NCBI GenBank assembly: GCA_009885695.1
Contig: VFKE01000056.1
Location: 42,603 to 106,602 of the forward strand
From: Verrucomicrobiota bacterium
GTDB taxonomy: Bacteria; Verrucomicrobiota; Verrucomicrobiia; Verrucomicrobiales; Verrucomicrobiaceae
DNA length: 64,000 bases
Direction of reading: 5' to 3'
Shown piece by piece: positions 1 through 64,000 of the stretch. The notes under the pieces are model-generated. The model saw only the letters and a program-made list of their open reading frames with translations, was not told the origin of the DNA and searched no databases. Both the position numbers and the translations under genes were made by a program. Position 1 is the first letter of the stretch. Each line of letters opens with the position of its first letter.

Positions 1-179
1 TCCCTCGTCACGCTCTGTTTTTTAGCCACCCCAATGGCCGCAGCCAGCCGGGCGTTAAACTCCGGATTGGGTCCGCCGAGTTTGCACGCGACCAGGATTT
101 CGCGGACGATCTTGCCCACGACCTTGCCTTTTTGATCCGCGGCGAGTTCACGCCATTTCTGTTTCCATTGTGCGCCCAT
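1..179 (-). CDS. YebC/PmpR-family transcriptional regulator, N-terminal part (runs off the window)
   Basis: Only about 59 codons are present; the gene continues beyond base 1. The start is the ATG at 179-177 on the minus strand. The protein begins MGAQWKQKWRELAADQKGKV and continues with a lysine- and alanine-rich helical stretch ending near AAAIGVAKKQS. This is the characteristic N-terminus of the YebC/PmpR (DUF28) family, cytoplasmic DNA-binding or translation-associated factors of about 240 residues. It lies 40 bases downstream of aguA on the same strand, so it may be co-transcribed with the putrescine genes. The family assignment rests on the N-terminus alone. Confidence 0.8.
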   Translation of the reverse strand, partial: MGAQWKQKWRELAADQKGKVVGKIVREILVACKLGGPNPEFNARLAAAIGVAKKQSVTR

Positions 180-184
180 GCGTA

Positions 185-219
185 ACTGGTTTTTTGGTTC
201 GTGGTTCTTCGTTCTTGGT
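185..219. repeat. Short GGTTC-type direct repeats between aguA and the yebC-like gene
   Basis: The gap carries several degenerate copies of GGTTCnTGGTTC. A similar GGTTCA(A/G)G array sits in frame inside the U32-family gene at 13232-13263, so this appears to be a dispersed simple-repeat type in this genome. Confidence 0.45.
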
Positions 220-1335
220 TCAGGAGAGGCCGGCCCGCGGCTGCTGCTGTGAGATACAATGGATCGCGCCACCTTCAAAGACAAGATCACTGGCGTCGAC
301 CCCAATGATTTCCCGGCCGGGGAAACATTCGCCAATGAAACCGAGCGCCTGAACGTCAAGTTTGCCCTGGTCAAAAATCGGCACCAGCACCGCATCATTG
401 ATGATGAGAAAATTTCCGTAGCTCGCCGGCAACCGGTCCAGTCGCCAGTCACCGCGGGGCCGCAAAGGCTCCGGCATCTCCAGCGTCAGCACTTCCACCC
501 GACCACCGCTGATCGTGCGCAAATCAGCCAGCCGCTCGCGGTTCTGTTCCAGTGTCCGGTAGTTCGGGTCGCCATCGCGCCGCTCCACCATCGTCAAGAC
601 GACATCTTCACGGATGAAGCGCGTGATGTCGTCGATGTGGCCGTCGGTGTCATCACCTTCGATCCCCTGCCCGAGCCAGAAAATCGTCTGCACGCCGAGC
701 AGCCTTTTGATCTCCGCTTCGATCTCCTTGCGCGACCAGTCAGGGTTGCGGTTCTTGTTCAGCAACACAGCTTCGGTCGTCAGCAGCACACCGTTGCCGT
801 TCACTTCGATGGAGCCGCCTTCGAGAATCATCTTCGACTCGAAGCGCGGGAGATCGAGCGCCTGCGCGATGCGTTCAGGAATCTGGTTATCCAGATCCCA
901 CGGCGGGAACTTCCCGCCCCAGGCATTGAACTGCCAGTCGGTGACTGCCAGCGCGCCGGTCTCGCCATTTCTCACAAAAATTGGTCCGTGATCGCGGCAC
1001 CAGACATCGTTCGTCGGATGATCGTAAAGCTCGACGCGCTTCAGGTCGCCGTGCTGAGCTTCGAGGCTGTGCTCGATGCGCTTGTGCCACGCGCCCGCGG
1101 CGTTGATGCGCACAGTCTCGAATCGCGAGATGGCTGCTGCGATCTCGCCGAACTTGGCCTGGAGCGCCTCATGTGTTTCTGGCGCGCTGTCCCGGTTGCA
1201 CGGCCATGAAAGCCAGAGTGCCTCCTGCGGCGACCACTCGGCGGGCATGGCCCAAAGTGGGCCGGCAGCCCTCTGCCGATCATCTGCAACCTCCTGTCGA
1301 CCGAGGGCTGCCGACCCACTATTATTTCGTTCCAT
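220..1335 (-). CDS. aguA: Agmatine deiminase (peptidyl-arginine deiminase family)
   Basis: Converts agmatine to N-carbamoylputrescine and ammonia in the cytoplasmic agmatine route to putrescine. The conserved start MPAEWSPQEALWLSWP, the central GDDTDGHIDD segment with acidic and histidine active-site residues, and the C-terminal GGAIHCISQQQP with the nucleophilic cysteine are all visible. Length fits the family (about 350 residues). It follows aguB on the same strand, and the ATG at 1335 overlaps the aguB stop by 14 bases, suggesting translational coupling. The start is uncertain: the family-like MPAEW methionine is at 1248, and the extra N-terminal residues are encoded by a palindromic repeat (1257-1319). 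An upstream TTG at 1371 is less likely. Confidence 0.93.
   Translation of the reverse strand: MERNNSGSAALGRQEVADDRQRAAGPLWAMPAEWSPQEALWLSWPCNRDSAPETHEALQAKFGEIAAAISRFETVRINAAGAWHKRIEHSLEAQHGDLKRVELYDHPTNDVWCRDHGPIFVRNGETGALAVTDWQFNAWGGKFPPWDLDNQIPERIAQALDLPRFESKMILEGGSIEVNGNGVLLTTEAVLLNKNRNPDWSRKEIEAEIKRLLGVQTIFWLGQGIEGDDTDGHIDDITRFIREDVVLTMVERRDGDPNYRTLEQNRERLADLRTISGGRVEVLTLEMPEPLRPRGDWRLDRLPASYGNFLIINDAVLVPIFDQGKLDVQALGFIGECFPGREIIGVDASDLVFEGGAIHCISQQQPRAGLS
1257..1319. repeat. Palindromic repeat at the aguB/aguA junction
   Basis: Two 17-base arms, GTGGGCCGGCAGCCCTC at 1257-1273 and GAGGGCTGCCGACCCAC at 1303-1319, are reverse complements with one mismatch and enclose about 29 bases. The element lies between the aguB stop and the conserved start of AguA, so it is either untranslated or read as an N-terminal extension. 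Confidence 0.75.
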
Positions 1336-2194
1336 CGTTCCAGCGCTGCGTGATTCCCTGATAGGTGTCAATTCTCCGGTCGCGGAAGAACGGCCAGATG
1401 CGGCGGAAATCCTCCACCGCCTTCAGATCGCAGGGCACGATCATCACTTCCTCATCAGTGGCTGAAGCCTTGGTCACGATCTCGCCATAAGGATTCGCCA
1501 CGAAACTCTGGCCCCAGAATTCGCTTTCTTCTTCAATGCCCACGCGATTCACCGCAGCGACATAGCAGCCGTTGGCCACCGCGTGTCCGCGTTGCACGGT
1601 CTCCCACGCGCCGTGCTGTGCTTTGCCTAGCTCTGCTTTCTCAGATTTCAGCCAGCCGATGGCGGTGGGATACAAGAGAATCTCCGCCCCCTGCATCGCT
1701 GTCAGCCGCGCGGCCTCCGGATACCACTGATCCCAGCAAATGAGCACACCGATCTTCGCGAACTTCGTCTGCCATACGCGATACCCAAGATCGCCGGGCG
1801 TGAAGTAGAATTTTTCATTAAAACCCGGATCCTCGGGAATGTGCATCTTGCGATACTTGCCGAGGAACGCGCCATCGGCGTCGAGGATCGCGGCGGTGTT
1901 GTGATACAAGCCCGGCGCCCTTTTCTCGAAGAGCGATGCGATGATGACCACGCCCAACTCACGCGCCAGATCGCCGAGTTGCTTCGTCGTATCGCCCGGC
2001 ACCGACTCGGCCAGATCGAACAGCGCGGTATCCTCGCGTTTGCAGAAATACGGCGTGAGAAACAACTCCTGGAGGCACACGATGTTCGCCCCGCGCTTCG
2101 CCGCATCGCGGACAAGCGCAACGGTGCGACGGAGATTATCCGCTTTGTCGTCAGTGGCGTAAGTTTGAATGAGGCCGAGGTTCACCTTGCTCAT
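1322..2194 (-). CDS. aguB: N-carbamoylputrescine amidase (nitrilase superfamily)
   Basis: Hydrolyses N-carbamoylputrescine to putrescine, CO2 and ammonia, the step after AguA. The nitrilase Glu-Lys-Cys triad is visible: Glu in CLQELFLTPYF, Lys in KYRKMHIPEDPGF and Cys in LICWDQWYPEAA. The FCKREDT and WYPEAARL segments are typical of the carbamoylputrescine branch. The ATG at 2194 (MSKVNLGLIQ) matches the family start; the upstream in-frame start at 2227 is TTG. Length of 290 residues is normal. No strong Shine-Dalgarno sequence is seen. With aguA directly downstream, this is a compact putrescine operon. Confidence 0.94.
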   Translation of the reverse strand: MSKVNLGLIQTYATDDKADNLRRTVALVRDAAKRGANIVCLQELFLTPYFCKREDTALFDLAESVPGDTTKQLGDLARELGVVIIASLFEKRAPGLYHNTAAILDADGAFLGKYRKMHIPEDPGFNEKFYFTPGDLGYRVWQTKFAKIGVLICWDQWYPEAARLTAMQGAEILLYPTAIGWLKSEKAELGKAQHGAWETVQRGHAVANGCYVAAVNRVGIEEESEFWGQSFVANPYGEIVTKASATDEEVMIVPCDLKAVEDFRRIWPFFRDRRIDTYQGITQRWNDGTK

Positions 2195-2245
2195 GACTGA
2201 TGAAAGAATGAATTGCGCGCGATGCAACCGGAACCCGCTGCTTAT

Positions 2246-2303
2246 GTAGCAAGGTCATCCTGCCCCTTTGGACTCCCAGGCATGGGCTGAATGCCCTTGC
2301 TAC
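2246..2303. repeat. Palindromic intergenic repeat (GTAGCAAGG ... CCTTGCTAC)
   Basis: The sequence between the divergent aguB and L,D-transpeptidase genes is bounded by GTAGCAAGG (2246-2254) and its reverse complement CCTTGCTAC (2295-2303). This is the style of dispersed palindrome seen elsewhere in the window. It occupies most of the 140-base divergent promoter region. Confidence 0.6.
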
Positions 2304-2336
2304 GACTGAATTCATAAATATAGATCGCACGACTCC

Positions 2337-2879
2337 ATGAAACACATTCTCGCATTTTCATTTGCGCTGCTGCTCACCAACTGCGCAGACAACAAGCACC
2401 GCCTCGTGGTCAGCGTCGCGCAGCAGCGCATGGCGCTCTTTGACGAAGGAAAATTCGTCACCATGTTCCCGGTCAGCACCTCGAAATTCTGCCTCTCGAA
2501 CACACCCGGGTCCTACGGCACGCCACTGGGTCGGCTGGAGGTCGCCAAAAAAATCGGCGACGGCCAGCCCGCCGGCATGAAATTTACCAGTCGCCAGCCG
2601 ACTGGCGAGATCGTCCAGCCGAACTCGCCCGGCCGCGACCCGATCGTAACCCGCATCCTCTGGCTGCGGGGCAAGGAATCGTGGAATGCCAACAGCTACG
2701 ATCGCGACATCTACATCCACGGCACCGCAGAGGAATACAAGCTCGGCCAACGCGCGAGTTACGGCTGCGTGCGCATGGCATCCACGCATGTCCTCTGGCT
2801 TTACGACCGAATCGGAACCGGTGCCCGCGTTGACATTCTTCCCGGACCACTGCCTCCGCCGGATCAGTTGCCGCCGTGA
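2337..2879 (+). CDS. L,D-transpeptidase (YkuD domain), exported
   Basis: Predicted to form 3-3 peptidoglycan crosslinks or attach proteins to peptidoglycan in the periplasm. The N-terminus has a short hydrophobic export signal ending LLLTNCADN; the cysteine could be a lipobox, but Asn at -1 is unusual. The YkuD domain runs from about residue 22 to 168, with the signature histidine in IYIHGTAEE and the catalytic cysteine in SYGCVRM. The protein is 180 residues, a minimal single-domain member. It is preceded by a repeat-bearing gap and followed by a ~103-base palindromic element before glyQS. Confidence 0.9.
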   Translation: MKHILAFSFALLLTNCADNKHRLVVSVAQQRMALFDEGKFVTMFPVSTSKFCLSNTPGSYGTPLGRLEVAKKIGDGQPAGMKFTSRQPTGEIVQPNSPGRDPIVTRILWLRGKESWNANSYDRDIYIHGTAEEYKLGQRASYGCVRMASTHVLWLYDRIGTGARVDILPGPLPPPDQLPP

Positions 2880-2885
2880 TCACTG

Positions 2886-2988
2886 TGGCACAGCGCCTCC
2901 GGCCTGTGTGTTGCCCGGGCATTCTGCCGGGGCGATCTTCAGATTCCGGGCAGAATGCCCGGGCCACACAGGATGCAAACCAGTGCCA
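2886..2988. repeat. ~103-bp TGGCAC-type palindromic element
   Basis: Begins TGGCACAG and ends CAGTGCCA, with CCTGTGTG/CACACAGG inner arms and a strong central inverted repeat CCCGGGCATTCTGCC ... GGCAGAATGCCCGGG. The same terminal layout and size recur inside the U32-family gene at 13949-14054, so the two are copies of one dispersed element family. Confidence 0.75.
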
Positions 2989-3055
2989 CGCTCAGACTTG
3001 CGCATCGGCGCAATGATGCGTTCTTCCCCGCCCTCAAATCCCCATTTTTAGACTC

Positions 3056-4837
3056 ATGTCCGCCGACAAAAAAGACACCGCCTTCATGGAAAAGCTCGTA
3101 AGCCTCTGCAAGCGTCGCGCCTTTATTTATCAATCGAGCGAAATCTACGGCGGCATCGGCGGCTTCTGGGACTACGGCCCCCTCGGCGCCGAGCTAAAGC
3201 GCAACCTGCGCGACGCCTGGTGGAAGGTCATGACCCGCGAGCGTGAGGATGTGGTTGGACTCGATGCCACCATCATCATGCATCCCGCGATCTGGAAGGC
3301 CAGCGGCCACGTGGACACCTTCGCGGATATGATGCGCGAGTGCTCGCTGACCAACAAGCGCGTGCGGGCCGACCACGTCGAGCCGCAAGCGGGCACAGTG
3401 ATGAAGTTCAGCGGAGCCCATGCGCCGACGGAATGGCGACTCGACCGCTCATTCACCGTGCTGATGAAGCAAGGCGAGCACATTGAAAGCTTCCGTAAGC
3501 GTGTGCGGCAGTTGATTGGACAAGGTGCAGGCGCCGCTGCGGGCAAGGTCGAGGAGATCACCTTGCTCGGCGAGGAAAAGATCGACGTCATCGAGGGTTC
3601 GGTGGATTTCCATCCTGATACTGGCGGCCTCTTAAACGAAGCCCGTCCGTTCAACCTCATGCTCAAGACCTACGTCGGTCCCACAGCGACCGAGGCGGAC
3701 GTCGCCTATCTCCGCCCCGAGACCGCGCAGGCCATTTTCGCGCAGTTCAAAAACGTGCTGGATTCCTCACGCGTGAAAGTTCCGTTTGGCATCTGCCAGA
3801 TCGGCAAGGCTTTCCGCAATGAAGTCACTCCGAAGAACTTCACCTTTCGCTCGCGCGAATTCGAGCAAATGGAACTCGAGTTCTTCATCAAGCCCGACGA
3901 AGCCATCGAGATCATTCACGGCAGCGTCGCGCCCTGGAGCAAGGACGCCGATCTGAGCGAACCGCAGCCCAACTGGGGCTGGGAGCTGTGGCACCGCTAC
4001 TGGGTGCAGGAACGCACGAAGTTCTATGCCAGCATCGGTCTCGGCGCGGACGTGCTGGAGTATTTCGAGCAACCGAAGGAAGACCTCGCCCACTACGCCC
4101 GCGCCTGCGTGGACATCCTGTTCAAATTCCCCTTCGGCACCGACGAACTCGAAGGCATCGCCGCGCGCGGCGACTTTGACCTCGGACAGCACCAGAAGCA
4201 CAGCGGCAAGAATCTCGAAGTCTTCGACGACGAACTCAAGGCCGCCGTTGCGAAGCTGAGCGACGAACAAAAAGAAGCGATAATCCAGAAGCGTCTCGCA
4301 GCCGAGCAATCGAAAACCAAGGGTGAACCGATGCCCGAAGCCGACGTGCGAGCGTGGTTTGACCGTCTCTTCAAAGGCAACTACCTCCCCCACGTCATCG
4401 AACCGTCCGCCGGTCTGGATCGTCTCGCACTCGCGGTCTTGTCGCACGCCTTCGACGAATCCGAGGAGACCGACGACAAGGGCAAGAAGGAAACAATCAC
4501 TGTCATGCGCATTCATCCGCGCATCGCGCCGATCAAGGTCGGCGTGTTTCCGCTGGTGAAGAACAAGCCCGAGATCGTGGCCAAGGCGCGTGAAGTTCAC
4601 AACTTGCTCAAGAAGCACCTGAACTGCTTCTGGGACGAGACCGCCAGCATCGGCCGCCGCTATGCGAGACAAGATGAAGCGGGAACGCCCTTCGGTGTCA
4701 CCATCGACTTCGATACGCTCGGCGAAAAAGGCCCCGATCTGCTCGACACCGTGACCGTGCGCGAGCGCGACTCCCAAAAGCAGGAGCGCGTCGCCATCAA
4801 AGATTTGCTGGCGTATCTGATGGAGAAGATCGGATAA
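3056..4837 (+). CDS. glyQS: Glycyl-tRNA synthetase, dimeric (alpha2, eukaryote/archaeal-like) type
   Basis: Charges tRNA-Gly in the cytoplasm. The class II core is clear: the YGGIGGFWDYGPLG start typical of single-chain GlyRS, motif 2 around FRNEVTPKNFTFRSREFEQME, motif 3 around HVIEPSAGLDRLALAVLSHAF, and a C-terminal anticodon-binding domain beginning APIKVGVFPLVKN. At 593 residues it is longer than many bacterial forms (about 460); the extra material lies at roughly residues 140-200 and in a lysine/glutamate-rich helical section around 385-430, as in other long GlyRS. ATG start at 3056. Confidence 0.96.
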   Translation: MSADKKDTAFMEKLVSLCKRRAFIYQSSEIYGGIGGFWDYGPLGAELKRNLRDAWWKVMTREREDVVGLDATIIMHPAIWKASGHVDTFADMMRECSLTNKRVRADHVEPQAGTVMKFSGAHAPTEWRLDRSFTVLMKQGEHIESFRKRVRQLIGQGAGAAAGKVEEITLLGEEKIDVIEGSVDFHPDTGGLLNEARPFNLMLKTYVGPTATEADVAYLRPETAQAIFAQFKNVLDSSRVKVPFGICQIGKAFRNEVTPKNFTFRSREFEQMELEFFIKPDEAIEIIHGSVAPWSKDADLSEPQPNWGWELWHRYWVQERTKFYASIGLGADVLEYFEQPKEDLAHYARACVDILFKFPFGTDELEGIAARGDFDLGQHQKHSGKNLEVFDDELKAAVAKLSDEQKEAIIQKRLAAEQSKTKGEPMPEADVRAWFDRLFKGNYLPHVIEPSAGLDRLALAVLSHAFDESEETDDKGKKETITVMRIHPRIAPIKVGVFPLVKNKPEIVAKAREVHNLLKKHLNCFWDETASIGRRYARQDEAGTPFGVTIDFDTLGEKGPDLLDTVTVRERDSQKQERVAIKDLLAYLMEKIG

Positions 4838-4880
4838 GATCATCGGAAGCCGGAGCGGTTGCCATACAGAATCCAACTGT

Positions 4881-4903
4881 AGGGCGAGCGCTTCGCTTGC
4901 CCT
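4881..4903. repeat. Short palindrome (AGGGCGAGCG-ctt-CGCTTGCCCT)
   Basis: Near-perfect 10-bp arms with a 3-base loop, immediately upstream of the AlkD-like start at 4910. It could form a hairpin in the leader or act as a terminator for glyQS, but no T-run follows. The sequence style matches the other dispersed palindromes. Confidence 0.5.
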
Positions 4904-4909
4904 CTTTAC

Positions 4910-5629
4910 ATGAAGCTCAGTCAACTTCGTTCCGCACTGCGGAAACAAGCGTCTCCAAAAGTCGCTACCGTCGCGCAGGGCTTCTTCAAGACCGGCCCTG
5001 GTCAATATGGCGAGGGCGACAGATTCCTCGGCCTGAAAGTTCCACAGGTTCGCGCGCTGGTGAAACTCAGTGATGAACTCACCGGGGACGACGTGCTCAC
5101 CCTGCTGCACTCCGATTGGCATGAGGAACGCCTCTGCGCGCTGCTGATCATGGTGCGCCGTTTTGTAAAAGCGAAACACGATGAAGCCGCGCAACAGCGA
5201 TTGGTGAAACTTTATCTCGCCAACACCGCGCACATCAACAACTGGGATCTTGTGGACACCAGCGCACCGCAACTGCTCGGCGTCTGGCTGCTGACGCATG
5301 ACCGCGCGATCCTCGACAAATTTGCCCGATCAAAATATCTCTGGGAACGCCGGATCGCCGTCATCACCACCCAGGCGTTCATCCGCGCGGGGCAACTGGA
5401 AGACACGCTGCGGCTCGTTCGCGGATTGTTGCACGACAGGCACGATCTGATGCACAAGGCCTGCGGCTGGATGCTGCGGGAGGCCGGGAAAAAAGATGTG
5501 GCCGTGCTGATGGACTTTCTGAACGAACACCAAACAAGAATGCCTCGCACGATGCTGCGCTACGCCATCGAGCATTTTCCCGAAGCTGAGCGACAGCGCA
5601 GATTGCGAATGCGTAGTGCGGACTCGTGA
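4910..5629 (+). CDS. AlkD-like DNA alkylation repair protein
   Basis: Member of the HEAT-like-repeat DNA glycosylase family that excises bulky or cationic alkylpurines. Residues comparable to the known AlkD active site are visible: the Trp and Asp in NNWDLVDTSAPQLLG, and a C-terminal Trp in KACGWMLREAGK. The 239-residue length fits the family, which is built entirely of short helical repeats. The downstream glycosyltransferase frame overlaps its end if an early start is used. Probably transcribed with glyQS upstream, although unrelated in function. Confidence 0.9.
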   Translation: MKLSQLRSALRKQASPKVATVAQGFFKTGPGQYGEGDRFLGLKVPQVRALVKLSDELTGDDVLTLLHSDWHEERLCALLIMVRRFVKAKHDEAAQQRLVKLYLANTAHINNWDLVDTSAPQLLGVWLLTHDRAILDKFARSKYLWERRIAVITTQAFIRAGQLEDTLRLVRGLLHDRHDLMHKACGWMLREAGKKDVAVLMDFLNEHQTRMPRTMLRYAIEHFPEAERQRRLRMRSADS

Positions 5630-5696
5630 TTTCCCCGCGATCAGCGCCGTTGCATTCGCGGTTGCGCTTCATGCGGTTCCGTGTTCTCAACTGCGC

Positions 5697-6854
5697 ATGA
5701 CCATCGTGTGGATCAACAAGCGCAACTGGAAGCATCCAGGGCCGATCGTGAACATGGGCGTGCGCAATGCCCATTCCTTCGCCAGCATCGGATTGCCGAC
5801 GCATCTTTTTCTCGGCCAAGGCACGGCGGACAGCCGCACGGATGAAGATCTACGCGATTTTTATGCGCTGGAGCCGCTGCCACATTTCACCGTCCATCGC
5901 GTGCCGCGTCGCGGCGGTCTGCTGGGAAGCGAAAGCGCCTCCGTTCGCAAAGCCGGGGTGCATCTCGTCCGGGAACTGGCGGCCAGGGAAGATGTGGCGG
6001 TCTTCACTCGCGACGCCGGTTTTCTGCCGCGCCTGGCCTGGATGTGCCGCGGCTCGCGTGTGCGGGGATTTTATGAACTGCATGACCTCTATGCGGATCT
6101 GTCCTGGCGCGAGCGCAAACCGAGGGCCAGGGACTTGCGTGAAAAATGGCTGGAGCGCCTGTTGCTGCCGCGCATCTCCGGCCTGGTGTGCATCACTCGG
6201 GAGATGGAGAAGCGTTACCAGCAGATTTTTCCCCGGCAAGCCACCATCGCCCGACCGCTAGGGACCGACTTGCTGCCAGCGACCGATGTGGAACTGCGGC
6301 GGAAGTCGCGCACTCTTTTTTATGTGGGCCACATGCACGGGCCGAAAGGAGTTTCGTTTCTGCAAAAGGCCGCCATCGCGCTGGCAGGACATGGCGTGCG
6401 CACGGAATTCTGGGGCGGCTATGAAAAGGATGCGGAACGCATTCGCCAGGCGGCTTCAGCACGGGGGCTGCGCCAATGGATCGAAGCCGTGCCCTTTCAA
6501 CCGCCAGCAGCCCTCCGCGCGGCGCTGGCGGAACGCGCCAGCCTGGGCGTGGCGATGCTCGCAGACACTTACTACAATCGTTATCTGACCTGCCCGGTGA
6601 AGGCGCTGGATTATCTCTCTCACGGCATCCCATCCATCGGCACCGATATTCCATCGGTGCGCGAAGTGTTGGATGATTCCGGGACTTACGTCACCGAAGG
6701 AAACCAAAAAGATTTTGTGAGCTCCGCTCTGCGACTTCTGGATGATCCCGCCGCTTACGCGGATGCGGTGAGCCGCACCCGCGCCCGCGCCGCTCAAATT
6801 ACCTGGCAGGAACGGGCCCGCGACTTGGCTGACTTCGCCCGCAGCAGCTTCTGA
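5697..6854 (+). CDS. Glycosyltransferase, GT-B fold (GT4-like)
   Basis: Likely transfers a sugar to a cell-envelope glycan or polysaccharide at the cytoplasmic face. The start MTIVWINKRNWKHPGPIV with MGVRNAHSFA resembles the N-terminal acceptor domain of GT4-type enzymes; the C-terminal half has LFYVGHMHGPKGVSFLQKA and the donor-binding stretch CPVKALDYLSHGIPSIGTDIPSVREV. About 385 residues from the ATG at 5697; an upstream ATG at 5616 would overlap the AlkD-like gene by 14 bases and add residues with no family resemblance. The donor and acceptor cannot be read from sequence. Confidence 0.85.
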   Translation: MTIVWINKRNWKHPGPIVNMGVRNAHSFASIGLPTHLFLGQGTADSRTDEDLRDFYALEPLPHFTVHRVPRRGGLLGSESASVRKAGVHLVRELAAREDVAVFTRDAGFLPRLAWMCRGSRVRGFYELHDLYADLSWRERKPRARDLREKWLERLLLPRISGLVCITREMEKRYQQIFPRQATIARPLGTDLLPATDVELRRKSRTLFYVGHMHGPKGVSFLQKAAIALAGHGVRTEFWGGYEKDAERIRQAASARGLRQWIEAVPFQPPAALRAALAERASLGVAMLADTYYNRYLTCPVKALDYLSHGIPSIGTDIPSVREVLDDSGTYVTEGNQKDFVSSALRLLDDPAAYADAVSRTRARAAQITWQERARDLADFARSSF

Positions 6855-6862
6855 AACTGGTG

Positions 6863-8560
6863 TTACTTTTTCTGCATCGGAATCTCGCGGATCACGCGCC
6901 GGTCGATGTCATGAAAGGCTTTCCCATCAAAAAGAATGCGCTCGAACTCAACCTCGATCATTATCACTCCGGATTCGCCCCGATAGGTTTTCTCTGGCGG
7001 GTGAGTTGAATAGACATAGGCGTGCAACGGCGGAGAGAGAAAATGCAGCCCATCCGCCAGCACTCCATGCTGCTCCTGATAGTTCTTCATCCAAGTGCGG
7101 AGAAATTCATCGAACTGGGGATTGTGCTTGGCATCGCGGACGGGTTTCGCAGTAACAGTGCCGAGCTTCTGAATCATGAAGCGCGCCTCATCGACTGTCT
7201 TGATTCCGCGCATTTGATGAGCCGCCTTCCAGTCATGGATGGCACCAAAGGTCCGCGTGAGAATCTTCTCCCCTCCCGTGCCATCTTCGCGCAAATGAAG
7301 ATGATGAAACTGCGTCTGGATCATCGGGAAGTCATAGGGCTCGAAAAATGTGGGCGTGATATAAAGCCGGCGTCCATCCTCCATCACCGCATGGAGCGCG
7401 TATCGCTCCGTGATCTGGGAATCGAACCAGGCCAGCTTGCTCGCCTTGTGCGAATGCGCCGTGAGGAGCATGTAAATCATCGAGCACAGCATGACCGGCA
7501 TCGTGAATAATGCGAGGCCGCCGGATCGCGCGGGTGTGACTTCATCCTCCGGCTCCTTATGCCAGAAGGCCGCCACGATGGCCAGTTGAGCGAGAATCCA
7601 GTTCCAAAATGTATCGCCAGAAAAAAAATAGATGCCCATGTGCAGCAGCGCGCGACCCGCCGCCAGGAACACGAACCAGCGGCGGTTCCAAAAAGCTGTC
7701 AGCAACGCCACCTCGATGAAGATCACGAAGATCTTGAGCGGCACCGCCAAGGCTTGCAGTGCCCCATGCAGGCGGATCACGCCTGCCTGATCCCACAGGA
7801 GATTCCATCCGTAGAGAAAAGTGGAGATCGTGAGGTGGTAGAGATCATCATGGAGCGCCCAGTCAGCCCAGTTCTGACCGATCTTCAGCTTCGCCAGGCC
7901 GGGGAGCCAGTAGTGAATAAGATTGGCACCGATGAAGACCACCGTCAGCATCGGCAGTCGAGCCGGCAGCCAGCGCAGCAGCCAGGGCCGCGCCAGTCCC
8001 GCCGCGGCGAGCATGAAGGCCATGTCCAGAATCATCTTTCGATTTGTGGATTCCGCATCCGCGAGGCCGGTGCCCTGCCATTGCAGAAAACTGGTCAGCA
8101 CCGCTAACAGCAGCAATGGAAAAATGGAAGGCCTTCTCAAGGTCGCCACTCCCAGCAGCAGAATCACCAGTCGGTCCATCACATGTGCCCGGCCAAAAAA
8201 ATAGTTGTAGGGATAAAGCGCCGTCGTCCAGACGAGAATGATGATGATGGTCCACACCACATAATGCAATCTGCCGCCGGGAAAGAAACCGCGCCACGAG
8301 CGCCATTCGCGATTCTGCCAGGCGAAAACTCCACCCAGCACCACGCCCAGCCAGAATCGCCCGTCGCCCACGCTGCGCATCAAAGCGGACCACAAAAATG
8401 AACTGGAGCGGAAGTCCGGCGAAACCATGGACTCCGCCGGAATCCGCACCAGGCAGTAAAGCCCGAAAACCCCGCCGAGAACCAGGAGCATCTGCAGGCA
8501 GGAAACCCAAGGGAACGAACGTGCGGGAGAAGCTGATGAAGCCAGAGTCGGAGAAGTCAT
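6863..8560 (-). CDS. Multi-pass membrane protein of unknown function (HTTM-like)
   Basis: About 565 residues from the ATG at 8560 (MTSPTLASSA). The first ~380 residues hold roughly nine to eleven hydrophobic helices, with conserved-looking pairs such as NYFFGRAHVMDRLV, NLIHYWLPGLAKLKIG and LHMGIYFFSG. The C-terminal ~190 residues form a soluble domain (YALHAVMEDGRRLYITPTFF onward). The architecture recalls HTTM/vitamin K-dependent carboxylase-like membrane proteins, but this is resemblance only and no catalytic motif is claimed. It is convergent with the glycosyltransferase at 5697-6854 and lies 45 bases downstream of the uracil-DNA glycosylase. Confidence 0.75.
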   Translation of the reverse strand: MTSPTLASSASPARSFPWVSCLQMLLVLGGVFGLYCLVRIPAESMVSPDFRSSSFLWSALMRSVGDGRFWLGVVLGGVFAWQNREWRSWRGFFPGGRLHYVVWTIIIILVWTTALYPYNYFFGRAHVMDRLVILLLGVATLRRPSIFPLLLLAVLTSFLQWQGTGLADAESTNRKMILDMAFMLAAAGLARPWLLRWLPARLPMLTVVFIGANLIHYWLPGLAKLKIGQNWADWALHDDLYHLTISTFLYGWNLLWDQAGVIRLHGALQALAVPLKIFVIFIEVALLTAFWNRRWFVFLAAGRALLHMGIYFFSGDTFWNWILAQLAIVAAFWHKEPEDEVTPARSGGLALFTMPVMLCSMIYMLLTAHSHKASKLAWFDSQITERYALHAVMEDGRRLYITPTFFEPYDFPMIQTQFHHLHLREDGTGGEKILTRTFGAIHDWKAAHQMRGIKTVDEARFMIQKLGTVTAKPVRDAKHNPQFDEFLRTWMKNYQEQHGVLADGLHFLSPPLHAYVYSTHPPEKTYRGESGVIMIEVEFERILFDGKAFHDIDRRVIREIPMQKK

Positions 8561-8605
8561 CTTCGATATCTTGGCACGGACGATCACTGTTTGGCAACCC
8601 CGACG

Positions 8606-9331
8606 CTACCAGATGCCAAGTTCTTCCAATGCCCGCGTGACGTTGCCGGCCCAGTCCTTGTTCGCGGCAGGACTCGCAGGACTCGGATGCAAGATGCGCG
8701 CGATTTTCAGATTCGGAAAATGGGGCTGCAATAGTTTAGCGCGCCCTTCAGCGAAACCGCCAACTCCAATGAGCCACTCCGGCTGGAGAATCTCCACGAC
8801 GCGACGCAAATGATCATCACAGGCGGCGAACACAGGTTCCATCTCCCGCGCAATGATTTTGTCCGGAGTAAGGTTGGCGCCAGTCTCTGACATGAAAACA
8901 AGCGGACAGAAGTTGGCGACAAAATGATCCTTGAAAAAATTTATGGCAGAACCGTAGCGCTGAGCGAACAAGCCCCATAACCTGCGGCCGCTGACTTCGC
9001 TTTTGGGGCAGTCAAAACCAAGGATGGGACGCTTCGGATGCTCGCGCGCAGGCTTGCCGACAGCCTCGCGGATGCCCATCCAGTCGCGCACGGCCGCAAT
9101 CTCCCCAAAGGGCACACCGGTTTGGGCCATGCCAAAGGGACCCGGGTTCATGCCGAGAAAGATAATTTTCTTCAATCCACCACCGAAACGCGAGAGGTAG
9201 GCTTCATGCGATGCACGGGCATAGTCGAGCGGATCATAAACATGCGTGACCGGATCGCTGAAGCTCAAGCTCCGCAGCGCATCCGACAAGGAGCGGGCGG
9301 CGTCGGTCAGCGTCTCGCGTTGAACTACCAT
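8606..9331 (-). CDS. SMUG1-type single-strand-selective uracil-DNA glycosylase
   Basis: Removes uracil and oxidised pyrimidines from DNA to start base-excision repair. The family-3 signature is intact: active-site motif 1 GMNPGPFGMAQTGVPFGE at about residues 60-77 and motif 2 HPSPASPAANK near the C-terminus. At 241 residues it is of normal length. SMUG1-type enzymes are mainly animal proteins with scattered bacterial members. The ATG at 9331 overlaps the end of the upstream kinase gene by 7 bases, so translation is probably coupled. Confidence 0.92.
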   Translation of the reverse strand: MVVQRETLTDAARSLSDALRSLSFSDPVTHVYDPLDYARASHEAYLSRFGGGLKKIIFLGMNPGPFGMAQTGVPFGEIAAVRDWMGIREAVGKPAREHPKRPILGFDCPKSEVSGRRLWGLFAQRYGSAINFFKDHFVANFCPLVFMSETGANLTPDKIIAREMEPVFAACDDHLRRVVEILQPEWLIGVGGFAEGRAKLLQPHFPNLKIARILHPSPASPAANKDWAGNVTRALEELGIW

Positions 9332-11271
9332 TTGCTGCCCGGATTCTTAAAATAATGTTCTGCGAGCTTCAGGGCCTGACTGGCGTGCTGGTCTGGGGAC
9401 ATGATGAATGGCCAGATGATGACCTCGCGAATGTCCCCGGTGAAAAGCATGTTGGGTGCGGGTGGACGCGCGGGGTTGGTGACTGCCTCGGACACATTGA
9501 TTTCGCTAAGCGCGGACCAGCCAGGAGGCATGATACATTCGCCAGATGATTTTCCGCCGTCGGTGCCGCTCCGCACTGTAAGTGTGATTTTTTTTATCTC
9601 GGGATCCAGGCGAAGACTGACCAGGCTAAAAATGTTTGTGCTCCGGTCACCAACCTTGCACTCATAGGCAAGTTGCTTTCCCTTGGGCGGCTGAGCGCTG
9701 GCCTTGGCTCGGAACTCATTATTAGGAAACGCCTGCAATTGGATCCATTCATTATTGCCCTTGTTATGAAGTCGCAAAATTGTCACTTCTTTGTTGGTTA
9801 TCCGGGGTCGAACAATCAAAAAAATCGTCATTCCCTTGTCTTTCACGTTTTTGCCGAACGGATAGTCCTTCACATCACCCGGACTGGCCACGTGGAACAT
9901 GCATTTACCGGCATCGAAGCGCAACAGGCTGATCTTTTTCTTAAATTCACCAGGCTGTTCGACGATTTGCATCGGGCAATTCTCCCTACGCCGGTCGCAT
10001 GCGCCGAGAACGGCATCGCCGGCAGCAGGTGAAAGATCGCGCCAGCTCAGGATCAGACTACCGGACTTCGCAGGAGAAATGGTTGCGCCAGCTTCAGACC
10101 AAGCCTCCATTTTTTCACCGGAAACCCAATGAATGATGGAGCCATCCACAATTGCATCAGCCGGTGGTGCTCCGAGCAAGCCCGCTGATTCACCATACAT
10201 TTTTATAAACAAAAAAGTACCGCCGCCTATGAGCACGAAGATGCCAATGACGATGTAGAGCCATGCCAGGCTGTTCTTGGCACGAGGCAGCGGTGATGCT
10301 TGGAATAAATTATTCTCAGGCTGTGCCTTCGGCTGAAGTGAACTCGTAGTGCGCGGCGATAATGTTCCCGTCGCGGGACGCGCCACGCTGCTGGAGATCG
10401 AAGCAGCCGGACCATCTCCGATGGCGGCGGGTTCGCTGATCACTCCTTCCGCAGCGAGACCGCGCAGTGAGTCAAGCGCCTGCTGCGCATTTGCGGGCCG
10501 ATCCCCTGGATCGCTGTTCATCAGCCACATCACCCAGTCGCAGAGTTGTGAAGGTAGATCAGAACGTAAATCATGCAGAAGTGTGACTTGATGCTTCAGA
10601 TGCATGTCCATCACCCCGGCCACTGTTGCCGCCTGGAATGGACGTTGTCCGGTCAACGCCTGATAATAGACACAACCGAGCGAATACAAATCCGTGCGAC
10701 CATCCAGCGGTTTACGCAGGAACTGCTCTGGTGCCATGTAGAAAATGGAACCGAGGATGTGGCCACGATGGTCCTCGGTCTGCTTTTTCGCGCCATACGA
10801 AAGCCGGGCGAGACCGAAGTCCACGATCTTGATCTGCAACCGCCCCCCGGGCAGCCGTTTCACCTTCATGTTCTCGGGTTTCAGATCGCGATGCAGGATG
10901 CTCTGGCCGTGCGCGGAGAGCACGCCTTCGAGCGTCTGGGTGGCCAGTTCATAAAAGTCTCCAATGCCAACCTTGCTGCCCAGGATCCAGTCGGAGAGCG
11001 TGTCGCCCTCCAGAAGCTCCATCACGATAAACAGGCCGTTCTCATCGCTGGCCAGATCGTAGATGGTGACGATGTTCGGATGCTGCAGCGTGGCGAGCGA
11101 TGCCGCCTCATTCTTTAGGGCCGACGACTGGGTGTCCTGCTTCTGCTCCTCTTCCTTGGTGAGCAGCCGTTTCAACGCGACGTAGCGGTTGAGCTGCGTG
11201 TCGTAAGCCTTGCACACCGAGCCGGCACCGCCCGCGCCAAGCTCTTCAAGAATTTTATAGCGACCTGACAT
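9325..11271 (-). CDS. Transmembrane Ser/Thr protein kinase with an extracytoplasmic sandwich-like domain
   Basis: Hanks-type kinase at residues 1-270 with an intact P-loop (LGAGGAGSVCKA), invariant lysine in VALKRL, catalytic SILHRDLKPENMKV and IVDFGLARL. A proline/serine-rich linker and one membrane helix (about 337-360, LAWLYIVIGIFVLIGG) follow. The extracytoplasmic part (about 370-640) has a LamG/concanavalin-like look (WSEAG, MTIFLIVRP, FTGDIREVIIW), suggesting a ligand or cell-wall sensor. Its target is not evident; FHA proteins at 19624-25131 and 39313-40905 are candidate phosphothreonine readers. Confidence 0.93.
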   Translation of the reverse strand: MSGRYKILEELGAGGAGSVCKAYDTQLNRYVALKRLLTKEEEQKQDTQSSALKNEAASLATLQHPNIVTIYDLASDENGLFIVMELLEGDTLSDWILGSKVGIGDFYELATQTLEGVLSAHGQSILHRDLKPENMKVKRLPGGRLQIKIVDFGLARLSYGAKKQTEDHRGHILGSIFYMAPEQFLRKPLDGRTDLYSLGCVYYQALTGQRPFQAATVAGVMDMHLKHQVTLLHDLRSDLPSQLCDWVMWLMNSDPGDRPANAQQALDSLRGLAAEGVISEPAAIGDGPAASISSSVARPATGTLSPRTTSSLQPKAQPENNLFQASPLPRAKNSLAWLYIVIGIFVLIGGGTFLFIKMYGESAGLLGAPPADAIVDGSIIHWVSGEKMEAWSEAGATISPAKSGSLILSWRDLSPAAGDAVLGACDRRRENCPMQIVEQPGEFKKKISLLRFDAGKCMFHVASPGDVKDYPFGKNVKDKGMTIFLIVRPRITNKEVTILRLHNKGNNEWIQLQAFPNNEFRAKASAQPPKGKQLAYECKVGDRSTNIFSLVSLRLDPEIKKITLTVRSGTDGGKSSGECIMPPGWSALSEINVSEAVTNPARPPAPNMLFTGDIREVIIWPFIMSPDQHASQALKLAEHYFKNPGSKW

Positions 11272-11325
11272 AAAATTGAATGAGCGGACAAAATCCGCAT
11301 TCCAGACCTTCTCAAGGTTTTTTAT

Positions 11326-12366
11326 TCATATCCGGACGGCGCCACATCGCGCCTGGATTTCCGCGATAGCCCACTGCGCGTGCTCGGCGATCAACGGCTC
11401 CTCATCCCGCGCTGCTTCGTTCAATGCTGGCAAATCATCGATCGTGCCGATGTTCCCCAGCACAACGCACACGTTGCGCAGGAACGCGGGACGCTTGATC
11501 CGCTTGATGGGTGATCTGCGAAACATCTCGCGAAACCCATCTACGGTGAGCTTGAGAAAGTCGCGCAGCTTCATGTCGAACACGGCATCGCGCGCCTGAA
11601 ACGCAGCTTCGCGCGAGGCCACGGCGAAACGGTTCCACGGACAGGCATCGAGACAGTCATCGCAACCGTAGATGCGGTCACCGATGGCGCGGCGAAACTC
11701 CAGCGGAATGCTCCCCTTGTGTTCGATGGTGAGATACGAAATGCAGCGCCGGGCGTCGAGCCGGCGCGGTGCGGTGATGGCCTGGGTGGGACACGCGACC
11801 ATGCAGCGCGTGCACTTGCCGCACAAATCGCGCTGCGGCGCATCCGGTTCCAAGGGCAGGGTGGTCAGTATTTCCGCAAGGAAAAACCATGTGCCAAGAG
11901 AACGATGGATTTGCATGGTGCTCTTCCCATTCCAGCCGAGGCCGGCCTCGTTCGCAAAGTCCCGCTCCAGAACCGGGCCCGTGTCCACATAGCATTTCTG
12001 TGTGCCCCCGTGGGTGTTAAGCCATTCATCCAGCGAGCGTAACTTCTCCGCGATGAGATCGTGATAGTCTTCATTCCAGGCATAGCGCGCGATTTTTCCT
12101 TCCAGCGCTCCCGGCTGCTGCGCTCCCGGAAAATAATTCATGGCCAGCACGATGACCGACTTCGCACCGGGCAACACTGCGACTGGATCACCGCGCCGTT
12201 CCATGTTGCGCGCCATCCATGCCATGTCGCCGTGCTTCCCCTCGGCAATCCACTGCTCGAACAAAGCGCGATGGGCCGCTGGTTGCGCCGTGGCAATCCG
12301 GCAGTCGCCGAAGCCCGCTACCCGCGCCCTCGAAACCAGATCTTGTTTCAACTGCTCCATGCCCAT
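11326..12366 (-). CDS. queG: Epoxyqueuosine reductase
   Basis: Catalyses the last step of queuosine synthesis, reducing epoxyqueuosine to queuosine in tRNA with cobalamin and two [4Fe-4S] clusters. The two cluster motifs are visible: CGKCTRCMVACP and YGCDDCLDACPWN. The N-terminal DUF1730 region includes MAWMARNMERRGDP and the KSVIVLAMNYFPG segment. The C-terminal ~60 residues resemble the HEAT-like extension found in many QueG. 346 residues, normal length. Divergent from the U32-family gene with 47 bases between them. Confidence 0.95.
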   Translation of the reverse strand: MGMEQLKQDLVSRARVAGFGDCRIATAQPAAHRALFEQWIAEGKHGDMAWMARNMERRGDPVAVLPGAKSVIVLAMNYFPGAQQPGALEGKIARYAWNEDYHDLIAEKLRSLDEWLNTHGGTQKCYVDTGPVLERDFANEAGLGWNGKSTMQIHRSLGTWFFLAEILTTLPLEPDAPQRDLCGKCTRCMVACPTQAITAPRRLDARRCISYLTIEHKGSIPLEFRRAIGDRIYGCDDCLDACPWNRFAVASREAAFQARDAVFDMKLRDFLKLTVDGFREMFRRSPIKRIKRPAFLRNVCVVLGNIGTIDDLPALNEAARDEEPLIAEHAQWAIAEIQARCGAVRI

Positions 12367-12413
12367 GTAAGGCTCAAGATGCCACCGGCTTGGTTTCGTG
12401 CTACTGATACCTC

Positions 12414-14912
12414 GTGATTCCCCGACTCCAGCCCCCTGAATTGCTCGCGCCCTCAGGCAACTGGGACTGCGCGCGCGCCGCAGTGGCCAACGGCGCTGAC
12501 GCGATTTACTTCGGGCTGCCGCGATTCAACGCCCGGCTGCGCGCGGACAATTTTACGGATGATGATTTGCCGCGGCTCATGGAATTTCTCCACCAACATG
12601 GCGTGCGCGGCCACTGCGCGTTTAACACATTGATCTTCACCAGTGAACTGGCCGATGCAGAAAGACAAATCCGCCTGCTGGACGATACAGGCGTGGACGC
12701 TGTGATCGTGCAGGACCTCGGTCTCGCACGGATGATCAAAGACATCGCGCCGCGGATCAAACTCCACGCCAGCACGCAGATGACCATCACTTCGCCAGAA
12801 GGCTTGCGTTTTGCGCGCAAGCTCGGACTCGATCTGGCGGTGCTGGCGCGGGAATTATCGCTGCGGGATTTGGAACGATTTCAAAGGGAAAACAATCCGC
12901 TGCCGCTGGAAGTGTTCGTGCATGGCGCGCTCTGTGTGGCCTATTCCGGCCAGTGCCTGACGAGTGAATCGCTCGGCCGGCGCAGCGCCAACCGGGGCGA
13001 ATGCGCACAGGCCTGCCGGATGCCCTATGAATTGATCGTCGATGGCGTGAAGCAGGATCTCGGTGAGAAGCGCTACCTGCTTTCGCCTCAAGACCTTGCG
13101 GCGGTGGATGAAATCCCGCGACTGATCGAACTCGGCGTGCGCAGCTTCAAAATTGAAGGCCGGCTGAAGACACCGGAATATGTCGCGGCGGTGACTGGAG
13201 TGTATCGCAAGGCCATTGATGCAGCGATGAAGGTTCAAGGTTCAGGGTTCAGGGTTCAAGGTTGTGATGAAGAAGATCGCCATGCCTTGGAGATGACCTT
13301 CAGCCGCGGTTTGTATTCCGGCTGGATGCACGGCGTGAACCATCAAGAATTAGTGGGCGCGCGCTTTGGCAAAAAGCGCGGGCCGTTCATCGGTGAAGTT
13401 CTGCGTCATGCGACCGATGGCGTGGAGTTGACCGAAATGCGCGTGCCACTGAAGCCGGGCGACGGAGTGGTGTTTGAGAATCCGAGCAACACCGACTACG
13501 AACAAGGTGGATTCCTCTACGCCGTGAAAGGCAACTGCATCGAATTCCAACGCGAGAAACTCGACTTCACACGCATCCCACTGGGAACACGCCTCTATAA
13601 AACGAGTGATCCGGCGCTGGACAAGAAGTTGCGTGCGACATTCCAAGGCGAGATTCCCCTGCGCAAGCAGCGCGCCCTGCACTTGAGCGTCAGTGGCGCA
13701 GCGGGTGAATCACTGACGCTCTCGCTGCTTGATGACAAAGGTCAAGCCGCTGAAAGTGTGACATCCGGAATGCCATTGCAGGTAGCGCAAAAACGACCGC
13801 TGACTCGGGAGTCACTCCTGGAGCAATTCGGAAAACTGGGTGGCACACCGTATGAAATCGCCACGCTCGAAGTGCGGCTGGAAGATGATTTGATTCTGCC
13901 GATAAGTGAGTTGAACCGGATGCGGCGGGCCTTGGTGGAAAAGTTGAGTGGCACCGGCTTGCAGCCGGTGTGTAGCGCAGGCATCTTGCCTGCACAGGAT
14001 GCTGCACTGGCGGACAGAATGTCCGCCCTCCACACAGGCTCCAAGCCTGTGCCACAAGCCGAACCGTCGTTGTTCATCCTCTGCCGCAATTCCGAGCAGA
14101 TCACCGCAGCACTCGATGCCAATGTGACGCGAATTTACGCGGACTTCGAAGACATCCGGCTGTTCGCGGAAGCGGTTGCGCAGGTGCGACAGCACGGTGG
14201 TGGCACGGAGATATTCCTCGCCACGCCGCGTATCCAGAAACCGGGTGAGTCCGGATATTTCAAGCTGATATCCAACGCAAAGCCAGATGGCGTGCTGATC
14301 CGCAACCTGGGGTCGATCGAATTTTTCGCATCATTGGGACTGCGAATGGCGGGAGATTTTTCACTCAACGTGGCCAACCCGCTCACCGCTGATTTCTTGA
14401 TCGAATCCGGACTGGAACGGCTCACGGTTTCTTACGATCTGGACATCGGCCAGGTGCTCGATCTGCTGCGCGCGGCACCACCGTCCTGGTTTGAACTCAC
14501 GCTGCACCAGCACATGCCGATGTTTCACATGGAGCACTGCGTCTTCGCCGCGTTCATGTCGCAAGGGAAAACATCGCTCGACTGCGGTCGCCCCTGCGAA
14601 AAACACAGCGTCAAACTGCGCGACCGTGTGGGCATGGAACACCCGTTGAAAGCGGACGTCGGCTGCCGGAACACGCTGTTCAACGCCGTGCCGCAGACCG
14701 GGGCCAGGTTCTTCAGCGATCTGATGCAGGCCGGACTGCGACACTATCGGGTGGAACTTCTTGAGGAATCCGCCAGCGCCGCCGCCCAGGTAATTGAAAC
14801 TTACCAGGCGTTGCTCAGCGGCGCGCGCGGCGGTGCCTTGCTCTGGCGCGAACTTCGGGCGCAATCACAACTCGGCGTGACCAGCGGGACCTTGCGGACG
14901 GATGACAAATAA
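12414..14912 (+). CDS. U32-family protein, RlhA-like (23S rRNA hydroxylation family) with repeat insertions
   Basis: Resembles U32 'peptidases' now known to include RlhA, which hydroxylates C2501 of 23S rRNA. The N-terminal U32 domain (residues 1-330) shows ELLAPSGNWDCARAAVANGADAIYFG, the signature LEVFVHGALCVAYSGQC and the cysteine-containing NRGECAQACRMPY. A DUF3656-like middle and a second, diverged U32-like domain (about 545-800; HMPMFHMEHCVFAAF with further cysteines) follow. 832 residues is long for the family. Two repeats are read in frame: a GGTTC array near residues 273-284 (13232-13263) and a ~106-bp palindromic element near residues 513-547 (13949-14054). RlhA function itself is inference. 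Confidence 0.85.
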   Translation: MIPRLQPPELLAPSGNWDCARAAVANGADAIYFGLPRFNARLRADNFTDDDLPRLMEFLHQHGVRGHCAFNTLIFTSELADAERQIRLLDDTGVDAVIVQDLGLARMIKDIAPRIKLHASTQMTITSPEGLRFARKLGLDLAVLARELSLRDLERFQRENNPLPLEVFVHGALCVAYSGQCLTSESLGRRSANRGECAQACRMPYELIVDGVKQDLGEKRYLLSPQDLAAVDEIPRLIELGVRSFKIEGRLKTPEYVAAVTGVYRKAIDAAMKVQGSGFRVQGCDEEDRHALEMTFSRGLYSGWMHGVNHQELVGARFGKKRGPFIGEVLRHATDGVELTEMRVPLKPGDGVVFENPSNTDYEQGGFLYAVKGNCIEFQREKLDFTRIPLGTRLYKTSDPALDKKLRATFQGEIPLRKQRALHLSVSGAAGESLTLSLLDDKGQAAESVTSGMPLQVAQKRPLTRESLLEQFGKLGGTPYEIATLEVRLEDDLILPISELNRMRRALVEKLSGTGLQPVCSAGILPAQDAALADRMSALHTGSKPVPQAEPSLFILCRNSEQITAALDANVTRIYADFEDIRLFAEAVAQVRQHGGGTEIFLATPRIQKPGESGYFKLISNAKPDGVLIRNLGSIEFFASLGLRMAGDFSLNVANPLTADFLIESGLERLTVSYDLDIGQVLDLLRAAPPSWFELTLHQHMPMFHMEHCVFAAFMSQGKTSLDCGRPCEKHSVKLRDRVGMEHPLKADVGCRNTLFNAVPQTGARFFSDLMQAGLRHYRVELLEESASAAAQVIETYQALLSGARGGALLWRELRAQSQLGVTSGTLRTDDK
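13232..13263 (+). repeat. In-frame GGTTCA(A/G) direct-repeat insertion in the U32 gene
   Basis: Four near-copies of the heptamer AGGTTCA/GGGTTCA lie back to back and are translated as VQGSGFRVQG, between the conserved AIDAAMK helix and HALEMTFSRGLYSG. Family members usually pass directly from one to the other, so this is an insertion of simple repeat DNA that kept the reading frame. Confidence 0.7.
13949..14054 (+). repeat. In-frame ~106-bp palindromic repeat in the U32 gene
   Basis: Starts TGGCACCGGCTTGCAGCC and ends GGCTCCAAGCCTGTGCCA; the 24-base ends are near reverse complements. Two internal hairpins follow (GCAGGCATCTTGCCTGC and GGCGGACAGAATGTCCGCC). The element is translated as GTGLQPVCSAGILPAQDA and onward to GSKPVPQ, a low-homology linker between the two U32-like halves. 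It belongs to the same family as the intergenic copy at 2886-2988. Confidence 0.85.
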
Positions 14913-14958
14913 TTCTCAGACCACGCGCGCCTTCTGTCGCAGAGCGACAATGGATGAT

Positions 14959-15112
14959 AGCCGTGGGTTTCAACCCACGGTTGACGTCCACAAGCGTATC
15001 CGTCGCGTAGCGACGACGGAACCGGGCTTTGCCAAGCTGTCTCATCGAGTTACATTGTCGCTACGAGACAAAATTAATTTGCGGCTACGACCGTGGGTTG
15101 AAACCCACGGCT
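14959..15112. repeat. 154-bp non-coding element with perfect 23-bp terminal inverted repeats
   Basis: AGCCGTGGGTTTCAACCCAC plus three bases at 14959-14981 is the exact reverse complement of 15090-15112; each end is itself a hairpin (CCGTGGGTT/AACCCACGG). The interior has a smaller palindrome around CGTCGCGTAGCGACGACGG and no gene. It fills most of the 328-base gap between the convergent U32 and histidine-kinase genes, which otherwise holds only the terminator at 15182-15215. Confidence 0.8.
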
Positions 15113-15181
15113 ACCGTCCGCCGTTGCTCTGCGACGTGAAGAAACAGCATTGGACACGCTATTTATTATCAGGTGTAAAAT

Positions 15182-15215
15182 ATGAAGCGCGCGAGGCCCC
15201 CCTCGCGCGCTTCAT
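15182..15215 (-). terminator. Strong hairpin terminator after the histidine kinase gene
   Basis: A perfect 15-bp stem (ATGAAGCGCGCGAGG and its complement) with a CCCC loop sits 26 bases past the kinase stop. On the minus strand it is followed by the T-rich ATATTTTAC, fitting an intrinsic terminator. It may also stop transcription from the U32 gene on the other strand. Confidence 0.75.
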
Positions 15216-15240
15216 GTGACGTGCCGTGCTTGAAATCAGT

Positions 15241-15996
15241 TCAAGCCACCGGCACGCTCACCCAGAAAGTGGTGGTGCTGTCCTGTGAATTCACACCCAA
15301 TCGAATCCCCGTCTGGTGCGCCAGCATGGCGGCGATCGTGAGGCCGAGACCGAGATGGGAGGCGCTCTTGCTTCCTTGAAACGGACGGAAAACATCCGCC
15401 AGCTTCTCCGGCGCAATTTGCGATCCGGTGTTGCTCACGAGAATGTCGACCCGTTTTTCAGAAGCAGGGCTGATGACTCCAGGGCCGGTCATCTGAATCA
15501 GCGCGCGACCGCCACCCTTGAGCGCGGCTTCGGCAGCGTTCTTCAGAACTTCGAGCAGCAGCTCCTTGAATTTCGAGGGATCGACCAGCACAGGCGGCAA
15601 GTTGTCCGGCACATCCATTTCAAAAGGCACGCCCGCCTTGATAAACGGATCGCGGATCGCGGTGGCGACAACGCCCATATATTCGTTCAGATTGAGAGGC
15701 TGGAGATTGATCTTGGCGCAGCCACCGGCGGCACGGATACGTTCGCTGAGTCCGGAGATGCTCATGGAGGCCTCCTTGATGTGCTTCATGTTCTCGAACA
15801 CGGTAGCATCCAGTTCCTCGTTCATCAGGATCAGGCTGCTGAAACCCTGGATGATGGCGAGCAGGTTATTGAGCTTGTGCGTCAATCCGCGCAACAAATC
15901 CTGATGAAAGCCCTCTGAGGACTGCGGCCCGAGGTTTAACTGGTTCGGATAAACGAACTGCATGGGGTTCGCGGGTGTAGGGACAGTGGCAACCAT
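15241..15996 (-). CDS. Soluble histidine kinase without a visible sensor domain
   Basis: A 251-residue cytoplasmic kinase. The HisKA-like dimerisation region has the phospho-accepting histidine in LRGLTHKLNNLLAIIQGF at about residue 40. The HATPase_c domain (about 130-250) shows an N-box ELLLEVLKNAAEAAL, G1-like ILVSNTGSQIAPEKL and G2 SHLGLGLTIAAMLAHQTG. No transmembrane or PAS/GAF domain precedes it, so input must come from a partner. No response regulator is adjacent. Upstream there is a long repeat-containing gap. Confidence 0.85.
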   Translation of the reverse strand: MVATVPTPANPMQFVYPNQLNLGPQSSEGFHQDLLRGLTHKLNNLLAIIQGFSSLILMNEELDATVFENMKHIKEASMSISGLSERIRAAGGCAKINLQPLNLNEYMGVVATAIRDPFIKAGVPFEMDVPDNLPPVLVDPSKFKELLLEVLKNAAEAALKGGGRALIQMTGPGVISPASEKRVDILVSNTGSQIAPEKLADVFRPFQGSKSASHLGLGLTIAAMLAHQTGIRLGVNSQDSTTTFWVSVPVA

Positions 15997-16803
15997 AATT
16001 ACTAAACCAATTTAATCAAGAAATCTTGAATGTCGAGCAAAATCTCGTGTTTTTTAGAATTTTCATTCTATCGAGACTGGGCGGTGTTTTCTGGTGTAGC
16101 CATCCGGGTTGTCTGATTTCAGACGCCGGGTTTGCCTGTCGGCAGTGTGTAGCAGGGCTTTAGCCTGCTTGGCCAAGCCCGGGCAAGATGCCCGCGCTCC
16201 CTTTCATAATGCCCGCGCTCCCTTCATTGAAAAGTAGCTGACGAGGTGACGAGGCACAAATTTGGATGCCCGGTCGCGCCATCCACCAACGAAGGCTCTG
16301 CCCCTCCCCAACGGAGCGTGGGCATCTTGCCCGCGCCTTCCCCTGCCAGACAAGCCTTTCAGCTTTGCGAGTAAAGTGGACTGATAACGTTTGGCGGGCA
16401 GCAAATCTTTCAGTAAATCTGCCTGACAATTGGCAGCCGCCAAAGGGCTGGACTCTTCATCAAAGGAGCACGACTCGCGCGACTAGATTCGTGCCCGAGT
16501 CTCCGGGGCGCGAATGATGGTGAACAAGTTGCACCAAACAATCGCGATTGATCCCGGAGCCTCGGACGGGGGCAAGGACATACGAATGCACAATACCCTG
16601 ATGAGATGGAATGGACTGCGCGGGCGCACACTGCCAGCGAGCTCATCAAGTCGGTGCACCAGACTACCAAGCTTTGGACTGTTGACAGTTTGAGATCATT
16701 CGTTCATCATCTTCTTCGATCATCCACAATCCCGCTTGGTTGCTGGTAACCTAAACTCTCGGCATAAAATTTCCAAACAAAACAAAACAACACGCATCAA
16801 AAT
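15997..16803. other. 807-bp gap with palindromic repeats and no convincing gene
   Basis: Holds AGCAGGGCTTTAGCCTGCT (16151-16169), GGGCAAGATGCCCGCGCTCC from 16180, a second GCCCGCGCTCCCTT at about 16211, and GGAGCGTGGGCATCTTGCCC from 16313. The last three resemble the terminal inverted repeats of the RAYT element in leuS (44181-44830). Short open frames are present on both strands but none resembles a known protein. The last ~60 bases are A-rich and probably contain the leader of the DUF4190-like gene. Confidence 0.6.
16180..16336. repeat. RAYT-terminus-like palindromes
   Basis: GGGCAAGATGCCCGCGCTCC (16180 onward) matches the right inverted repeat of the leuS-inserted RAYT element at most positions. 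The 24-mer at 16313-16336 (GGAGCGTGGGCATCTTGCCC, then GCGC) matches the left repeat at 20 of 24 positions. They read as non-autonomous relatives or substrate sites of such a transposase. Confidence 0.6.
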
Positions 16804-17208
16804 ATGAACCAGAACATTCCACAACAGCCGCAATACGTAGCCACCCAACGCCCAGAATCAGGAACAGTAACTGCCCTAGCGGTAGTCTCGATCATTTTTG
16901 GCACAATAGGACTGCTCGGCTCATTCATTCCATGTTTAGGTGCCCTTGCAATCTGGATCGCTATACCGGCAGCATTATGCGGTGCGGGTGCAACCTATAT
17001 GGCGAAGTCGAAAGGTTGTTCGATTGGTCTTCCGGTGGCGGCTTTCATTGTCAGCGTTCTCGGAATGATAATTTCCGCGGTTCAGATAGTGGCGATCAGT
17101 GGGGCAGCCAAGGCTGCCAATAACGGAGTTCAAGCTCTCGACGCAGAAATGAAGAGAGACGCGAAAGCCCGTCAGGAACGAATCCAGAATGAGAATAATA
17201 AGCAGTAA
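16804..17208 (+). CDS. Small DUF4190-like membrane protein
   Basis: 134 residues with a Gln/Pro-rich N-terminus (MNQNIPQQPQYVATQRPES), two hydrophobic segments (about residues 20-62 and 75-100) and a charged C-terminal helix. The TALAVVSIIFGTIG ... SIGLPVAAFIVSVLGMII pattern is typical of DUF4190-type proteins, whose function is unknown. The last 20 bases overlap the start of the DUF2752 gene, so the two are probably co-translated. Confidence 0.7.
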   Translation: MNQNIPQQPQYVATQRPESGTVTALAVVSIIFGTIGLLGSFIPCLGALAIWIAIPAALCGAGATYMAKSKGCSIGLPVAAFIVSVLGMIISAVQIVAISGAAKAANNGVQALDAEMKRDAKARQERIQNENNKQ

Positions 17209-17785
17209 TTCTACGCAACTCTCATTACAGTGGCGAGCCATTCGGCTAGCGATCACGACCGTTGTGATCTTGATGGCTTCCCTTTTCGTGAAAGGGTCGG
17301 TTTTCCCGGTATTGCGCCCCAGTTGTTGCATTGCCGATATGGGTATCTCATGTTCGTCATGTGGCATCACTCGAAGCATTACTTCGATTCTGCATGGCGA
17401 TTTTGAGAGCTCTAAGGCGTTTCATCAAGGTGGCATATTTCTAGTTACGCTAGTTGCTGTGTCACTTGTTTCGAGGCCGTTACCATACCTATTTCCGTCT
17501 TCAAAGTTCATAGCATTGGACGCACTTGCATTCGTCATTGCTTGGATCATATTATCAATAATATTTTTCGGTGCGCCTGGCTCAGGATATAGAGGAATCC
17601 AAGCCGACGGTTGCAGGATAAGCGAAAGAAAGAGGACGCAGAACCAGGCTTTCCAACCGACGCCGAGGACGGCGCGGTTGAAAGCCGACATTCGGCTAAA
17701 TCGGCCCAAACGTTTTTTCCCGCACGGCAACGATGGCGTCCAGCATGCTCTCCGCCTCCGCACGCAATTTGGTGTCGAGGCTTGA
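17189..17785 (+). CDS. DUF2752 family membrane protein
   Basis: The diagnostic DUF2752 motif is present as SCSSCGITRSITSILHGDF with following AFHQGGIF; three hydrophobic helices lie at about residues 20-38, 80-100 and 112-130. Function is unknown. The domain ends near IIFFGAPGSG; the remaining ~60 residues (NQAFQPTPRTARLKADIR onward) are encoded by a hairpin (17647-17686) and by the antisense of the convergent gene at 17696-18082, so this tail may be acquired repeat sequence or a lost stop. Confidence 0.75.
   Translation: MRIISSNSTQLSLQWRAIRLAITTVVILMASLFVKGSVFPVLRPSCCIADMGISCSSCGITRSITSILHGDFESSKAFHQGGIFLVTLVAVSLVSRPLPYLFPSSKFIALDALAFVIAWIILSIIFFGAPGSGYRGIQADGCRISERKRTQNQAFQPTPRTARLKADIRLNRPKRFFPHGNDGVQHALRLRTQFGVEA
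17647..17686. terminator. Hairpin between two convergent genes
   Basis: GGCTTTCCAACCGACGCC and CGGCGCGGTTGAAAGCC can pair around a GAGGA loop. It lies directly after the stop of the minus-strand gene at 17696 and inside the extended tail of the DUF2752 frame. No T-run follows on either side, so the terminator role is tentative. Confidence 0.45.
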
Positions 17786-18082
17786 GGTTGCGCGATTGTA
17801 GCGGCGATAAAGCAGGGCCAGCCGGGTTTTGATCTCGTCTTTGGTCATTTTTGTGTTGATGCCGCAAAGTTGTTCGGGCGACTTCTTGGATTGACCGACC
17901 CTTGGGCTTGAAGACGGGGCGCTGATCCCGCCGGTGGTGGCGCTCAGCGTGGCACTGATTTTATCCAGAAGGCTGCGCGCTTTTTCCGAGGTCTTTTTTT
18001 TGGCGCTGACCCAGGAACCGGGCTTGGCATCCTCTTTGCTGGCAAGTGTCTCGCTGATGGACTGAAATAATTTCTTAAACAT
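17696..18082 (-). CDS. 128-residue protein of unknown function, third gene of the FHA/GrpE-like/Hsp70 module
   Basis: I do not recognise a family. The N-terminus (MFKKLFQSISETLASKEDAK) is a basic amphipathic helix, followed by a Ser/Thr-rich linker with several serine-proline and threonine sites (about residues 30-70), then a charged helical C-terminus (MTKDEIKTRLALLYRRYNRA ... LRAEAESMLDAIVAVREK). No signal peptide or membrane helix. It starts 26 bases after the Hsp70 stop, matching the spacing between the first two genes. The exposed Ser/Thr linker would be a plausible phosphorylation target, which is inference only. Confidence 0.7.
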   Translation of the reverse strand: MFKKLFQSISETLASKEDAKPGSWVSAKKKTSEKARSLLDKISATLSATTGGISAPSSSPRVGQSKKSPEQLCGINTKMTKDEIKTRLALLYRRYNRATSSLDTKLRAEAESMLDAIVAVREKTFGPI

Positions 18083-18108
18083 GATGGATGGGGAAAGTTT
18101 ATGGAGAG

Positions 18109-19596
18109 CTACTCGATGCGAAATTGCCGCAACATCGAGCCTCGCTTGAGCAGTTCCTCCTCGCTAAGGATGCCCGCGCCCTTGTAGGTGACTGCGACTT
18201 CCTGTGAGCGGCCGCTTTGTTTGTCCATCACCAGAGCCCGGACGCGCTGATTCTCGTCATAGCTGTAGGTGACGGCAATTTCGCAGCCCGCCACGCGGTC
18301 CGGCGGAACCTCCAGCGTGATGCGCCCGATCACATCCACAAAGCGCGGATCCGTATCCTCGCCCTGGGTGATGTCGACTTCGATGACCCGCTCATTGGCC
18401 TCGGAGGTCGTGTAAACCTGGCTCATGGAACAGGGAATCGGCGTGTTCTTGGCGATGACGATGGAATTTTTCACGCCTTCCTCGCCGGTCTTCGAGTTCA
18501 CGACATAAGCCAGGGTGCCGTAACTCTGGTTGCAGACTTCACGGATGCGCGCCGATCTCTTGGCGAAGATGGCCGCGCCTAGCGCGACTGCCTCGTCAAC
18601 GTTGCCGCAGGACTTGGGAGGGCTGCCGAAGAATTTTTCCAATGCCGTCTTCACTTTAGGAATGCGGGTGCTGCCGCCCACCAGCACCACATGTTCGATG
18701 TCGCCCGGCTGCAGTTTCGCGCTGGCGAGCGCTTGCTCCACCAGCATGATCGCGCGTGTCAGCAGTCGCTGCGCGATTTTCTCGAAATTCTCTCGCGTGA
18801 GATCGATACGGGCAATGCCATCCGTGTCGTTGCCGATGGTGTCGTGCACGCGATGGAGTTTGCTGAGCATCTTCTTCGCATCTTCTGCGGCATGCAGCAC
18901 CCTGCGGCGCTGGCGCTCGTCCTTGAAGAGATCGGCATTGACCTGGCTGCGGTATTGCGCGGCGTAGATATCGAGAAGCAATTCGTCAATATTTGCGCCG
19001 CCGAGATGGCGCGCGCCTTCACTGGTCAAGATGCGGATGTTTCCGCCTTCCACCTCCAAGATAGTGACATCCAACGTGCCGCCGCCCATGTCGAACACGA
19101 GCACACGACCGTGCACGCCCTGGGTCTGCGCATAGTAAACTGCGGCTGCCGTCGGTTCGTTCACCAGTCGTCGCACCTTCATGCCGGCCATCTCTGCTGC
19201 GGCGATGGTGCTCTTGCGCGCCAGTTCGTTGAAGTTTGCCGGCACGGTGATGACCACTTCATGGATGTCACCGATGATGCGCGAGCACTCGCGTTTGAGC
19301 TTCGACAGGATCAAGGCGGATATCTCCGCCGGTGTCCACTTGCGGCCGTCGATCTCCACAAAGTATTCCGGGTCGTCCATGTGACGCTTGATCTGGAAGA
19401 CCGTCCGCTCCGGATCACCTCCGTCGCGAGCGGCGCTGCCGACGAGTTTCACCTCTTCGTGGGAATCAAAAAAGACCACGGAAGGAGTGAGTCGTTCGCC
19501 GTCCGCATTGGGCACGATTTCCGGATTGCCGTCGGGCTTGAGGTAAGCCAGGCCGGAAAGAGTGGTGCCAAGATCGATTCCTACGTGTTCAGCCAT
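18109..19596 (-). CDS. Lidless Hsp70 (DnaK-like) chaperone
   Basis: A 495-residue Hsp70 with a complete nucleotide-binding domain: phosphate-1 VGIDLGTTLSGLAYL, phosphate-2 VLVFDMGGGTLDVTIL and adenosine motif VVLVGGSTRIPKVKTALEKF. A substrate-binding beta-domain follows (YGTLAYVV ... EVDITQGEDTDPRFVDVIGRI), but the protein ends soon after, so the alpha-helical lid and the usual DnaK C-terminal tail are missing. It is distinct from the full-length DnaK at 60481. Gene order on the minus strand is FHA/coiled-coil/GrpE-like protein, 27-base gap, this gene, 26-base gap, 128-residue protein. The upstream protein ends in a GrpE-like domain and is the likely nucleotide-exchange partner. Confidence 0.92.
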   Translation of the reverse strand: MAEHVGIDLGTTLSGLAYLKPDGNPEIVPNADGERLTPSVVFFDSHEEVKLVGSAARDGGDPERTVFQIKRHMDDPEYFVEIDGRKWTPAEISALILSKLKRECSRIIGDIHEVVITVPANFNELARKSTIAAAEMAGMKVRRLVNEPTAAAVYYAQTQGVHGRVLVFDMGGGTLDVTILEVEGGNIRILTSEGARHLGGANIDELLLDIYAAQYRSQVNADLFKDERQRRRVLHAAEDAKKMLSKLHRVHDTIGNDTDGIARIDLTRENFEKIAQRLLTRAIMLVEQALASAKLQPGDIEHVVLVGGSTRIPKVKTALEKFFGSPPKSCGNVDEAVALGAAIFAKRSARIREVCNQSYGTLAYVVNSKTGEEGVKNSIVIAKNTPIPCSMSQVYTTSEANERVIEVDITQGEDTDPRFVDVIGRITLEVPPDRVAGCEIAVTYSYDENQRVRALVMDKQSGRSQEVAVTYKGAGILSEEELLKRGSMLRQFRIE

Positions 19597-19623
19597 CTTT
19601 TTGTCGTGGTAAAATATGTGATT

Positions 19624-22600
19624 TCAGCGCGCTAATGATTCACTGGATGTCTTCACTTCGACCTTCCGAAGAACCACCTCGCGGCCGCCTCCGCCTGAAT
19701 ACAGGAAACCCGGCCTGTAGCTTTCGACGACCTTGGGCCGGGCCGGGCCCGACACGCTTTCGACAATCGCGATGCGTTGGCGAAGATCGACGTCCACCTC
19801 GGTGCCTGGCGCCACCTTGAACTCCTCGATGCCGTGTTGATCGAGAATGTCCTCAAAACTCGCCCGCAGTGTTCGCAATTGCTGATCCATTCCGCCATTG
19901 ATGCCAGGGCCGGTAACGCGCTGAATGAGGATGTCGATCAAATCGATGCGTTTAATGAGGTCGTTGGCAAAAAGAATAACGGTCTTCTCGTCCATGTTCG
20001 CGTGCAGGCTCCGCCTGAGGACTTCGTGCTTCTCCTCCAGTTCGCGCACGCGCTCCTTGAGCTTCATGGTCAGCGCAATTTCAGCTTGCTTCGCGTCTTC
20101 GGTCACACGGTGCCTTGCTTCCTCCAGGTCGCGCCCGGCTTTTTCCAGCGCACAGGCGCGGTCCTCTTCTTCCTGCCCGCGCTCAAGCCGGATTTGCTCC
20201 AGACGCTGTTGCTCCTTCGCGACGGATTCATTCAGGGCGTTCAGCTTCAGTTGCTGGGAAAGCTCCTGCTCCGCAGCCTCGCTCAAATGACGGCTGGCCA
20301 CGCGCTCCTTGGTTTCCATCATCGCCAGGGCTTCATTGAGCGAAAGCAGCTTGTCACCACTGTGAAGAAGCTCGGCATAGCGGGATTCATTGGCCGCTAT
20401 CTTGTTCAGCAATTCTTCGAGGGAAGCATCTCCGCGCTGAAGCCGCTCCCGGTTCGTCTGCAAACTCGCGGCGATCCCATCCTCCTCACGACGCAGGCTC
20501 TCGACTTGCTTCGTGAGCTCCGCCACCTGGCCAGTCAGTGTAATTTCACGCTCTCCAAGGCTTCCCTGCAAATCGGCGAGACGTTTCTCCGTCACTTCCA
20601 CTCCGCCTTGGGCCATTTGCAACCTCTTGCCTTCAAGGCTGATTTGATCACAAATCTGCCGGAGTGATTCCTCGCCTTTTGCGCACTGTTCCCGGAGCGC
20701 ATCAAGCCGGTGCGTCGCATCCACAATTTCCTGCTGAGTAACAGTCGCCAGCGCCTTGAGTTGAGCGGAATGTTCTTCCTCCAAAGTGCGCCGCGCCACC
20801 AACTCGCTCAAATTGTTCTGCGTCGCGGCCTCCTCCAGGCTCAATGCAGCACTCGTGGCACGAATGGATTCTGCTTCAGCCTTGGCTGCCTGAAGCTCCT
20901 GCGTGATCCCGGCATGTGCCTGTTCCACATGAGCGAGATTTTCCCGCTCGGCGGCAAGATGTTCCTCCAGTTCCGCGAGTTCGGCCAAGCGCTCTTGCGC
21001 TGCTTCGGCAGCCATGGTTTCACGCGCTTGTTCATCAGCTATCTCGTGCTCGATCCGGGCCAGGTCCTGGCTGAGCGCCCCTTTCCGCGCCGTCAATGCG
21101 TCAAACGTCTGCAACTCCTCCAGTCTCTGCTTAGAAATGGAATCAAGTGACACCTGTGCCTTTAGGATTTGTTGCTCGATGTCCTTCAGCTCGTTCGCAC
21201 GCCGTTCGAGCATGGTCAGTCGCTCGGCAGCCTGGGTCACTTGATTCATGGCATCTTGCGCTTCTTTTTGCTTGGAAGCCAGCGTGGCGAGGAGGACCGC
21301 AATTTCATTTCGGACTCCTCCGGCACGGTTGGTTTCCAGTTCAAGGTGATCGCGCGTCTGCTGGAGCCGCAGTTTCTCGGCCTCGTGTTCGCGTCGCAGT
21401 GTGGCCAGCGACTGGCCATGGATCCCAGCCTCATTCTGCAAGCGCAGGAGTTCCTGATGCAGAGCCTCACGCTCCTTTCGCACCGCTTCCGTTTTCGTGC
21501 GGACATCGGACTCCATCGCCCGCGTTGCAACTAGTGAATCCTTCGCCCCAACGATGCGTTGTTCGATTTCACGGTGCTCTTCGAGCCTCTGTTCCAACTC
21601 AAGGCATTTTATCTCCGCGGCGGAGAGCCGCTTCCCGGCTTCCGCGAGTTCAATGCGTTTGGCCTCCAAATTTTCAGCATTCTCCCCGAGCTGTTTTTCC
21701 ATCTTGGCGAGACTATCCTTGCGTGCCGATTCCTCATCTGCGAACTTTGCCGCTGCTTCGGTGAGTGTGACGTGTCGCTCCTCCAGTCTGGCGACAACAG
21801 CGGATTTCTCGGACACCGTAGCAACCAGGGCGTCGAGCTTGGCCTGTTGTTTCTTTGCCTCAGTCTCGGCTGCAACGGCATGCGATTCGGCCACTCGATG
21901 CCGGGCGGCAGTTTCTTCCAGCCGTTTTGTCACGGCGGCATGCTGCGACTTCACCTCTTTATGTTCCGCGAGATGCTTTTCCTTCGCGTTGGCGACCGCC
22001 AACATTTCGGCGCGATGTGTTTGCAGATCCTCCGCCGCCTGCGCCACTCCCGCGCGGGCTATTTCCAGTTCCGCCTGATGAGCGGCAGATTTACCTTCGA
22101 GTTCCGCCGTGCGTGATTCAACTTCAGCCAAACGCCTGGTTGCATCCTCCAAAGTGCGATCAAGCGTCGCGACATTTTCTTCGAGACTGGCGCGCTGTTT
22201 GGAAAGTGTCTGGATGAGCGCGTGCTGGGCACCACCTTGCTCGGCAAGGGCGGCGATCTCATGCTCCTTGTCCACGCGCTGGCGTGTCAGGGATGTGATG
22301 GCTCCCTCCAGCACGCCTTTCTGCTCCTCGGCCAGTGTGAGAGCGTTCACTGCTTCTTTTAGCCGTGATTCAGTCGCAGTAAGGGCGCGTAGCTTGGTGT
22401 TTAAGTCCTCCTCGCGTCGCGTAAGCCGGGTGATGCGTTCCTCGATGACCAGCGCAGAACTTTCCTTGTCCGCCAAGTCACGCTCAAGTTCACTGCGCCT
22501 AACAGAAAAATTCAACTCGACCTCACCATTAATTTTGCACAATTCTTCATAGCGCGTGCGAGCTCCCGCCACTTCGACATTAATGGTCCCGACTGATTTT

Positions 22601-25131
22601 TTGAGCTCCTCTTCCCGTGCGACAAGTTCCTTGATCTCACTGTTCCGTCGTTCACGTTCAGCCGACAGAGCGCCGATCTCCACTTCGTGTGCGCCGCGCT
22701 GCGACGTCAACTCTGCGATCAGCCCCTCCAGTTCAGCATGCTTCGTTTCGTGTCCGGAGATCTTGTCCCGCAGACCCGCAAGATTTTTTTCCGTTTCTGC
22801 CAGAGCGGCGGTCTTGCTTTCCAGGTCGGCGTTCCGCGCCTCCAACTCCCGCAAGCGCTTGCTTGCCTCATTGAGCGACGATTGCTTTGCGGCGAGGGCG
22901 GCGTCGAATTCTTGAGCCTTGATCGCGTGGGATTTTTGCAGCTCAGCCTGCTGTCCCGCAAAGTTCCGTTGAGCCCCGGTGAGCGCGGCCCTGGCTTCGG
23001 TGGTGCTTTTTTCCAATGCGACCCGCTCATCTTGCAGCAGGGAAAGTTTTTGCTGTGTTTCGACGAGTTCTTTCCTGGCCTCACTGTGGCCTTCCGCAGT
23101 TTCATCGACCTGTTTTCGCACCTCTTCATGGGCCATCTTCAACTCCAGCAGCGCAGCTTCCGCAGCGGACTGTTGTTCATTGACGAGCGTGAGCGCCTTG
23201 GTGGCCGTGGCCAGATGGCTGTCGGTCGCAGCCAGTTCTTCCATCCGCTTCTCGGCTGCAGTGCGACGGCCCTCGATTTCCGCAACTCCACGTTCGACTG
23301 CTTCAAGCTGTTGGTGGCGCTTGGAGATCGCCTCATCAAACTCGTGTTTTTCAGACTCCAATTGCTTTTGCTGCCGGGCAACCTCCTCTTTGGAATTCTT
23401 AATCAACGCCTCCAGCTTGATTTGCTCCGGCTGGAGTGACTGGATTCTCGCTTCGGCACCAGCCTGAAGCTGGCAGGTCTGCTGCAACTTTGCTCCTGCT
23501 GCTGCCTGCTGCTTCGCTAATGTCGCGCGCTCCTGATGAGCCGCTTCGATCCTGGCAAGCAATTCTGCATAATCCTTTTCCTGTGCGCTACGTTGCACGG
23601 CCAGGCCCTCCAACTCTTTTGCGTGAACGACGCGTTCGCGGTTGTGGCTTTCAAACTCCTGGCGCGCGGCCACAAGTTTCGTGGCGAATGCGGCCAACTC
23701 CCCTTCCTCCGCAGCACGCGTGGCGGAGAACTTCTCAAGTTCCCTGGCATGATCGGCGCGCTGGCCAGCGAAGCGCTCGACTTCATGCTGCGTCGTATTG
23801 AGCATCGCAATGAACTCTGCGTGCTCTTTTTCCATGGCCGCACGCTCGACAGAGAGCTGTTCGAGTCTCTCGGAGTGTTCATTGCGCTGTTGGGTGATGC
23901 CCTCGATTTCCTGGCGGGCGATGCTGATCTTCGCGACAAGCCCGGCATGTTCTTCCTCCCTGGCCGCGTGGTCGGCAGAGAGCTTCCCGAGTTCCCTCTC
24001 GCGATCGTCACGCTGAACGGTGAGTCTCTCGACTTCCTGACGTGTTGCATTGAGTTTCGCGATGAACTCCGCGTGCTCTTTTTCTTTGGCTGCGCGCTCG
24101 CTGGCAAGTTTTCCCAGCTGAGCGTTACTTTCAGCATCCTTGATGGAAGCAGCAGCAGCGGAATCACCTTCCTTGTGCAACACGACAAGCCGCTCCTCCG
24201 CAGCCTTGATATCGCGCGCGAGTCCTGCAAGGCGTTCTCCGGCATTTTTTGATTCATTCGAGACGCGCTCGTGATTTTTTCCCTCGACCTCCCGTTGTTC
24301 GGCAATCTGCTTCCGGGCTGCTTCACTTTCCTGGCGCAGTGTTTCGAGTGCCAGCCTGGCAGCAGCCGCTTCTTTTTTTACGTGGTCAAGTTTTTCGTTT
24401 TCATCGCGCAGATGTTGGAGCTGCACCTGTGCCTCGACGATTCCAGCTTTGAGCGCCGCATGTTGTTCCCGCAATTCTTGGGGGTCACCCTTGGCGTTGG
24501 GTGTGGGCACGGGGACAGTCGGTTGGGTCGGGTGTGGAGTGGTGCCAGCCGACTGATGCTGAGTCGGAAGCAGTGGAGTTTTGGCGACGATTTGTGAAAG
24601 AACGGACACTGTCCTGGGAATGGTGGCGCCTGCCACAGGTGCCGGGCTCGTGGGAGCAAGCGCTTGAACCTTCGGACCGAGTGTCGTCGATTCGCTGAGA
24701 GGCGATGGGGCATCCGTCGGCGCCTTCCGAAGCGGGATGAATTCCGTTTGGGGTCCGGGACCTTCGATGCTCTCGGCATCACGGCGTTTATCTTCCGCAC
24801 TCGGGGACGAACCCTTTTCTTCCCGATCAGGGCCGGGAAGATGGGTATCGCGGAAGCGCGCCTCAAGCTGCCCGAAGCGAACTTTGTCGCCCGGCTTCAG
24901 TTCGGCGCTTTCGACGCGCCTGCCATTGACGTAGGTGCCGTTGGAGCTTTTGAGGTCGGTCAGCACGTAAGCGCCGCCAGGTTGGCGGGCGAATTCAGCG
25001 TGGAAGCTGGAAATTTGATTATTGTCGATGACAATCTCGTTGCGCGGGTTGCGGCCAAGCGAGAGTCTTTCTTCGAGCAGATCGAAGATGAACTCATTGC
25101 CGTCATTGAGATTAAACGCGAGGTAGGGCAT
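19624..25131 (-). CDS. 1835-residue FHA / giant coiled-coil / GrpE-like protein
   Basis: Three parts are visible. (1) FHA domain, about residues 1-100: LSLGRNPRNEIVIDNNQISSFHAEF and LKSSNGTYVNGRRVES contain the phosphothreonine-binding Arg, Ser-x-x-His and Asn-Gly positions. (2) A Pro/Thr-rich linker, then almost uninterrupted coiled coil from about 215 to 1720, including five tandem 42-residue units (339-548). (3) A C-terminal region, about 1713-1830, that aligns by eye with GrpE: LFANDLIKRIDLIDILIQRV, a helix ending ILDQHGIEEF, then VDVDLRQRIAIVESVSG and VVESYRPGFLYS, ending in a VxLRKVEVKT strand. No membrane helix. First gene of an operon with a lidless Hsp70. Likely role: a phospho-recruited scaffold and exchange factor for that Hsp70 (inference). 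Confidence 0.88.
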   Translation of the reverse strand: MPYLAFNLNDGNEFIFDLLEERLSLGRNPRNEIVIDNNQISSFHAEFARQPGGAYVLTDLKSSNGTYVNGRRVESAELKPGDKVRFGQLEARFRDTHLPGPDREEKGSSPSAEDKRRDAESIEGPGPQTEFIPLRKAPTDAPSPLSESTTLGPKVQALAPTSPAPVAGATIPRTVSVLSQIVAKTPLLPTQHQSAGTTPHPTQPTVPVPTPNAKGDPQELREQHAALKAGIVEAQVQLQHLRDENEKLDHVKKEAAAARLALETLRQESEAARKQIAEQREVEGKNHERVSNESKNAGERLAGLARDIKAAEERLVVLHKEGDSAAAASIKDAESNAQLGKLASERAAKEKEHAEFIAKLNATRQEVERLTVQRDDRERELGKLSADHAAREEEHAGLVAKISIARQEIEGITQQRNEHSERLEQLSVERAAMEKEHAEFIAMLNTTQHEVERFAGQRADHARELEKFSATRAAEEGELAAFATKLVAARQEFESHNRERVVHAKELEGLAVQRSAQEKDYAELLARIEAAHQERATLAKQQAAAGAKLQQTCQLQAGAEARIQSLQPEQIKLEALIKNSKEEVARQQKQLESEKHEFDEAISKRHQQLEAVERGVAEIEGRRTAAEKRMEELAATDSHLATATKALTLVNEQQSAAEAALLELKMAHEEVRKQVDETAEGHSEARKELVETQQKLSLLQDERVALEKSTTEARAALTGAQRNFAGQQAELQKSHAIKAQEFDAALAAKQSSLNEASKRLRELEARNADLESKTAALAETEKNLAGLRDKISGHETKHAELEGLIAELTSQRGAHEVEIGALSAERERRNSEIKELVAREEELKKSVGTINVEVAGARTRYEELCKINGEVELNFSVRRSELERDLADKESSALVIEERITRLTRREEDLNTKLRALTATESRLKEAVNALTLAEEQKGVLEGAITSLTRQRVDKEHEIAALAEQGGAQHALIQTLSKQRASLEENVATLDRTLEDATRRLAEVESRTAELEGKSAAHQAELEIARAGVAQAAEDLQTHRAEMLAVANAKEKHLAEHKEVKSQHAAVTKRLEETAARHRVAESHAVAAETEAKKQQAKLDALVATVSEKSAVVARLEERHVTLTEAAAKFADEESARKDSLAKMEKQLGENAENLEAKRIELAEAGKRLSAAEIKCLELEQRLEEHREIEQRIVGAKDSLVATRAMESDVRTKTEAVRKEREALHQELLRLQNEAGIHGQSLATLRREHEAEKLRLQQTRDHLELETNRAGGVRNEIAVLLATLASKQKEAQDAMNQVTQAAERLTMLERRANELKDIEQQILKAQVSLDSISKQRLEELQTFDALTARKGALSQDLARIEHEIADEQARETMAAEAAQERLAELAELEEHLAAERENLAHVEQAHAGITQELQAAKAEAESIRATSAALSLEEAATQNNLSELVARRTLEEEHSAQLKALATVTQQEIVDATHRLDALREQCAKGEESLRQICDQISLEGKRLQMAQGGVEVTEKRLADLQGSLGEREITLTGQVAELTKQVESLRREEDGIAASLQTNRERLQRGDASLEELLNKIAANESRYAELLHSGDKLLSLNEALAMMETKERVASRHLSEAAEQELSQQLKLNALNESVAKEQQRLEQIRLERGQEEEDRACALEKAGRDLEEARHRVTEDAKQAEIALTMKLKERVRELEEKHEVLRRSLHANMDEKTVILFANDLIKRIDLIDILIQRVTGPGINGGMDQQLRTLRASFEDILDQHGIEEFKVAPGTEVDVDLRQRIAIVESVSGPARPKVVESYRPGFLYSGGGGREVVLRKVEVKTSSESLAR
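23488..24117 (-). repeat. Five tandem 126-bp units encoding 42-residue coiled-coil repeats
   Basis: Residues 339-548 of the FHA/GrpE-like protein divide into five 42-residue units, each beginning with an LGKL/LEQL-like core, then RAAxEKEHAEF, then ATRQEVE and a QRxxHxRE end. Forty-two residues is exactly six heptads, so added or lost units keep the coiled-coil register. Unit boundaries were placed by eye and the units have diverged substantially. Confidence 0.8.
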
Positions 25132-25213
25132 TTTTTGCTTTGCGGAGAGGCAGTCTAGAATTTTTTTTATTCTTAATCAACGCGAAACAACATCTCTCAT
25201 AACCTTCTTGACC

Positions 25214-26029
25214 ATGACAGCCCCCCTCTTGCCGACCGCATCGACACCAACCACCCCAGTTTTTTGCACGGCGATCTTCGGTTTAATCCTGTTGCAAGCA
25301 TCCATTGGAGTCGCAGCCGAGCCCAGTGGCGCGGAACTGGATCGCATCGGCCGGCGCATCTGGCAGAGCGAATGTGGCGGCACCGTGGAGGGGCTGACGA
25401 GCTGGAATGCAGGGGAGAACTTTGCCTCACTCGGCATCGGCCATTTCATCTGGTATCCGAAGGGTGTGCAGGGGCCGTTCGAGGAGAGCTTCCCCAAGCT
25501 GATCACCTGGTTGAAAGCGGAAGGCGTGAACCTGCCGCCGTGGCTGGCTGAGGGCAGGAAGTGTCCGTGGCTGGACAGAAAATCATTCGATGCCAGCCAT
25601 CACGGCACGCAGCAGAAGGAACTGCGCACGCTGTTGTCGGGCACGATCCGCGCGCAGGTGCGTTTCATCATCCGCAGGTTGGAGGAAGCGGTTCCGAAAT
25701 ATCGTGCTGCCGCTGGGAAACAGGCGCAGCGAGTGGAACAGAATATTTCGCAACTGCGCCAGACTGCGGCGGGAAATTTCGCCTTGATCGACTACGTGAA
25801 TTTCAAAGGCGAGGGGCTCAATCCGAAGGAGCGATATCAAGGTGAAGGCTGGGGCTTGCTTCAGGTGCTTATCGAGATGGACAGTGACGGCAAGGCAACG
25901 CCCGCCGAGCGCTTTGCAAGTGCCGCCCAGCGCGTGCTGGCCCGGCGCGTAAGGAACAGTCCACCGGAGCGCGGCGAGAAACGCTGGCTGGAAGGATGGA
26001 AAAGCCGCTGTGCTGGGTATGCGGGTTGA
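25214..26029 (+). CDS. Secreted protein, possibly lysozyme-like, function unknown
   Basis: About 271 residues. A hydrophobic signal (TPVFCTAIFGLILLQASIGVAAE) precedes the mature part, which starts GAELDRIGRRIWQSECGGTV. The spacing of Glu (SECGG) to SLGIGHFIWYPKG recalls the Glu ... GIGH arrangement of T4-type (GH24) lysozymes, which would make it a peptidoglycan hydrolase, but this is a loose motif match. The rest (KCPWLDRKSF, LIDYVNFKGEGLNP, GWGLLQVLIEM) looks strongly conserved in type yet I cannot name the family. Divergent from the FHA/GrpE-like gene; convergent with the PEP-CTERM gene. Confidence 0.7.
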   Translation: MTAPLLPTASTPTTPVFCTAIFGLILLQASIGVAAEPSGAELDRIGRRIWQSECGGTVEGLTSWNAGENFASLGIGHFIWYPKGVQGPFEESFPKLITWLKAEGVNLPPWLAEGRKCPWLDRKSFDASHHGTQQKELRTLLSGTIRAQVRFIIRRLEEAVPKYRAAAGKQAQRVEQNISQLRQTAAGNFALIDYVNFKGEGLNPKERYQGEGWGLLQVLIEMDSDGKATPAERFASAAQRVLARRVRNSPPERGEKRWLEGWKSRCAGYAG

Positions 26030-26082
26030 TGATGCGACAAGACGGCACACTCATGCACCATGTTTTTTGTCTAAAACAGACA

Positions 26083-26754
26083 TCAAGCTCGACAGCGGTG
26101 ACGACGCAAGACCGCAAGTCCAAGACCAAGCAGAGCGAGGATGCCACGGGAAGGTTCAGGAACGGAACCGACAAGACCGCTGGCCCAGAGTGATTCGGTA
26201 GGGATTCCTCCGCCCAAAGTGGTATCCAAAGCAAATATGTTCAGACTCGCGCCGTCAGCGGGCATATTGAAGCTCTGGTCACCAAGTGATGGCCCATCAA
26301 TGGTATCCGAGCGGTAAAAGCCATACGACTCACCATTGGAAAGCACGGCCTGCGGAAGGATCCCCGTGCGTCCTGGAAACCACATGACAGCGATTTGACT
26401 TCCAAGCAAGGACGGGGAATCCGCACCGACGAGTCCCAACGCAGTCAGGTCATAAGTGTTGGACAGGTTGTATCCGTAGTCACCCGAGCCTAAATCCGAA
26501 GCGCCGATGATATCGATGATTTGCCCCCCAACACCGAAAGTGCTTCCAATCGTCAAATTGAGGCCAAGCAAGTCGGCGGACAAGGTTCCCATGTTAAAGC
26601 CACTTGCGTCAGCCACGAGTATGAGGGTGGTGTTACTGTCAATAATAGCGCCAGTTCCCGTGCGAAGGTCGGCGACATTGATATTCAGCGTCACAGTCGC
26701 CCCCGCAGGGAAGGTCAGGGCGGCGCAAGCGAGTAACGGTAGAAATTTTTTCAT
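26083..26754 (-). CDS. PEP-CTERM sorted exported protein
   Basis: 223 residues. Signal peptide MKKFLPLLACAALTFPAGA at the N-terminus and a canonical PEP-CTERM tail: VPEPSRGILALLGLGLAVLRRHRCRA-like sequence (VPEP motif, hydrophobic helix, arginine cluster). The middle is Gly/Asn/Thr-rich and beta-strand-like without a known domain. Such proteins are recognised by an exosortase, which cleaves near the PEP motif; an exosortase is encoded at 41097. The ATG at 26754 gives the signal peptide; an upstream start would precede it with non-signal residues. Likely co-transcribed with the secreted protein at 26801. Confidence 0.88.
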   Translation of the reverse strand: MKKFLPLLACAALTFPAGATVTLNINVADLRTGTGAIIDSNTTLILVADASGFNMGTLSADLLGLNLTIGSTFGVGGQIIDIIGASDLGSGDYGYNLSNTYDLTALGLVGADSPSLLGSQIAVMWFPGRTGILPQAVLSNGESYGFYRSDTIDGPSLGDQSFNMPADGASLNIFALDTTLGGGIPTESLWASGLVGSVPEPSRGILALLGLGLAVLRRHRCRA

Positions 26755-26800
26755 AATCGGTATTGCACGCAATTCAAATGGGATGGCTGGAATCACTGGA

Positions 26801-27862
26801 TTAGTAGGCGTGAGTCCAAATGGAGGTGATGCCGGTTGAAATGTATTTCCGGATCAGGAATCCCGTTCCTGGCGCAATCTCCACGTTGTCCGCCACCGGA
26901 AAGTTGGTTGTCGACTGGTGCCATTTTGCAGTTTCGCTGTTGTAAAAATAAGTGGCCGCCGCCGAACGATTCACTGACGCAATGTTGTTGTCGAAAACAA
27001 TCAGCTCATCTTTCCTGCGGGGGCCGCCCGGTCCGTCGCTGGCCACGAAGGCTCCGCTGCTGATCAGGTCCATGTCCGCAAGTTTGACCGGAATCGGTCG
27101 TCCGGTGCTCACCGGGTTGTCCTGCTTGCCGGAGGGGAGTGTGGCCAGCGGCATCGAAACCGCATTCAATTCCACGTGCCCCGCACTGGTGAAAGTGGTT
27201 GAGTTTGTGATGGCGGCACTGTTGTGACGCACGATGAAATAACTGTCTGGAAGCAGAATAGTGTTGCCAGCCAGCGGGAACCCCGTATTCGCCTCCTTCC
27301 AAGCGCCAGCATGGATGAAGTATTTCTTGGTTGGCGCGAGATTGATTCCGTTGCCAATGGTGTCCGGCAGGAGCAACTCGGTGCGCCGTCCCGGCCCCAG
27401 GAGGTTCAACGAAGCGACAATTGTCGTCTGTGTCGCGGGCGGGAACAATGTGGCCAGCGTCCAGAACTTGCACACCATGAAGCCGTCATTGTTGCCGACC
27501 CCGGTAAAATTGTCCCCGGCCAGATCAATCGTCAATGAATTGCTGGTGTTGGCAGCAACCAGGTAATACATCCCTGCCTTGGGGCCGCTGAGCATCCGGA
27601 CGAAATAATGACCCGTGACGAATTGTCCGGCCGTCCAGGCAACCAAATTCTGCGGAGAGAAAGTAGCAAAACCCGTTGCTGGAAAAGTCGGGAGCCCAGA
27701 CACCCGATCCTGGACATCAATGCTCTGGCAAAACGGCACCGAGCACAGGGTGTCCGAATTTTTCAGGCAAGTGACCGTGTTGAATCCGACAGGATTTGAT
27801 TGGGCTCGAGCGCCTGCTGCAAATATCAATGCAGCCAACACCATGCAGTTGAGGATTTTCAT
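26801..27862 (-). CDS. Secreted protein resembling the TIGR02597 family
   Basis: 353 residues, with signal peptide MKILNCMVLAALIFAAGARA. The mature part has repeated motifs common in verrucomicrobial secreted proteins of this type: VGFNTVTCLKNSDTLCSVPF near the start, GYHFVR/AGMYYLVAANTSNSLTI, PDSYFIVRHNS and a C-terminal APGTGFLIRKY. Function is unknown. It is 46 bases upstream of the PEP-CTERM gene on the same strand. The family name is from memory of the motif pattern and should be treated as tentative. Confidence 0.7.
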   Translation of the reverse strand: MKILNCMVLAALIFAAGARAQSNPVGFNTVTCLKNSDTLCSVPFCQSIDVQDRVSGLPTFPATGFATFSPQNLVAWTAGQFVTGHYFVRMLSGPKAGMYYLVAANTSNSLTIDLAGDNFTGVGNNDGFMVCKFWTLATLFPPATQTTIVASLNLLGPGRRTELLLPDTIGNGINLAPTKKYFIHAGAWKEANTGFPLAGNTILLPDSYFIVRHNSAAITNSTTFTSAGHVELNAVSMPLATLPSGKQDNPVSTGRPIPVKLADMDLISSGAFVASDGPGGPRRKDELIVFDNNIASVNRSAAATYFYNSETAKWHQSTTNFPVADNVEIAPGTGFLIRKYISTGITSIWTHAY

Positions 27863-28105
27863 TTTGGAAGTGATATCTGACCAAGATCATTATCAGCTTT
27901 TTCAGAGGGCGGCAAGTTAAATACGTCTCCATGCAGCCCTCCAAAAGCGCGCTGTTCCGACATCGACCATCCCCAGCGCTCAAACTATGAAAACCTTGAT
28001 TATCAGACAATGCAAATGAGTGGCGAAAACGTCACATTCCTCCGCTCAAATCAAGCTGGCTTCTACCTTGACTTTGCGATGTGGGCTCGGCAAGCTGAAT
28101 GGGCC

Positions 28106-31100
28106 ATGCGCAGCCCTAACAATACGTGCCTCCTGACGAGGCGACACTACCTGTTTCCGTGCCTGTTGTGCATCTTTTCGCTGGCGTGTGCCTCGGCGAG
28201 CCTCGCCGCGGTGGACGCAGCTGTAAGCCAGACCGTTTGGAAAATGCTCTATGCGGTGACGGATGCTCAGTTCAATAGCGCGTTCTGGCACACCCTTGAT
28301 GACGATGGTGACGGCGTCAGCAACGCTGGGGAGCTGGCAGCCGGCACAAATCCGTTCGCAGCCAACTCGACGATCAATGTCACCAGCGTGAACTTCGATG
28401 GCACTGGAACGCACCTTGCCTTCCCCACTACGAACGGCAAACTCTACATCCTTCAGTCTACAAACACCCCCGCCGTCGCATCAAGTTGGGCCAACCTATC
28501 TCCGGGCGTGCAGGTGCTGGGAGATGGTGCGTCAAAAACATTGACCGCCCCCCCTGGAGGCGCCGCTAAATTTTTCCGGGTGATGGTGGAGGACACGGAT
28601 ACGGACGGCGATGGCTTGAGTGACTGGGCTGAGAAAACGATCGGTTACAATCCCGAAAGCAGCGCAAGCAATGGTTCCGCGAATGACTACACGATAGTAG
28701 CCGGAGTTTCCGGTGTGCTTGCCCGCGAAAACATCGTGACGATAATGGCGGACAATACCACTGCAACCATGCCTCCTGACGCGATGAGCCCTGCTACCGA
28801 CCAGGCCAGCATTACTATCACGCGCTCGGGGGTGCTGCACTTCAACTCGATCACGGTTCCGTTGGTCAAATCCGGAACGGCGCTGGAGGGCTCTGACTAT
28901 GACAACCTGCCTAACTCGATTACGTTCCCGCCTCAGGTCAACTCGATCTCACTGACGGTGAACCCTCGCGCCAACGCGAACATGCACACCAACATCACCG
29001 CCAGTGTGAAGGCGATGCCGGGAGGCGGTTACACCGTGGGCGGACCTGACACGGCAAGCGTGGTTATTTATCCGGCAGTCATTCCCAACGGCACGGGCCT
29101 GACGGCAAAATACTACGTGGGGGCAAATCCGACATTCAACAGCCCGGTCAATTTCGGCGGAAATTCGGTGAGCTACAGCTACACCAAGAACACGGCAACG
29201 ACAGGCACGGCCACGATCACCTATTTCGGCACACCCGGCTTCTCGACATCTTTTCCCAATAACCGGGTGAATCTTCAATTCTCATCGGGAAGTCTCATCG
29301 GAGGCGCATACGACAAGATTTACATCATCGCCAACACTCCACTTTCCACCACCTTCACGGTGGACATCACCGGAGCGAACGTCCCAAATTCTGGCCTTGG
29401 AAATGCCTTGCTGAACCCGCCTGTGATCACGCGCGTGGATCCACAAGTGGATAATTCCTGGAGTTATGGCCTGCCGAATGGCCGCCAGATAGCCAGTCCG
29501 GACAATTTTTCCGTTCAATGGGAAACGTATCTCTCCCCGGCAACAGCTGGTGATTATGTCTTCTTTCTTGATGCGGATGACAAGGCACGGGTCTTTCTCA
29601 ACCGGAATGACGGCAATGGCTCTCAGCAAATCCTGGAGAACGGTTGGAACAGTGCCGCGACGGGCGGCTACAATCAAAGTGCAGCGTTAAGCCTTGCCGT
29701 TCCAGCTGCACCAGGGGACCGCTATCATATCCGGATCGAGTTTGTGGACACCACGGGCGCCGCGAAGTGCAAGTTCCACTGGAAGTTGAACGACGGCACG
29801 AATGCGAACATAAGCGCTTTCACGAACAACACTGGAACCACCTCAGGCTGGAGCGCCAATTACTACAATAACACCACATTCACCGCTCCTGCCGCAATAA
29901 CCAATGTGGAACAGTATGGTCCGGCAACCATCGCCCAAGGCGACTGGGGCACAGGCACTCCGGACGTGAACTTGGTTTATCCGGACTATTTCTGCGTCCG
30001 CTGGTCCGGCCAGGTGCTGCCCCAGTTTTCAGAGAAGTATTACTTCGTGGCCAGGGCTGATGACGGAGTGCGGCTCACGGTGAACAACCAGTTGATCGTA
30101 AACCGCTGGGCGAATGCTGGAGGCGGGGTCGTGGATACCACGGGATCCATCGACCTCCAAGCGGGGGTCCTTTATGATATTGTCATGGAATATTATGAGG
30201 CCGTGGGTGACGCCCAGGCGCAACTTCATTGGTATAGTCAAAACCAGCCGAAACAGCTCATCCCGACAAACCGCCTCTACCCCGAGTCCACGCAGACAAA
30301 CGCCGTTGTCGCCGCGCCAACGGCTGTCACCAGCCCGCTCACGGCAGTGGCGCTGGCTGGAGATTCGTCACCCTTCACTTACATCATCACGGCCAGCAAT
30401 GGTCCGGATACGACATTCACCGCGACGGGATTGCCAGCCTGGCTGACTCTCAATACCACGACCGGTGTCATCACGGGCTCGCCATCGGCAGCTCAGGCGG
30501 GTCATTACCAGATCGTAGTCACGGCTACGAATGCAGCCGGCACCGGCAGTTCGGTCGTGAACATTGACGTGATCCATGCGGGATCCCAGATCACCCGGGA
30601 GATCTGGACAACGGGCGTTTCGGGCAGCGAAATCGCTGACATACCCGTGAACACAGCGCCATCCTCGATCGACACTGACTTGAGCAGCCTCGAGGATGGA
30701 ACGGCCTATCCTGACAACACAGGCGAGCGTCTCCGCGGCTACATCATCGCTCCGGTGACTGGCAACTACTACTTCTGGCTCGCTGCGAACAACTCGGCGG
30801 AGCTCTGGATTTCCAACAATGCGGAACCCATCAACAAGATCCGTCGGGCGTTTGTAAACGGCTCGGCGATGTTACCAAAAGCTTGGGATGATGGATCGCA
30901 ATCCAGCCGCAAGTCCCAGTGGCTGGCCCTCACCGCCGGCCAGAAATACTATTACGAAATCCTCCACAACTGCCCTGCCGGCAGCGCCGCCGATCATGTC
31001 GCTGTTGGCTGGCTGCGCGATCTCACGGGAACCAGCGCGCCCATAGCTGACGGTTCGGCCGTGGTGCCGGGTTTTGTCCTCGCACCTTATGATTATCCGG

Positions 31101-33298
31101 CGACGGTCGCCAACACCGGAACGCTCTTCGCCACCAACCTGGCACCACAGGGATCCGCCATTTCCAAAGGATCGGGTTCCGCCAACATACGCTTGAATGC
31201 CGGCAAAACTCAGGCGGTTCTTCACTTCAACTACAGCGGATTGACCACGCCTAGGACGGGCTACCACGTCCATTGCGATGCTTTTAGCAACGGCTCTGAC
31301 ATCCATCCCGGCCAGATCGTATTCGACATTGATGACATCGATATATTCCACCCCGAATTGCGCACCGCTGACGGCGGCTACATCTGGGACATCACAGCTG
31401 TCGGCACCCTCTCCGCAGCCGATGTGGTGACCGCCATTGAAACCGGCAAGGTTTACATCAATATCCACAGCGTAAATTACCCGAGCGGCGAAATTCGCGG
31501 AAATTTCAGCCTCGTACAAGGATCTCAAAGTCCGCCGTCCCCGGTGACGGACCCCGGCTACATCGACGACCACGATACGGAGGCCGGCGCGGCGAGATTT
31601 CTCCTGCAGGCCACCTACGGCGTCGATCCCGTTGACCTCGCCAATGTGCGATCCATGGGCTATGCGGCATGGATCGACAGTCAGTTCGCCCTGTCACCCT
31701 CCCGCCTTGTGCCTGAAGTGCTGTCTAATTCCCCCGGTGGCGGCTATGGTGGCGGCTATCCGGACTACCATATGTGGAACGCCTGGTGGAAAACATCCAT
31801 CACGGCGCCGGACCAGCTCCGGCAGCGCGTCGCATTTGCGTTGAGCGAGATACTCGTCGTGTCCAACAACGCCCCCATGCCGCTCAACAACAACGGGCTC
31901 ATGCTGGCAGGCTACTATGACACACTTTTGGACCATAGTTTCACCAGTAATTTTAGTGACATCCTGAAGGCTGTAACCCTATCGCCCGCCATGGGCGTCT
32001 ACCTCGACATGCGGGGCAACCAAAAGGGCAGTCTTATCACAGGTCTGCATCCGAATGAAAACTATGCCCGCGAACTCATGCAGCTCTTTTCTATTGGGCT
32101 GAACCGCATGTGGCCGGATGGCACACTGATGCTGGACTCCATGGGCAATCTCATCCCCACATACACACAGACGGAGATCATCGGCATATCGCGTGTGTTT
32201 ACAGGGTGGAATTACGGTCAGGCCCTGCAAACAAATGGCCGCCTGCCCACCAATTTTTTCCCTCCCCCCAATTATCTTGATCCCATGGTCCTCGTGCCCA
32301 CCCGGCACGAGCTTGGGGAGAAGCGCGTATTGGACAACGTGGTCCTGCCACCGGCCAATGCTGCCGAGGCACCTGAATCGGTCGCCTTCAGCCCGATCAT
32401 AACACCCGCACCCAACTCGGAGGCTGACCCCAACTGGACCGCGTTCGACAACTACTGCTTGAACGATCTGGAGAAAGGCATCGACAGTATCATGAGCAAT
32501 CCCAACATCGGACCGTATATCTGCCGGCAGCTCATTCAACGTCTCGTGACCAGCCATCCGAGCAACGGCTACGTTGGCCGTGTCGTTCAGAAATTCAACG
32601 ACGACGGCACCGCCTCCCATGTCCGTGGCAACATGAAAGCCGTCATCAAGGCCATTCTCCTGGATGGCGAAGCACGCGACAGTGCGGCCGCGCAGAGTTC
32701 CACCGCCTTCGGCAAGCAGCGCGAGCCGCTGCTTCGTCTGACCGGGCTAGCCCGCACCTTTCCCGCAGCCACCGGAAACAGCACCTACAATGTCCGCAAG
32801 ACAGACGAACTCAGCCAAACCCCGCTAAACTCACCCACGGTCTTCAACTTCTTCTTCCCGGATTACAAATACCCCGGCACCCTCGGCAACGCCGGGCTCA
32901 CCACTCCCGAGTTCCAGCTCACCAACGATATCAGCATCGTGGACATGACAAACTCCATCGCCCGTTCCCTGATCGGCCCGTCCGGCAACAATACGAACAC
33001 CAGCGGATTGTGCAGCTTCCCGAACGGCGGAGGCGCAATCACGATGAACTTGGGACCTTATCAGACTCCCGCCTACACCAGCAATGCCGGCATTCCGTCG
33101 CTGGTGGACAAGCTGAGCAATCTTCTCCTGGGCGGCCCGATGAATGCAGACGCGCGCACCGTCATCATCAACTTCGTAGCCAACACCACCAACTTTCCCT
33201 ACACCACAGTGGCACCCACTGACACTGAGATGCGCGACCGGGTGCGGGCCGTTGTCCATCTCATCGTCACATCAGCTGGATACTCCATTCAGAAATAA
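28106..33298 (+). CDS. Giant secreted multidomain DUF1800 protein (TSP3, PA14, Ig-like, CHRD)
   Basis: About 1730 residues from the ATG at 28106, which gives a signal peptide (LFPCLLCIFSLACASASLAA). Order of parts: two Ca-binding thrombospondin-3-like loops (DDDGDGVSNAGELAAGTNP; DTDTDGDGLSDWAE), a Calx-like beta region, PA14 domains near 330-580, 580-728 and 830-990 (for example YDYFLDADDKARVFLN-like and YYFVARADDGVRLTVN), a cadherin/Ig-like domain near 735-825, a CHRD domain near 1005-1137 (HVHCDAFSNGSDIHPG ... YINIHSVNYPSGEIRGNF), then DUF1800 to the end (ARFLLQATYGVDPVDL, NENYARELMQLFSIGL). DUF1800 proteins pair with DUF1501 proteins; the partner starts 7 bases later. Probably carbohydrate-binding and surface-located. 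Confidence 0.92.
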   Translation: MRSPNNTCLLTRRHYLFPCLLCIFSLACASASLAAVDAAVSQTVWKMLYAVTDAQFNSAFWHTLDDDGDGVSNAGELAAGTNPFAANSTINVTSVNFDGTGTHLAFPTTNGKLYILQSTNTPAVASSWANLSPGVQVLGDGASKTLTAPPGGAAKFFRVMVEDTDTDGDGLSDWAEKTIGYNPESSASNGSANDYTIVAGVSGVLARENIVTIMADNTTATMPPDAMSPATDQASITITRSGVLHFNSITVPLVKSGTALEGSDYDNLPNSITFPPQVNSISLTVNPRANANMHTNITASVKAMPGGGYTVGGPDTASVVIYPAVIPNGTGLTAKYYVGANPTFNSPVNFGGNSVSYSYTKNTATTGTATITYFGTPGFSTSFPNNRVNLQFSSGSLIGGAYDKIYIIANTPLSTTFTVDITGANVPNSGLGNALLNPPVITRVDPQVDNSWSYGLPNGRQIASPDNFSVQWETYLSPATAGDYVFFLDADDKARVFLNRNDGNGSQQILENGWNSAATGGYNQSAALSLAVPAAPGDRYHIRIEFVDTTGAAKCKFHWKLNDGTNANISAFTNNTGTTSGWSANYYNNTTFTAPAAITNVEQYGPATIAQGDWGTGTPDVNLVYPDYFCVRWSGQVLPQFSEKYYFVARADDGVRLTVNNQLIVNRWANAGGGVVDTTGSIDLQAGVLYDIVMEYYEAVGDAQAQLHWYSQNQPKQLIPTNRLYPESTQTNAVVAAPTAVTSPLTAVALAGDSSPFTYIITASNGPDTTFTATGLPAWLTLNTTTGVITGSPSAAQAGHYQIVVTATNAAGTGSSVVNIDVIHAGSQITREIWTTGVSGSEIADIPVNTAPSSIDTDLSSLEDGTAYPDNTGERLRGYIIAPVTGNYYFWLAANNSAELWISNNAEPINKIRRAFVNGSAMLPKAWDDGSQSSRKSQWLALTAGQKYYYEILHNCPAGSAADHVAVGWLRDLTGTSAPIADGSAVVPGFVLAPYDYPATVANTGTLFATNLAPQGSAISKGSGSANIRLNAGKTQAVLHFNYSGLTTPRTGYHVHCDAFSNGSDIHPGQIVFDIDDIDIFHPELRTADGGYIWDITAVGTLSAADVVTAIETGKVYINIHSVNYPSGEIRGNFSLVQGSQSPPSPVTDPGYIDDHDTEAGAARFLLQATYGVDPVDLANVRSMGYAAWIDSQFALSPSRLVPEVLSNSPGGGYGGGYPDYHMWNAWWKTSITAPDQLRQRVAFALSEILVVSNNAPMPLNNNGLMLAGYYDTLLDHSFTSNFSDILKAVTLSPAMGVYLDMRGNQKGSLITGLHPNENYARELMQLFSIGLNRMWPDGTLMLDSMGNLIPTYTQTEIIGISRVFTGWNYGQALQTNGRLPTNFFPPPNYLDPMVLVPTRHELGEKRVLDNVVLPPANAAEAPESVAFSPIITPAPNSEADPNWTAFDNYCLNDLEKGIDSIMSNPNIGPYICRQLIQRLVTSHPSNGYVGRVVQKFNDDGTASHVRGNMKAVIKAILLDGEARDSAAAQSSTAFGKQREPLLRLTGLARTFPAATGNSTYNVRKTDELSQTPLNSPTVFNFFFPDYKYPGTLGNAGLTTPEFQLTNDISIVDMTNSIARSLIGPSGNNTNTSGLCSFPNGGGAITMNLGPYQTPAYTSNAGIPSLVDKLSNLLLGGPMNADARTVIINFVANTTNFPYTTVAPTDTEMRDRVRAVVHLIVTSAGYSIQK

Positions 33299-33305
33299 CC
33301 CCACC

Positions 33306-34877
33306 ATGGACACAAAACATGTTCCCAACGTCATCAGCCGTCGCAGTTTCCTGCGTCGGACAGCACCGATCATCGGTGCGGGTGCCCTGACCAGCACCAT
33401 CCGTGATCTGCGCCTCGTCAACGCGGCCATGGCGCAGGCACCCATCAGCGACTACAAAGCACTCGTCTGCATTTTCCTGGCTGGGGGTAATGACGCCAGC
33501 AATCTCATCATTCCGACGATTCCTTCTGAATATTCCAACTACGCTTCCATCCGAACCCCTGTGCTGGCCATACCCAATCAGGATGGCGGACCGGCCACGG
33601 CACTCGCGCTGAATCCTACCAACAGCGATGGGCACACCTACGGAATCCACCCCGCCTGTCCCGAATTACAGAGTCTCTTCAACAGTGGTAAACTCGCCAC
33701 CGTCTTTAACATAGGCACCTTGGTCTATCCGATGACCAAGTCCCAATACATCAGCAACTCCGTTCCCAAGCCACCACAACTTTTCTCCCACAGCGACCAG
33801 ACTACGCAGTGGCAGACCTCCATTCCTGATCAACCTCCAACCACCGGATGGGGGGGCCGCTGTGCTGATCTTCTCGACTCGCTCAATCCCAGAAGCGGCC
33901 CCGGTTCCTCCCAAGCTGCGCTATCCCTGGCCGTGTCACTCACGGGCGCAAACACCTTCGAAATCGGTGGCGTCTTCCAGCAATACGCCGTCGATGCCAA
34001 TGGCGGCGTCGCCTCCCTGAGTGCGCTCGGCCCCGCGGCCACCGCCCGGGATGCCGCCTTGAAAGCCGTGCTCGGCATCGACAAGGTGCAGGCCAACATG
34101 CTGGTCAGCAATTATGCACTCGCCCTTGATCACTCCATCGCCGCCGGCGCGGCACTCAGCACCGCGCTCAGCAACAGCCAGATGACGAGCTACTGGAGCA
34201 CCATCAGCAACTGGAGCGCCACTGGGGTGAATAATCAAACCGTCACGCCGAATGGCGGATCCACTACAACCTCCGCTTTGATGCCGCAACTACGCATGAT
34301 TGCCAAAATCATCGAAGCGGGCTACCGCAACGCAAGTGAAGACTACGGCCTCGGTATGAAACGGCAGATTTTCTTCTGCACGATCGGCGGTTTTGATACG
34401 CATGGGAATCAGACAACCGCTGCCGGTGGCTCTCCGAACAGCGCGAACGTCATCGTCGGTTCCCATGCCAACATCCTTGCGGAGCTAAGCCAGTGCATGA
34501 ACAAATTTCAGAACGCCATGGCGGCCATTGGCACGCACTACGGCGACGACGACTTTCAGAAGCGTGTCACGTGCTTCACGACGAGTGATTTCGGACGAAC
34601 GCTCCCATGCAACGGCCTTGGCAGTGACCACGGCTGGGGTGGCCATCATCTGGTCATGGGCGGTGCCGTCTTGGGCGGCAAGACATACGGCGTCTGGCCA
34701 ACTCTTGCCGTGGGAGGGCCGGATGACACCAGCACCGGCCGTTGGATACCCACGATGGCCGTTGATCAATACTCCGCCACGCTCGCCAAATGGTTCGGCC
34801 TGGACAGCAACGGCATCAGCACTGTCTTCCCCAATTTGAAACGATTCTCCTCACCCGATATCGGCTTCATGGGCTAG
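33306..34877 (+). CDS. DUF1501 protein with Tat signal
   Basis: About 523 residues from the ATG at 33306. The twin-arginine signal NVISRRSFLRRTAPIIGAGAL directs folded export. The DUF1501 (sulfatase-like alkaline phosphatase fold) core includes LVCIFLAGGNDASNLIIP, GFDTHGNQT, FTTSDFGRTL and SDHGWGGHHLVMGGAV, with the His/Asp residues typical of the family. Biochemical function is not established. It is directly downstream of the DUF1800 gene, the usual verrucomicrobial/planctomycetal arrangement. A 133-bp repeat follows the stop after five bases. Confidence 0.93.
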   Translation: MDTKHVPNVISRRSFLRRTAPIIGAGALTSTIRDLRLVNAAMAQAPISDYKALVCIFLAGGNDASNLIIPTIPSEYSNYASIRTPVLAIPNQDGGPATALALNPTNSDGHTYGIHPACPELQSLFNSGKLATVFNIGTLVYPMTKSQYISNSVPKPPQLFSHSDQTTQWQTSIPDQPPTTGWGGRCADLLDSLNPRSGPGSSQAALSLAVSLTGANTFEIGGVFQQYAVDANGGVASLSALGPAATARDAALKAVLGIDKVQANMLVSNYALALDHSIAAGAALSTALSNSQMTSYWSTISNWSATGVNNQTVTPNGGSTTTSALMPQLRMIAKIIEAGYRNASEDYGLGMKRQIFFCTIGGFDTHGNQTTAAGGSPNSANVIVGSHANILAELSQCMNKFQNAMAAIGTHYGDDDFQKRVTCFTTSDFGRTLPCNGLGSDHGWGGHHLVMGGAVLGGKTYGVWPTLAVGGPDDTSTGRWIPTMAVDQYSATLAKWFGLDSNGISTVFPNLKRFSSPDIGFMG

Positions 34878-34881
34878 GGCA

Positions 34882-35014
34882 GTTTAAATAATTTCGTAGC
34901 CGCGTTCGTATTGCGCAGCCGCGAAGCGAAAACGTGGAAAATATGCATACTTCGTTGGCTGCCGTGGCTTCTTCCCGCACTCTTGCGAGATGCGGCTATG
35001 TTTATTTTAAAAAT
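34882..35014. repeat. 133-bp dispersed element, copy 1
   Basis: Begins GTTTAAATAATTTCGTAGCC and ends GCGGCTATGTTTATTTTAAA; the ends are imperfect inverted repeats. The interior has CGCAGCCGCGAAGCGAAAAC and a TGCCGTGGCTTCTTCCCGCAC segment. Other copies are at 52494-52626 and 59845-60000. It is non-coding and fills the gap between the DUF1501 gene and the pseudopilin-like gene. Confidence 0.88.
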
Positions 35015-35037
35015 GGACTGACTGAGGGAGTCCGGCG

Positions 35038-35583
35038 ATGAATCTGCGCAACGTTCTTCTCGTCGGGATTGCAGGAATGCTCGCCGTGATCTACTGGCTG
35101 GTGCTGCACCCGTCGCATGATACCGGCAAAAGAAAAAACCAGACCACTGAGTCTCATCTCCCGGCCAAGAAACCTCCCAACTCAATCATACCGGCATCAT
35201 CCGATGATATTGTGCAGCCAGTAACTCCATCATTCAAAGAGTTGCAGCCTGCAATCACACGACAACCAGCCATTCCGCAGCCGAACACGGAATCATTCGC
35301 CGACCTGGACAAGATACAGCTCATGCTGCGCGATTATCGCACACTCATGGGTCAAAATCCCGTGGGCACCAATCCAGAGATCATGCGGGCGGTCATGGGT
35401 GAAAATCCCCGACAGGCAAGACTTGGACCGCCGGAGGGCCAGGGCATTAACAAAAAGGGTGAACTCGTGGATCGATGGGGCACCCCAATTTTTTTTCATC
35501 AACTTTCCGCCACCATCATGGAAATACACTCTGCAGGACCGGATAAAATCATGGGCACGGCTGACGATATCGTCAGCCGCTGA
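35038..35583 (+). CDS. Small membrane-anchored protein with a pseudopilin-like C-terminus
   Basis: 181 residues. One N-terminal membrane helix (MNLRNVLLVGIAGMLAVIYW) is followed by a Pro/Thr/Gln-rich linker (about 30-85). The C-terminal 45 residues (GELVDRWGTPIFFHQLSATI, then AGPDKIMGTADDIV) resemble the calcium-binding C-terminal motif of GspG-type major pseudopilins, a motif often found alone in short verrucomicrobial proteins. There is no prepilin cleavage site at the N-terminus, so it is probably not a processed pseudopilin. No secretion genes are adjacent. Confidence 0.75.
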   Translation: MNLRNVLLVGIAGMLAVIYWLVLHPSHDTGKRKNQTTESHLPAKKPPNSIIPASSDDIVQPVTPSFKELQPAITRQPAIPQPNTESFADLDKIQLMLRDYRTLMGQNPVGTNPEIMRAVMGENPRQARLGPPEGQGINKKGELVDRWGTPIFFHQLSATIMEIHSAGPDKIMGTADDIVSR

Positions 35584-35660
35584 TCGAGACTCCGCGTTCA
35601 CATTAAAGGGCGCAAGAACCGGCACACGGAAAAGAAAAATTGATTGATTTGCGCCACAAC

Positions 35661-38642
35661 TCATCGCTGATCTTCACAGAGTCCGCGCGCCTTCTCGATG
35701 AGCTGGATGAACTCCCCGCGCCAACCCTGTTCGTCTTCACCCTTGCCAGCCAGTGCGAGCCGGCGCACGCCGTCCCAGGTCAGTTCATTAGCGTTCGGCG
35801 ATCCACGCAGCAACATGCCAAATCCGGCCACGCTGACGGCGAACTGAAAGTCACGATCACTTTCCGTTAGCTTCTTGTGCGCATCCGTCACGGCCACTTC
35901 GAAAAGTTTGCTCTGATCCGCATCGGGCTCCTTGTAGCGCACTTTCACGGTCAGGGTCTCGTTGGTCGCAGGTGCGGCGGCCGGCTTGGCGGCGGACTCT
36001 TCCTGAACCGCCCTGGATTTCGCTGCTTCGGCATACTTCAAATCATCGACCAGGGGTTTGCCATCGGGATATTTCAGACTGGCCGGAACAACTTCATAAA
36101 GCGCGGTGACGGTGTGACCCGCGCCGATTTCACCGGCGTCTTTTTTGTCGTTGTTAAAATCTTCCTTGGCCAGCATCCGCTTTTCATAGCCGATGAGGCG
36201 ATAGGCGGCGACCTGGGCGGGATTGAACTCGACCTGCAGTTTCACATCTTTGGCGACAGTGATCAGCGTGCCCGTCATCTGCTCGACCAGCACCTTTCGC
36301 GCCTCGCCGGCGGAATCGAGGTAGTGGTAGTTGCCGTTCCCGCGATCGGCTAGCGCCTGCATGGTGTGATCGTGCAAGTTGTCCGTGCCCACGCCGAGAA
36401 CGCTGAGGAAGACGCCGCCTTTCGATTTCTCGGCAATGAGTTTTTCGAGTTCATCCACGCTGCTGGTGCCCACATTGAAATCGCCGTCGGTGCAGAGGAT
36501 CACGCGATTGATGCGTTCCTTGCTGAAGTTCAAGGCAGCTTGTTCGTAAGCGAGCCGAATGCCGCTGGCTCCGTTGGTAGAGCCACCCGCGTTGAGTTTC
36601 TGAATGGCCTGCCGAATTTTTTCTTTCTGCGCGCCGGAAGTGCTCTCCAGGGCGAGGCCGCTCTCACCGGCGTAGGTGACGATGGCCACGCGGTCGTCCT
36701 CGCGCAACTGATCCACCAGCAGGCGCAGGCTTTGCTTGATCAGCGGCAACCGCTCCTGGGGCTCCATGCTGCCGGAGACATCGAGCAAAAAGACGAAGTT
36801 GGCGGCGGCGCGTTCGCCTTTCACTTCGCGCGCTTTCACGGCCACTCGCGCGATGCGATGGAGCGGCTGCCAGGGTGCTTCACCGAGATCGACCTGCACA
36901 CCGATGGGCCGGTCAGTGGCGGGGCCTTCGTAGTGATAGGGGAAATAGTTCACCAGTTCTTCGAGCCGCACCGCGTTCGGCGGCGGGCGTTGGCCGGAGT
37001 TCAGAAGGCGGCGCACGTTGGCGTAAGAGGCCGTATCCACATCCAGCGAGAAGGTCGAGAGCGGTTGCTGCGCGACGAATGTAAATGGGTTTTCGATGAT
37101 GGGGCGGTAGGTAGCGGTGTTGCCCACGCGTGATTGAGGAACCGGGCGTTCTTCAACTGAATCCCGCCTGCGTGTTTCTTCTTCGGGTTCAAATGGATGG
37201 AATCCACCGAGAGACGTGGTATTGGCGAGTAATGCGGGAACGGGTGCCGAAGCTGGTGCTTCCGCCGCATCGCTTGTGCTTTTGGTGGCTGACATTTTCC
37301 CGGAAGACGCGATGACCGGGGATCGGGCGTATTCTTCCCGATTGCCGCTGGCATCACTCCACCCGAGACTGCGCGTGGTCGCCGGAGGCGTGGCGGCAAT
37401 GGCTCCGCCCGCTTGCAAAGAGCCCCCGTTTAAGATCAGGGCATTGGTGGCACTGGTGTTACCCACTGCGACTTTGTCATCGGCGTTTAATACGCCCGCA
37501 GCAGTCGTCGTGCCGCCTGTGAAAGTATTGGCACCATTCAAGGTCAGGGTCCCGACACCGGACTTGGTCGTCTCATCGGCTTTACTTAGGTTGCTGGCGA
37601 TCATATCAGATGCTGGTTTCTTTGCTGATTCGCCAGCAGGGAAAAAAGCGCCATTTTCCTTGAGCGGTGCGCCCGGAGTTACCGATTTACCACCACCCGC
37701 TCCCCCGGCGGCAGTCGCGAATTGAAATTCGTTGCCAGCAGCGCGGGTGTTTTTGTTTTGGTCGGCGACCAACGCACCTCGAATAGCCACAGAGCCGTCG
37801 TTAATCGTGCTGGCCGAACTCTCGATCTTCTTGAGCCCCTCAGCGTTCACGATCCGGTTCTCAGACTTGGATCGGAGATCTGTGTCTCGATGGATCGTCG
37901 TGACTCCTGCGTAGGCGTTGACACCCCCAAGTCCCAAGTCGCCGACAGCATTTTCTGCTAATTCCTTTTTCTTGCCTGGCAGATCGAGATCATAGCTTTC
38001 GGTCATGCTCATTTTTGGTTCGGGCTTGAAGGCCAGTTTATCCGTCTGATTCGAAGGAGCGACGGGCATGGCCTTGGTGAGTGCATCTTTCAGCACCATA
38101 TCGCCAACGACCGGCACCGGGGGGGCGGCGGGTTGCGGGGCGTTTGACGCAGCCAACTGCTTTCTCTCCCCTTCTTTGGAGCCGGGGGAAATCTGCACGA
38201 GCGTGGAGCGTTCTCCCTGCCTCTCTAACTGCGCATTCCGTTTAAATTTGGCGTCTTCCACCGGAGCCGGTGCATCGGTCTTGGCAAGTATATAACCCTT
38301 GGCAGCAGCCAGCGGTTCCTCCCTCAAGTGGTGCACGGTGAACATGATCGCGAGACAGGCAGCGGCGGCCAGGCCGAGCGTGTTGAGGAACGCTGGTCGC
38401 CGCCAGAGCGGACGGATGATCTTGGGCGAGCTCTGGAAGCTCTGCATCAATTGCGCGCGCTGGGCGGGCATGAGTGCGTCATCGGCGTTATGCGCGACCT
38501 CATGCTCCAGCAGCGTGCAGAAGGCCTTCATTTCAACCGCCTGCTTTTGCAGTGCGAGATCGATTTTCATCTGCGCCTCGAAGGCCGCGCGTTCGTCGGG
38601 CGGGAGTTCGTTCAGCGCGTAAGCGGTAAGTTTTTCATTCAT
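35661..38642 (-). CDS. Anti-sigma-like / autotransporter-repeat / VWA-DUF3520 fusion protein (YfbK-like)
   Basis: 993 residues. The N-terminal ~85 residues (MNEKLTAYALNELPPDERAA) look like an anti-sigma domain without zinc ligands, followed by a membrane helix at about 88-104. Residues 105-500 are low-complexity and include an autotransporter-associated beta-strand repeat at about 359-412 (GTLTLNGANTFTGGTTTAAG ... ALILNGGSLQAGG). A VWA domain follows with an intact MIDAS (FVFLLDVSGSMEP) near 615-790, and a DUF3520-type C-terminus to the end. It starts 22 bases after the ECF sigma gene, so it is probably its membrane anti-sigma partner. Confidence 0.9.
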   Translation of the reverse strand: MNEKLTAYALNELPPDERAAFEAQMKIDLALQKQAVEMKAFCTLLEHEVAHNADDALMPAQRAQLMQSFQSSPKIIRPLWRRPAFLNTLGLAAAACLAIMFTVHHLREEPLAAAKGYILAKTDAPAPVEDAKFKRNAQLERQGERSTLVQISPGSKEGERKQLAASNAPQPAAPPVPVVGDMVLKDALTKAMPVAPSNQTDKLAFKPEPKMSMTESYDLDLPGKKKELAENAVGDLGLGGVNAYAGVTTIHRDTDLRSKSENRIVNAEGLKKIESSASTINDGSVAIRGALVADQNKNTRAAGNEFQFATAAGGAGGGKSVTPGAPLKENGAFFPAGESAKKPASDMIASNLSKADETTKSGVGTLTLNGANTFTGGTTTAAGVLNADDKVAVGNTSATNALILNGGSLQAGGAIAATPPATTRSLGWSDASGNREEYARSPVIASSGKMSATKSTSDAAEAPASAPVPALLANTTSLGGFHPFEPEEETRRRDSVEERPVPQSRVGNTATYRPIIENPFTFVAQQPLSTFSLDVDTASYANVRRLLNSGQRPPPNAVRLEELVNYFPYHYEGPATDRPIGVQVDLGEAPWQPLHRIARVAVKAREVKGERAAANFVFLLDVSGSMEPQERLPLIKQSLRLLVDQLREDDRVAIVTYAGESGLALESTSGAQKEKIRQAIQKLNAGGSTNGASGIRLAYEQAALNFSKERINRVILCTDGDFNVGTSSVDELEKLIAEKSKGGVFLSVLGVGTDNLHDHTMQALADRGNGNYHYLDSAGEARKVLVEQMTGTLITVAKDVKLQVEFNPAQVAAYRLIGYEKRMLAKEDFNNDKKDAGEIGAGHTVTALYEVVPASLKYPDGKPLVDDLKYAEAAKSRAVQEESAAKPAAAPATNETLTVKVRYKEPDADQSKLFEVAVTDAHKKLTESDRDFQFAVSVAGFGMLLRGSPNANELTWDGVRRLALAGKGEDEQGWRGEFIQLIEKARGLCEDQR

Positions 38643-38664
38643 GACGGTAAGTGGGTGAGGAGGT

Positions 38665-39180
38665 TCAGGCGTTCATGGCCAGCCATTGCTGGCGGAGGTT
38701 GGCCACGCCGAGGTGAATGAGCGTGCCGACGTTGCCGATGCTGGTCTTGAGGGTTTCGGAGATTTCCTTGTAGCTGAGGCCGGCCTCGAACTTCAGTTGC
38801 ACGGCTTCGCGCTGCTTGTCGGGCAGTTGCGCGATCCAGCGTTTCAGTGCGTGGCTGAGTTCCTTCTCCTCCATGACTTCGGCGGGGCCGGCCTGGGCGG
38901 AGGGTTCGCGGTCGAGTACTTCTAGTTCCATGGGGACAAGGCGTTTTAGTTTTCTCCGGTGGTCCAGGGCGCGGTTCTTGCACACGGTAAAGAGCCAGGG
39001 CGCCAGCCTCTCGCGGTCGAGCGTGGCGAGTGATTGTGAGAGCTTGATGAAAACCTCCTGGGCGACATCGCGGGCCTGATTGATTTCGCCGACGATGCCG
39101 AGCGCGTAGCGGATGAGCGGACGCTCGAATCGGTCGAGCGTCGCAATAAGAAATGCATGGTCAGGATCACGGTCAGACAT
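38665..39180 (-). CDS. ECF-type RNA polymerase sigma factor
   Basis: 171 residues from the ATG at 39180 (MSDRDPDHAF). Region 2 shows FERPLIRYALGIVGEINQARDVAQEVFIKL and the APWLFTVCKNRALDHRRK segment; region 4 shows LPDKQREAVQLKFEAGLSYKEIS, a standard helix-turn-helix for the -35 element. Alternative upstream starts (39198, 39207) are possible and would add a few residues. It directly precedes the anti-sigma/VWA fusion, a gene pair common in this phylum. Its regulon is not visible here. Confidence 0.93.
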   Translation of the reverse strand: MSDRDPDHAFLIATLDRFERPLIRYALGIVGEINQARDVAQEVFIKLSQSLATLDRERLAPWLFTVCKNRALDHRRKLKRLVPMELEVLDREPSAQAGPAEVMEEKELSHALKRWIAQLPDKQREAVQLKFEAGLSYKEISETLKTSIGNVGTLIHLGVANLRQQWLAMNA

Positions 39181-39312
39181 GTGGTGTTCGACAGGCATGA
39201 CGGGCATCCTTGAGTTTTCTTGGAAGAAAATTAAATTTATTTCAGACAGGGAAGACTGCCCCTTCATGCAGGCATGAATATCGGCAGAAAAAACCGGGTT
39301 CTGGAGCCAGGC

Positions 39313-40905
39313 TTATTTAGCCTTGGCCTTGCTATCAGCCCCGGCGTCATTCGGTGTCTTGGTAGTGCTCTTATTGACCGGCGGCTTTTCGTTGTAGCTT
39401 TTCCACCAGGCTTCGATGGGCTGGACATCAAAGAGCTTGGCGTGATAGCCGGTCATCTGCTCGAAGCTGAACGTGGCCTCCGCAGCCACGTCGAGCGTCG
39501 GGTCAGTTTTGATCGCTTTGACAAGGGCATCTCCGACTTTTGTGCTGCGGCGCTGGCCGAGGTGCCATGCGGCCTTCACGCGCGTCTGCCAGGTCTGCTT
39601 GAGATCTTGGAGCACCTGGATGAGCTGATCGTCGCTGAGTTGCGCCGGCGCCAGCGCGGCGGATTCAGGAAAAATTTCTCCCACGGGAATCTGATGCTGC
39701 TGGATGCCGTGGAACTTCACCCGCTGACCGTTGATGTAGCAGTCCTGGACGCGGAGGATTTCCGCGCGTGCGGCGTGGACGAGGTTCGCAAGGCGCGGAT
39801 CCTCGATGGCGTCCCAGAGCCGTTCATACGGACCGCGCGCCCCGGTGGCGATGGCTTCGTCGGCGTAGGCGGTAAGCCGATTACGTTCCTTAAGCAGGAC
39901 AAGTTCAGTCTGCGAAGTAAACGGGGTTCCCTCAACGGCTGCCAGGGAAACCGGGGGCGCATCCTTCTTACTGTTGGACTTTTTGACTTCGTCAACGAGC
40001 GCGGAGAGCCCGGCCAGTTGCCTGGTGGTCTCATCGGCGAACTTCTCGGATACGATTTTATTTTTTTGCATGTCATCCAGCTTGGAACGTAGATCCGCGC
40101 TCTGCTTTTTCAGGTCATCAGTATCAATTGTCAGCCTGGTTACGATGGTATCGGAGGCGGAAGGGGAATGGACAACGGGCATGGCCGGAGTTGCCGGATG
40201 CAAGGTCTTGGCCAGCGATTCGAGTCTCTCCTCCAGATCGCTCCTGGTCTTGCTGTAAAACCAGATGGCACACATGAAAAACAGTGCCGCGTTTGCAAGC
40301 GCGAGGAGGAAGAACAACCGCAACAGGTAACCGGAGCGGAATTGATTGAAGCTGGACCCGGTACTTGGGAGTGGCGCAGGCTGGGTTGCCGGAGTCAGGA
40401 TGCTGACGGAGACGGTTTCAGCCCTGGCATCATTCAACTCGTCTGCGGGTGCGGACTGATTTTCCGGAAGTGTCCCACCGGCTTCTGGTTTCGCTCGCGA
40501 CATCGGTCCATCGAGGCTGGGATATTCCTGCAGTGCACGGCCGAAAGCAGCGGCGCTTGTGCCGTGAAGAAGTTGCAGAGGGATGTCATCCTGCAATGGC
40601 TGGGCCAGAGATGCTTGCAATCCCACAAACCGGACTTTAACCGGTCCGAAGCGTAACTCATCACCGGGTGACAGCTTCCGGGATTTGATCCGCCTTCCAT
40701 TGACAAAAGTTCCCTGAGTGGAACCAAGATTTCGAATCCAGCATTCTCCAACCGCATCGGCGGAAATACTGGCATGGCGTGGCGCTACGCCGGGATGCTC
40801 AAGAAAAATATCGGTGTTTTCATCACTGCCGATGGAGATATTGCCATTCACGGGCAACTCCAACGATTCCTCGCCGTTGCCAAAGTTAAGAATCAACATT
40901 GCCAT
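39313..40905 (-). CDS. FHA-domain membrane protein with coiled coil and C-terminal helical region
   Basis: 530 residues. The FHA domain (about 1-95) has ISIGSDENTDIFLEHPGVAPRH and GSTQGTFVNGRRIKS, with the phosphothreonine-binding Ser/Arg/His and Asn-Gly positions in place. A membrane helix lies near 197-219 (LLRLFFLLALANAALFFMC). A coiled coil follows (about 222-310), then a helical region with HEAT-like character (LIQVLQDLKQTWQTRVKAAW; GDALVKAIKTDPTLDVAAEA). Topology suggests the FHA part is cytoplasmic. A phosphothreonine reader of one of the window's kinases is plausible but not shown. Confidence 0.85.
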   Translation of the reverse strand: MAMLILNFGNGEESLELPVNGNISIGSDENTDIFLEHPGVAPRHASISADAVGECWIRNLGSTQGTFVNGRRIKSRKLSPGDELRFGPVKVRFVGLQASLAQPLQDDIPLQLLHGTSAAAFGRALQEYPSLDGPMSRAKPEAGGTLPENQSAPADELNDARAETVSVSILTPATQPAPLPSTGSSFNQFRSGYLLRLFFLLALANAALFFMCAIWFYSKTRSDLEERLESLAKTLHPATPAMPVVHSPSASDTIVTRLTIDTDDLKKQSADLRSKLDDMQKNKIVSEKFADETTRQLAGLSALVDEVKKSNSKKDAPPVSLAAVEGTPFTSQTELVLLKERNRLTAYADEAIATGARGPYERLWDAIEDPRLANLVHAARAEILRVQDCYINGQRVKFHGIQQHQIPVGEIFPESAALAPAQLSDDQLIQVLQDLKQTWQTRVKAAWHLGQRRSTKVGDALVKAIKTDPTLDVAAEATFSFEQMTGYHAKLFDVQPIEAWWKSYNEKPPVNKSTTKTPNDAGADSKAKAK

Positions 40906-41096
40906 GAATACAAAAGTTCAGTGTGTGCGTTCAGTCATCGTGGCCTGGCTTCGATGGGGCTTGCGTGCCGGGGCATGCCGAAATGCGAGCGCAACAGTCT
41001 CGCGCTCGAGGAGGTTCTTGTAAATTCGTAATTCCTGGATCATGGTGAACCCGTGATTTGCTGCCAGGTCTCGTCTCATATCCAGCACACAGACAT

Positions 41097-42839
41097 ATGA
41101 ACTCCGCTGACGCCTTTTGCCAGTCTAACACGCGCGCTGGAGGAATTTTCTCCAAACGCTTGGTCACAGGGGTGCCGGCCGCACTGGTGCTGGTGGTCCT
41201 CTATGCTTTCTGGCCCTATCAACACTGGCAGTTCGCCACCGAGCAACGCGGCAGTGTGCTGGAGGGCTGGTTCCGTCACATTGCGACGAATCCCGAGCTT
41301 TATTTTTGCTACGTAGTGCCATTTATCGTGGGCTTTCTCGTCTACCGGCAGCGTTCGATTCTCGTCGCACTGCCATTGGACGGCACTTGGTGGGGACTCG
41401 TGCCGGCGATTGCCGCCGTGCTGTTTTTCTGGGCAGGATACAAGGTGGACACCGGTTACCTTGGCTTCGCCAGCATTCAACTTATGACCGCAGCGCTGAT
41501 CCTGCTGCTTGGCGGTCCAAGATGGATGCGTGTGCTCATGATGCCTTGGTTGTTTCTACTGTTCGCCTGGCCCATGTCGCCGCTCGAAAGCATGCTGGCC
41601 TCTCCTCTGCGCATCATTACAGCGAAACTGGCCAGTTTCACCCTCAACCATATCGGCGTGCCGGTGGTGCGCGAAGGCACCGGGCTGTATTCGGCGCCTG
41701 ATTTCGCACACCAGTTGCAAATCGGCGAACATTTCCGACTCGACGTGGCCAATGCCTGCAGCGGCATACGCTCGCTCTCGGTTCTCGCCATGATCAGTGT
41801 GCTCTATGGCCTGATGGCATTGAAGCGCCCCCTGGCGCGCGCGCTGCTTTTTCTCAGTTCGATCCCGTTTGCCGTGGCCGGCAACCTCATCCGTCTCATC
41901 TTCCTGGCCTTGGGCGCTGTGTGGTTTGGCCAGGATTTTGCCGTGGGCACTACTCATGAACACGGCCAGACGGAATCATTTTACCACGAGATTTCGGGTT
42001 ACCTGGTCTTCGCAGTCGCACTGTCAGGCATGTTCGCCCTGTCGTCGTCCCTCGAAGGACGCAGGCACTGGAAAAACACGAGAATCCTGGACGCCAACTC
42101 TGCCGGCACACCCACGGGATCAGGACCAGAGCATGGCAACATCAAATCGGCACTCATGCGCGTCACCGCAATCGTGACATTGGCCACTGTAACCCTGGTG
42201 CTTTGCGCATGGACACCTACCACCGTAAAGATGGCCCAGCCCGGCCTGGTGATGGAACTGCCTGCCAGAATTGGTTCCTGGCAGGGAAGCGCGGAAATGG
42301 ATATGGACTCCAAGGAGAAAAGTCTTTTTGATGAGGGCGTTAAACTGAAGCGTCGTTTCTATACCGGTCCAGACCGACGTCAGCTTGTCGCCACATTGAT
42401 AATGAGCGGTCCGGTTAAAAAAAGCCTTCATGAACCAACGAGATGCCTGCCAGACCAGGGCTGGACGATAAGCGACACCGAGAATGTCACCATCAAGCTT
42501 GCAGACGGACGCGAGATACGCGCTTCCCTGATGCATATTTTTCGGGAGCGTCAGTCTTCGGCCGGCATTCATGTACGCCAGCGCGCTTTAAACCTGTACT
42601 GGTATCAAGGCTCCCACGGTCTCAGCACCCCCAGCTACAACGTCAGTTACGCACGCACTTATCTCGACTCCATTCTCCGCAATCTCAATCACCGCTGGGG
42701 ACAGGTGGCGTTCTACATGCCTGTTTCCGAACACCCCGCCGGTATCGAAGACCCAATTGAGGAAGCAGTCGCCAAGGACGAGCTGCTTGATTTCCTAAGC
42801 AATCTCACGCCGCAGATCTTGGCGGTGCCTGCCGAATAG
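41097..42839 (+). CDS. Exosortase fused to an EpsI domain
   Basis: 580 residues from the ATG at 41097; an upstream in-frame TTG is unlikely. The membrane part (about 20-325, eight or more helices) is an exosortase: the catalytic cysteine is C221 in ANACSGIRSL, the arginine is R266 in GNLIRLIFLA and the histidine is H297 in YHEISGYLVF. The C-terminal ~220 residues form an EpsI (DUF3485) domain (IGSWQGSAEM, CLPDQGWTI, QRALNLYWYQ). The enzyme is expected to process PEP-CTERM proteins such as the one at 26083-26754. It stands upstream of leuS with a 138-base gap. Confidence 0.94.
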   Translation: MNSADAFCQSNTRAGGIFSKRLVTGVPAALVLVVLYAFWPYQHWQFATEQRGSVLEGWFRHIATNPELYFCYVVPFIVGFLVYRQRSILVALPLDGTWWGLVPAIAAVLFFWAGYKVDTGYLGFASIQLMTAALILLLGGPRWMRVLMMPWLFLLFAWPMSPLESMLASPLRIITAKLASFTLNHIGVPVVREGTGLYSAPDFAHQLQIGEHFRLDVANACSGIRSLSVLAMISVLYGLMALKRPLARALLFLSSIPFAVAGNLIRLIFLALGAVWFGQDFAVGTTHEHGQTESFYHEISGYLVFAVALSGMFALSSSLEGRRHWKNTRILDANSAGTPTGSGPEHGNIKSALMRVTAIVTLATVTLVLCAWTPTTVKMAQPGLVMELPARIGSWQGSAEMDMDSKEKSLFDEGVKLKRRFYTGPDRRQLVATLIMSGPVKKSLHEPTRCLPDQGWTISDTENVTIKLADGREIRASLMHIFRERQSSAGIHVRQRALNLYWYQGSHGLSTPSYNVSYARTYLDSILRNLNHRWGQVAFYMPVSEHPAGIEDPIEEAVAKDELLDFLSNLTPQILAVPAE

Positions 42840-42977
42840 TCTGCGAATTCGAGCGCGCCTGCTGACTTGCGCGAACTTATTCAATTCCGCCCGCATTGCA
42901 GGCTGAATCGCTGCACCGGCCTGCGTTTCATCTTGTCATGAAGTGCATCCTCGACTTTTGTGCCCGTCACTTTCTCC

Positions 42978-45900
42978 ATGAACAACGAGCGCCGCAAACA
43001 ATTCCCCTTCGATGAATTCGAGCCAAAATGGCAGCGGCTCTGGGAAGATGCCAAGGCTTTTCGCACACCCGGCCCGGGCGATGCCGATTTTGATTCCACC
43101 AAACCCAAATATTATGCGCTCGACATGTTCCCGTATCCTAGCGGGCAGGGGCTGCACGTGGGCCATCCGGAGGGCTACACAGCCACGGACATCGTCACGC
43201 GCTTCAAGAAGATGCGCGGTTTCAATGTGCTCCATCCCATGGGCTGGGACGCGTTTGGCCTGCCTGCGGAACAGTATGCCATCAAAACCGGCCAGCATCC
43301 GCGCACGACGACCGAGGCCAACATCGAAGGCTTCCGCGCGCAATTGAAGCGCCTCGGTTTCGCCTATGACTGGGAGCGCGAGGTGAACACGACCGACCCG
43401 GCTTATTACAAGTGGACGCAGTGGATTTTTCTCCAGCTCTATCATTCATACTTCGATGAGCAGACGAACCGGGCGCGACCGGTCAGCGAGCTTGAGGCTC
43501 AAGACTTGAAGCGTGAGGAAATTGATGCGCAACGTCTGGCCTACGTCAAAGAAGCTCCCGTGTGGTGGTGTCCCGAGCTCGGCACTGTGCTGGCGAATGA
43601 AGAGGTCGTCGATGGCAAGAGCGAAGTCGGCGGCTTTCCGGTTGAACGTCGCCCGATGCGCCAGTGGATGCTGCGCATCACCGCGTATGCCCAGCGTTTG
43701 ATTGATGAACTCGACGGCCTCAACTGGCCGGAAGGCATCAAGCTGCTTCAGAAAAACTGGATCGGAAAAAGCGAAGGCGCGGAAGTGCATTTCAAAGCGG
43801 CTGATCTCGATGAGACCATCACCGTCTTCACCACGCGACCGGACACGCTGTTTGGCGCGACCTACATGGTGCTGGCGCCAGAGCACCGGCTGGTGGATGA
43901 ACTTGTGAGCGAGGAACAGCTTGCGGAAGTTGAGCAGTATCGCGAACGCACCGCCCGCAAGAGTGATCTGGAACGAACAGAACTCGCGAAGGAAAAGAGC
44001 GGCGTCTTCACCGGCGCTTATGCCATCAATCCGGTGAACAAAGAGCGCATCCCGATCTGGATCGCCGATTACGTCCTCATGGGTTACGGCACCGGCGCCA
44101 TCATGGCTGTGCCAGCGCATGATGAGCGGGATTTTGAGTTTGCGAATAAGTTTGGGCTGCCGGTCCGGCAGGTGCTTCAAGGGAGCGCGGGCGTCTCGCC
44201 CGTGCAGACTCTTCAAAAAGGTGCCCAATTCACCAAACATCGCCGCCGCCTTCCGCACTGGCAGCAGGGTGAATGCGCAGTGTTCGTCACCTGGCGACTG
44301 GCAGACAGCCTCCCCAAGGAAAAACTCGATGAATGGAACTCAGAGCGCGAAGCCTGGAAAGCCAGCCATCCAGAGCCGTGGTCGGAACAATTTGAAGATG
44401 AGTATCACGCCCGCTTCAGCGACCAGCTGGACAAATGGCTCGATTCTGGAGGCGGCTCATGCGTGCTGAGAAGACCGGAGATTTCTGCGATTGTCGCCGG
44501 GGCGTTGAATCATTTTGATGGTGATCGCTGCACACTGCATGCAGCCGTCGTCATGCCGAATCACGTCCATTTGCTCTTTCAGCCTGTTGGCAATCACAAA
44601 ATCGAAGACATCATTCAAAGCTTGAAAAGTTTCACTGCGAAGCAGGTCAATAAACTTCTGGGATCCGAAGGCAGACTTTGGCAACCGGAGTATTTTGACC
44701 GTCTGGTCCGGAGTCTTCCGCACTTCGAGCGAGTCTCGCGATATATTTCTGAAAACCCGGTAGTGGCGGGTTTGCGTGAAGGTGAGTTTGTCTTGATCGA
44801 GAAATGCACGGGCGAGACGCCCGCGCTCCCTTATGAGAGTGACGGCGTTGCCGTGAACTCAGATTTCTTAAACGGTCTTGCTACGCCCGAAGCCAAGTCT
44901 AAAATCACCGCCTGGCTCACCGAAAAAGGCCTCGGCGCGAAAACAACGAACTTCAAACTCCGCGACTGGCTTTTCAGCCGTCAACGTTACTGGGGCGAGC
45001 CATTCCCCATCGTCTGGGAAGACGGTCATCATCGTGCAGTGCCGGAAAGCGAGCTTCCCGTCGTGCCACCGGACCTTGATGACTTCAAACCAACCGGCAC
45101 ACCTGAACCGCCGCTGAGCAAGGCAACGTCATGGGTGCGCTATTCTGAGAACGCAACTCGCGAACTGAACACGATGCCGCAGTGGGCGGGCTCATGCTGG
45201 TATTATCTGCGCTATTGCGATCCGAAGAATACGGAGCGTTTCATCTCAAAAGAAGCAGAAGCCTATTGGATGGGCGGAACAAATGTGAAATGCGGAATGC
45301 GGAATGCGGAATCAGTTTCAGCAATTCCAAATTCCAAATTCCAAATTCCAAATTCTACCAAGGGTGGCGTCGACCTCTACGTCGGCGGCACGGAACACGC
45401 CGTGCTGCATCTGCTATATGCGCGGTTCTGGCACAAGTTCTTGTTCGATCTCGGCCACGTCAGCACGCCAGAGCCTTTTCAACGCCTGGTGAACCAGGGT
45501 CTCATCCTCGGCGAAGACGGCCAGAAGATGTCAAAATCCCGCGGCAACGTGGTCAATCCTGACGATGTCATTCTCGAATACGGCGCGGACTCGCTCCGCC
45601 TCTATGAGATGTTCATGGGGCCGCTGGAGCAGGTGAAGCCCTGGCATATGCAAGGCGTGGAAGGCGTCTATCGCTTCCTCGCGCGCGTGTGGCGTCTCGT
45701 GCTGGAGGGCAATCAAGAGGGCGGCTGGAGCATCTCGCCGCAGCTTCAAGACGTGCTGACCGACAAAAAACTGAACAAGATCATCCACGAGACCATCAAG
45801 AAAGTCAGTGAGGACATCGAGAAGTTGAGCTTCAACACTTCCATCAGCCAGATGATGGTGCTGACCAATGCCTTCACCCAGGCCGAAGTGCGCCCCGCAA

Positions 45901-46250
45901 ATGGCGTGATGACGCTGCTGCAGACGCTCAATCCCTTCGCGCCGCATATCACCGAGGAACTCGCCGAGCGCATCGGCGGAGCCTTTCCAAAATTAAAGAT
46001 CAACGGCTCGCTCGCTCACCAAACGTGGCCGGAGTTCGACGCCTCCGCGCTCACCGAAGATGAAATGGAAATCGTGCTTCAGGTGAATGGCAAACTGCGT
46101 GACCGCCTCACCGTGGCCAAGGACATCGCAAAAGAGGAACTGGAAAAGCTGGCGCTGGCGAGCGCCAAGGTGATCGAATTCACCCAGGGTCTCACCATCC
46201 GCAAAGTGGTGGTGGTGCCGGGCAAGCTGGTCAACATTGTTGCGAACTAA
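42978..46250 (+). CDS. leuS: Leucyl-tRNA synthetase carrying an in-frame RAYT transposase and a second repeat insertion
   Basis: 1090 residues from the ATG at 42978 ([18 protein letters not shown]); an upstream GTG at 42960 adds six residues. Class I core: HIGH-type HVGHPEGY near residue 60 and [12 protein letters not shown] near 850. The CP1 editing domain shows the Thr-rich [13 protein letters not shown] and [18 protein letters not shown]. Right after [14 protein letters not shown] the frame enters a complete RAYT element (residues about 402-618), then resumes at [17 protein letters not shown] second insertion of about 25 residues (45287-45356) follows YWMGGTN. Without both, the protein would be about 845 residues, normal for LeuRS. 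No other leuS is in the window. Function despite the insertions is inferred from the intact frame and motifs. Confidence 0.93.
44181..44830 (+). mobile_element. RAYT (REP-associated tyrosine transposase) element inserted in frame in leuS
   Basis: 650 bp bounded by perfect 25-bp inverted repeats at 44181-44205 (GGGAGCGCGGGCGTCTCGCC then CGTGC) and 44806-44830. The encoded protein reads through both ends in the leuS frame. Transposase motifs: [20 protein letters not shown] at the start, the metal-binding MPNHVHLLF (His-x-His), [15 protein letters not shown], and [12 protein letters not shown], where the tyrosine is the candidate nucleophile, then [17 protein letters not shown]. This is the Y1/RAYT family, single-strand transposases that move REP/BIME palindromes. 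No clear target-site duplication is seen. Related end sequences lie at 16180-16336. Confidence 0.92.
45287..45356 (+). repeat. In-frame GCGGAAT / AATTCCA repeat insertion in leuS
   Basis: Three tandem GCGGAAT units (45292-45312), a short spacer, then about four AATTCCA units (45323-45355). Translated as [20 protein letters not shown] and a few more residues, between YWMGGTN and [16 protein letters not shown], which are adjacent in ordinary LeuRS. The same two repeat types flank the four-helix-bundle gene at 54229-54603, in the same relative orientation. Confidence 0.85.
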
Positions 46251-46259
46251 AAGTCAATC

Positions 46260-47348
46260 ATGCGGATTTCACTGGTTCACTATTCGGCCCCGCCGGTCAT
46301 CGGCGGCGTGGAGCGCGTGCTGGCGCAGCAGGCTCAGGTCCTGGCGCGCTTCGGCCATGAAGCAGTGGTGGTCTGCGCCACCAAGGGGGCCAAGGTCGAT
46401 GGTGCGATCATGGAGTATGCCCCAAATTTCTACATCAAACGCGTGCAATCAGCGCTGGCGGGTTCCGAGGTCGTCATCGTTCACAACATGTTCACGATGC
46501 CCTTCAACTGGGACTCATCGAAAACCCTCGCGCAGATCAGCCACGACATGACCGGCGCGCGCTTCTTCAACTGGGTGCATGACATCGATGTGACACGCGC
46601 TGATTTTACTGAGCTGCAGCTTCGCGCCTCGCATGTGGCTGTCTCCGAAGTGATGCGGCGCAATTTCTGCAAGTTCGCCGGGCTCAAGGACACCCGGTGC
46701 GCGGTGGTTCCCAACGGACTGGATGTGCCCGCGACACTCGGCTTCGGAAAAAATGTGGCGGCATTTGCCGCGAAACACCGCCTTCTGGAACGAGAACTGG
46801 TCCTCTTCCACCCGGCGCGGGTGCTGGCGCGGAAGAATCTCGAACTGGACATCGAAGTGATCGCGGCGCTCCGGAAGCAGGGCGTGGACGCCGTCTGCGT
46901 CATCACTGGAGCACGTGATCCGCACCGTCTCGATTCAGATGAGTATGCGGAAAAGGTGCGGACCTTGATCGCTAAAAAGAAACTGCAGGAAGCGATCTTG
47001 TTCACCAGCGACTCCTTTGATCCGGAGGAAGATGATGTCCGGGCCATCTATTCACTGGCAGACGCGCTGATCTTCCCGAGTAAATCCGAGGGGTTTGGCC
47101 TGCCGGTTCTCGAAGCCGCGCTGCACCGGCTGCCGGTTTTTTGCTCGGACATTGCCTCGCATCGGGAACTTGCGAATGGCGGCGCCACCTTCTTCAGGCT
47201 CACGGACGATCCGGCTGCCATTGCAAAAAAAATCGTCGCCACCGTAAAGGAAAGCGAATCCGGCACCCGCCGCCGCGTGGTCTTGGAAAAATTCGGCTGG
47301 GACAGCATCTATAAGGAATACCTTGAGCCGATGCTGAAGAAAAGCTAG
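46260..47348 (+). CDS. Glycosyltransferase family 4 protein
   Basis: 362 residues with a GT-B fold. The N-terminus MRISLVHYSAPPVIGGVERV contains the glycine-rich acceptor-side motif of GT4 enzymes; the C-terminal domain has VLFHPARVLARKNLELDIEV and the conserved donor-site segment ALIFPSKSEGFGLPVLEAAL with the retaining-type EGFGLPxLE motif. It begins 9 bases after leuS and ends 8 bases before glgB, so it probably belongs to a glycogen or polysaccharide operon. The exact sugar is not readable. Confidence 0.9.
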   Translation: MRISLVHYSAPPVIGGVERVLAQQAQVLARFGHEAVVVCATKGAKVDGAIMEYAPNFYIKRVQSALAGSEVVIVHNMFTMPFNWDSSKTLAQISHDMTGARFFNWVHDIDVTRADFTELQLRASHVAVSEVMRRNFCKFAGLKDTRCAVVPNGLDVPATLGFGKNVAAFAAKHRLLERELVLFHPARVLARKNLELDIEVIAALRKQGVDAVCVITGARDPHRLDSDEYAEKVRTLIAKKKLQEAILFTSDSFDPEEDDVRAIYSLADALIFPSKSEGFGLPVLEAALHRLPVFCSDIASHRELANGGATFFRLTDDPAAIAKKIVATVKESESGTRRRVVLEKFGWDSIYKEYLEPMLKKS

Positions 47349-47356
47349 GTGAGGGA

Positions 47357-49555
47357 ATGCCCCACACCGCAAACCAGCTTAGTGAACCTGCCGTTCGGAT
47401 TTTAGAAGCGAGGCACCACGATCCTTTCAGCTATCTCGGACCGCAATTGCTCGCCGACGGACGGGTGGCTGTTCGCGCCATGCTGCCACGGGCACATTCA
47501 CTCAAAGTGATCTTGAAAGACGGCGGCGGCTCGTTTGAAGCGGACCTGCTCCATGAAAACGGATTGTTCGAGGCCCTGCTGCCAGCGACGGCGTGGCAGA
47601 AGCCCTACGAACTGGAGTGGCAGGGACAGGAGGGCAAGATTCACCGGCAGGACGACGCCTACGCGTTCGGGCTTTGTCTCGGCGATCTCGACATGCACCT
47701 CTTCCGCGAGGGACGGCATTGGAAGTTGTTCGATCATTTGGGCGCGCATCCCAGGGTGATCAACGGCGTGGCGGGGATCCTGTTCGCCGTCTGGGCGCCA
47801 AACGCGCAGCGCGTTTCGGTCATCGCGGATTTCAACTCCTGGGACGGTCGCGCGCATCCCATGCGCTCCCGCATCGAAGGCGGCATCTGGGAACTTTTCA
47901 TCCCCGGCGTGGGCATGAACGCCCATTATAAATTTGAAATCGTGAGCGGCAGCGGCGCGTTGTTCAATAAGAGCGATCCCTTCGCCTTCTTCTCGCAACA
48001 TGGGCCGCAGACGGCATCGCTCACCTGGGATTATACGCGCTACCAATGGAGCGATGAGGCCTGGATGAGCCGCCGCGCCAGACAGAATTTGTATCACAGT
48101 CCCATGAGCATCTACGAGGTGCATCTGGGATCATGGAAGCGGTCCGAGGGAAAGGAAGGTCGCTGGCTGACTTATCTCGAACTCGCCGACCAGCTCATTC
48201 CTTATGTGAAGGATCTCGGCTTCACGCACATCGAGCTGATGCCGGTGGCGGAGCATCCGTTCGACGGCTCCTGGGGTTATCAAGTGGTTGGATATTACGC
48301 GCCGACATCTCGCTTCGGAAATCCGGACGAGTTCCGCGAGTTCGTGGACCGCTGCCATCAGGCCGGTATCGGTGTCATCGTGGACTGGGTACCGGCGCAT
48401 TTCCCAAAAGATGCGCACGGACTGGCGAAGTTCGATGGCACGGCGCTCTTTGAGCACGCTGATCCGCGGCAGGGTGAGCACGCGGACTGGGGCACGCTGA
48501 TCTTCAACTTCGGCCGCAACGAGGTGAGAAATTTCCTCATCGCCAATGCGCTTTTCTGGCTGGAGCATTATCACATCGACGGCATTCGCGTGGATGCCGT
48601 GGCGTCGATGCTCTATCTGGATTATTCACGCGAGCATGGGCAGTGGGTGCCGAACATTCACGGCGGTCGGGAGAATCTTGATGCCATCGGCTTCATGAAG
48701 GAGCTGAACCAGCAGTGTTATGCGCAGCATCCCGGGTCGGTCATCATCGCGGAGGAGAGCACCGCCTGGGGCGGCGTCTCGCGACCAGTAAGCGCGGGTG
48801 GCCTCGGTTTTGGTTTCAAATGGAACATGGGCTGGATGAACGACACCCTGAGCTACATGCAGGAGAATCCAGTGCATCGGAAGTATCATCACGGCGAGGC
48901 GACCTTCTCCATGCTCTATGCCTACGACGAAAACTTCATGCTGGTGCTCAGTCATGACGAGGTGGTGCACGGAAAGCGCGCGCTGCTGGACAAGATGCCG
49001 GGCGACCGCTGGCAGCAGTTCGCCAACTTGCGGATGTTCCTCGCGTGGATGTGGACGCATCCAGGGAAGAAGCTGCTCTTCATGGGCGGTGAGATCGGCC
49101 AGTGGCGCGAGTGGAACCACGAGCGCGGCATGGACTGGGAAGTTCTCTTTGGGCGCGAACACGTCGGCGTGCAAAAATTGGTGCGCGATTTGAATGCGCT
49201 CTACACCGGCACGCCGGCCTTGCATGCACTGGATCACGCTCCGGGCGGATTCAGCTGGCTGGATGCCAACGACTGGGAGCGGAGCATCTTCACATACGTG
49301 CGCCAGTCACTGGCCGGCGATAAATGCTATGTGATGGTCAATGCCACGCCAGTCCCGCGCGATGGCTACCGCATGGGCGTGGCCGAAGGCGGATTTTATC
49401 GCGAAATCCTGAACACCGACAGCGAGATTTATGCAGGGTCCAACCTGGGCAACGGCACTGGCCTGACCGCGCAACAGGTACCCTGGCAGGGAATGCCCTG
49501 GTCGGTGGTCGTGACCTTGCCGCCGCTGGCGACAGTGATCGTGCGCCGCGCGTAA
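47357..49555 (+). CDS. glgB: 1,4-alpha-glucan branching enzyme
   Basis: Introduces alpha-1,6 branches into glycogen. 732 residues, normal for a GH13 GlgB. An N-terminal CBM48 region appears twice in outline (HDPFSYLGPQ; GILFAVWAPNAQRVSVIADF). GH13 motifs are intact: HIELMPVAEHPFDGSWGYQ, the nucleophile Asp in GIRVDAVASMLYLDY near residue 412, the acid Glu in IIAEESTAWGG near 465 and the stabilising Asp in LSHDEVVHGK near 533. Placed 8 bases after a GT4 glycosyltransferase, consistent with glucan synthesis. Confidence 0.96.
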   Translation: MPHTANQLSEPAVRILEARHHDPFSYLGPQLLADGRVAVRAMLPRAHSLKVILKDGGGSFEADLLHENGLFEALLPATAWQKPYELEWQGQEGKIHRQDDAYAFGLCLGDLDMHLFREGRHWKLFDHLGAHPRVINGVAGILFAVWAPNAQRVSVIADFNSWDGRAHPMRSRIEGGIWELFIPGVGMNAHYKFEIVSGSGALFNKSDPFAFFSQHGPQTASLTWDYTRYQWSDEAWMSRRARQNLYHSPMSIYEVHLGSWKRSEGKEGRWLTYLELADQLIPYVKDLGFTHIELMPVAEHPFDGSWGYQVVGYYAPTSRFGNPDEFREFVDRCHQAGIGVIVDWVPAHFPKDAHGLAKFDGTALFEHADPRQGEHADWGTLIFNFGRNEVRNFLIANALFWLEHYHIDGIRVDAVASMLYLDYSREHGQWVPNIHGGRENLDAIGFMKELNQQCYAQHPGSVIIAEESTAWGGVSRPVSAGGLGFGFKWNMGWMNDTLSYMQENPVHRKYHHGEATFSMLYAYDENFMLVLSHDEVVHGKRALLDKMPGDRWQQFANLRMFLAWMWTHPGKKLLFMGGEIGQWREWNHERGMDWEVLFGREHVGVQKLVRDLNALYTGTPALHALDHAPGGFSWLDANDWERSIFTYVRQSLAGDKCYVMVNATPVPRDGYRMGVAEGGFYREILNTDSEIYAGSNLGNGTGLTAQQVPWQGMPWSVVVTLPPLATVIVRRA

Positions 49556-49684
49556 ATCAACGCGTGATCGCCCCGATGAGCGGCCTCAAGTCTGTCGGCC
49601 TCAAGTCTTGCTTTTGCCAGGCTGCTGCTTCATGTTAAGGGGTTATTTTTGATAAATTGTCGTCGCTCCGCGAGGTTTGCCATC

Positions 49685-52270
49685 ATGAGTCTGCCGCAGA
49701 TTGCCGGATTGGAATTGAAGGAATTGATCGGACGCGGAAGCTGCGGTGCGGTTTACCGCGCGGAGCGGATTGATACCGGCGAGGCCTGCGCGGTGAAGGT
49801 GTTCAACAGCATGGCGATCAACCGCAAGTTGCTCGCGATCGCCATGCGCGGAATGCAGCAGATGCCCGATCATCCAGGACTGTTGCGGCCGACGGAATTT
49901 GTTTTTGACAACAGCCCCTTTTATTGTGCGATGCCCTTGGTTGGCTTTGCCACCGAAGATGCCATGCGGCACCGGACCTGGGAGACTCCGACGCTGGAAT
50001 CATGCTGCGGCAAGTCACCACCGGACCAGGCCTGGCGTTACATCTACGAGATCTGCGACGCCATGTCCTGTCTCCACCGGCACAATCTGGTGCATTGCAA
50101 TCTGAAACCACGCAACGTCCTCATCGAGGACGACCGGGGGAACGCGACAAAGATCACCGACCCGGTCCAGGGCTGGATCGGCGGCATCCACCATTTCGAG
50201 TCGACCGATCACTTCATGTTCATCCCGCCAGAGCAGGCGGAGCACCCGGACGCCCTTCCGGTGCAAGGCACCCAGTGGGATGTGTATTCCTTCGGAGTCC
50301 TTGCCTTCCGTCTGCTTACCGGACAGTTTCCGCGGGGCGCCGGGGCTTACGATGAACAGATCAGGAAGCAGGATCAGGCGCAAGGCATGATCCACGTCGT
50401 GGACAACGGATTGATCCTTCATGCCGTGCGTTCCCAGCCCGACGTTCACTGGCCTGCGAAGCCCACATCAAAATGGGACGAACGCAGGAAGGGAATCATC
50501 GATCAATGCCTCTCCATCGACCCCAAAAACCGCTGGCCCGATCTGCGCGAAGTCCTGCGAGAGTTCGAGCGGCTCGAGGCTGAATTACTGCTGGAAGATG
50601 CCCGACAAAAAATCGAGATCGAGAAACAACATCAGGCTCGCATGAAGTTCCTGCTGCCGGGCGCGACAGCAGCACTGGGCTGCGCACTGGTGATAACGGG
50701 CAGCTTCGGCCTCTGGTATGGCTTGGCCACCTGGCACAAGTGGCAGAACGCCGAGAAGAAGCTGGCCGGCATGGAACAGGAGCGGCAGACACAGCTGGCG
50801 GCCCGTGAATCACACATCGAATCATTGACCAAAACACTCGACAGCGTTCACGAGGAGAAGCGGCTGACGGACGCGAATCTGCAGATGTCCCATGAGGCGG
50901 TGGATCAGTTTCTCGCCCAGCTGCTCCAGATGCCCACAGGCATGGGGCTGGAGGCGGAAATATCCGGCAGCCAGCTCAATGATGCCCTGAAGTTTTACAA
51001 AACTGAACGCGAGCGGTTGAAAGACGATGACAGCCTGCTTCCTGAGCGCGCCCGGAATTATTTCAACACCGCCCAGCTGCTTCTGCGCAAGCAGCAGCGG
51101 GCTGAGGCCATGGAATATCTTACCAGAGCCAGGGCTGCGCTCCTCGTGCTCCGGCAAAAGCAGCCGGATCACAACGATGCTCCACGACGCGAGGCGCTGT
51201 TGGGCCGCGCCTGCCGCTGGCTCGGCACCTTGAAAGCGGATGACGGTCATCGCGGCGAAGCGCTCGAACTTTTCCAACAGGCGGTCGCCGCCCTGGAATC
51301 AGCCGCCAGCAAAGATGCCAAAGATCGCGGCACACGCCTCGAATGTGCCAGCGCCTGGTATGAACTTGGACGACGCGCCCGGCGCGATGGCAGGATCGCG
51401 GATGCTGGAACTGCGCTGGAAAAAATCCCGGCTCTGCTGAAAACCAATCCCGGTGACACGGAACCAACGAATCAGGAAATGTTTTTACTGGCCCGCGGCC
51501 GGATCGAACAGGGACTGGCGCAGCGCGAAAGCGGGGCAACACAACAAGCGATGAAATCTCTCTTCGACGCCATGGAAGAAATGGTCAAGCTCGTCGAGAA
51601 ACAGAAACCCTCACCTCAGCGAGAGGAGATGGCATTGACGTTGGCGGAGGCTTACACGGAGTTCGGTGATACCATTGCAGGCAAGCTCGGCGGGAATGAC
51701 GCCAAAGAGTCCCATGTGGAGGCTTTGAAAATACTCATGGAACTCGTCCGCGTCCATCCGCAGTGGGGCGAGGCGCGCCATCTCCTCGGTCGCAGCTACG
51801 GTGCCATCGCCAGTCTGGAGCGTGACCTGGGCAATCCCACCGAGGCTCAGCGCCGCCAGACCATGGCCGTGCAGACCCTGACCGAACTGGCGAAACTTTA
51901 TCCGCAGAGCACGCGATATGCCGCGGAACTGGCGCGGCAGAAAGGGCAGCATGCGCAGTTATTCTGCGATCTGAACAAGCCCAAAGAAGCCATCCCACTT
52001 GCGGAGGAAGCCATTGCCTCACTCGAAGCCACCCTGAAAAAGGAAGCTGCGATGGATGCGCTCGACCGCAAGGACTGCGGCGTGCTCATGGCCCAGCTCT
52101 ATGGCACCCTCGGTCGCTCCGGCGAACTATCCAAAAACAACAAGCTCGCCAAAAACTCCTACGCCAAGGCAGCTGAACAATGGGAAAAACTCAAGGCAAT
52201 GCACGGCACGGACGAGACCATCCAGCAGGGCCTGGCCTGGACGAAGGACCGCTTAAGGAAGTTGAAGTAG
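49685..52270 (+). CDS. Kinase-like membrane protein (predicted pseudokinase) with TPR-type region
   Basis: About 861 residues from the ATG at 49685 (MSLPQIAGLELKEL). The kinase-like domain (1-300) keeps the P-loop GRGSCGAVYRA and the lysine in CAVKVF, but the catalytic loop reads VHCNLKPRNVLI: HRD is replaced by HCN, so the catalytic aspartate is missing. DFG is replaced by DPV. A membrane helix lies at about 322-346, then a coiled coil (350-420) and a long TPR-like helical region to the end (ARNYFNTAQLLLRKQQRAEA, LGRACRWLGTLKADDGHRGE). Likely a signalling scaffold rather than an enzyme, though activity of non-canonical kinases cannot be excluded. Confidence 0.85.
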   Translation: MSLPQIAGLELKELIGRGSCGAVYRAERIDTGEACAVKVFNSMAINRKLLAIAMRGMQQMPDHPGLLRPTEFVFDNSPFYCAMPLVGFATEDAMRHRTWETPTLESCCGKSPPDQAWRYIYEICDAMSCLHRHNLVHCNLKPRNVLIEDDRGNATKITDPVQGWIGGIHHFESTDHFMFIPPEQAEHPDALPVQGTQWDVYSFGVLAFRLLTGQFPRGAGAYDEQIRKQDQAQGMIHVVDNGLILHAVRSQPDVHWPAKPTSKWDERRKGIIDQCLSIDPKNRWPDLREVLREFERLEAELLLEDARQKIEIEKQHQARMKFLLPGATAALGCALVITGSFGLWYGLATWHKWQNAEKKLAGMEQERQTQLAARESHIESLTKTLDSVHEEKRLTDANLQMSHEAVDQFLAQLLQMPTGMGLEAEISGSQLNDALKFYKTERERLKDDDSLLPERARNYFNTAQLLLRKQQRAEAMEYLTRARAALLVLRQKQPDHNDAPRREALLGRACRWLGTLKADDGHRGEALELFQQAVAALESAASKDAKDRGTRLECASAWYELGRRARRDGRIADAGTALEKIPALLKTNPGDTEPTNQEMFLLARGRIEQGLAQRESGATQQAMKSLFDAMEEMVKLVEKQKPSPQREEMALTLAEAYTEFGDTIAGKLGGNDAKESHVEALKILMELVRVHPQWGEARHLLGRSYGAIASLERDLGNPTEAQRRQTMAVQTLTELAKLYPQSTRYAAELARQKGQHAQLFCDLNKPKEAIPLAEEAIASLEATLKKEAAMDALDRKDCGVLMAQLYGTLGRSGELSKNNKLAKNSYAKAAEQWEKLKAMHGTDETIQQGLAWTKDRLRKLK

Positions 52271-52740
52271 GATCCTTTGACACGAGAACGGCATTGGAAC
52301 CCTCGTCAGTAATCTGAATGGGTTCGTGAAATCAGATTGCCAAAAGGCTCCTCACGGAGATGTCTTCATCAACGTCCTCCACGCTCCGCTTGCCCTGACT
52401 TCCCCAAGAGTTATACGCACAGCGCCAAAAAATTACGGCAGGCGGAGCGCCCGCCCTACATCTCTCATTCAAATAGCGTCCATATCTAGAGCGGTTTAAA
52501 TAATTTCGTAGCCGCGTTCGTGTTGCGCAGCCGCGAAGCGAAAACGCGGGAAATATGTATGCTTCGTTGGCTGCCGTGGCTGCTTCCCGCACTTTTACGA
52601 GATGCGGCTACGTCTTTTTTTAAAAATCTCTAACTCAAAAGCGTGCTCATCATCGCGCAGGGCTTGCAGCGGCTTAAGACCATGCTCGTGGAGGAGCCGC
52701 CCCGCGACACACAAGCCGGAAGCATGTGCCGCATCACAAG
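52271..52740. other. 470-bp gap with palindrome and dispersed element, no gene seen
   Basis: Contains a GC-rich palindrome near 52440-52457 (GGCGGAGCGCCCGCC) and the second copy of the 133-bp element (52494-52626). The remaining sequence up to the DUF1501 stop shows no coding signal that I can support. Confidence 0.6.
52494..52626. repeat. 133-bp dispersed element, copy 2
   Basis: Nearly identical to copy 1 (34882-35014): the same GTTTAAATAATTTCGTAGCC start, the CGCAGCCGCGAAGCGAAAAC interior and a GCGGCTACG end with a T/A-rich terminus. Only scattered substitutions are seen between the two, suggesting recent spread. Confidence 0.88.
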
Positions 52741-54210
52741 TCAGGCAATAATCTCTTTCACCACGTTCCCGCTGACATCGGTGAGACGGAAGTCACGACC
52801 GGCATAGCGGTAGGTGAGCTTTTCGTGATCGAGACCCATGAGCGCCAGCAAAGTGGCGTGCCAGTCCCGGATGGACATCTTGTTTTCCACCGCTTCATAA
52901 CCGTAGTCATCCGTGCTGCCATAGCTCATTCCACCTTTCACCCCGCCGCCGGCCATCCAGATGGTGAATCCTTTGTTGTTGTGATCGCGGCCATCGCCGG
53001 TCTGTGCGTGCGGTGTGCGGCCGAACTCACCACCCCAGATGACCAGCGTATCCTTCAAGAGGCCACGCTGACGCAGATCCGTCAGGAGTCCGGAAATGGG
53101 CCGGTCGATGGCACCACAGTTGTTTGGCAGTGCAGTGGAGAGATTGCGGTGGTGGTCCCAATTCCCAAATGAGACCTCGATGAAACGCACGCCAGCCTCC
53201 GCCAGCCTGCGCGCCATGAGGCATTGCTTGCCAAAGCCATCCGTGGCGCTGTCCCCGATGCCGTAGAGTTTTTTCGTAGCAGCGGACTCCTTCTCCAAAT
53301 CCATTACCTCCGGCGCAACGCTCTGCATGCGAAATGCAAGTTCGTTGCTTTGTATGACGCCTTCAATCTGCGGATCATAACCTTCCTGCGCCAGCTTGGC
53401 TTTGTTGAGCGACTGAATGAAATTCAGCTGGGTCCGCCCGGCATCGGTGTTGTAACGCGGATTGGTGATGTTGCTGATGGCCGCTTGTGCACTGCCGCCG
53501 CGACGCTGTTGAAACTGGGCGATGGGATTGCTGGCGCCGATCTTGGTACCCTGATAAATCGCGGGTAGGAAAGCGCTGCCGTAGTTCTTGGCACCACCGC
53601 CTTGCAAAGGTGGATTGATGGTGATGAAGCCGGGCAGATTTTCATTGGTCGTGCCCAGCCCATAAAGCGTCCATGCGCCCAGTGATGGACGGATGAACTG
53701 GGAAGACCCCGTGTGCATGGAACTGACGGCCTGCGGGTGGTTGGGCAGCTCGGTGCTCATGGAACGCAGGAGGCACATGTCATCCGCGTGCCTGGCCACG
53801 TTCGGAAATAAATCGGAGATCCACAGTCCGCTCCGGCCATGCCGGGAAAATTTCCACTGTGATCCAAGCAAGGTCGCGGAACCGCCGCGACCGCGGCCGG
53901 ATTCTTTGCCGCTGTCAGCTTGCAGCTTTGGTTTGTAATCAAACGTGTCCACATGAGAGGGCGCGCCTGGCATGAAGAGGAAGATCACGCGTTTGGCGCG
54001 CTGCGCGAAATGCGGCGCTTTCGGAGACAAAGGAGAAGCGACAGCAGGTGCGGCTTGTTCCGCCGCCCAGGTATTGAGCGCGCTGAAGGCAAGAAAGCCG
54101 AATCCACTGGATGTGGTTTGCAGAAAGCGGCGGCGGGAGAAGGGGAAATTCGGAACGGGGAGTTCGGAATTCGGAATTTGAAAATCGGAGTGCTGAATGG
54201 GTGAGTTCAT
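52741..54210 (-). CDS. DUF1501 protein with Tat-type signal and a repeat-derived N-terminus
   Basis: 489 residues. The core is DUF1501: VIFLFMPGAPSHVDTFDYKP, MCLLRSMSTELPNHPQAV, FGNWDHHRN, LVIWGGEFGRTPHAQ and GRDHNNKGFTIWMAGGGVKGG. The twin-arginine signal FSRRRFLQTTSSGFGFLAF is preceded by about 20 residues (SDFQIPNSELPVPNFP) encoded by AATTCCG-type DNA repeats (54145-54180), not normal for the family. It is the last gene of a minus-strand cluster: PSD1 protein, four-helix-bundle protein, DUF1501. PSD1 and DUF1501 genes are usually direct neighbours. Confidence 0.93.
   Translation of the reverse strand: MNSPIQHSDFQIPNSELPVPNFPFSRRRFLQTTSSGFGFLAFSALNTWAAEQAAPAVASPLSPKAPHFAQRAKRVIFLFMPGAPSHVDTFDYKPKLQADSGKESGRGRGGSATLLGSQWKFSRHGRSGLWISDLFPNVARHADDMCLLRSMSTELPNHPQAVSSMHTGSSQFIRPSLGAWTLYGLGTTNENLPGFITINPPLQGGGAKNYGSAFLPAIYQGTKIGASNPIAQFQQRRGGSAQAAISNITNPRYNTDAGRTQLNFIQSLNKAKLAQEGYDPQIEGVIQSNELAFRMQSVAPEVMDLEKESAATKKLYGIGDSATDGFGKQCLMARRLAEAGVRFIEVSFGNWDHHRNLSTALPNNCGAIDRPISGLLTDLRQRGLLKDTLVIWGGEFGRTPHAQTGDGRDHNNKGFTIWMAGGGVKGGMSYGSTDDYGYEAVENKMSIRDWHATLLALMGLDHEKLTYRYAGRDFRLTDVSGNVVKEIIA
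54145..54180 (-). repeat. AATTCCG-type repeats at the start of the DUF1501 gene
   Basis: On the minus strand this reads as imperfect tandem AATTCCG/GTTCCG units shortly after the DUF1501 ATG. It is the downstream partner of the GCGGAAT repeats at 54624-54656; together they bracket the four-helix-bundle gene. Confidence 0.75.
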
Positions 54211-54228
54211 GATGTGAAGTCTTAAGGA

Positions 54229-54603
54229 TTACTTGGTGGAAGCGGGCTTTTTGATCAGTGCGGCCTTTCTGGAGGTGCGGATGGAACTGACCATGATCGC
54301 GGTGAGTTCATTGGCCTCTTTGAACAGTTCAGCTGTGAGAAACGCTTTCATCAATCCGGAGTCGGTGATGAGTTCGAGCCAGAATGCTGATTCGTCGGAT
54401 TCTTCCTCCACAACACCGAGCTTCGCACGGAACTCCGCGTCACTGCGCGCACGGCAGGCGGCGCGATAGTTCGCACCAACGGATGTGCCCGACCTAAGCA
54501 ACTGTTTTCCAAGAACATCAGCAGTGCGGCTGTTAGACAAGGACTCAACAAGCTTGATGGTCCTCAGCGCGAACTTCTTGGTTCTGTCCTTCAAATCATT
54601 CAT
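54229..54603 (-). CDS. Four-helix-bundle protein (23S rRNA-intervening-sequence/IVP family)
   Basis: 124 residues. The family pattern is clear: NDLKDRTKKFALRTIKLVESL, then GKQLLRSGTSVGANYRAACR and a long helix with VEEESDESAFWLELITDSG. IVP-family proteins were named after ORFs in 23S rRNA intervening sequences, and many stand-alone copies exist; the molecular role is unknown, with a suggested RNA or protein scaffold role. Here it interrupts a PSD1-DUF1501 pair and is bracketed by GCGGAAT and AATTCCG repeats, giving the look of a mobile cassette. No tyrosine or serine recombinase is nearby. Confidence 0.9.
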   Translation of the reverse strand: MNDLKDRTKKFALRTIKLVESLSNSRTADVLGKQLLRSGTSVGANYRAACRARSDAEFRAKLGVVEEESDESAFWLELITDSGLMKAFLTAELFKEANELTAIMVSSIRTSRKAALIKKPASTK

Positions 54604-54623
54604 GACTTGTTATTTGTTTGTAT

Positions 54624-54656
54624 TAATTCCGCATTCCGCATTCCAAGTTCCGCATT
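54624..54656 (-). repeat. GCGGAAT-type repeats upstream of the four-helix-bundle gene
   Basis: On the minus strand: GCGGAAC, a TTGGAAT unit, then two GCGGAAT units, beginning a few bases after the PSD1 stop and ending about 20 bases before the IVP start codon. Same unit and orientation as the first half of the leuS insertion at 45292-45312. Confidence 0.8.
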
Positions 54657-54660
54657 TTAT

Positions 54661-57147
54661 TTAGTTCAAAAAACGAAACTCCGCGCTGGCCAGCAGCGCC
54701 TGGCAGAACGCGCTCCAGGCATGCATGCTGATGTCCGCGCCTTTTTGCTTCGATTTGGCCGCGGCAAAAGAGTAGTTCGAGAAGAAATCTCTGCCAGCCC
54801 GCTGATCCTGCGGCGTGGCAGGACGACCGTAGGCAAGCAGGCAGGCGTTGTTGATGCGAGTTTTTTTATCTTTTGCCGATTGATAGACGCGTTGAGCAAA
54901 GGCATCACTCAGGGACTGCACCTGGGCATTGTTCAGGAGGAACAAGCTTTGCGACGGCACGTTTGTTTTTTCGCGATCGCCCGTGACCATGCCGGGATTG
55001 GCAAAATCAAATAACGCGAGTCCTTCCGGCACCTGGTCGCGCACAATAGGCAGATAGATGGAACGGGAATAACTGGGCTGCTGATTGATCTGAAAGAGCT
55101 TGATGATCCCCTCGTGGCCTTCGCCGACACGGCAGACGGGCGAGCCTTCGGGCGGGTTGAGATCGAGTTTTCCGCTCACGGCCAGCATGGCATCGCGCAA
55201 GGATTCCGCATCAAGACTGCGCGCGTTCATGCGCCAGAGAAGGGTGTTGTCAGGATCAGCGGCAAAGTTCTGGGGCGAGTGCTGCGTGGCCAGTTGATAG
55301 GTGCTGCTGAGCACGAACTCGCGCACCATTTTCTTGATGCTCCAGCCGTTCTCCATGAAGCGTGTAGCTAGGTAATCAAGCAGTTCAGGATGGGTGGGCT
55401 TCTCGCCCATCGCGCCAAAATTGTCCACGGAACCGACGATGCCACGGCCAAAAAGCCAGCGCCACATGCGGTTCACCATCACGCGCGCAGTCTGGGGGTT
55501 GTCCTTGCTGGAGAGCCATTGCGCGAGTTCAAGTCTTCCGCTGCCTTTCTCGATGGGTTTCGGGGTGTCTTGGAAAAACACCTGCACCAATCCGCGTGGC
55601 ACGGTCTCGCCTGGCTGCGCGGCTTCACCCCGCCCATAGATGGCGCTGTTGCTGGGAGTCTTCCGATCATAGACACCCATGGCCAGGACGCGCGGATTGC
55701 CCGATTCATCGTAACGATTCAGCGAGCCCATGAAATCGCCGGTCTGCTGCCGGATCACCAGCAGCTTGAAGACATCTGCCTCCTTGCCGTTGCGACGCGC
55801 CGTCATGGCTTCGCGTGTCTTTTCATCCCGGGTCTCGTTGAGCTGCTTTACTTTCGCGGCGATGCTGGCGCGCTCGTCGGCACTGATGCCTTCGTAGCCC
55901 GCGATCATGCGTGATTCCTTGCCCAGATCAATCAGATCACTCGGGTGCTTGTTCTGCACGGCATTACTGGTGCCGTAGAGCGTTTCACTGCTCAGAAACA
56001 TGCCGGCCAGCGCGTAATAATCCTTCTGCGGGATGGGATCAAACTTGTGATCGTGACAGCGCGCGCAGGCGACGGTGATGCCGAGAATCGCCTGGGAGAG
56101 CGTATCAATTTGCTCATCCACCACCTCCAGCGCGAACTGGCGCGGATTTCTTTCGTTGTGCGGCTTCGATCCGATGGCGAGAAAACCGGTGGCGACGATT
56201 TTTTTGCTTTGGTCCACCGCATCATGATAAGGCAGCAAATCACCGGCGATTTGCTGCCGGACGAATTCGTCATAAGGCAGATCGCGGTTCATGGCTGCAA
56301 TGACCCAGTCACGATAGCGCCAGGCGAAGGGATAGGGCAGGTTCACATCCTTGCCGCTGGACTCCGCGTAGCGAGCCACATCGAGCCAGTGGCGGCCCCA
56401 CTTTTCACCATAGCGCGGCGATACCAGCAGCTTGTCCACGACACGCGCGTAGGCTTCGCTCGATGAGTCCTGCATGAAGGCCTTGATGGCTTCGGGTTCA
56501 GGAGGCAGGCCCGTGAGGTCGAATGTCACGCGCCGGAACAGTTCCAGCTTCGAGGCTTCGGGAACCGGCACAAGATTCTTTTCCTCCATTTTCGCCAGCA
56601 CAAACTTGTCGATATCAGACTTCGGCCACGCTTTATTGCTTACTTCCGGTGACATTGGATGCTTGGGCGGTTGGAAGGCCCAGAACTTGCGGCCCTCCTC
56701 CAGGTTAATCTCTGCTTTTTTCCAAGAATCGGCAGCATCGTTCGCGCCCGCCACGGCGGCCGGGCCGCGGGGGTCTGGCGCGCCCATTTTGATCCACTGT
56801 TCAAAGTCCGCGATCACGCTGGCGGGAAGTTTCGATTTGGGAGGCATCTGCATGTCCTTGTCGCTCCAATGAATGGCGGTGATGATGAGGCTCTCGTCCG
56901 GCCTGCCAGGCACCACTGCAGGGCCGTTTTCGCCCCCGCGCAGGGTGGCCTCCTTCGTGTCCAGCTTCAGGCCCCCCTTGATTTTTTTCGCTTGCGCGGA
57001 GTGGCATTCATAGCATTTCTCAGCCAACACGGGACGAATCTTGCGCTCGAAAAAATTCGCTTGCTCGTCTGTCATGGCATCCTTAGCCGGCAACAGGGCT
57101 GGCAAGACGAGCGTCACGAAGCAATAGGCTAGGGCTGACTTCTTCAT
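54661..57147 (-). CDS. PSD1 / cytochrome-c-like domain protein (DUF1549, DUF1553)
   Basis: About 828 residues from the ATG at 57147, which gives a signal peptide (MKKSALAYCFVTLVLPALLPA). The planctomycete-type cytochrome c domain carries the haem-binding CYECHS at about residues 45-50 with a distal methionine in DMQMPPKSKL. DUF1549 follows (IDKFVLAKMEEKNLVPVPEA; FRRVTFDLTGLPPEPEAIKA), then DUF1553 (RLELAQWLSSKDNPQTARVM; NRMWRWLFGRGIVGSVDNFG). Such proteins are periplasmic and of unproven function, often encoded with DUF1501 proteins; the partner here is at 52741-54210, separated only by the IVP cassette. Confidence 0.94.
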   Translation of the reverse strand: MKKSALAYCFVTLVLPALLPAKDAMTDEQANFFERKIRPVLAEKCYECHSAQAKKIKGGLKLDTKEATLRGGENGPAVVPGRPDESLIITAIHWSDKDMQMPPKSKLPASVIADFEQWIKMGAPDPRGPAAVAGANDAADSWKKAEINLEEGRKFWAFQPPKHPMSPEVSNKAWPKSDIDKFVLAKMEEKNLVPVPEASKLELFRRVTFDLTGLPPEPEAIKAFMQDSSSEAYARVVDKLLVSPRYGEKWGRHWLDVARYAESSGKDVNLPYPFAWRYRDWVIAAMNRDLPYDEFVRQQIAGDLLPYHDAVDQSKKIVATGFLAIGSKPHNERNPRQFALEVVDEQIDTLSQAILGITVACARCHDHKFDPIPQKDYYALAGMFLSSETLYGTSNAVQNKHPSDLIDLGKESRMIAGYEGISADERASIAAKVKQLNETRDEKTREAMTARRNGKEADVFKLLVIRQQTGDFMGSLNRYDESGNPRVLAMGVYDRKTPSNSAIYGRGEAAQPGETVPRGLVQVFFQDTPKPIEKGSGRLELAQWLSSKDNPQTARVMVNRMWRWLFGRGIVGSVDNFGAMGEKPTHPELLDYLATRFMENGWSIKKMVREFVLSSTYQLATQHSPQNFAADPDNTLLWRMNARSLDAESLRDAMLAVSGKLDLNPPEGSPVCRVGEGHEGIIKLFQINQQPSYSRSIYLPIVRDQVPEGLALFDFANPGMVTGDREKTNVPSQSLFLLNNAQVQSLSDAFAQRVYQSAKDKKTRINNACLLAYGRPATPQDQRAGRDFFSNYSFAAAKSKQKGADISMHAWSAFCQALLASAEFRFLN

Positions 57148-57352
57148 AACTCGGAGGGGTATCGGGATTTGGGAAGGTAAAACACAATGACACGGAAAAA
57201 GTTGCGCGGGCAATTTATCGTTGCCGCAGAACATGCCTCATCATAGGGAGCGCGGGTTAACCCGACCTGCGCGGCCCCACTCCAGATGATAGAAGCCCGG
57301 GCTTGCAAAAGTCATGCTCACCCGCTTCAATCACGCACTCACCTTATCTCTC

Positions 57353-59092
57353 ATGAAACGCCTCATCACCGCCCTCTCCCTTGTCACTGCTGTCATGCTC
57401 CATGCGGAGGTGAAGCTGCCTGCGTTGTTCTCCGATCACATCGTTCTCCAGCGCGGCAAGCCAGTGGCGATCTGGGGCTGGGCCGATCCCGGCGAGGAAG
57501 TCACCGTGAAATTTGGCGCGCAGTTGAAACTGGCCGCGACAGACAAGGACGGTGCCTGGAAAGTGAAACTGGATGAGCTGAAGGCCAGCAGCGAACCTGC
57601 CGAATTGATCATCAAAGGCAAAAATGAAATCGTGCTCAAAGACGTGCTCGTGGGCGAAGTATGGATCTGTTCCGGTCAGTCCAACATGGGGTGGACTGTC
57701 CAGCAAGCCGACCATGCGCCTGACGAGATCGCGAAATCTGCCAACCCGCAGATCCGCATGTTCATGGTGCCGCTCACGACCGCTGACGAGCCGCAGAAAG
57801 ATCTGATGCAGCGCGGCGCAAAATCCGCCTGGCTTTTGGCTGACCCGGCAAATACAGGCGGCTTCACTGCGGCAGGGTATTTCTTTGGTCGCGAACTGCA
57901 GAAGGAACTCAAGGTGCCCATAGGCCTCATCAATACTTCGTGGGGCGGCACGTATGCGGAGGCATGGACCAGCAAGCCAGCGCTTGAGGCGGTGCCCACC
58001 TGCAAGGCGATCATCGACGGCTGGTCGGAAATATTGAAGAACTACGATCCGGTAAAGGACAAGGAAAAGCACGACGGCCCATCGAATCATGAGACGACAA
58101 AAACCAACAACGCCAATCCTGGCGGAATCCCGCAGAAACCGACGCAGGCCAAGCGCCCGTGGGAGGACAAGTCGAAATCGCAGCATCGTCCCGCTGTGCT
58201 CTTTAACGCGATGATCGCACCGCTCGTTCCCTTCACTGTGAAGGGGGCGATTTGGTATCAAGGCGAATCCAACCAGGATCGTGCCGCGCAATATCTGACG
58301 CTCCTCCCCACGATGATCAAAGACTGGCGCAAGCAGTGGGGCGACCAACTCAGTTTCTACATCGTGCAACTCGCCAGTTTTGGGAACGGCAAGCCACAGC
58401 AACAGGAAATTGGCGCGGACGACACTTGGGCCGAACTACAGTGGACTCAACTCCAGACCGCGGTCACCCTTCCGAAATGCGGCATCGCCGTGACCAATGA
58501 TATCGGCGATGAAAAGGACATCCATCCTAAGAACAAGCAGGATGTCGGACACCGGCTAGCCCTGCAGGCTCTGGCGAAAGATTACAACCGCAAGGACATC
58601 GTCCCCGGCGGTCCAATTTACGGTGGAGGCGACACCATGGGCAATAAATACATGATCTCATTCAGCAATATTGGTGGTGGATTGAAGAGTCGCGATGGAG
58701 GCGATCTCAAAGGATTCATCATCGCCGGCGAAGACAAAGCATGGAAACCCGCGAAAGCGAAGGTCGTCGGCAAGCAAGTGCAGGTCTGGAATGAAGAAAT
58801 CGCCAAGCCAGTTGCGGTGCGCTATTACTGGCAGAGTTGGAATCCCGAGGCCAATTTAGTGAACAAGGAAGGACTGCCCGCCAGCATCTTCCGCACCGAC
58901 AAGTGGGACCTTTCCACCAAGGGTCGGGAAAATCCCTTCGCGAAGCGAGTTGCCGCGAAATCTTCAACCAATCCTGTGATCAGGCCGACGGAGGCACCCG
59001 CTAACGACGCCAAGAAGGAGGAGACGCGCCCCGCTTTGATTCCCGACAAAATCGAGCCCGCGAAGCCGTCCGGTGCAAAAAAGGCTGCTTAA
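57353..59092 (+). CDS. Sialate O-acetylesterase family protein (SASA/SGNH hydrolase), secreted
   Basis: About 579 residues from the ATG at 57353, which gives a signal peptide (MKRLITALSLVTAVMLHAE); an upstream ATG at 57314 is possible. Shows the SASA core: ALFSDHIVLQRGKPVAIWGW, the nucleophile serine in VWICSGQSNMGWTV, INTSWGGTYAEAWTS, GAIWYQGESN and the C-terminal DIHPKNKQDVGHRLAL with the catalytic histidine. It removes acetyl groups from sugars such as sialic acids or plant polysaccharides. A Lys/Pro-rich tail follows the domain. It is divergent from the PSD1 gene. Confidence 0.93.
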   Translation: MKRLITALSLVTAVMLHAEVKLPALFSDHIVLQRGKPVAIWGWADPGEEVTVKFGAQLKLAATDKDGAWKVKLDELKASSEPAELIIKGKNEIVLKDVLVGEVWICSGQSNMGWTVQQADHAPDEIAKSANPQIRMFMVPLTTADEPQKDLMQRGAKSAWLLADPANTGGFTAAGYFFGRELQKELKVPIGLINTSWGGTYAEAWTSKPALEAVPTCKAIIDGWSEILKNYDPVKDKEKHDGPSNHETTKTNNANPGGIPQKPTQAKRPWEDKSKSQHRPAVLFNAMIAPLVPFTVKGAIWYQGESNQDRAAQYLTLLPTMIKDWRKQWGDQLSFYIVQLASFGNGKPQQQEIGADDTWAELQWTQLQTAVTLPKCGIAVTNDIGDEKDIHPKNKQDVGHRLALQALAKDYNRKDIVPGGPIYGGGDTMGNKYMISFSNIGGGLKSRDGGDLKGFIIAGEDKAWKPAKAKVVGKQVQVWNEEIAKPVAVRYYWQSWNPEANLVNKEGLPASIFRTDKWDLSTKGRENPFAKRVAAKSSTNPVIRPTEAPANDAKKEETRPALIPDKIEPAKPSGAKKAA

Positions 59093-59152
59093 AGGCGGGC
59101 GAACAAAGCGGATTATTCAACCATTCCGCCCTTCCCATCGTAATCGTAGGCG

Positions 59153-59773
59153 ATGCATACCGCCTACCCCAACGACCTGCCGCATTCCGAAATTCCCAGG
59201 GAGTTGCCGGTCATGGTGTTACCGGACTGTCACCTTTTCCCGGGTTGTCTCCTGCCACTCTTTATTTTTGAGGAGCGTTACCGGCTCATGCTGACACATG
59301 TTCTGGACGCCAGGCGCATGTTCTGCATTGGCAACCGCGAAGGGGCTCTCGCAGATTCACCCATCAGTGCCTGCACCACCGCGGGCCTGGTGCGTTGCTG
59401 CGTAAAGCAGGACGACGGAACATCTCATCTGTTGCTGTTTGGATTGCGCCGCATCCGGATCATTGGCTGGGCGCAAGAGAAGCCGTTCCGTATCGCGCAC
59501 ATCGAGCCAGTGACGACAGAACCGGGGAATGCCGGAATGGCGCATCAACTCAAAGAGCGCGCACTGGCCTTGTTTCAGGCGGCGGGCGACGAACAGACGA
59601 AGCAACTACGCTCTGCACTGGAAGGAAATGGTGATGCCGAGATGGTCTGCGACGTGCTCAGCTATCATTTCACGCGCTGCCCAAGGCTCCAGCAGAAGCT
59701 GCTGGCCGAAACTTCACTGGAGCGACGATACAAGATGCTCATCGAGGCGCTGGAGAAGGTGCGGGCTGGGTGA
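59153..59773 (+). CDS. LON substrate-binding (N-domain) protein
   Basis: 206 residues consisting of the Lon protease N-terminal domain only: ELPVMVLPDCHLFPGCLLPLFIFEERYRLML, then ISACTTAGLVRCCVKQDDGTSHLLLFGLRRIRI and a C-terminal helical bundle ending LETSLERRYKMLIEALEKV. There is no ATPase or protease domain, as in many stand-alone bacterial LON-domain proteins whose role is unclear. Start at the ATG at 59153, about 60 bases after the esterase gene. Its position near dnaK-groESL is suggestive of proteostasis but not evidence. Confidence 0.9.
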   Translation: MHTAYPNDLPHSEIPRELPVMVLPDCHLFPGCLLPLFIFEERYRLMLTHVLDARRMFCIGNREGALADSPISACTTAGLVRCCVKQDDGTSHLLLFGLRRIRIIGWAQEKPFRIAHIEPVTTEPGNAGMAHQLKERALALFQAAGDEQTKQLRSALEGNGDAEMVCDVLSYHFTRCPRLQQKLLAETSLERRYKMLIEALEKVRAG

Positions 59774-59844
59774 TTGCTGGAGCACAGTCCCGCAGCGAGA
59801 CAGCCAGCCTGATTCATTTCAAAATGATGCTGGCAATTTGAGCG

Positions 59845-60000
59845 GTTTAAATAATTTCGTAACCGCGCTCGTAAGAACGCGGGAAATATGGAAGCTCTCC
59901 CCGCAGCCGCGAAGCAAAAACGCGGGCAGATTGGTAGCTTTGTAGCCATGCGATTTTGTCCCGCACTATCACGAGATGCGGCTACGCCATTCTTTTAAAT
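59845..60000. repeat. Dispersed TIR element, copy 3 (diverged, ~156 bp)
   Basis: Starts GTTTAAATAATTTCGTAACC and ends GCGGCTACGCCATTCTTTTA, keeping both ends of copies 1 and 2 but with a rearranged interior (a CGCAGCCGCGAAGCAAAAAC segment is displaced by an inserted stretch). The ends are imperfect inverted repeats. Confidence 0.8.
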
Positions 60001-60249
60001 GCTCCAGTTGAAGATCCCCTGCAACTTGGGCCGCAGCACGACGGCGCTGGCCTCCAGACTTCGTCCGTTGGCTCGCCTGGTGAACGGCTTGATTGCTCCG
60101 CGTAGCTTCTTCTTGTTCTTGCGTCGAATGAACCGGTAACCAAGCGTAGCGAGACAGACAGCCACTTTGTCCCAAACTGATGCCGGCAAATGACACACAC
60201 CTTGCGGTTCGCCTTCATTCTGTTCTTCCAAGTCTTTCCCGAGCATCAC
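59995..60249 (-). CDS. Possible 84-residue protein of unknown function
   Basis: The frame begins MMLGKDLEEQNEGEPQ and contains a basic segment (LATLGYRFIRRKNKKKLRG) before ending inside the third dispersed element. Two shorter frames overlap it on the same strand. I see no domain, and the end within repeat DNA argues for a remnant rather than an intact gene. Confidence 0.3.
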   Translation of the reverse strand: MMLGKDLEEQNEGEPQGVCHLPASVWDKVAVCLATLGYRFIRRKNKKKLRGAIKPFTRRANGRSLEASAVVLRPKLQGIFNWSI

Positions 60250-60366
60250 ACAACGTAATCTGCAAATTCGCCAGCCGACCGCCAGATTGGCACAAGTCTT
60301 GGATTTTTAGTGACAAATTGACCCTTTAATTCGCCATCAGCAGTATGTAATTGTCGTCTAGATAAT

Positions 60367-60384
60367 GTATAATTCATTGTATAC
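60367..60384. promoter_or_regulatory. Inverted repeat GTATA-N8-TATAC upstream of the sigma-54 promoter
   Basis: Lies 29 bases upstream of the -24 element in an AT-rich stretch that also contains AGTATGTAATTGT. It is a candidate site for an activator or bending protein, which sigma-54 promoters require. No known operator is matched. Confidence 0.4.
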
Positions 60385-60412
60385 GAGTCATTTGTGATAC
60401 TGTTTATGTGAC

Positions 60413-60428
60413 TGGCACGGCTCTTGCA
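60413..60428 (+). promoter_or_regulatory. Sigma-54 (RpoN) -24/-12 promoter of dnaK-groESL
   Basis: The sequence TGGCACGGCTCTTGCA matches the sigma-54 consensus TGGCAC-N5-TTGCA with the required ten bases between the invariant GG and GC. It lies 53 bases before the dnaK ATG, with AAGGAG and GGAGG at 60454-60465 as ribosome-binding candidates. Transcription would start near 60439. Confidence 0.85.
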
Positions 60429-60480
60429 CTAATATGGGGCTCGCCTCATTCATAAGGAGTGGAGGCCTTAGACTAACTTT

Positions 60481-62418
60481 ATGAGCAAAATACTAGGCAT
60501 TGACCTCGGCACCACCAATTCCTGCATGGCCATTCTTGAAGGCAGCGAGCCCCAGGTGTTGGAGAACTCAGAAGGCGCACGCACGACACCCTCCGTGGTG
60601 GCCTTTACTAAAGCTGGCGAGCGTCTCGTCGGCCAGGCCGCCAAACGTCAGGCGGTCACCAACTCGCGCAACACCGTCTTCTCTGTGAAGCGCCTCATGG
60701 GCCGCAAGTTTTCTGAACTCACCGAGGCCGACAAACGCGTACCTTACAAGATCGTTGCCGCCTCCAATGGTGACGCCCATGTGGAAGTTGAGGCGGGTGG
60801 CGAGAAAAAAGTATATAGCCCGCAGGAAATTTCCGCCATGATCCTCGCGAAGCTCAAGGCTGACGCCGAGGCCCGCCTTGGTCAACCCATCACCGACGCC
60901 GTCATCACGGTGCCGGCCTATTTCAATGACTCACAGCGCAACGCCACCAAGGCGGCCGGCGAAATCGCCGGCCTCAACGTGCGCCGCATCATCAATGAGC
61001 CGACCGCGGCCTCGCTGGCCTATGGACTGGACAAGAAGAAAGACGAGAAGATCGCCGTGTATGACCTCGGCGGCGGCACCTTCGACATCAGTGTGCTCGA
61101 CATCGGCGACGGCGTCTTCGAAGTCATGGCCACGGATGGCGACACCCATCTCGGCGGCGACGACTGGGATAACACGCTCATCACCTGGATCGTTAACGAA
61201 TTCAAAACCGACACCGGCATTGATCTCAGCGGCCAGCCGGACGCGCTTCAGCGCATCAAGGAAGAAGCGGAAAAGGCCAAGATCGCGCTAAGTTCCTCGC
61301 AGAGCTACGACTTGAACCTGCCCTTCATCACGGCGGACCAGTCCGGGCCGAAGCATATCATGAAGACACTGACGCGGGCCAAGCTGGAGCAGCTTTGCGA
61401 CAGCCTCTTCGAGCGCACCATCAAGCCCGTCAAAGACTGTCTCGCTGCTTCCAAACTCGACGCCGCGAAGATCGATGAACTCGTGCTCGTGGGTGGCATG
61501 ACCCGCATGCCCCGCGTCATCGAGACTGCGCGCAAACTCGCGGGCAAGGATCCCCACCAAGGCGTGAATCCGGATGAAGTCGTCGCCATCGGCGCGGCCA
61601 TCCAAGGTGGCGTACTGCAAGGCAGCGTGAAGGACGTGCTCCTGCTCGACGTGACTCCGCTCACACTGGCCATCGAGACCGAAGGCGGCATCGCCACCGC
61701 GATGATCCCGCGCAACACCACCATCCCGAAGCGCCAGACGCAGACATTCTCCACTGCCTCGGACAACCAGCCCGGCGTCGAAGTCGTGGTCATCCAAGGT
61801 GAGCGTCCGCTGGCGCGCGCTGAAGGCAACAAAGTCCTCGGCACCTTCAAGCTCGACGGCATCCCGCCCATGCCTCGAGGCACAGCGCAGATCGAAGTCA
61901 CGTTCGACATCGATGCCAACGGCATCCTCCACGTCGCCGCCAAGGAAAAAACCACTGGCAAGGAAAGCAAAATTTCCATCGCTGGCAGCAGCGGCTTGAG
62001 CAAGGACGAGATCGAAAAAGCCAAGCGCGAAGCCGAACTGCACGCCGAGGAGGACAAGCAGCGCAAGGACGACGTCGAATCCAAAAACCAGGCCGAAACA
62101 GCGGTCTATCAAGTCGAGAAATCACTCAAAGATCTGGGCGACAAAGTCCCCGACGCCCAGAAGCAGCCGCTGCAAGATAAGATCGACGCGCTGAAGAAGG
62201 CCATCGCCGACAACGACCTCCCGGCCATGAAGTCTAAGCAGGAGGAGCTGCAGAAGCTCTTTGCCGAGAGTTATCAGCAAATGGCAGGAGCCGCCGGTGC
62301 TTCACCGGAGACGCAAACCACCAGCACGGGCGAAAATGGTCCTGCCGAACCCAAGCAGGACGAAGGCAAGGTGGTCGATGCCGACTTCGAGGTCGTCGAG
62401 AAGGACAAAAAAGCCTGA
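60481..62418 (+). CDS. dnaK: Chaperone DnaK (Hsp70)
   Basis: 645-residue full-length Hsp70: [18 protein letters not shown] at the start, [40 protein letters not shown], the linker [19 protein letters not shown], a complete substrate-binding domain and helical lid, and an acidic C-terminal tail ([18 protein letters not shown]). It refolds proteins with J-domain and GrpE cofactors; neither dnaJ nor grpE is adjacent here. The start is preceded by AAGGAG/GGAGG. Transcription is predicted from a sigma-54 promoter. It is clearly separate from the lidless Hsp70 at 18109-19596. Confidence 0.98.
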
Positions 62419-62520
62419 CCCAAATTTCAATTCACCTCCACCAGTTCGCGCCATTCAAGCGGCACGGTCCGGTGGGGCGAACAAACCAAAACACAAAAAT
62501 AGAAAAGCACCCAGTATATC

Positions 62521-62817
62521 ATGGCTACTAAAATCACACCCCTCGGCCGCCGCGTCCTCGTGAAGCGCGTGGAATCCGAGGAAAAGACCGCCGGCGGAAT
62601 CTACCTGCCCGACACCGCCAAGGAAAAACCCACCGAAGCTGAAGTCCTCGCGCTTGGCACCGGCAAGGATGACGAAGGCAAGGACGTGAAGGATCTCTTC
62701 ACCGTCAAAAAAGGCGACAAGGTTCTCATCTCCAAATACGGCGGCACCGAAGTCAAGCTCAACGGCGACGACGTTCTCATCATCAACGAAACCGACATCC
62801 TCGGCATCGTTTCCTAA
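62521..62817 (+). CDS. groES: Co-chaperonin GroES
   Basis: 98 residues of classical Gro[22 protein letters not shown], the mobile-loop region [20 protein letters not shown], and [20 protein letters not shown]. It caps the GroEL ring to fold proteins. It lies 102 bases after dnaK and 36 bases before groEL, all on the plus strand, so the three probably form a heat-shock operon. No promoter of its own is evident in the dnaK-groES gap. Confidence 0.97.
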
Positions 62818-62841
62818 TCAACCCCACTCAATCAAATATAG

Positions 62842-64000
<1,159 letters not shown>

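Follow-up and report, generated by a model that had tools for sequence, protein, structure and literature searches.

Several families of small, high-copy bacterial repeats bear comparison with the element described here. RUP of Streptococcus pneumoniae is a MITE-like repeat of about 107 bp, present in about 110 copies per genome, with ends like those of the IS630-family element IS630-Spn1 and a tendency to be bunched with other repeats (PMC3049150). The target of IS630 elements is TA, which is duplicated on insertion, as in ISY100 (PMC2170065). Correia elements of Neisseria and ERIC are also small, high-copy intergenic elements with inverted ends, and QMITE2 of Coxiella burnetii is a MITE containing a GTAG palindrome, the truncated copies of which resemble REPs (PMC10969869). 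GTAG REPs are abundant in the verrucomicrobium Opitutus terrae (PMC3733652).

The 64-kb stretch of DNA analysed here, which we call the window, holds three copies of an element that can be likened by description to RUP, as a small high-copy repeat with ends similar to those of an IS630-family insertion sequence, and on the same basis to Correia elements and ERIC. Unlike RUP, which belongs to an unrelated phylum, it comes in several size classes and has GTAG palindromes as its interior, and its genome yielded no partner insertion sequence. The GTAG palindrome within a MITE recalls QMITE2, again by description and in a different host. The element has the GTAG head, stem-loop and inverted dimers of GTAG-tagged REPs (PMC3733652), whereas its core lies nearly always inside IS630-type ends with TA flanks and no RAYT gene was found beside it. 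We are confident that the element is a non-coding MITE of the IS630/Tc1-mariner kind; the first-pass annotation had suggested a MITE from the three window copies, and this is borne out by the copy number, the inverted ends, the TA duplication at empty sites and an IS family of related genomes that shares those ends. It is a known sort of genome parasite, but the family itself seems new: no description of it was found among the papers listed by searches of the open-access literature. The phylum, for which these searches showed no high-copy IS630-type MITE family, thus gains one.

Extent and anatomy of the element

All three repeats in the window are real and non-coding and have their ends in common, as had been noticed earlier, although the termini sit 4-5 bp beyond the coordinates first assigned. 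The full element runs from the left end GAGCGGTTTAAATAATTTCGTAGCCGC to the right end GCGGCTACGTCTTTTTTAAAAATGCTC (in detail, GCGGCTACG(T)CTTTTTTAAAAATGCTC), usually with TA at either side, and measures roughly 125-215 bp with inverted ends. Copy 1, of the 116 class, occupies 34877-35018 on the plus strand; the TA on its left (34875-34876, target YTAR) falls within the TAG stop codon of an open reading frame at 33252-34877, its right flank is TG (35019-35020), and at its 3' terminus TGCTC has decayed to TGGAC. Its terminal inverted repeats lie at 34877-34905 (plus strand), extending into the first palindrome at its GTAG head, and at 34990-35018 (minus strand), the inner limit of each being approximate. 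Copy 2 (52489-52630, plus strand), also of the 116 class, is flanked by TA at 52487-52488 and 52631-52632, and copy 3 (59840-60004, plus strand), of the 139 class, by TT at 59838-59839 and CA at 60005-60006. Copies 1 and 2 had been called nearly identical, yet they agree at only 88% of positions end to end and at 90-91% across the best-matching stretch. Copy 3, earlier noted as rearranged inside, is a hybrid whose left half comes from one interior type and whose right half comes from a second, both of which occur elsewhere in the genome.

Two GTAG-tagged hairpins in inverted orientation make up the core of the element, and the consensus sequences of the classes fold along their whole length, whether taken as RNA or as DNA. 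The spacing between the end motifs falls into the classes 97/98, 115/116, 139-141, 152/153 and 165, and part of the length variation reflects the number of copies, from one to several, of the 12-bp unit CGTAGCCGCGTT. Correia elements also occur in size classes, and their target is TA. As a separate observation, many genomes of the family (L033, L038-L043, L048, L049 and L054; genus g8) contain the short motif GTTGCGAAGCCGCGAAGCGAAA, which resembles the middle of the 116 class.

Copy number and arrays

The source genome, a draft assembly of 3.47 Mb, comprises 216 contigs and is 92% complete. With up to three mismatches allowed, the 5' pattern GTTTAAATAATTTCGTARCCGCG matched it 145 times and the 3' pattern CCGCACTNTNNCGAGATGCGGCTA 198 times, while the reversed-pattern controls for both ends gave no match, which excludes chance for the element ends. 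The genome therefore contains further copies well beyond those of the window, roughly 150-200 in total. Our detailed sample of 1.32 Mb, made up of the window and 80 stretches picked for containing end matches, yielded 116 paired copies in discrete size classes. Some of these form head-to-tail arrays in which neighbours have one TA or TG/CA in common, with 27-29 bp between motifs. Such arrays could have arisen through insertion beside a copy already present, through unequal recombination or through both; some adjacent units are nearly identical, which suggests local duplication. Contigs often begin inside or beside copies (about 20 start within 300 bp of one), so that the element explains many of the draft's breaks and the assembly probably under-counts arrays.

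Insertion sites and target duplication

The flanks of the copies point to a preferred site. Before the element, C or T precedes the TA in 95% of cases, with T at 84% and A at 79%; after it, T stands at 75%, A at 73% and A or G follows at 93%. The pyrimidine before the left TA and the purine after the right TA give YTAR as the preferred site. TA is kept on both sides in only 39 of 99 copies, TG or CA being common. A target duplication longer than TA was considered and rejected, there being no signal past TA in the flanks.

When the joined flanks of filled sites were compared against all the sequence analysed, four filled sites were found to have paralogous empty counterparts with a single TA, indicating TA target duplication and answering the proposal that such duplications be looked for. 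Examples of empty sites, with the slash marking the join, are GCGCTGATTA/ATCGCAAG, GGGTTTA/GACAGGATT and TTTA/GAGTTTGAAC. Two of the four filled sites lie inside a dispersed repeat, GCGCTGATTAATCGCAAG, in opposite orientations, the third in another repeat, TTTAGACAGGATTAAC, and the fourth at TTTAGAGTTTGAAC. The dispersed repeat GGGAAGCGCTGATTAATCGCAAGTAGAAGCGACG is an insertion target for the element (L145, L130, L096, L140, L128 and others).

In the congener G001 the element is absent at all three orthologous sites that could be aligned, although the intergenic DNA there has diverged too far to show the exact junctions; conservation at orthologous sites in distant relatives had been named as the mark of an RNA or regulatory element, and absence from the congener speaks against one. 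The recent spread proposed earlier stands only in part. It agrees with the lack of copies at the congener sites, but the mean divergence of copies from the consensus is 8-9%, which makes it a weak claim, and the identity between window copies 1 and 2 is not that of a very recent burst.

A probable IS630-family partner in related genomes

When relatives were searched with one copy of the element, an identical outer end was found in G048, which belongs to another family. It lies next to an IS630-family transposase whose coding sequence is divided between two frames (L034; NF033545, 113 bits; PF13358, E 9e-29). The sequence beside this transposase, CTAGAGCGGTTTAAATAAAATCATAGCC, is identical to the left end of the element at 25 of 29 positions, whereas 20,000 shuffles reached a maximum of 18. 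A search of 96 genomes with the L034 protein gave relatives in 12, the closer of which have ends of the form TAGAGC..TTTAAATAAT..TAGCC. Complete IS630-family (NF033545) copies in related genomes are about 1.0 kb long with TA at both sides, and both ends, flanked by TA, are present at L174, L175, L177 and L189. Among those ends of L034 and these four loci that were measured, 19-25 of 29 bases are identical to the MITE ends, and for most of them the identity exceeds that of all shuffles. TAGAGC..TTT ends occur also in a more distant IS630 set in G003, at 37-38% identity, and G048 has its own short elements bearing IS630-type ends (L264). An exact IS630 end matched nine stretches in public genomes, all of them Verrucomicrobiaceae MAGs or Brevifollis gellanilyticus, which hints, short of proof, that the window comes from that family or its vicinity. 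The exact MITE pattern had no match in named public genomes.

The first-pass annotation had proposed looking for a longer, transposase-bearing relative with the same ends; such relatives could be recognised in the IS630 elements of about 1.0 kb in related genomes, but not in the source draft genome. At E ≤ 1e-15, no IS630 transposase of the L034 subgroup was found in the source draft or in G001. An autonomous copy in the source genome was sought among its nine DDE_3 loci, none of which was found with the element ends as its own, and by solo-end scans, and was rejected. L161 was likewise rejected as an autonomous partner, since the IS there probably ends before the MITE-like TTTACAAATGCTCTA. 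One element directly abuts an IS630-like gene fragment (L163).

Judging from these shared ends, mobilisation by an IS630-family enzyme in trans is most likely. An IS630-family DDE transposase made elsewhere would recognise the 27-29-nt ends, GAGC[G/A]NTTTAAATAAT..CGTAGCC, excise the element and insert it at a TA within the preferred YTAR, duplicating the TA; the interior consists of non-coding GTAG-tagged inverted palindromes, through which nearly the whole element can fold back. The trans-mobilising IS630 copy may since have been lost, or may be missing from the draft assembly.

Alternative origins and the question of a cellular role

The GTAG hairpins prompted us to consider whether a tyrosine (Y1) transposase of the RAYT type might instead have moved the element as a REP dimer (REPIN or BIME), the IS630-like ends being incidental. 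Its core indeed resembles REPs in its GTAG head and stem-loop, arranged in inverted orientation, and the source genome has 17 Y1_Tnp matches. Moreover, the interior hairpin GTAGCYGCGYTCGTAAGARCGYGG, searched with up to two mismatches, occurs 132 times in the source genome, 85 times in G012, 50 in G099, 47 in G002 and 22 in G048 (none in G003, G024 or G061, and reversed controls 0), and the copies read in G012 and G099 are without GAGC..TTTAAA ends. However, none of the 17 Y1 loci in the source genome is flanked by the element, the best of them (L061) having another palindrome, GTAGCCGTGGG..CCCACGG, on its flanks; 186 of the 187 sampled GTAGCCGC hairpins accompany the end motifs of the element, with one solo; and the clear TA duplication and outer inverted repeats suit a DDE transposase rather than a Y1 enzyme. 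With no RAYT adjoining the element, we rejected this origin, which we regard as very improbable. Since other genomes of the order, such as G012 and G099, contain hairpins similar to the core that lack IS630-type ends, the core itself may, to go by sequence comparison, have a separate past as a REP-like palindrome, for which a candidate transposase was not found. A composite, in which a GTAG-tagged REP dimer that spreads independently in G012 and G099 was captured between IS630 ends and could be a substrate of both RAYT and IS630 transposases, is conceivable though rather unlikely. As related genomes have the core both with and without IS630 ends, they offer a natural case for studying the capture of REP palindromes by DDE insertion sequences.

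The placement of the element raises the further alternative of a conserved RNA or regulatory element, such as a transcription terminator, selected at gene ends. Gene calls were simple, ORF-based and rough (90% called coding), so that the following figures of gene context are approximate: 96 of 100 copies are intergenic, 39 of the 81 with clear neighbours lie between convergent genes, an arrangement seen in 52 of the 342 other gaps (p 1.7e-9), and the elements avoid divergent gaps (p 0.017). This enrichment, the strong hairpin of the 98-class consensus (-62 kcal/mol) and the T run that follows the stem in one orientation would all suit a terminator, a role that had been suggested because the window copies seemed to lie close to gene ends, which is the case for copies 1 and 2 but only on the left side of copy 3. 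Nevertheless, orientation is even in tandem gene pairs (16:16) and 26:13 relative to the nearer gene in convergent gaps (p 0.053), none of the 22 consensus stem pairs has changes on both sides, Rfam gave no match, and the terminator scan, the loop limit of which would miss long hairpins, called none inside the window copies. Together with the absence from orthologous sites in G001, these results already contradict the RNA or regulatory reading as the main explanation, and we give it hardly any credence; the proximity to gene 3' ends is real, but the terminator role is not supported. Such placement most likely reflects tolerated insertions, harmful ones having been removed, rather than a positive role.

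Other repeats and Y1 insertions

Several further repeats came to light alongside the element. At 14936-15135 the window contains an inverted pair of the palindrome CCGTGGGTTTCAACCCACGG, which also flanks L061, the genome's best Y1 (RAYT) gene, so that the pair is probably a genuine REP dimer of the L061 RAYT. The leucyl-tRNA synthetase gene of the window (42960-46250, plus strand; an open frame of 1096 aa) carries an in-frame IS200-like (Y1/RAYT-type) transposase domain at aa 522-598, the insertion lying at about 44179-44832 and being bounded by perfect 28-nt inverted repeats. Two more Y1 domains, both in long open frames and both bounded by inverted repeats, are found in the source genome (L070 on C176 and L071 on C151); one host frame presumably resembles a type I restriction HsdR around the Y1 domain, and in the other we take the Y1 domain to be fused ahead of a NUDIX hydrolase-like sequence. 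At the window edge, 63676-63779 and 63896-63999 form a 104-nt inverted repeat, 79% complementary, with its arms 116 nt apart.
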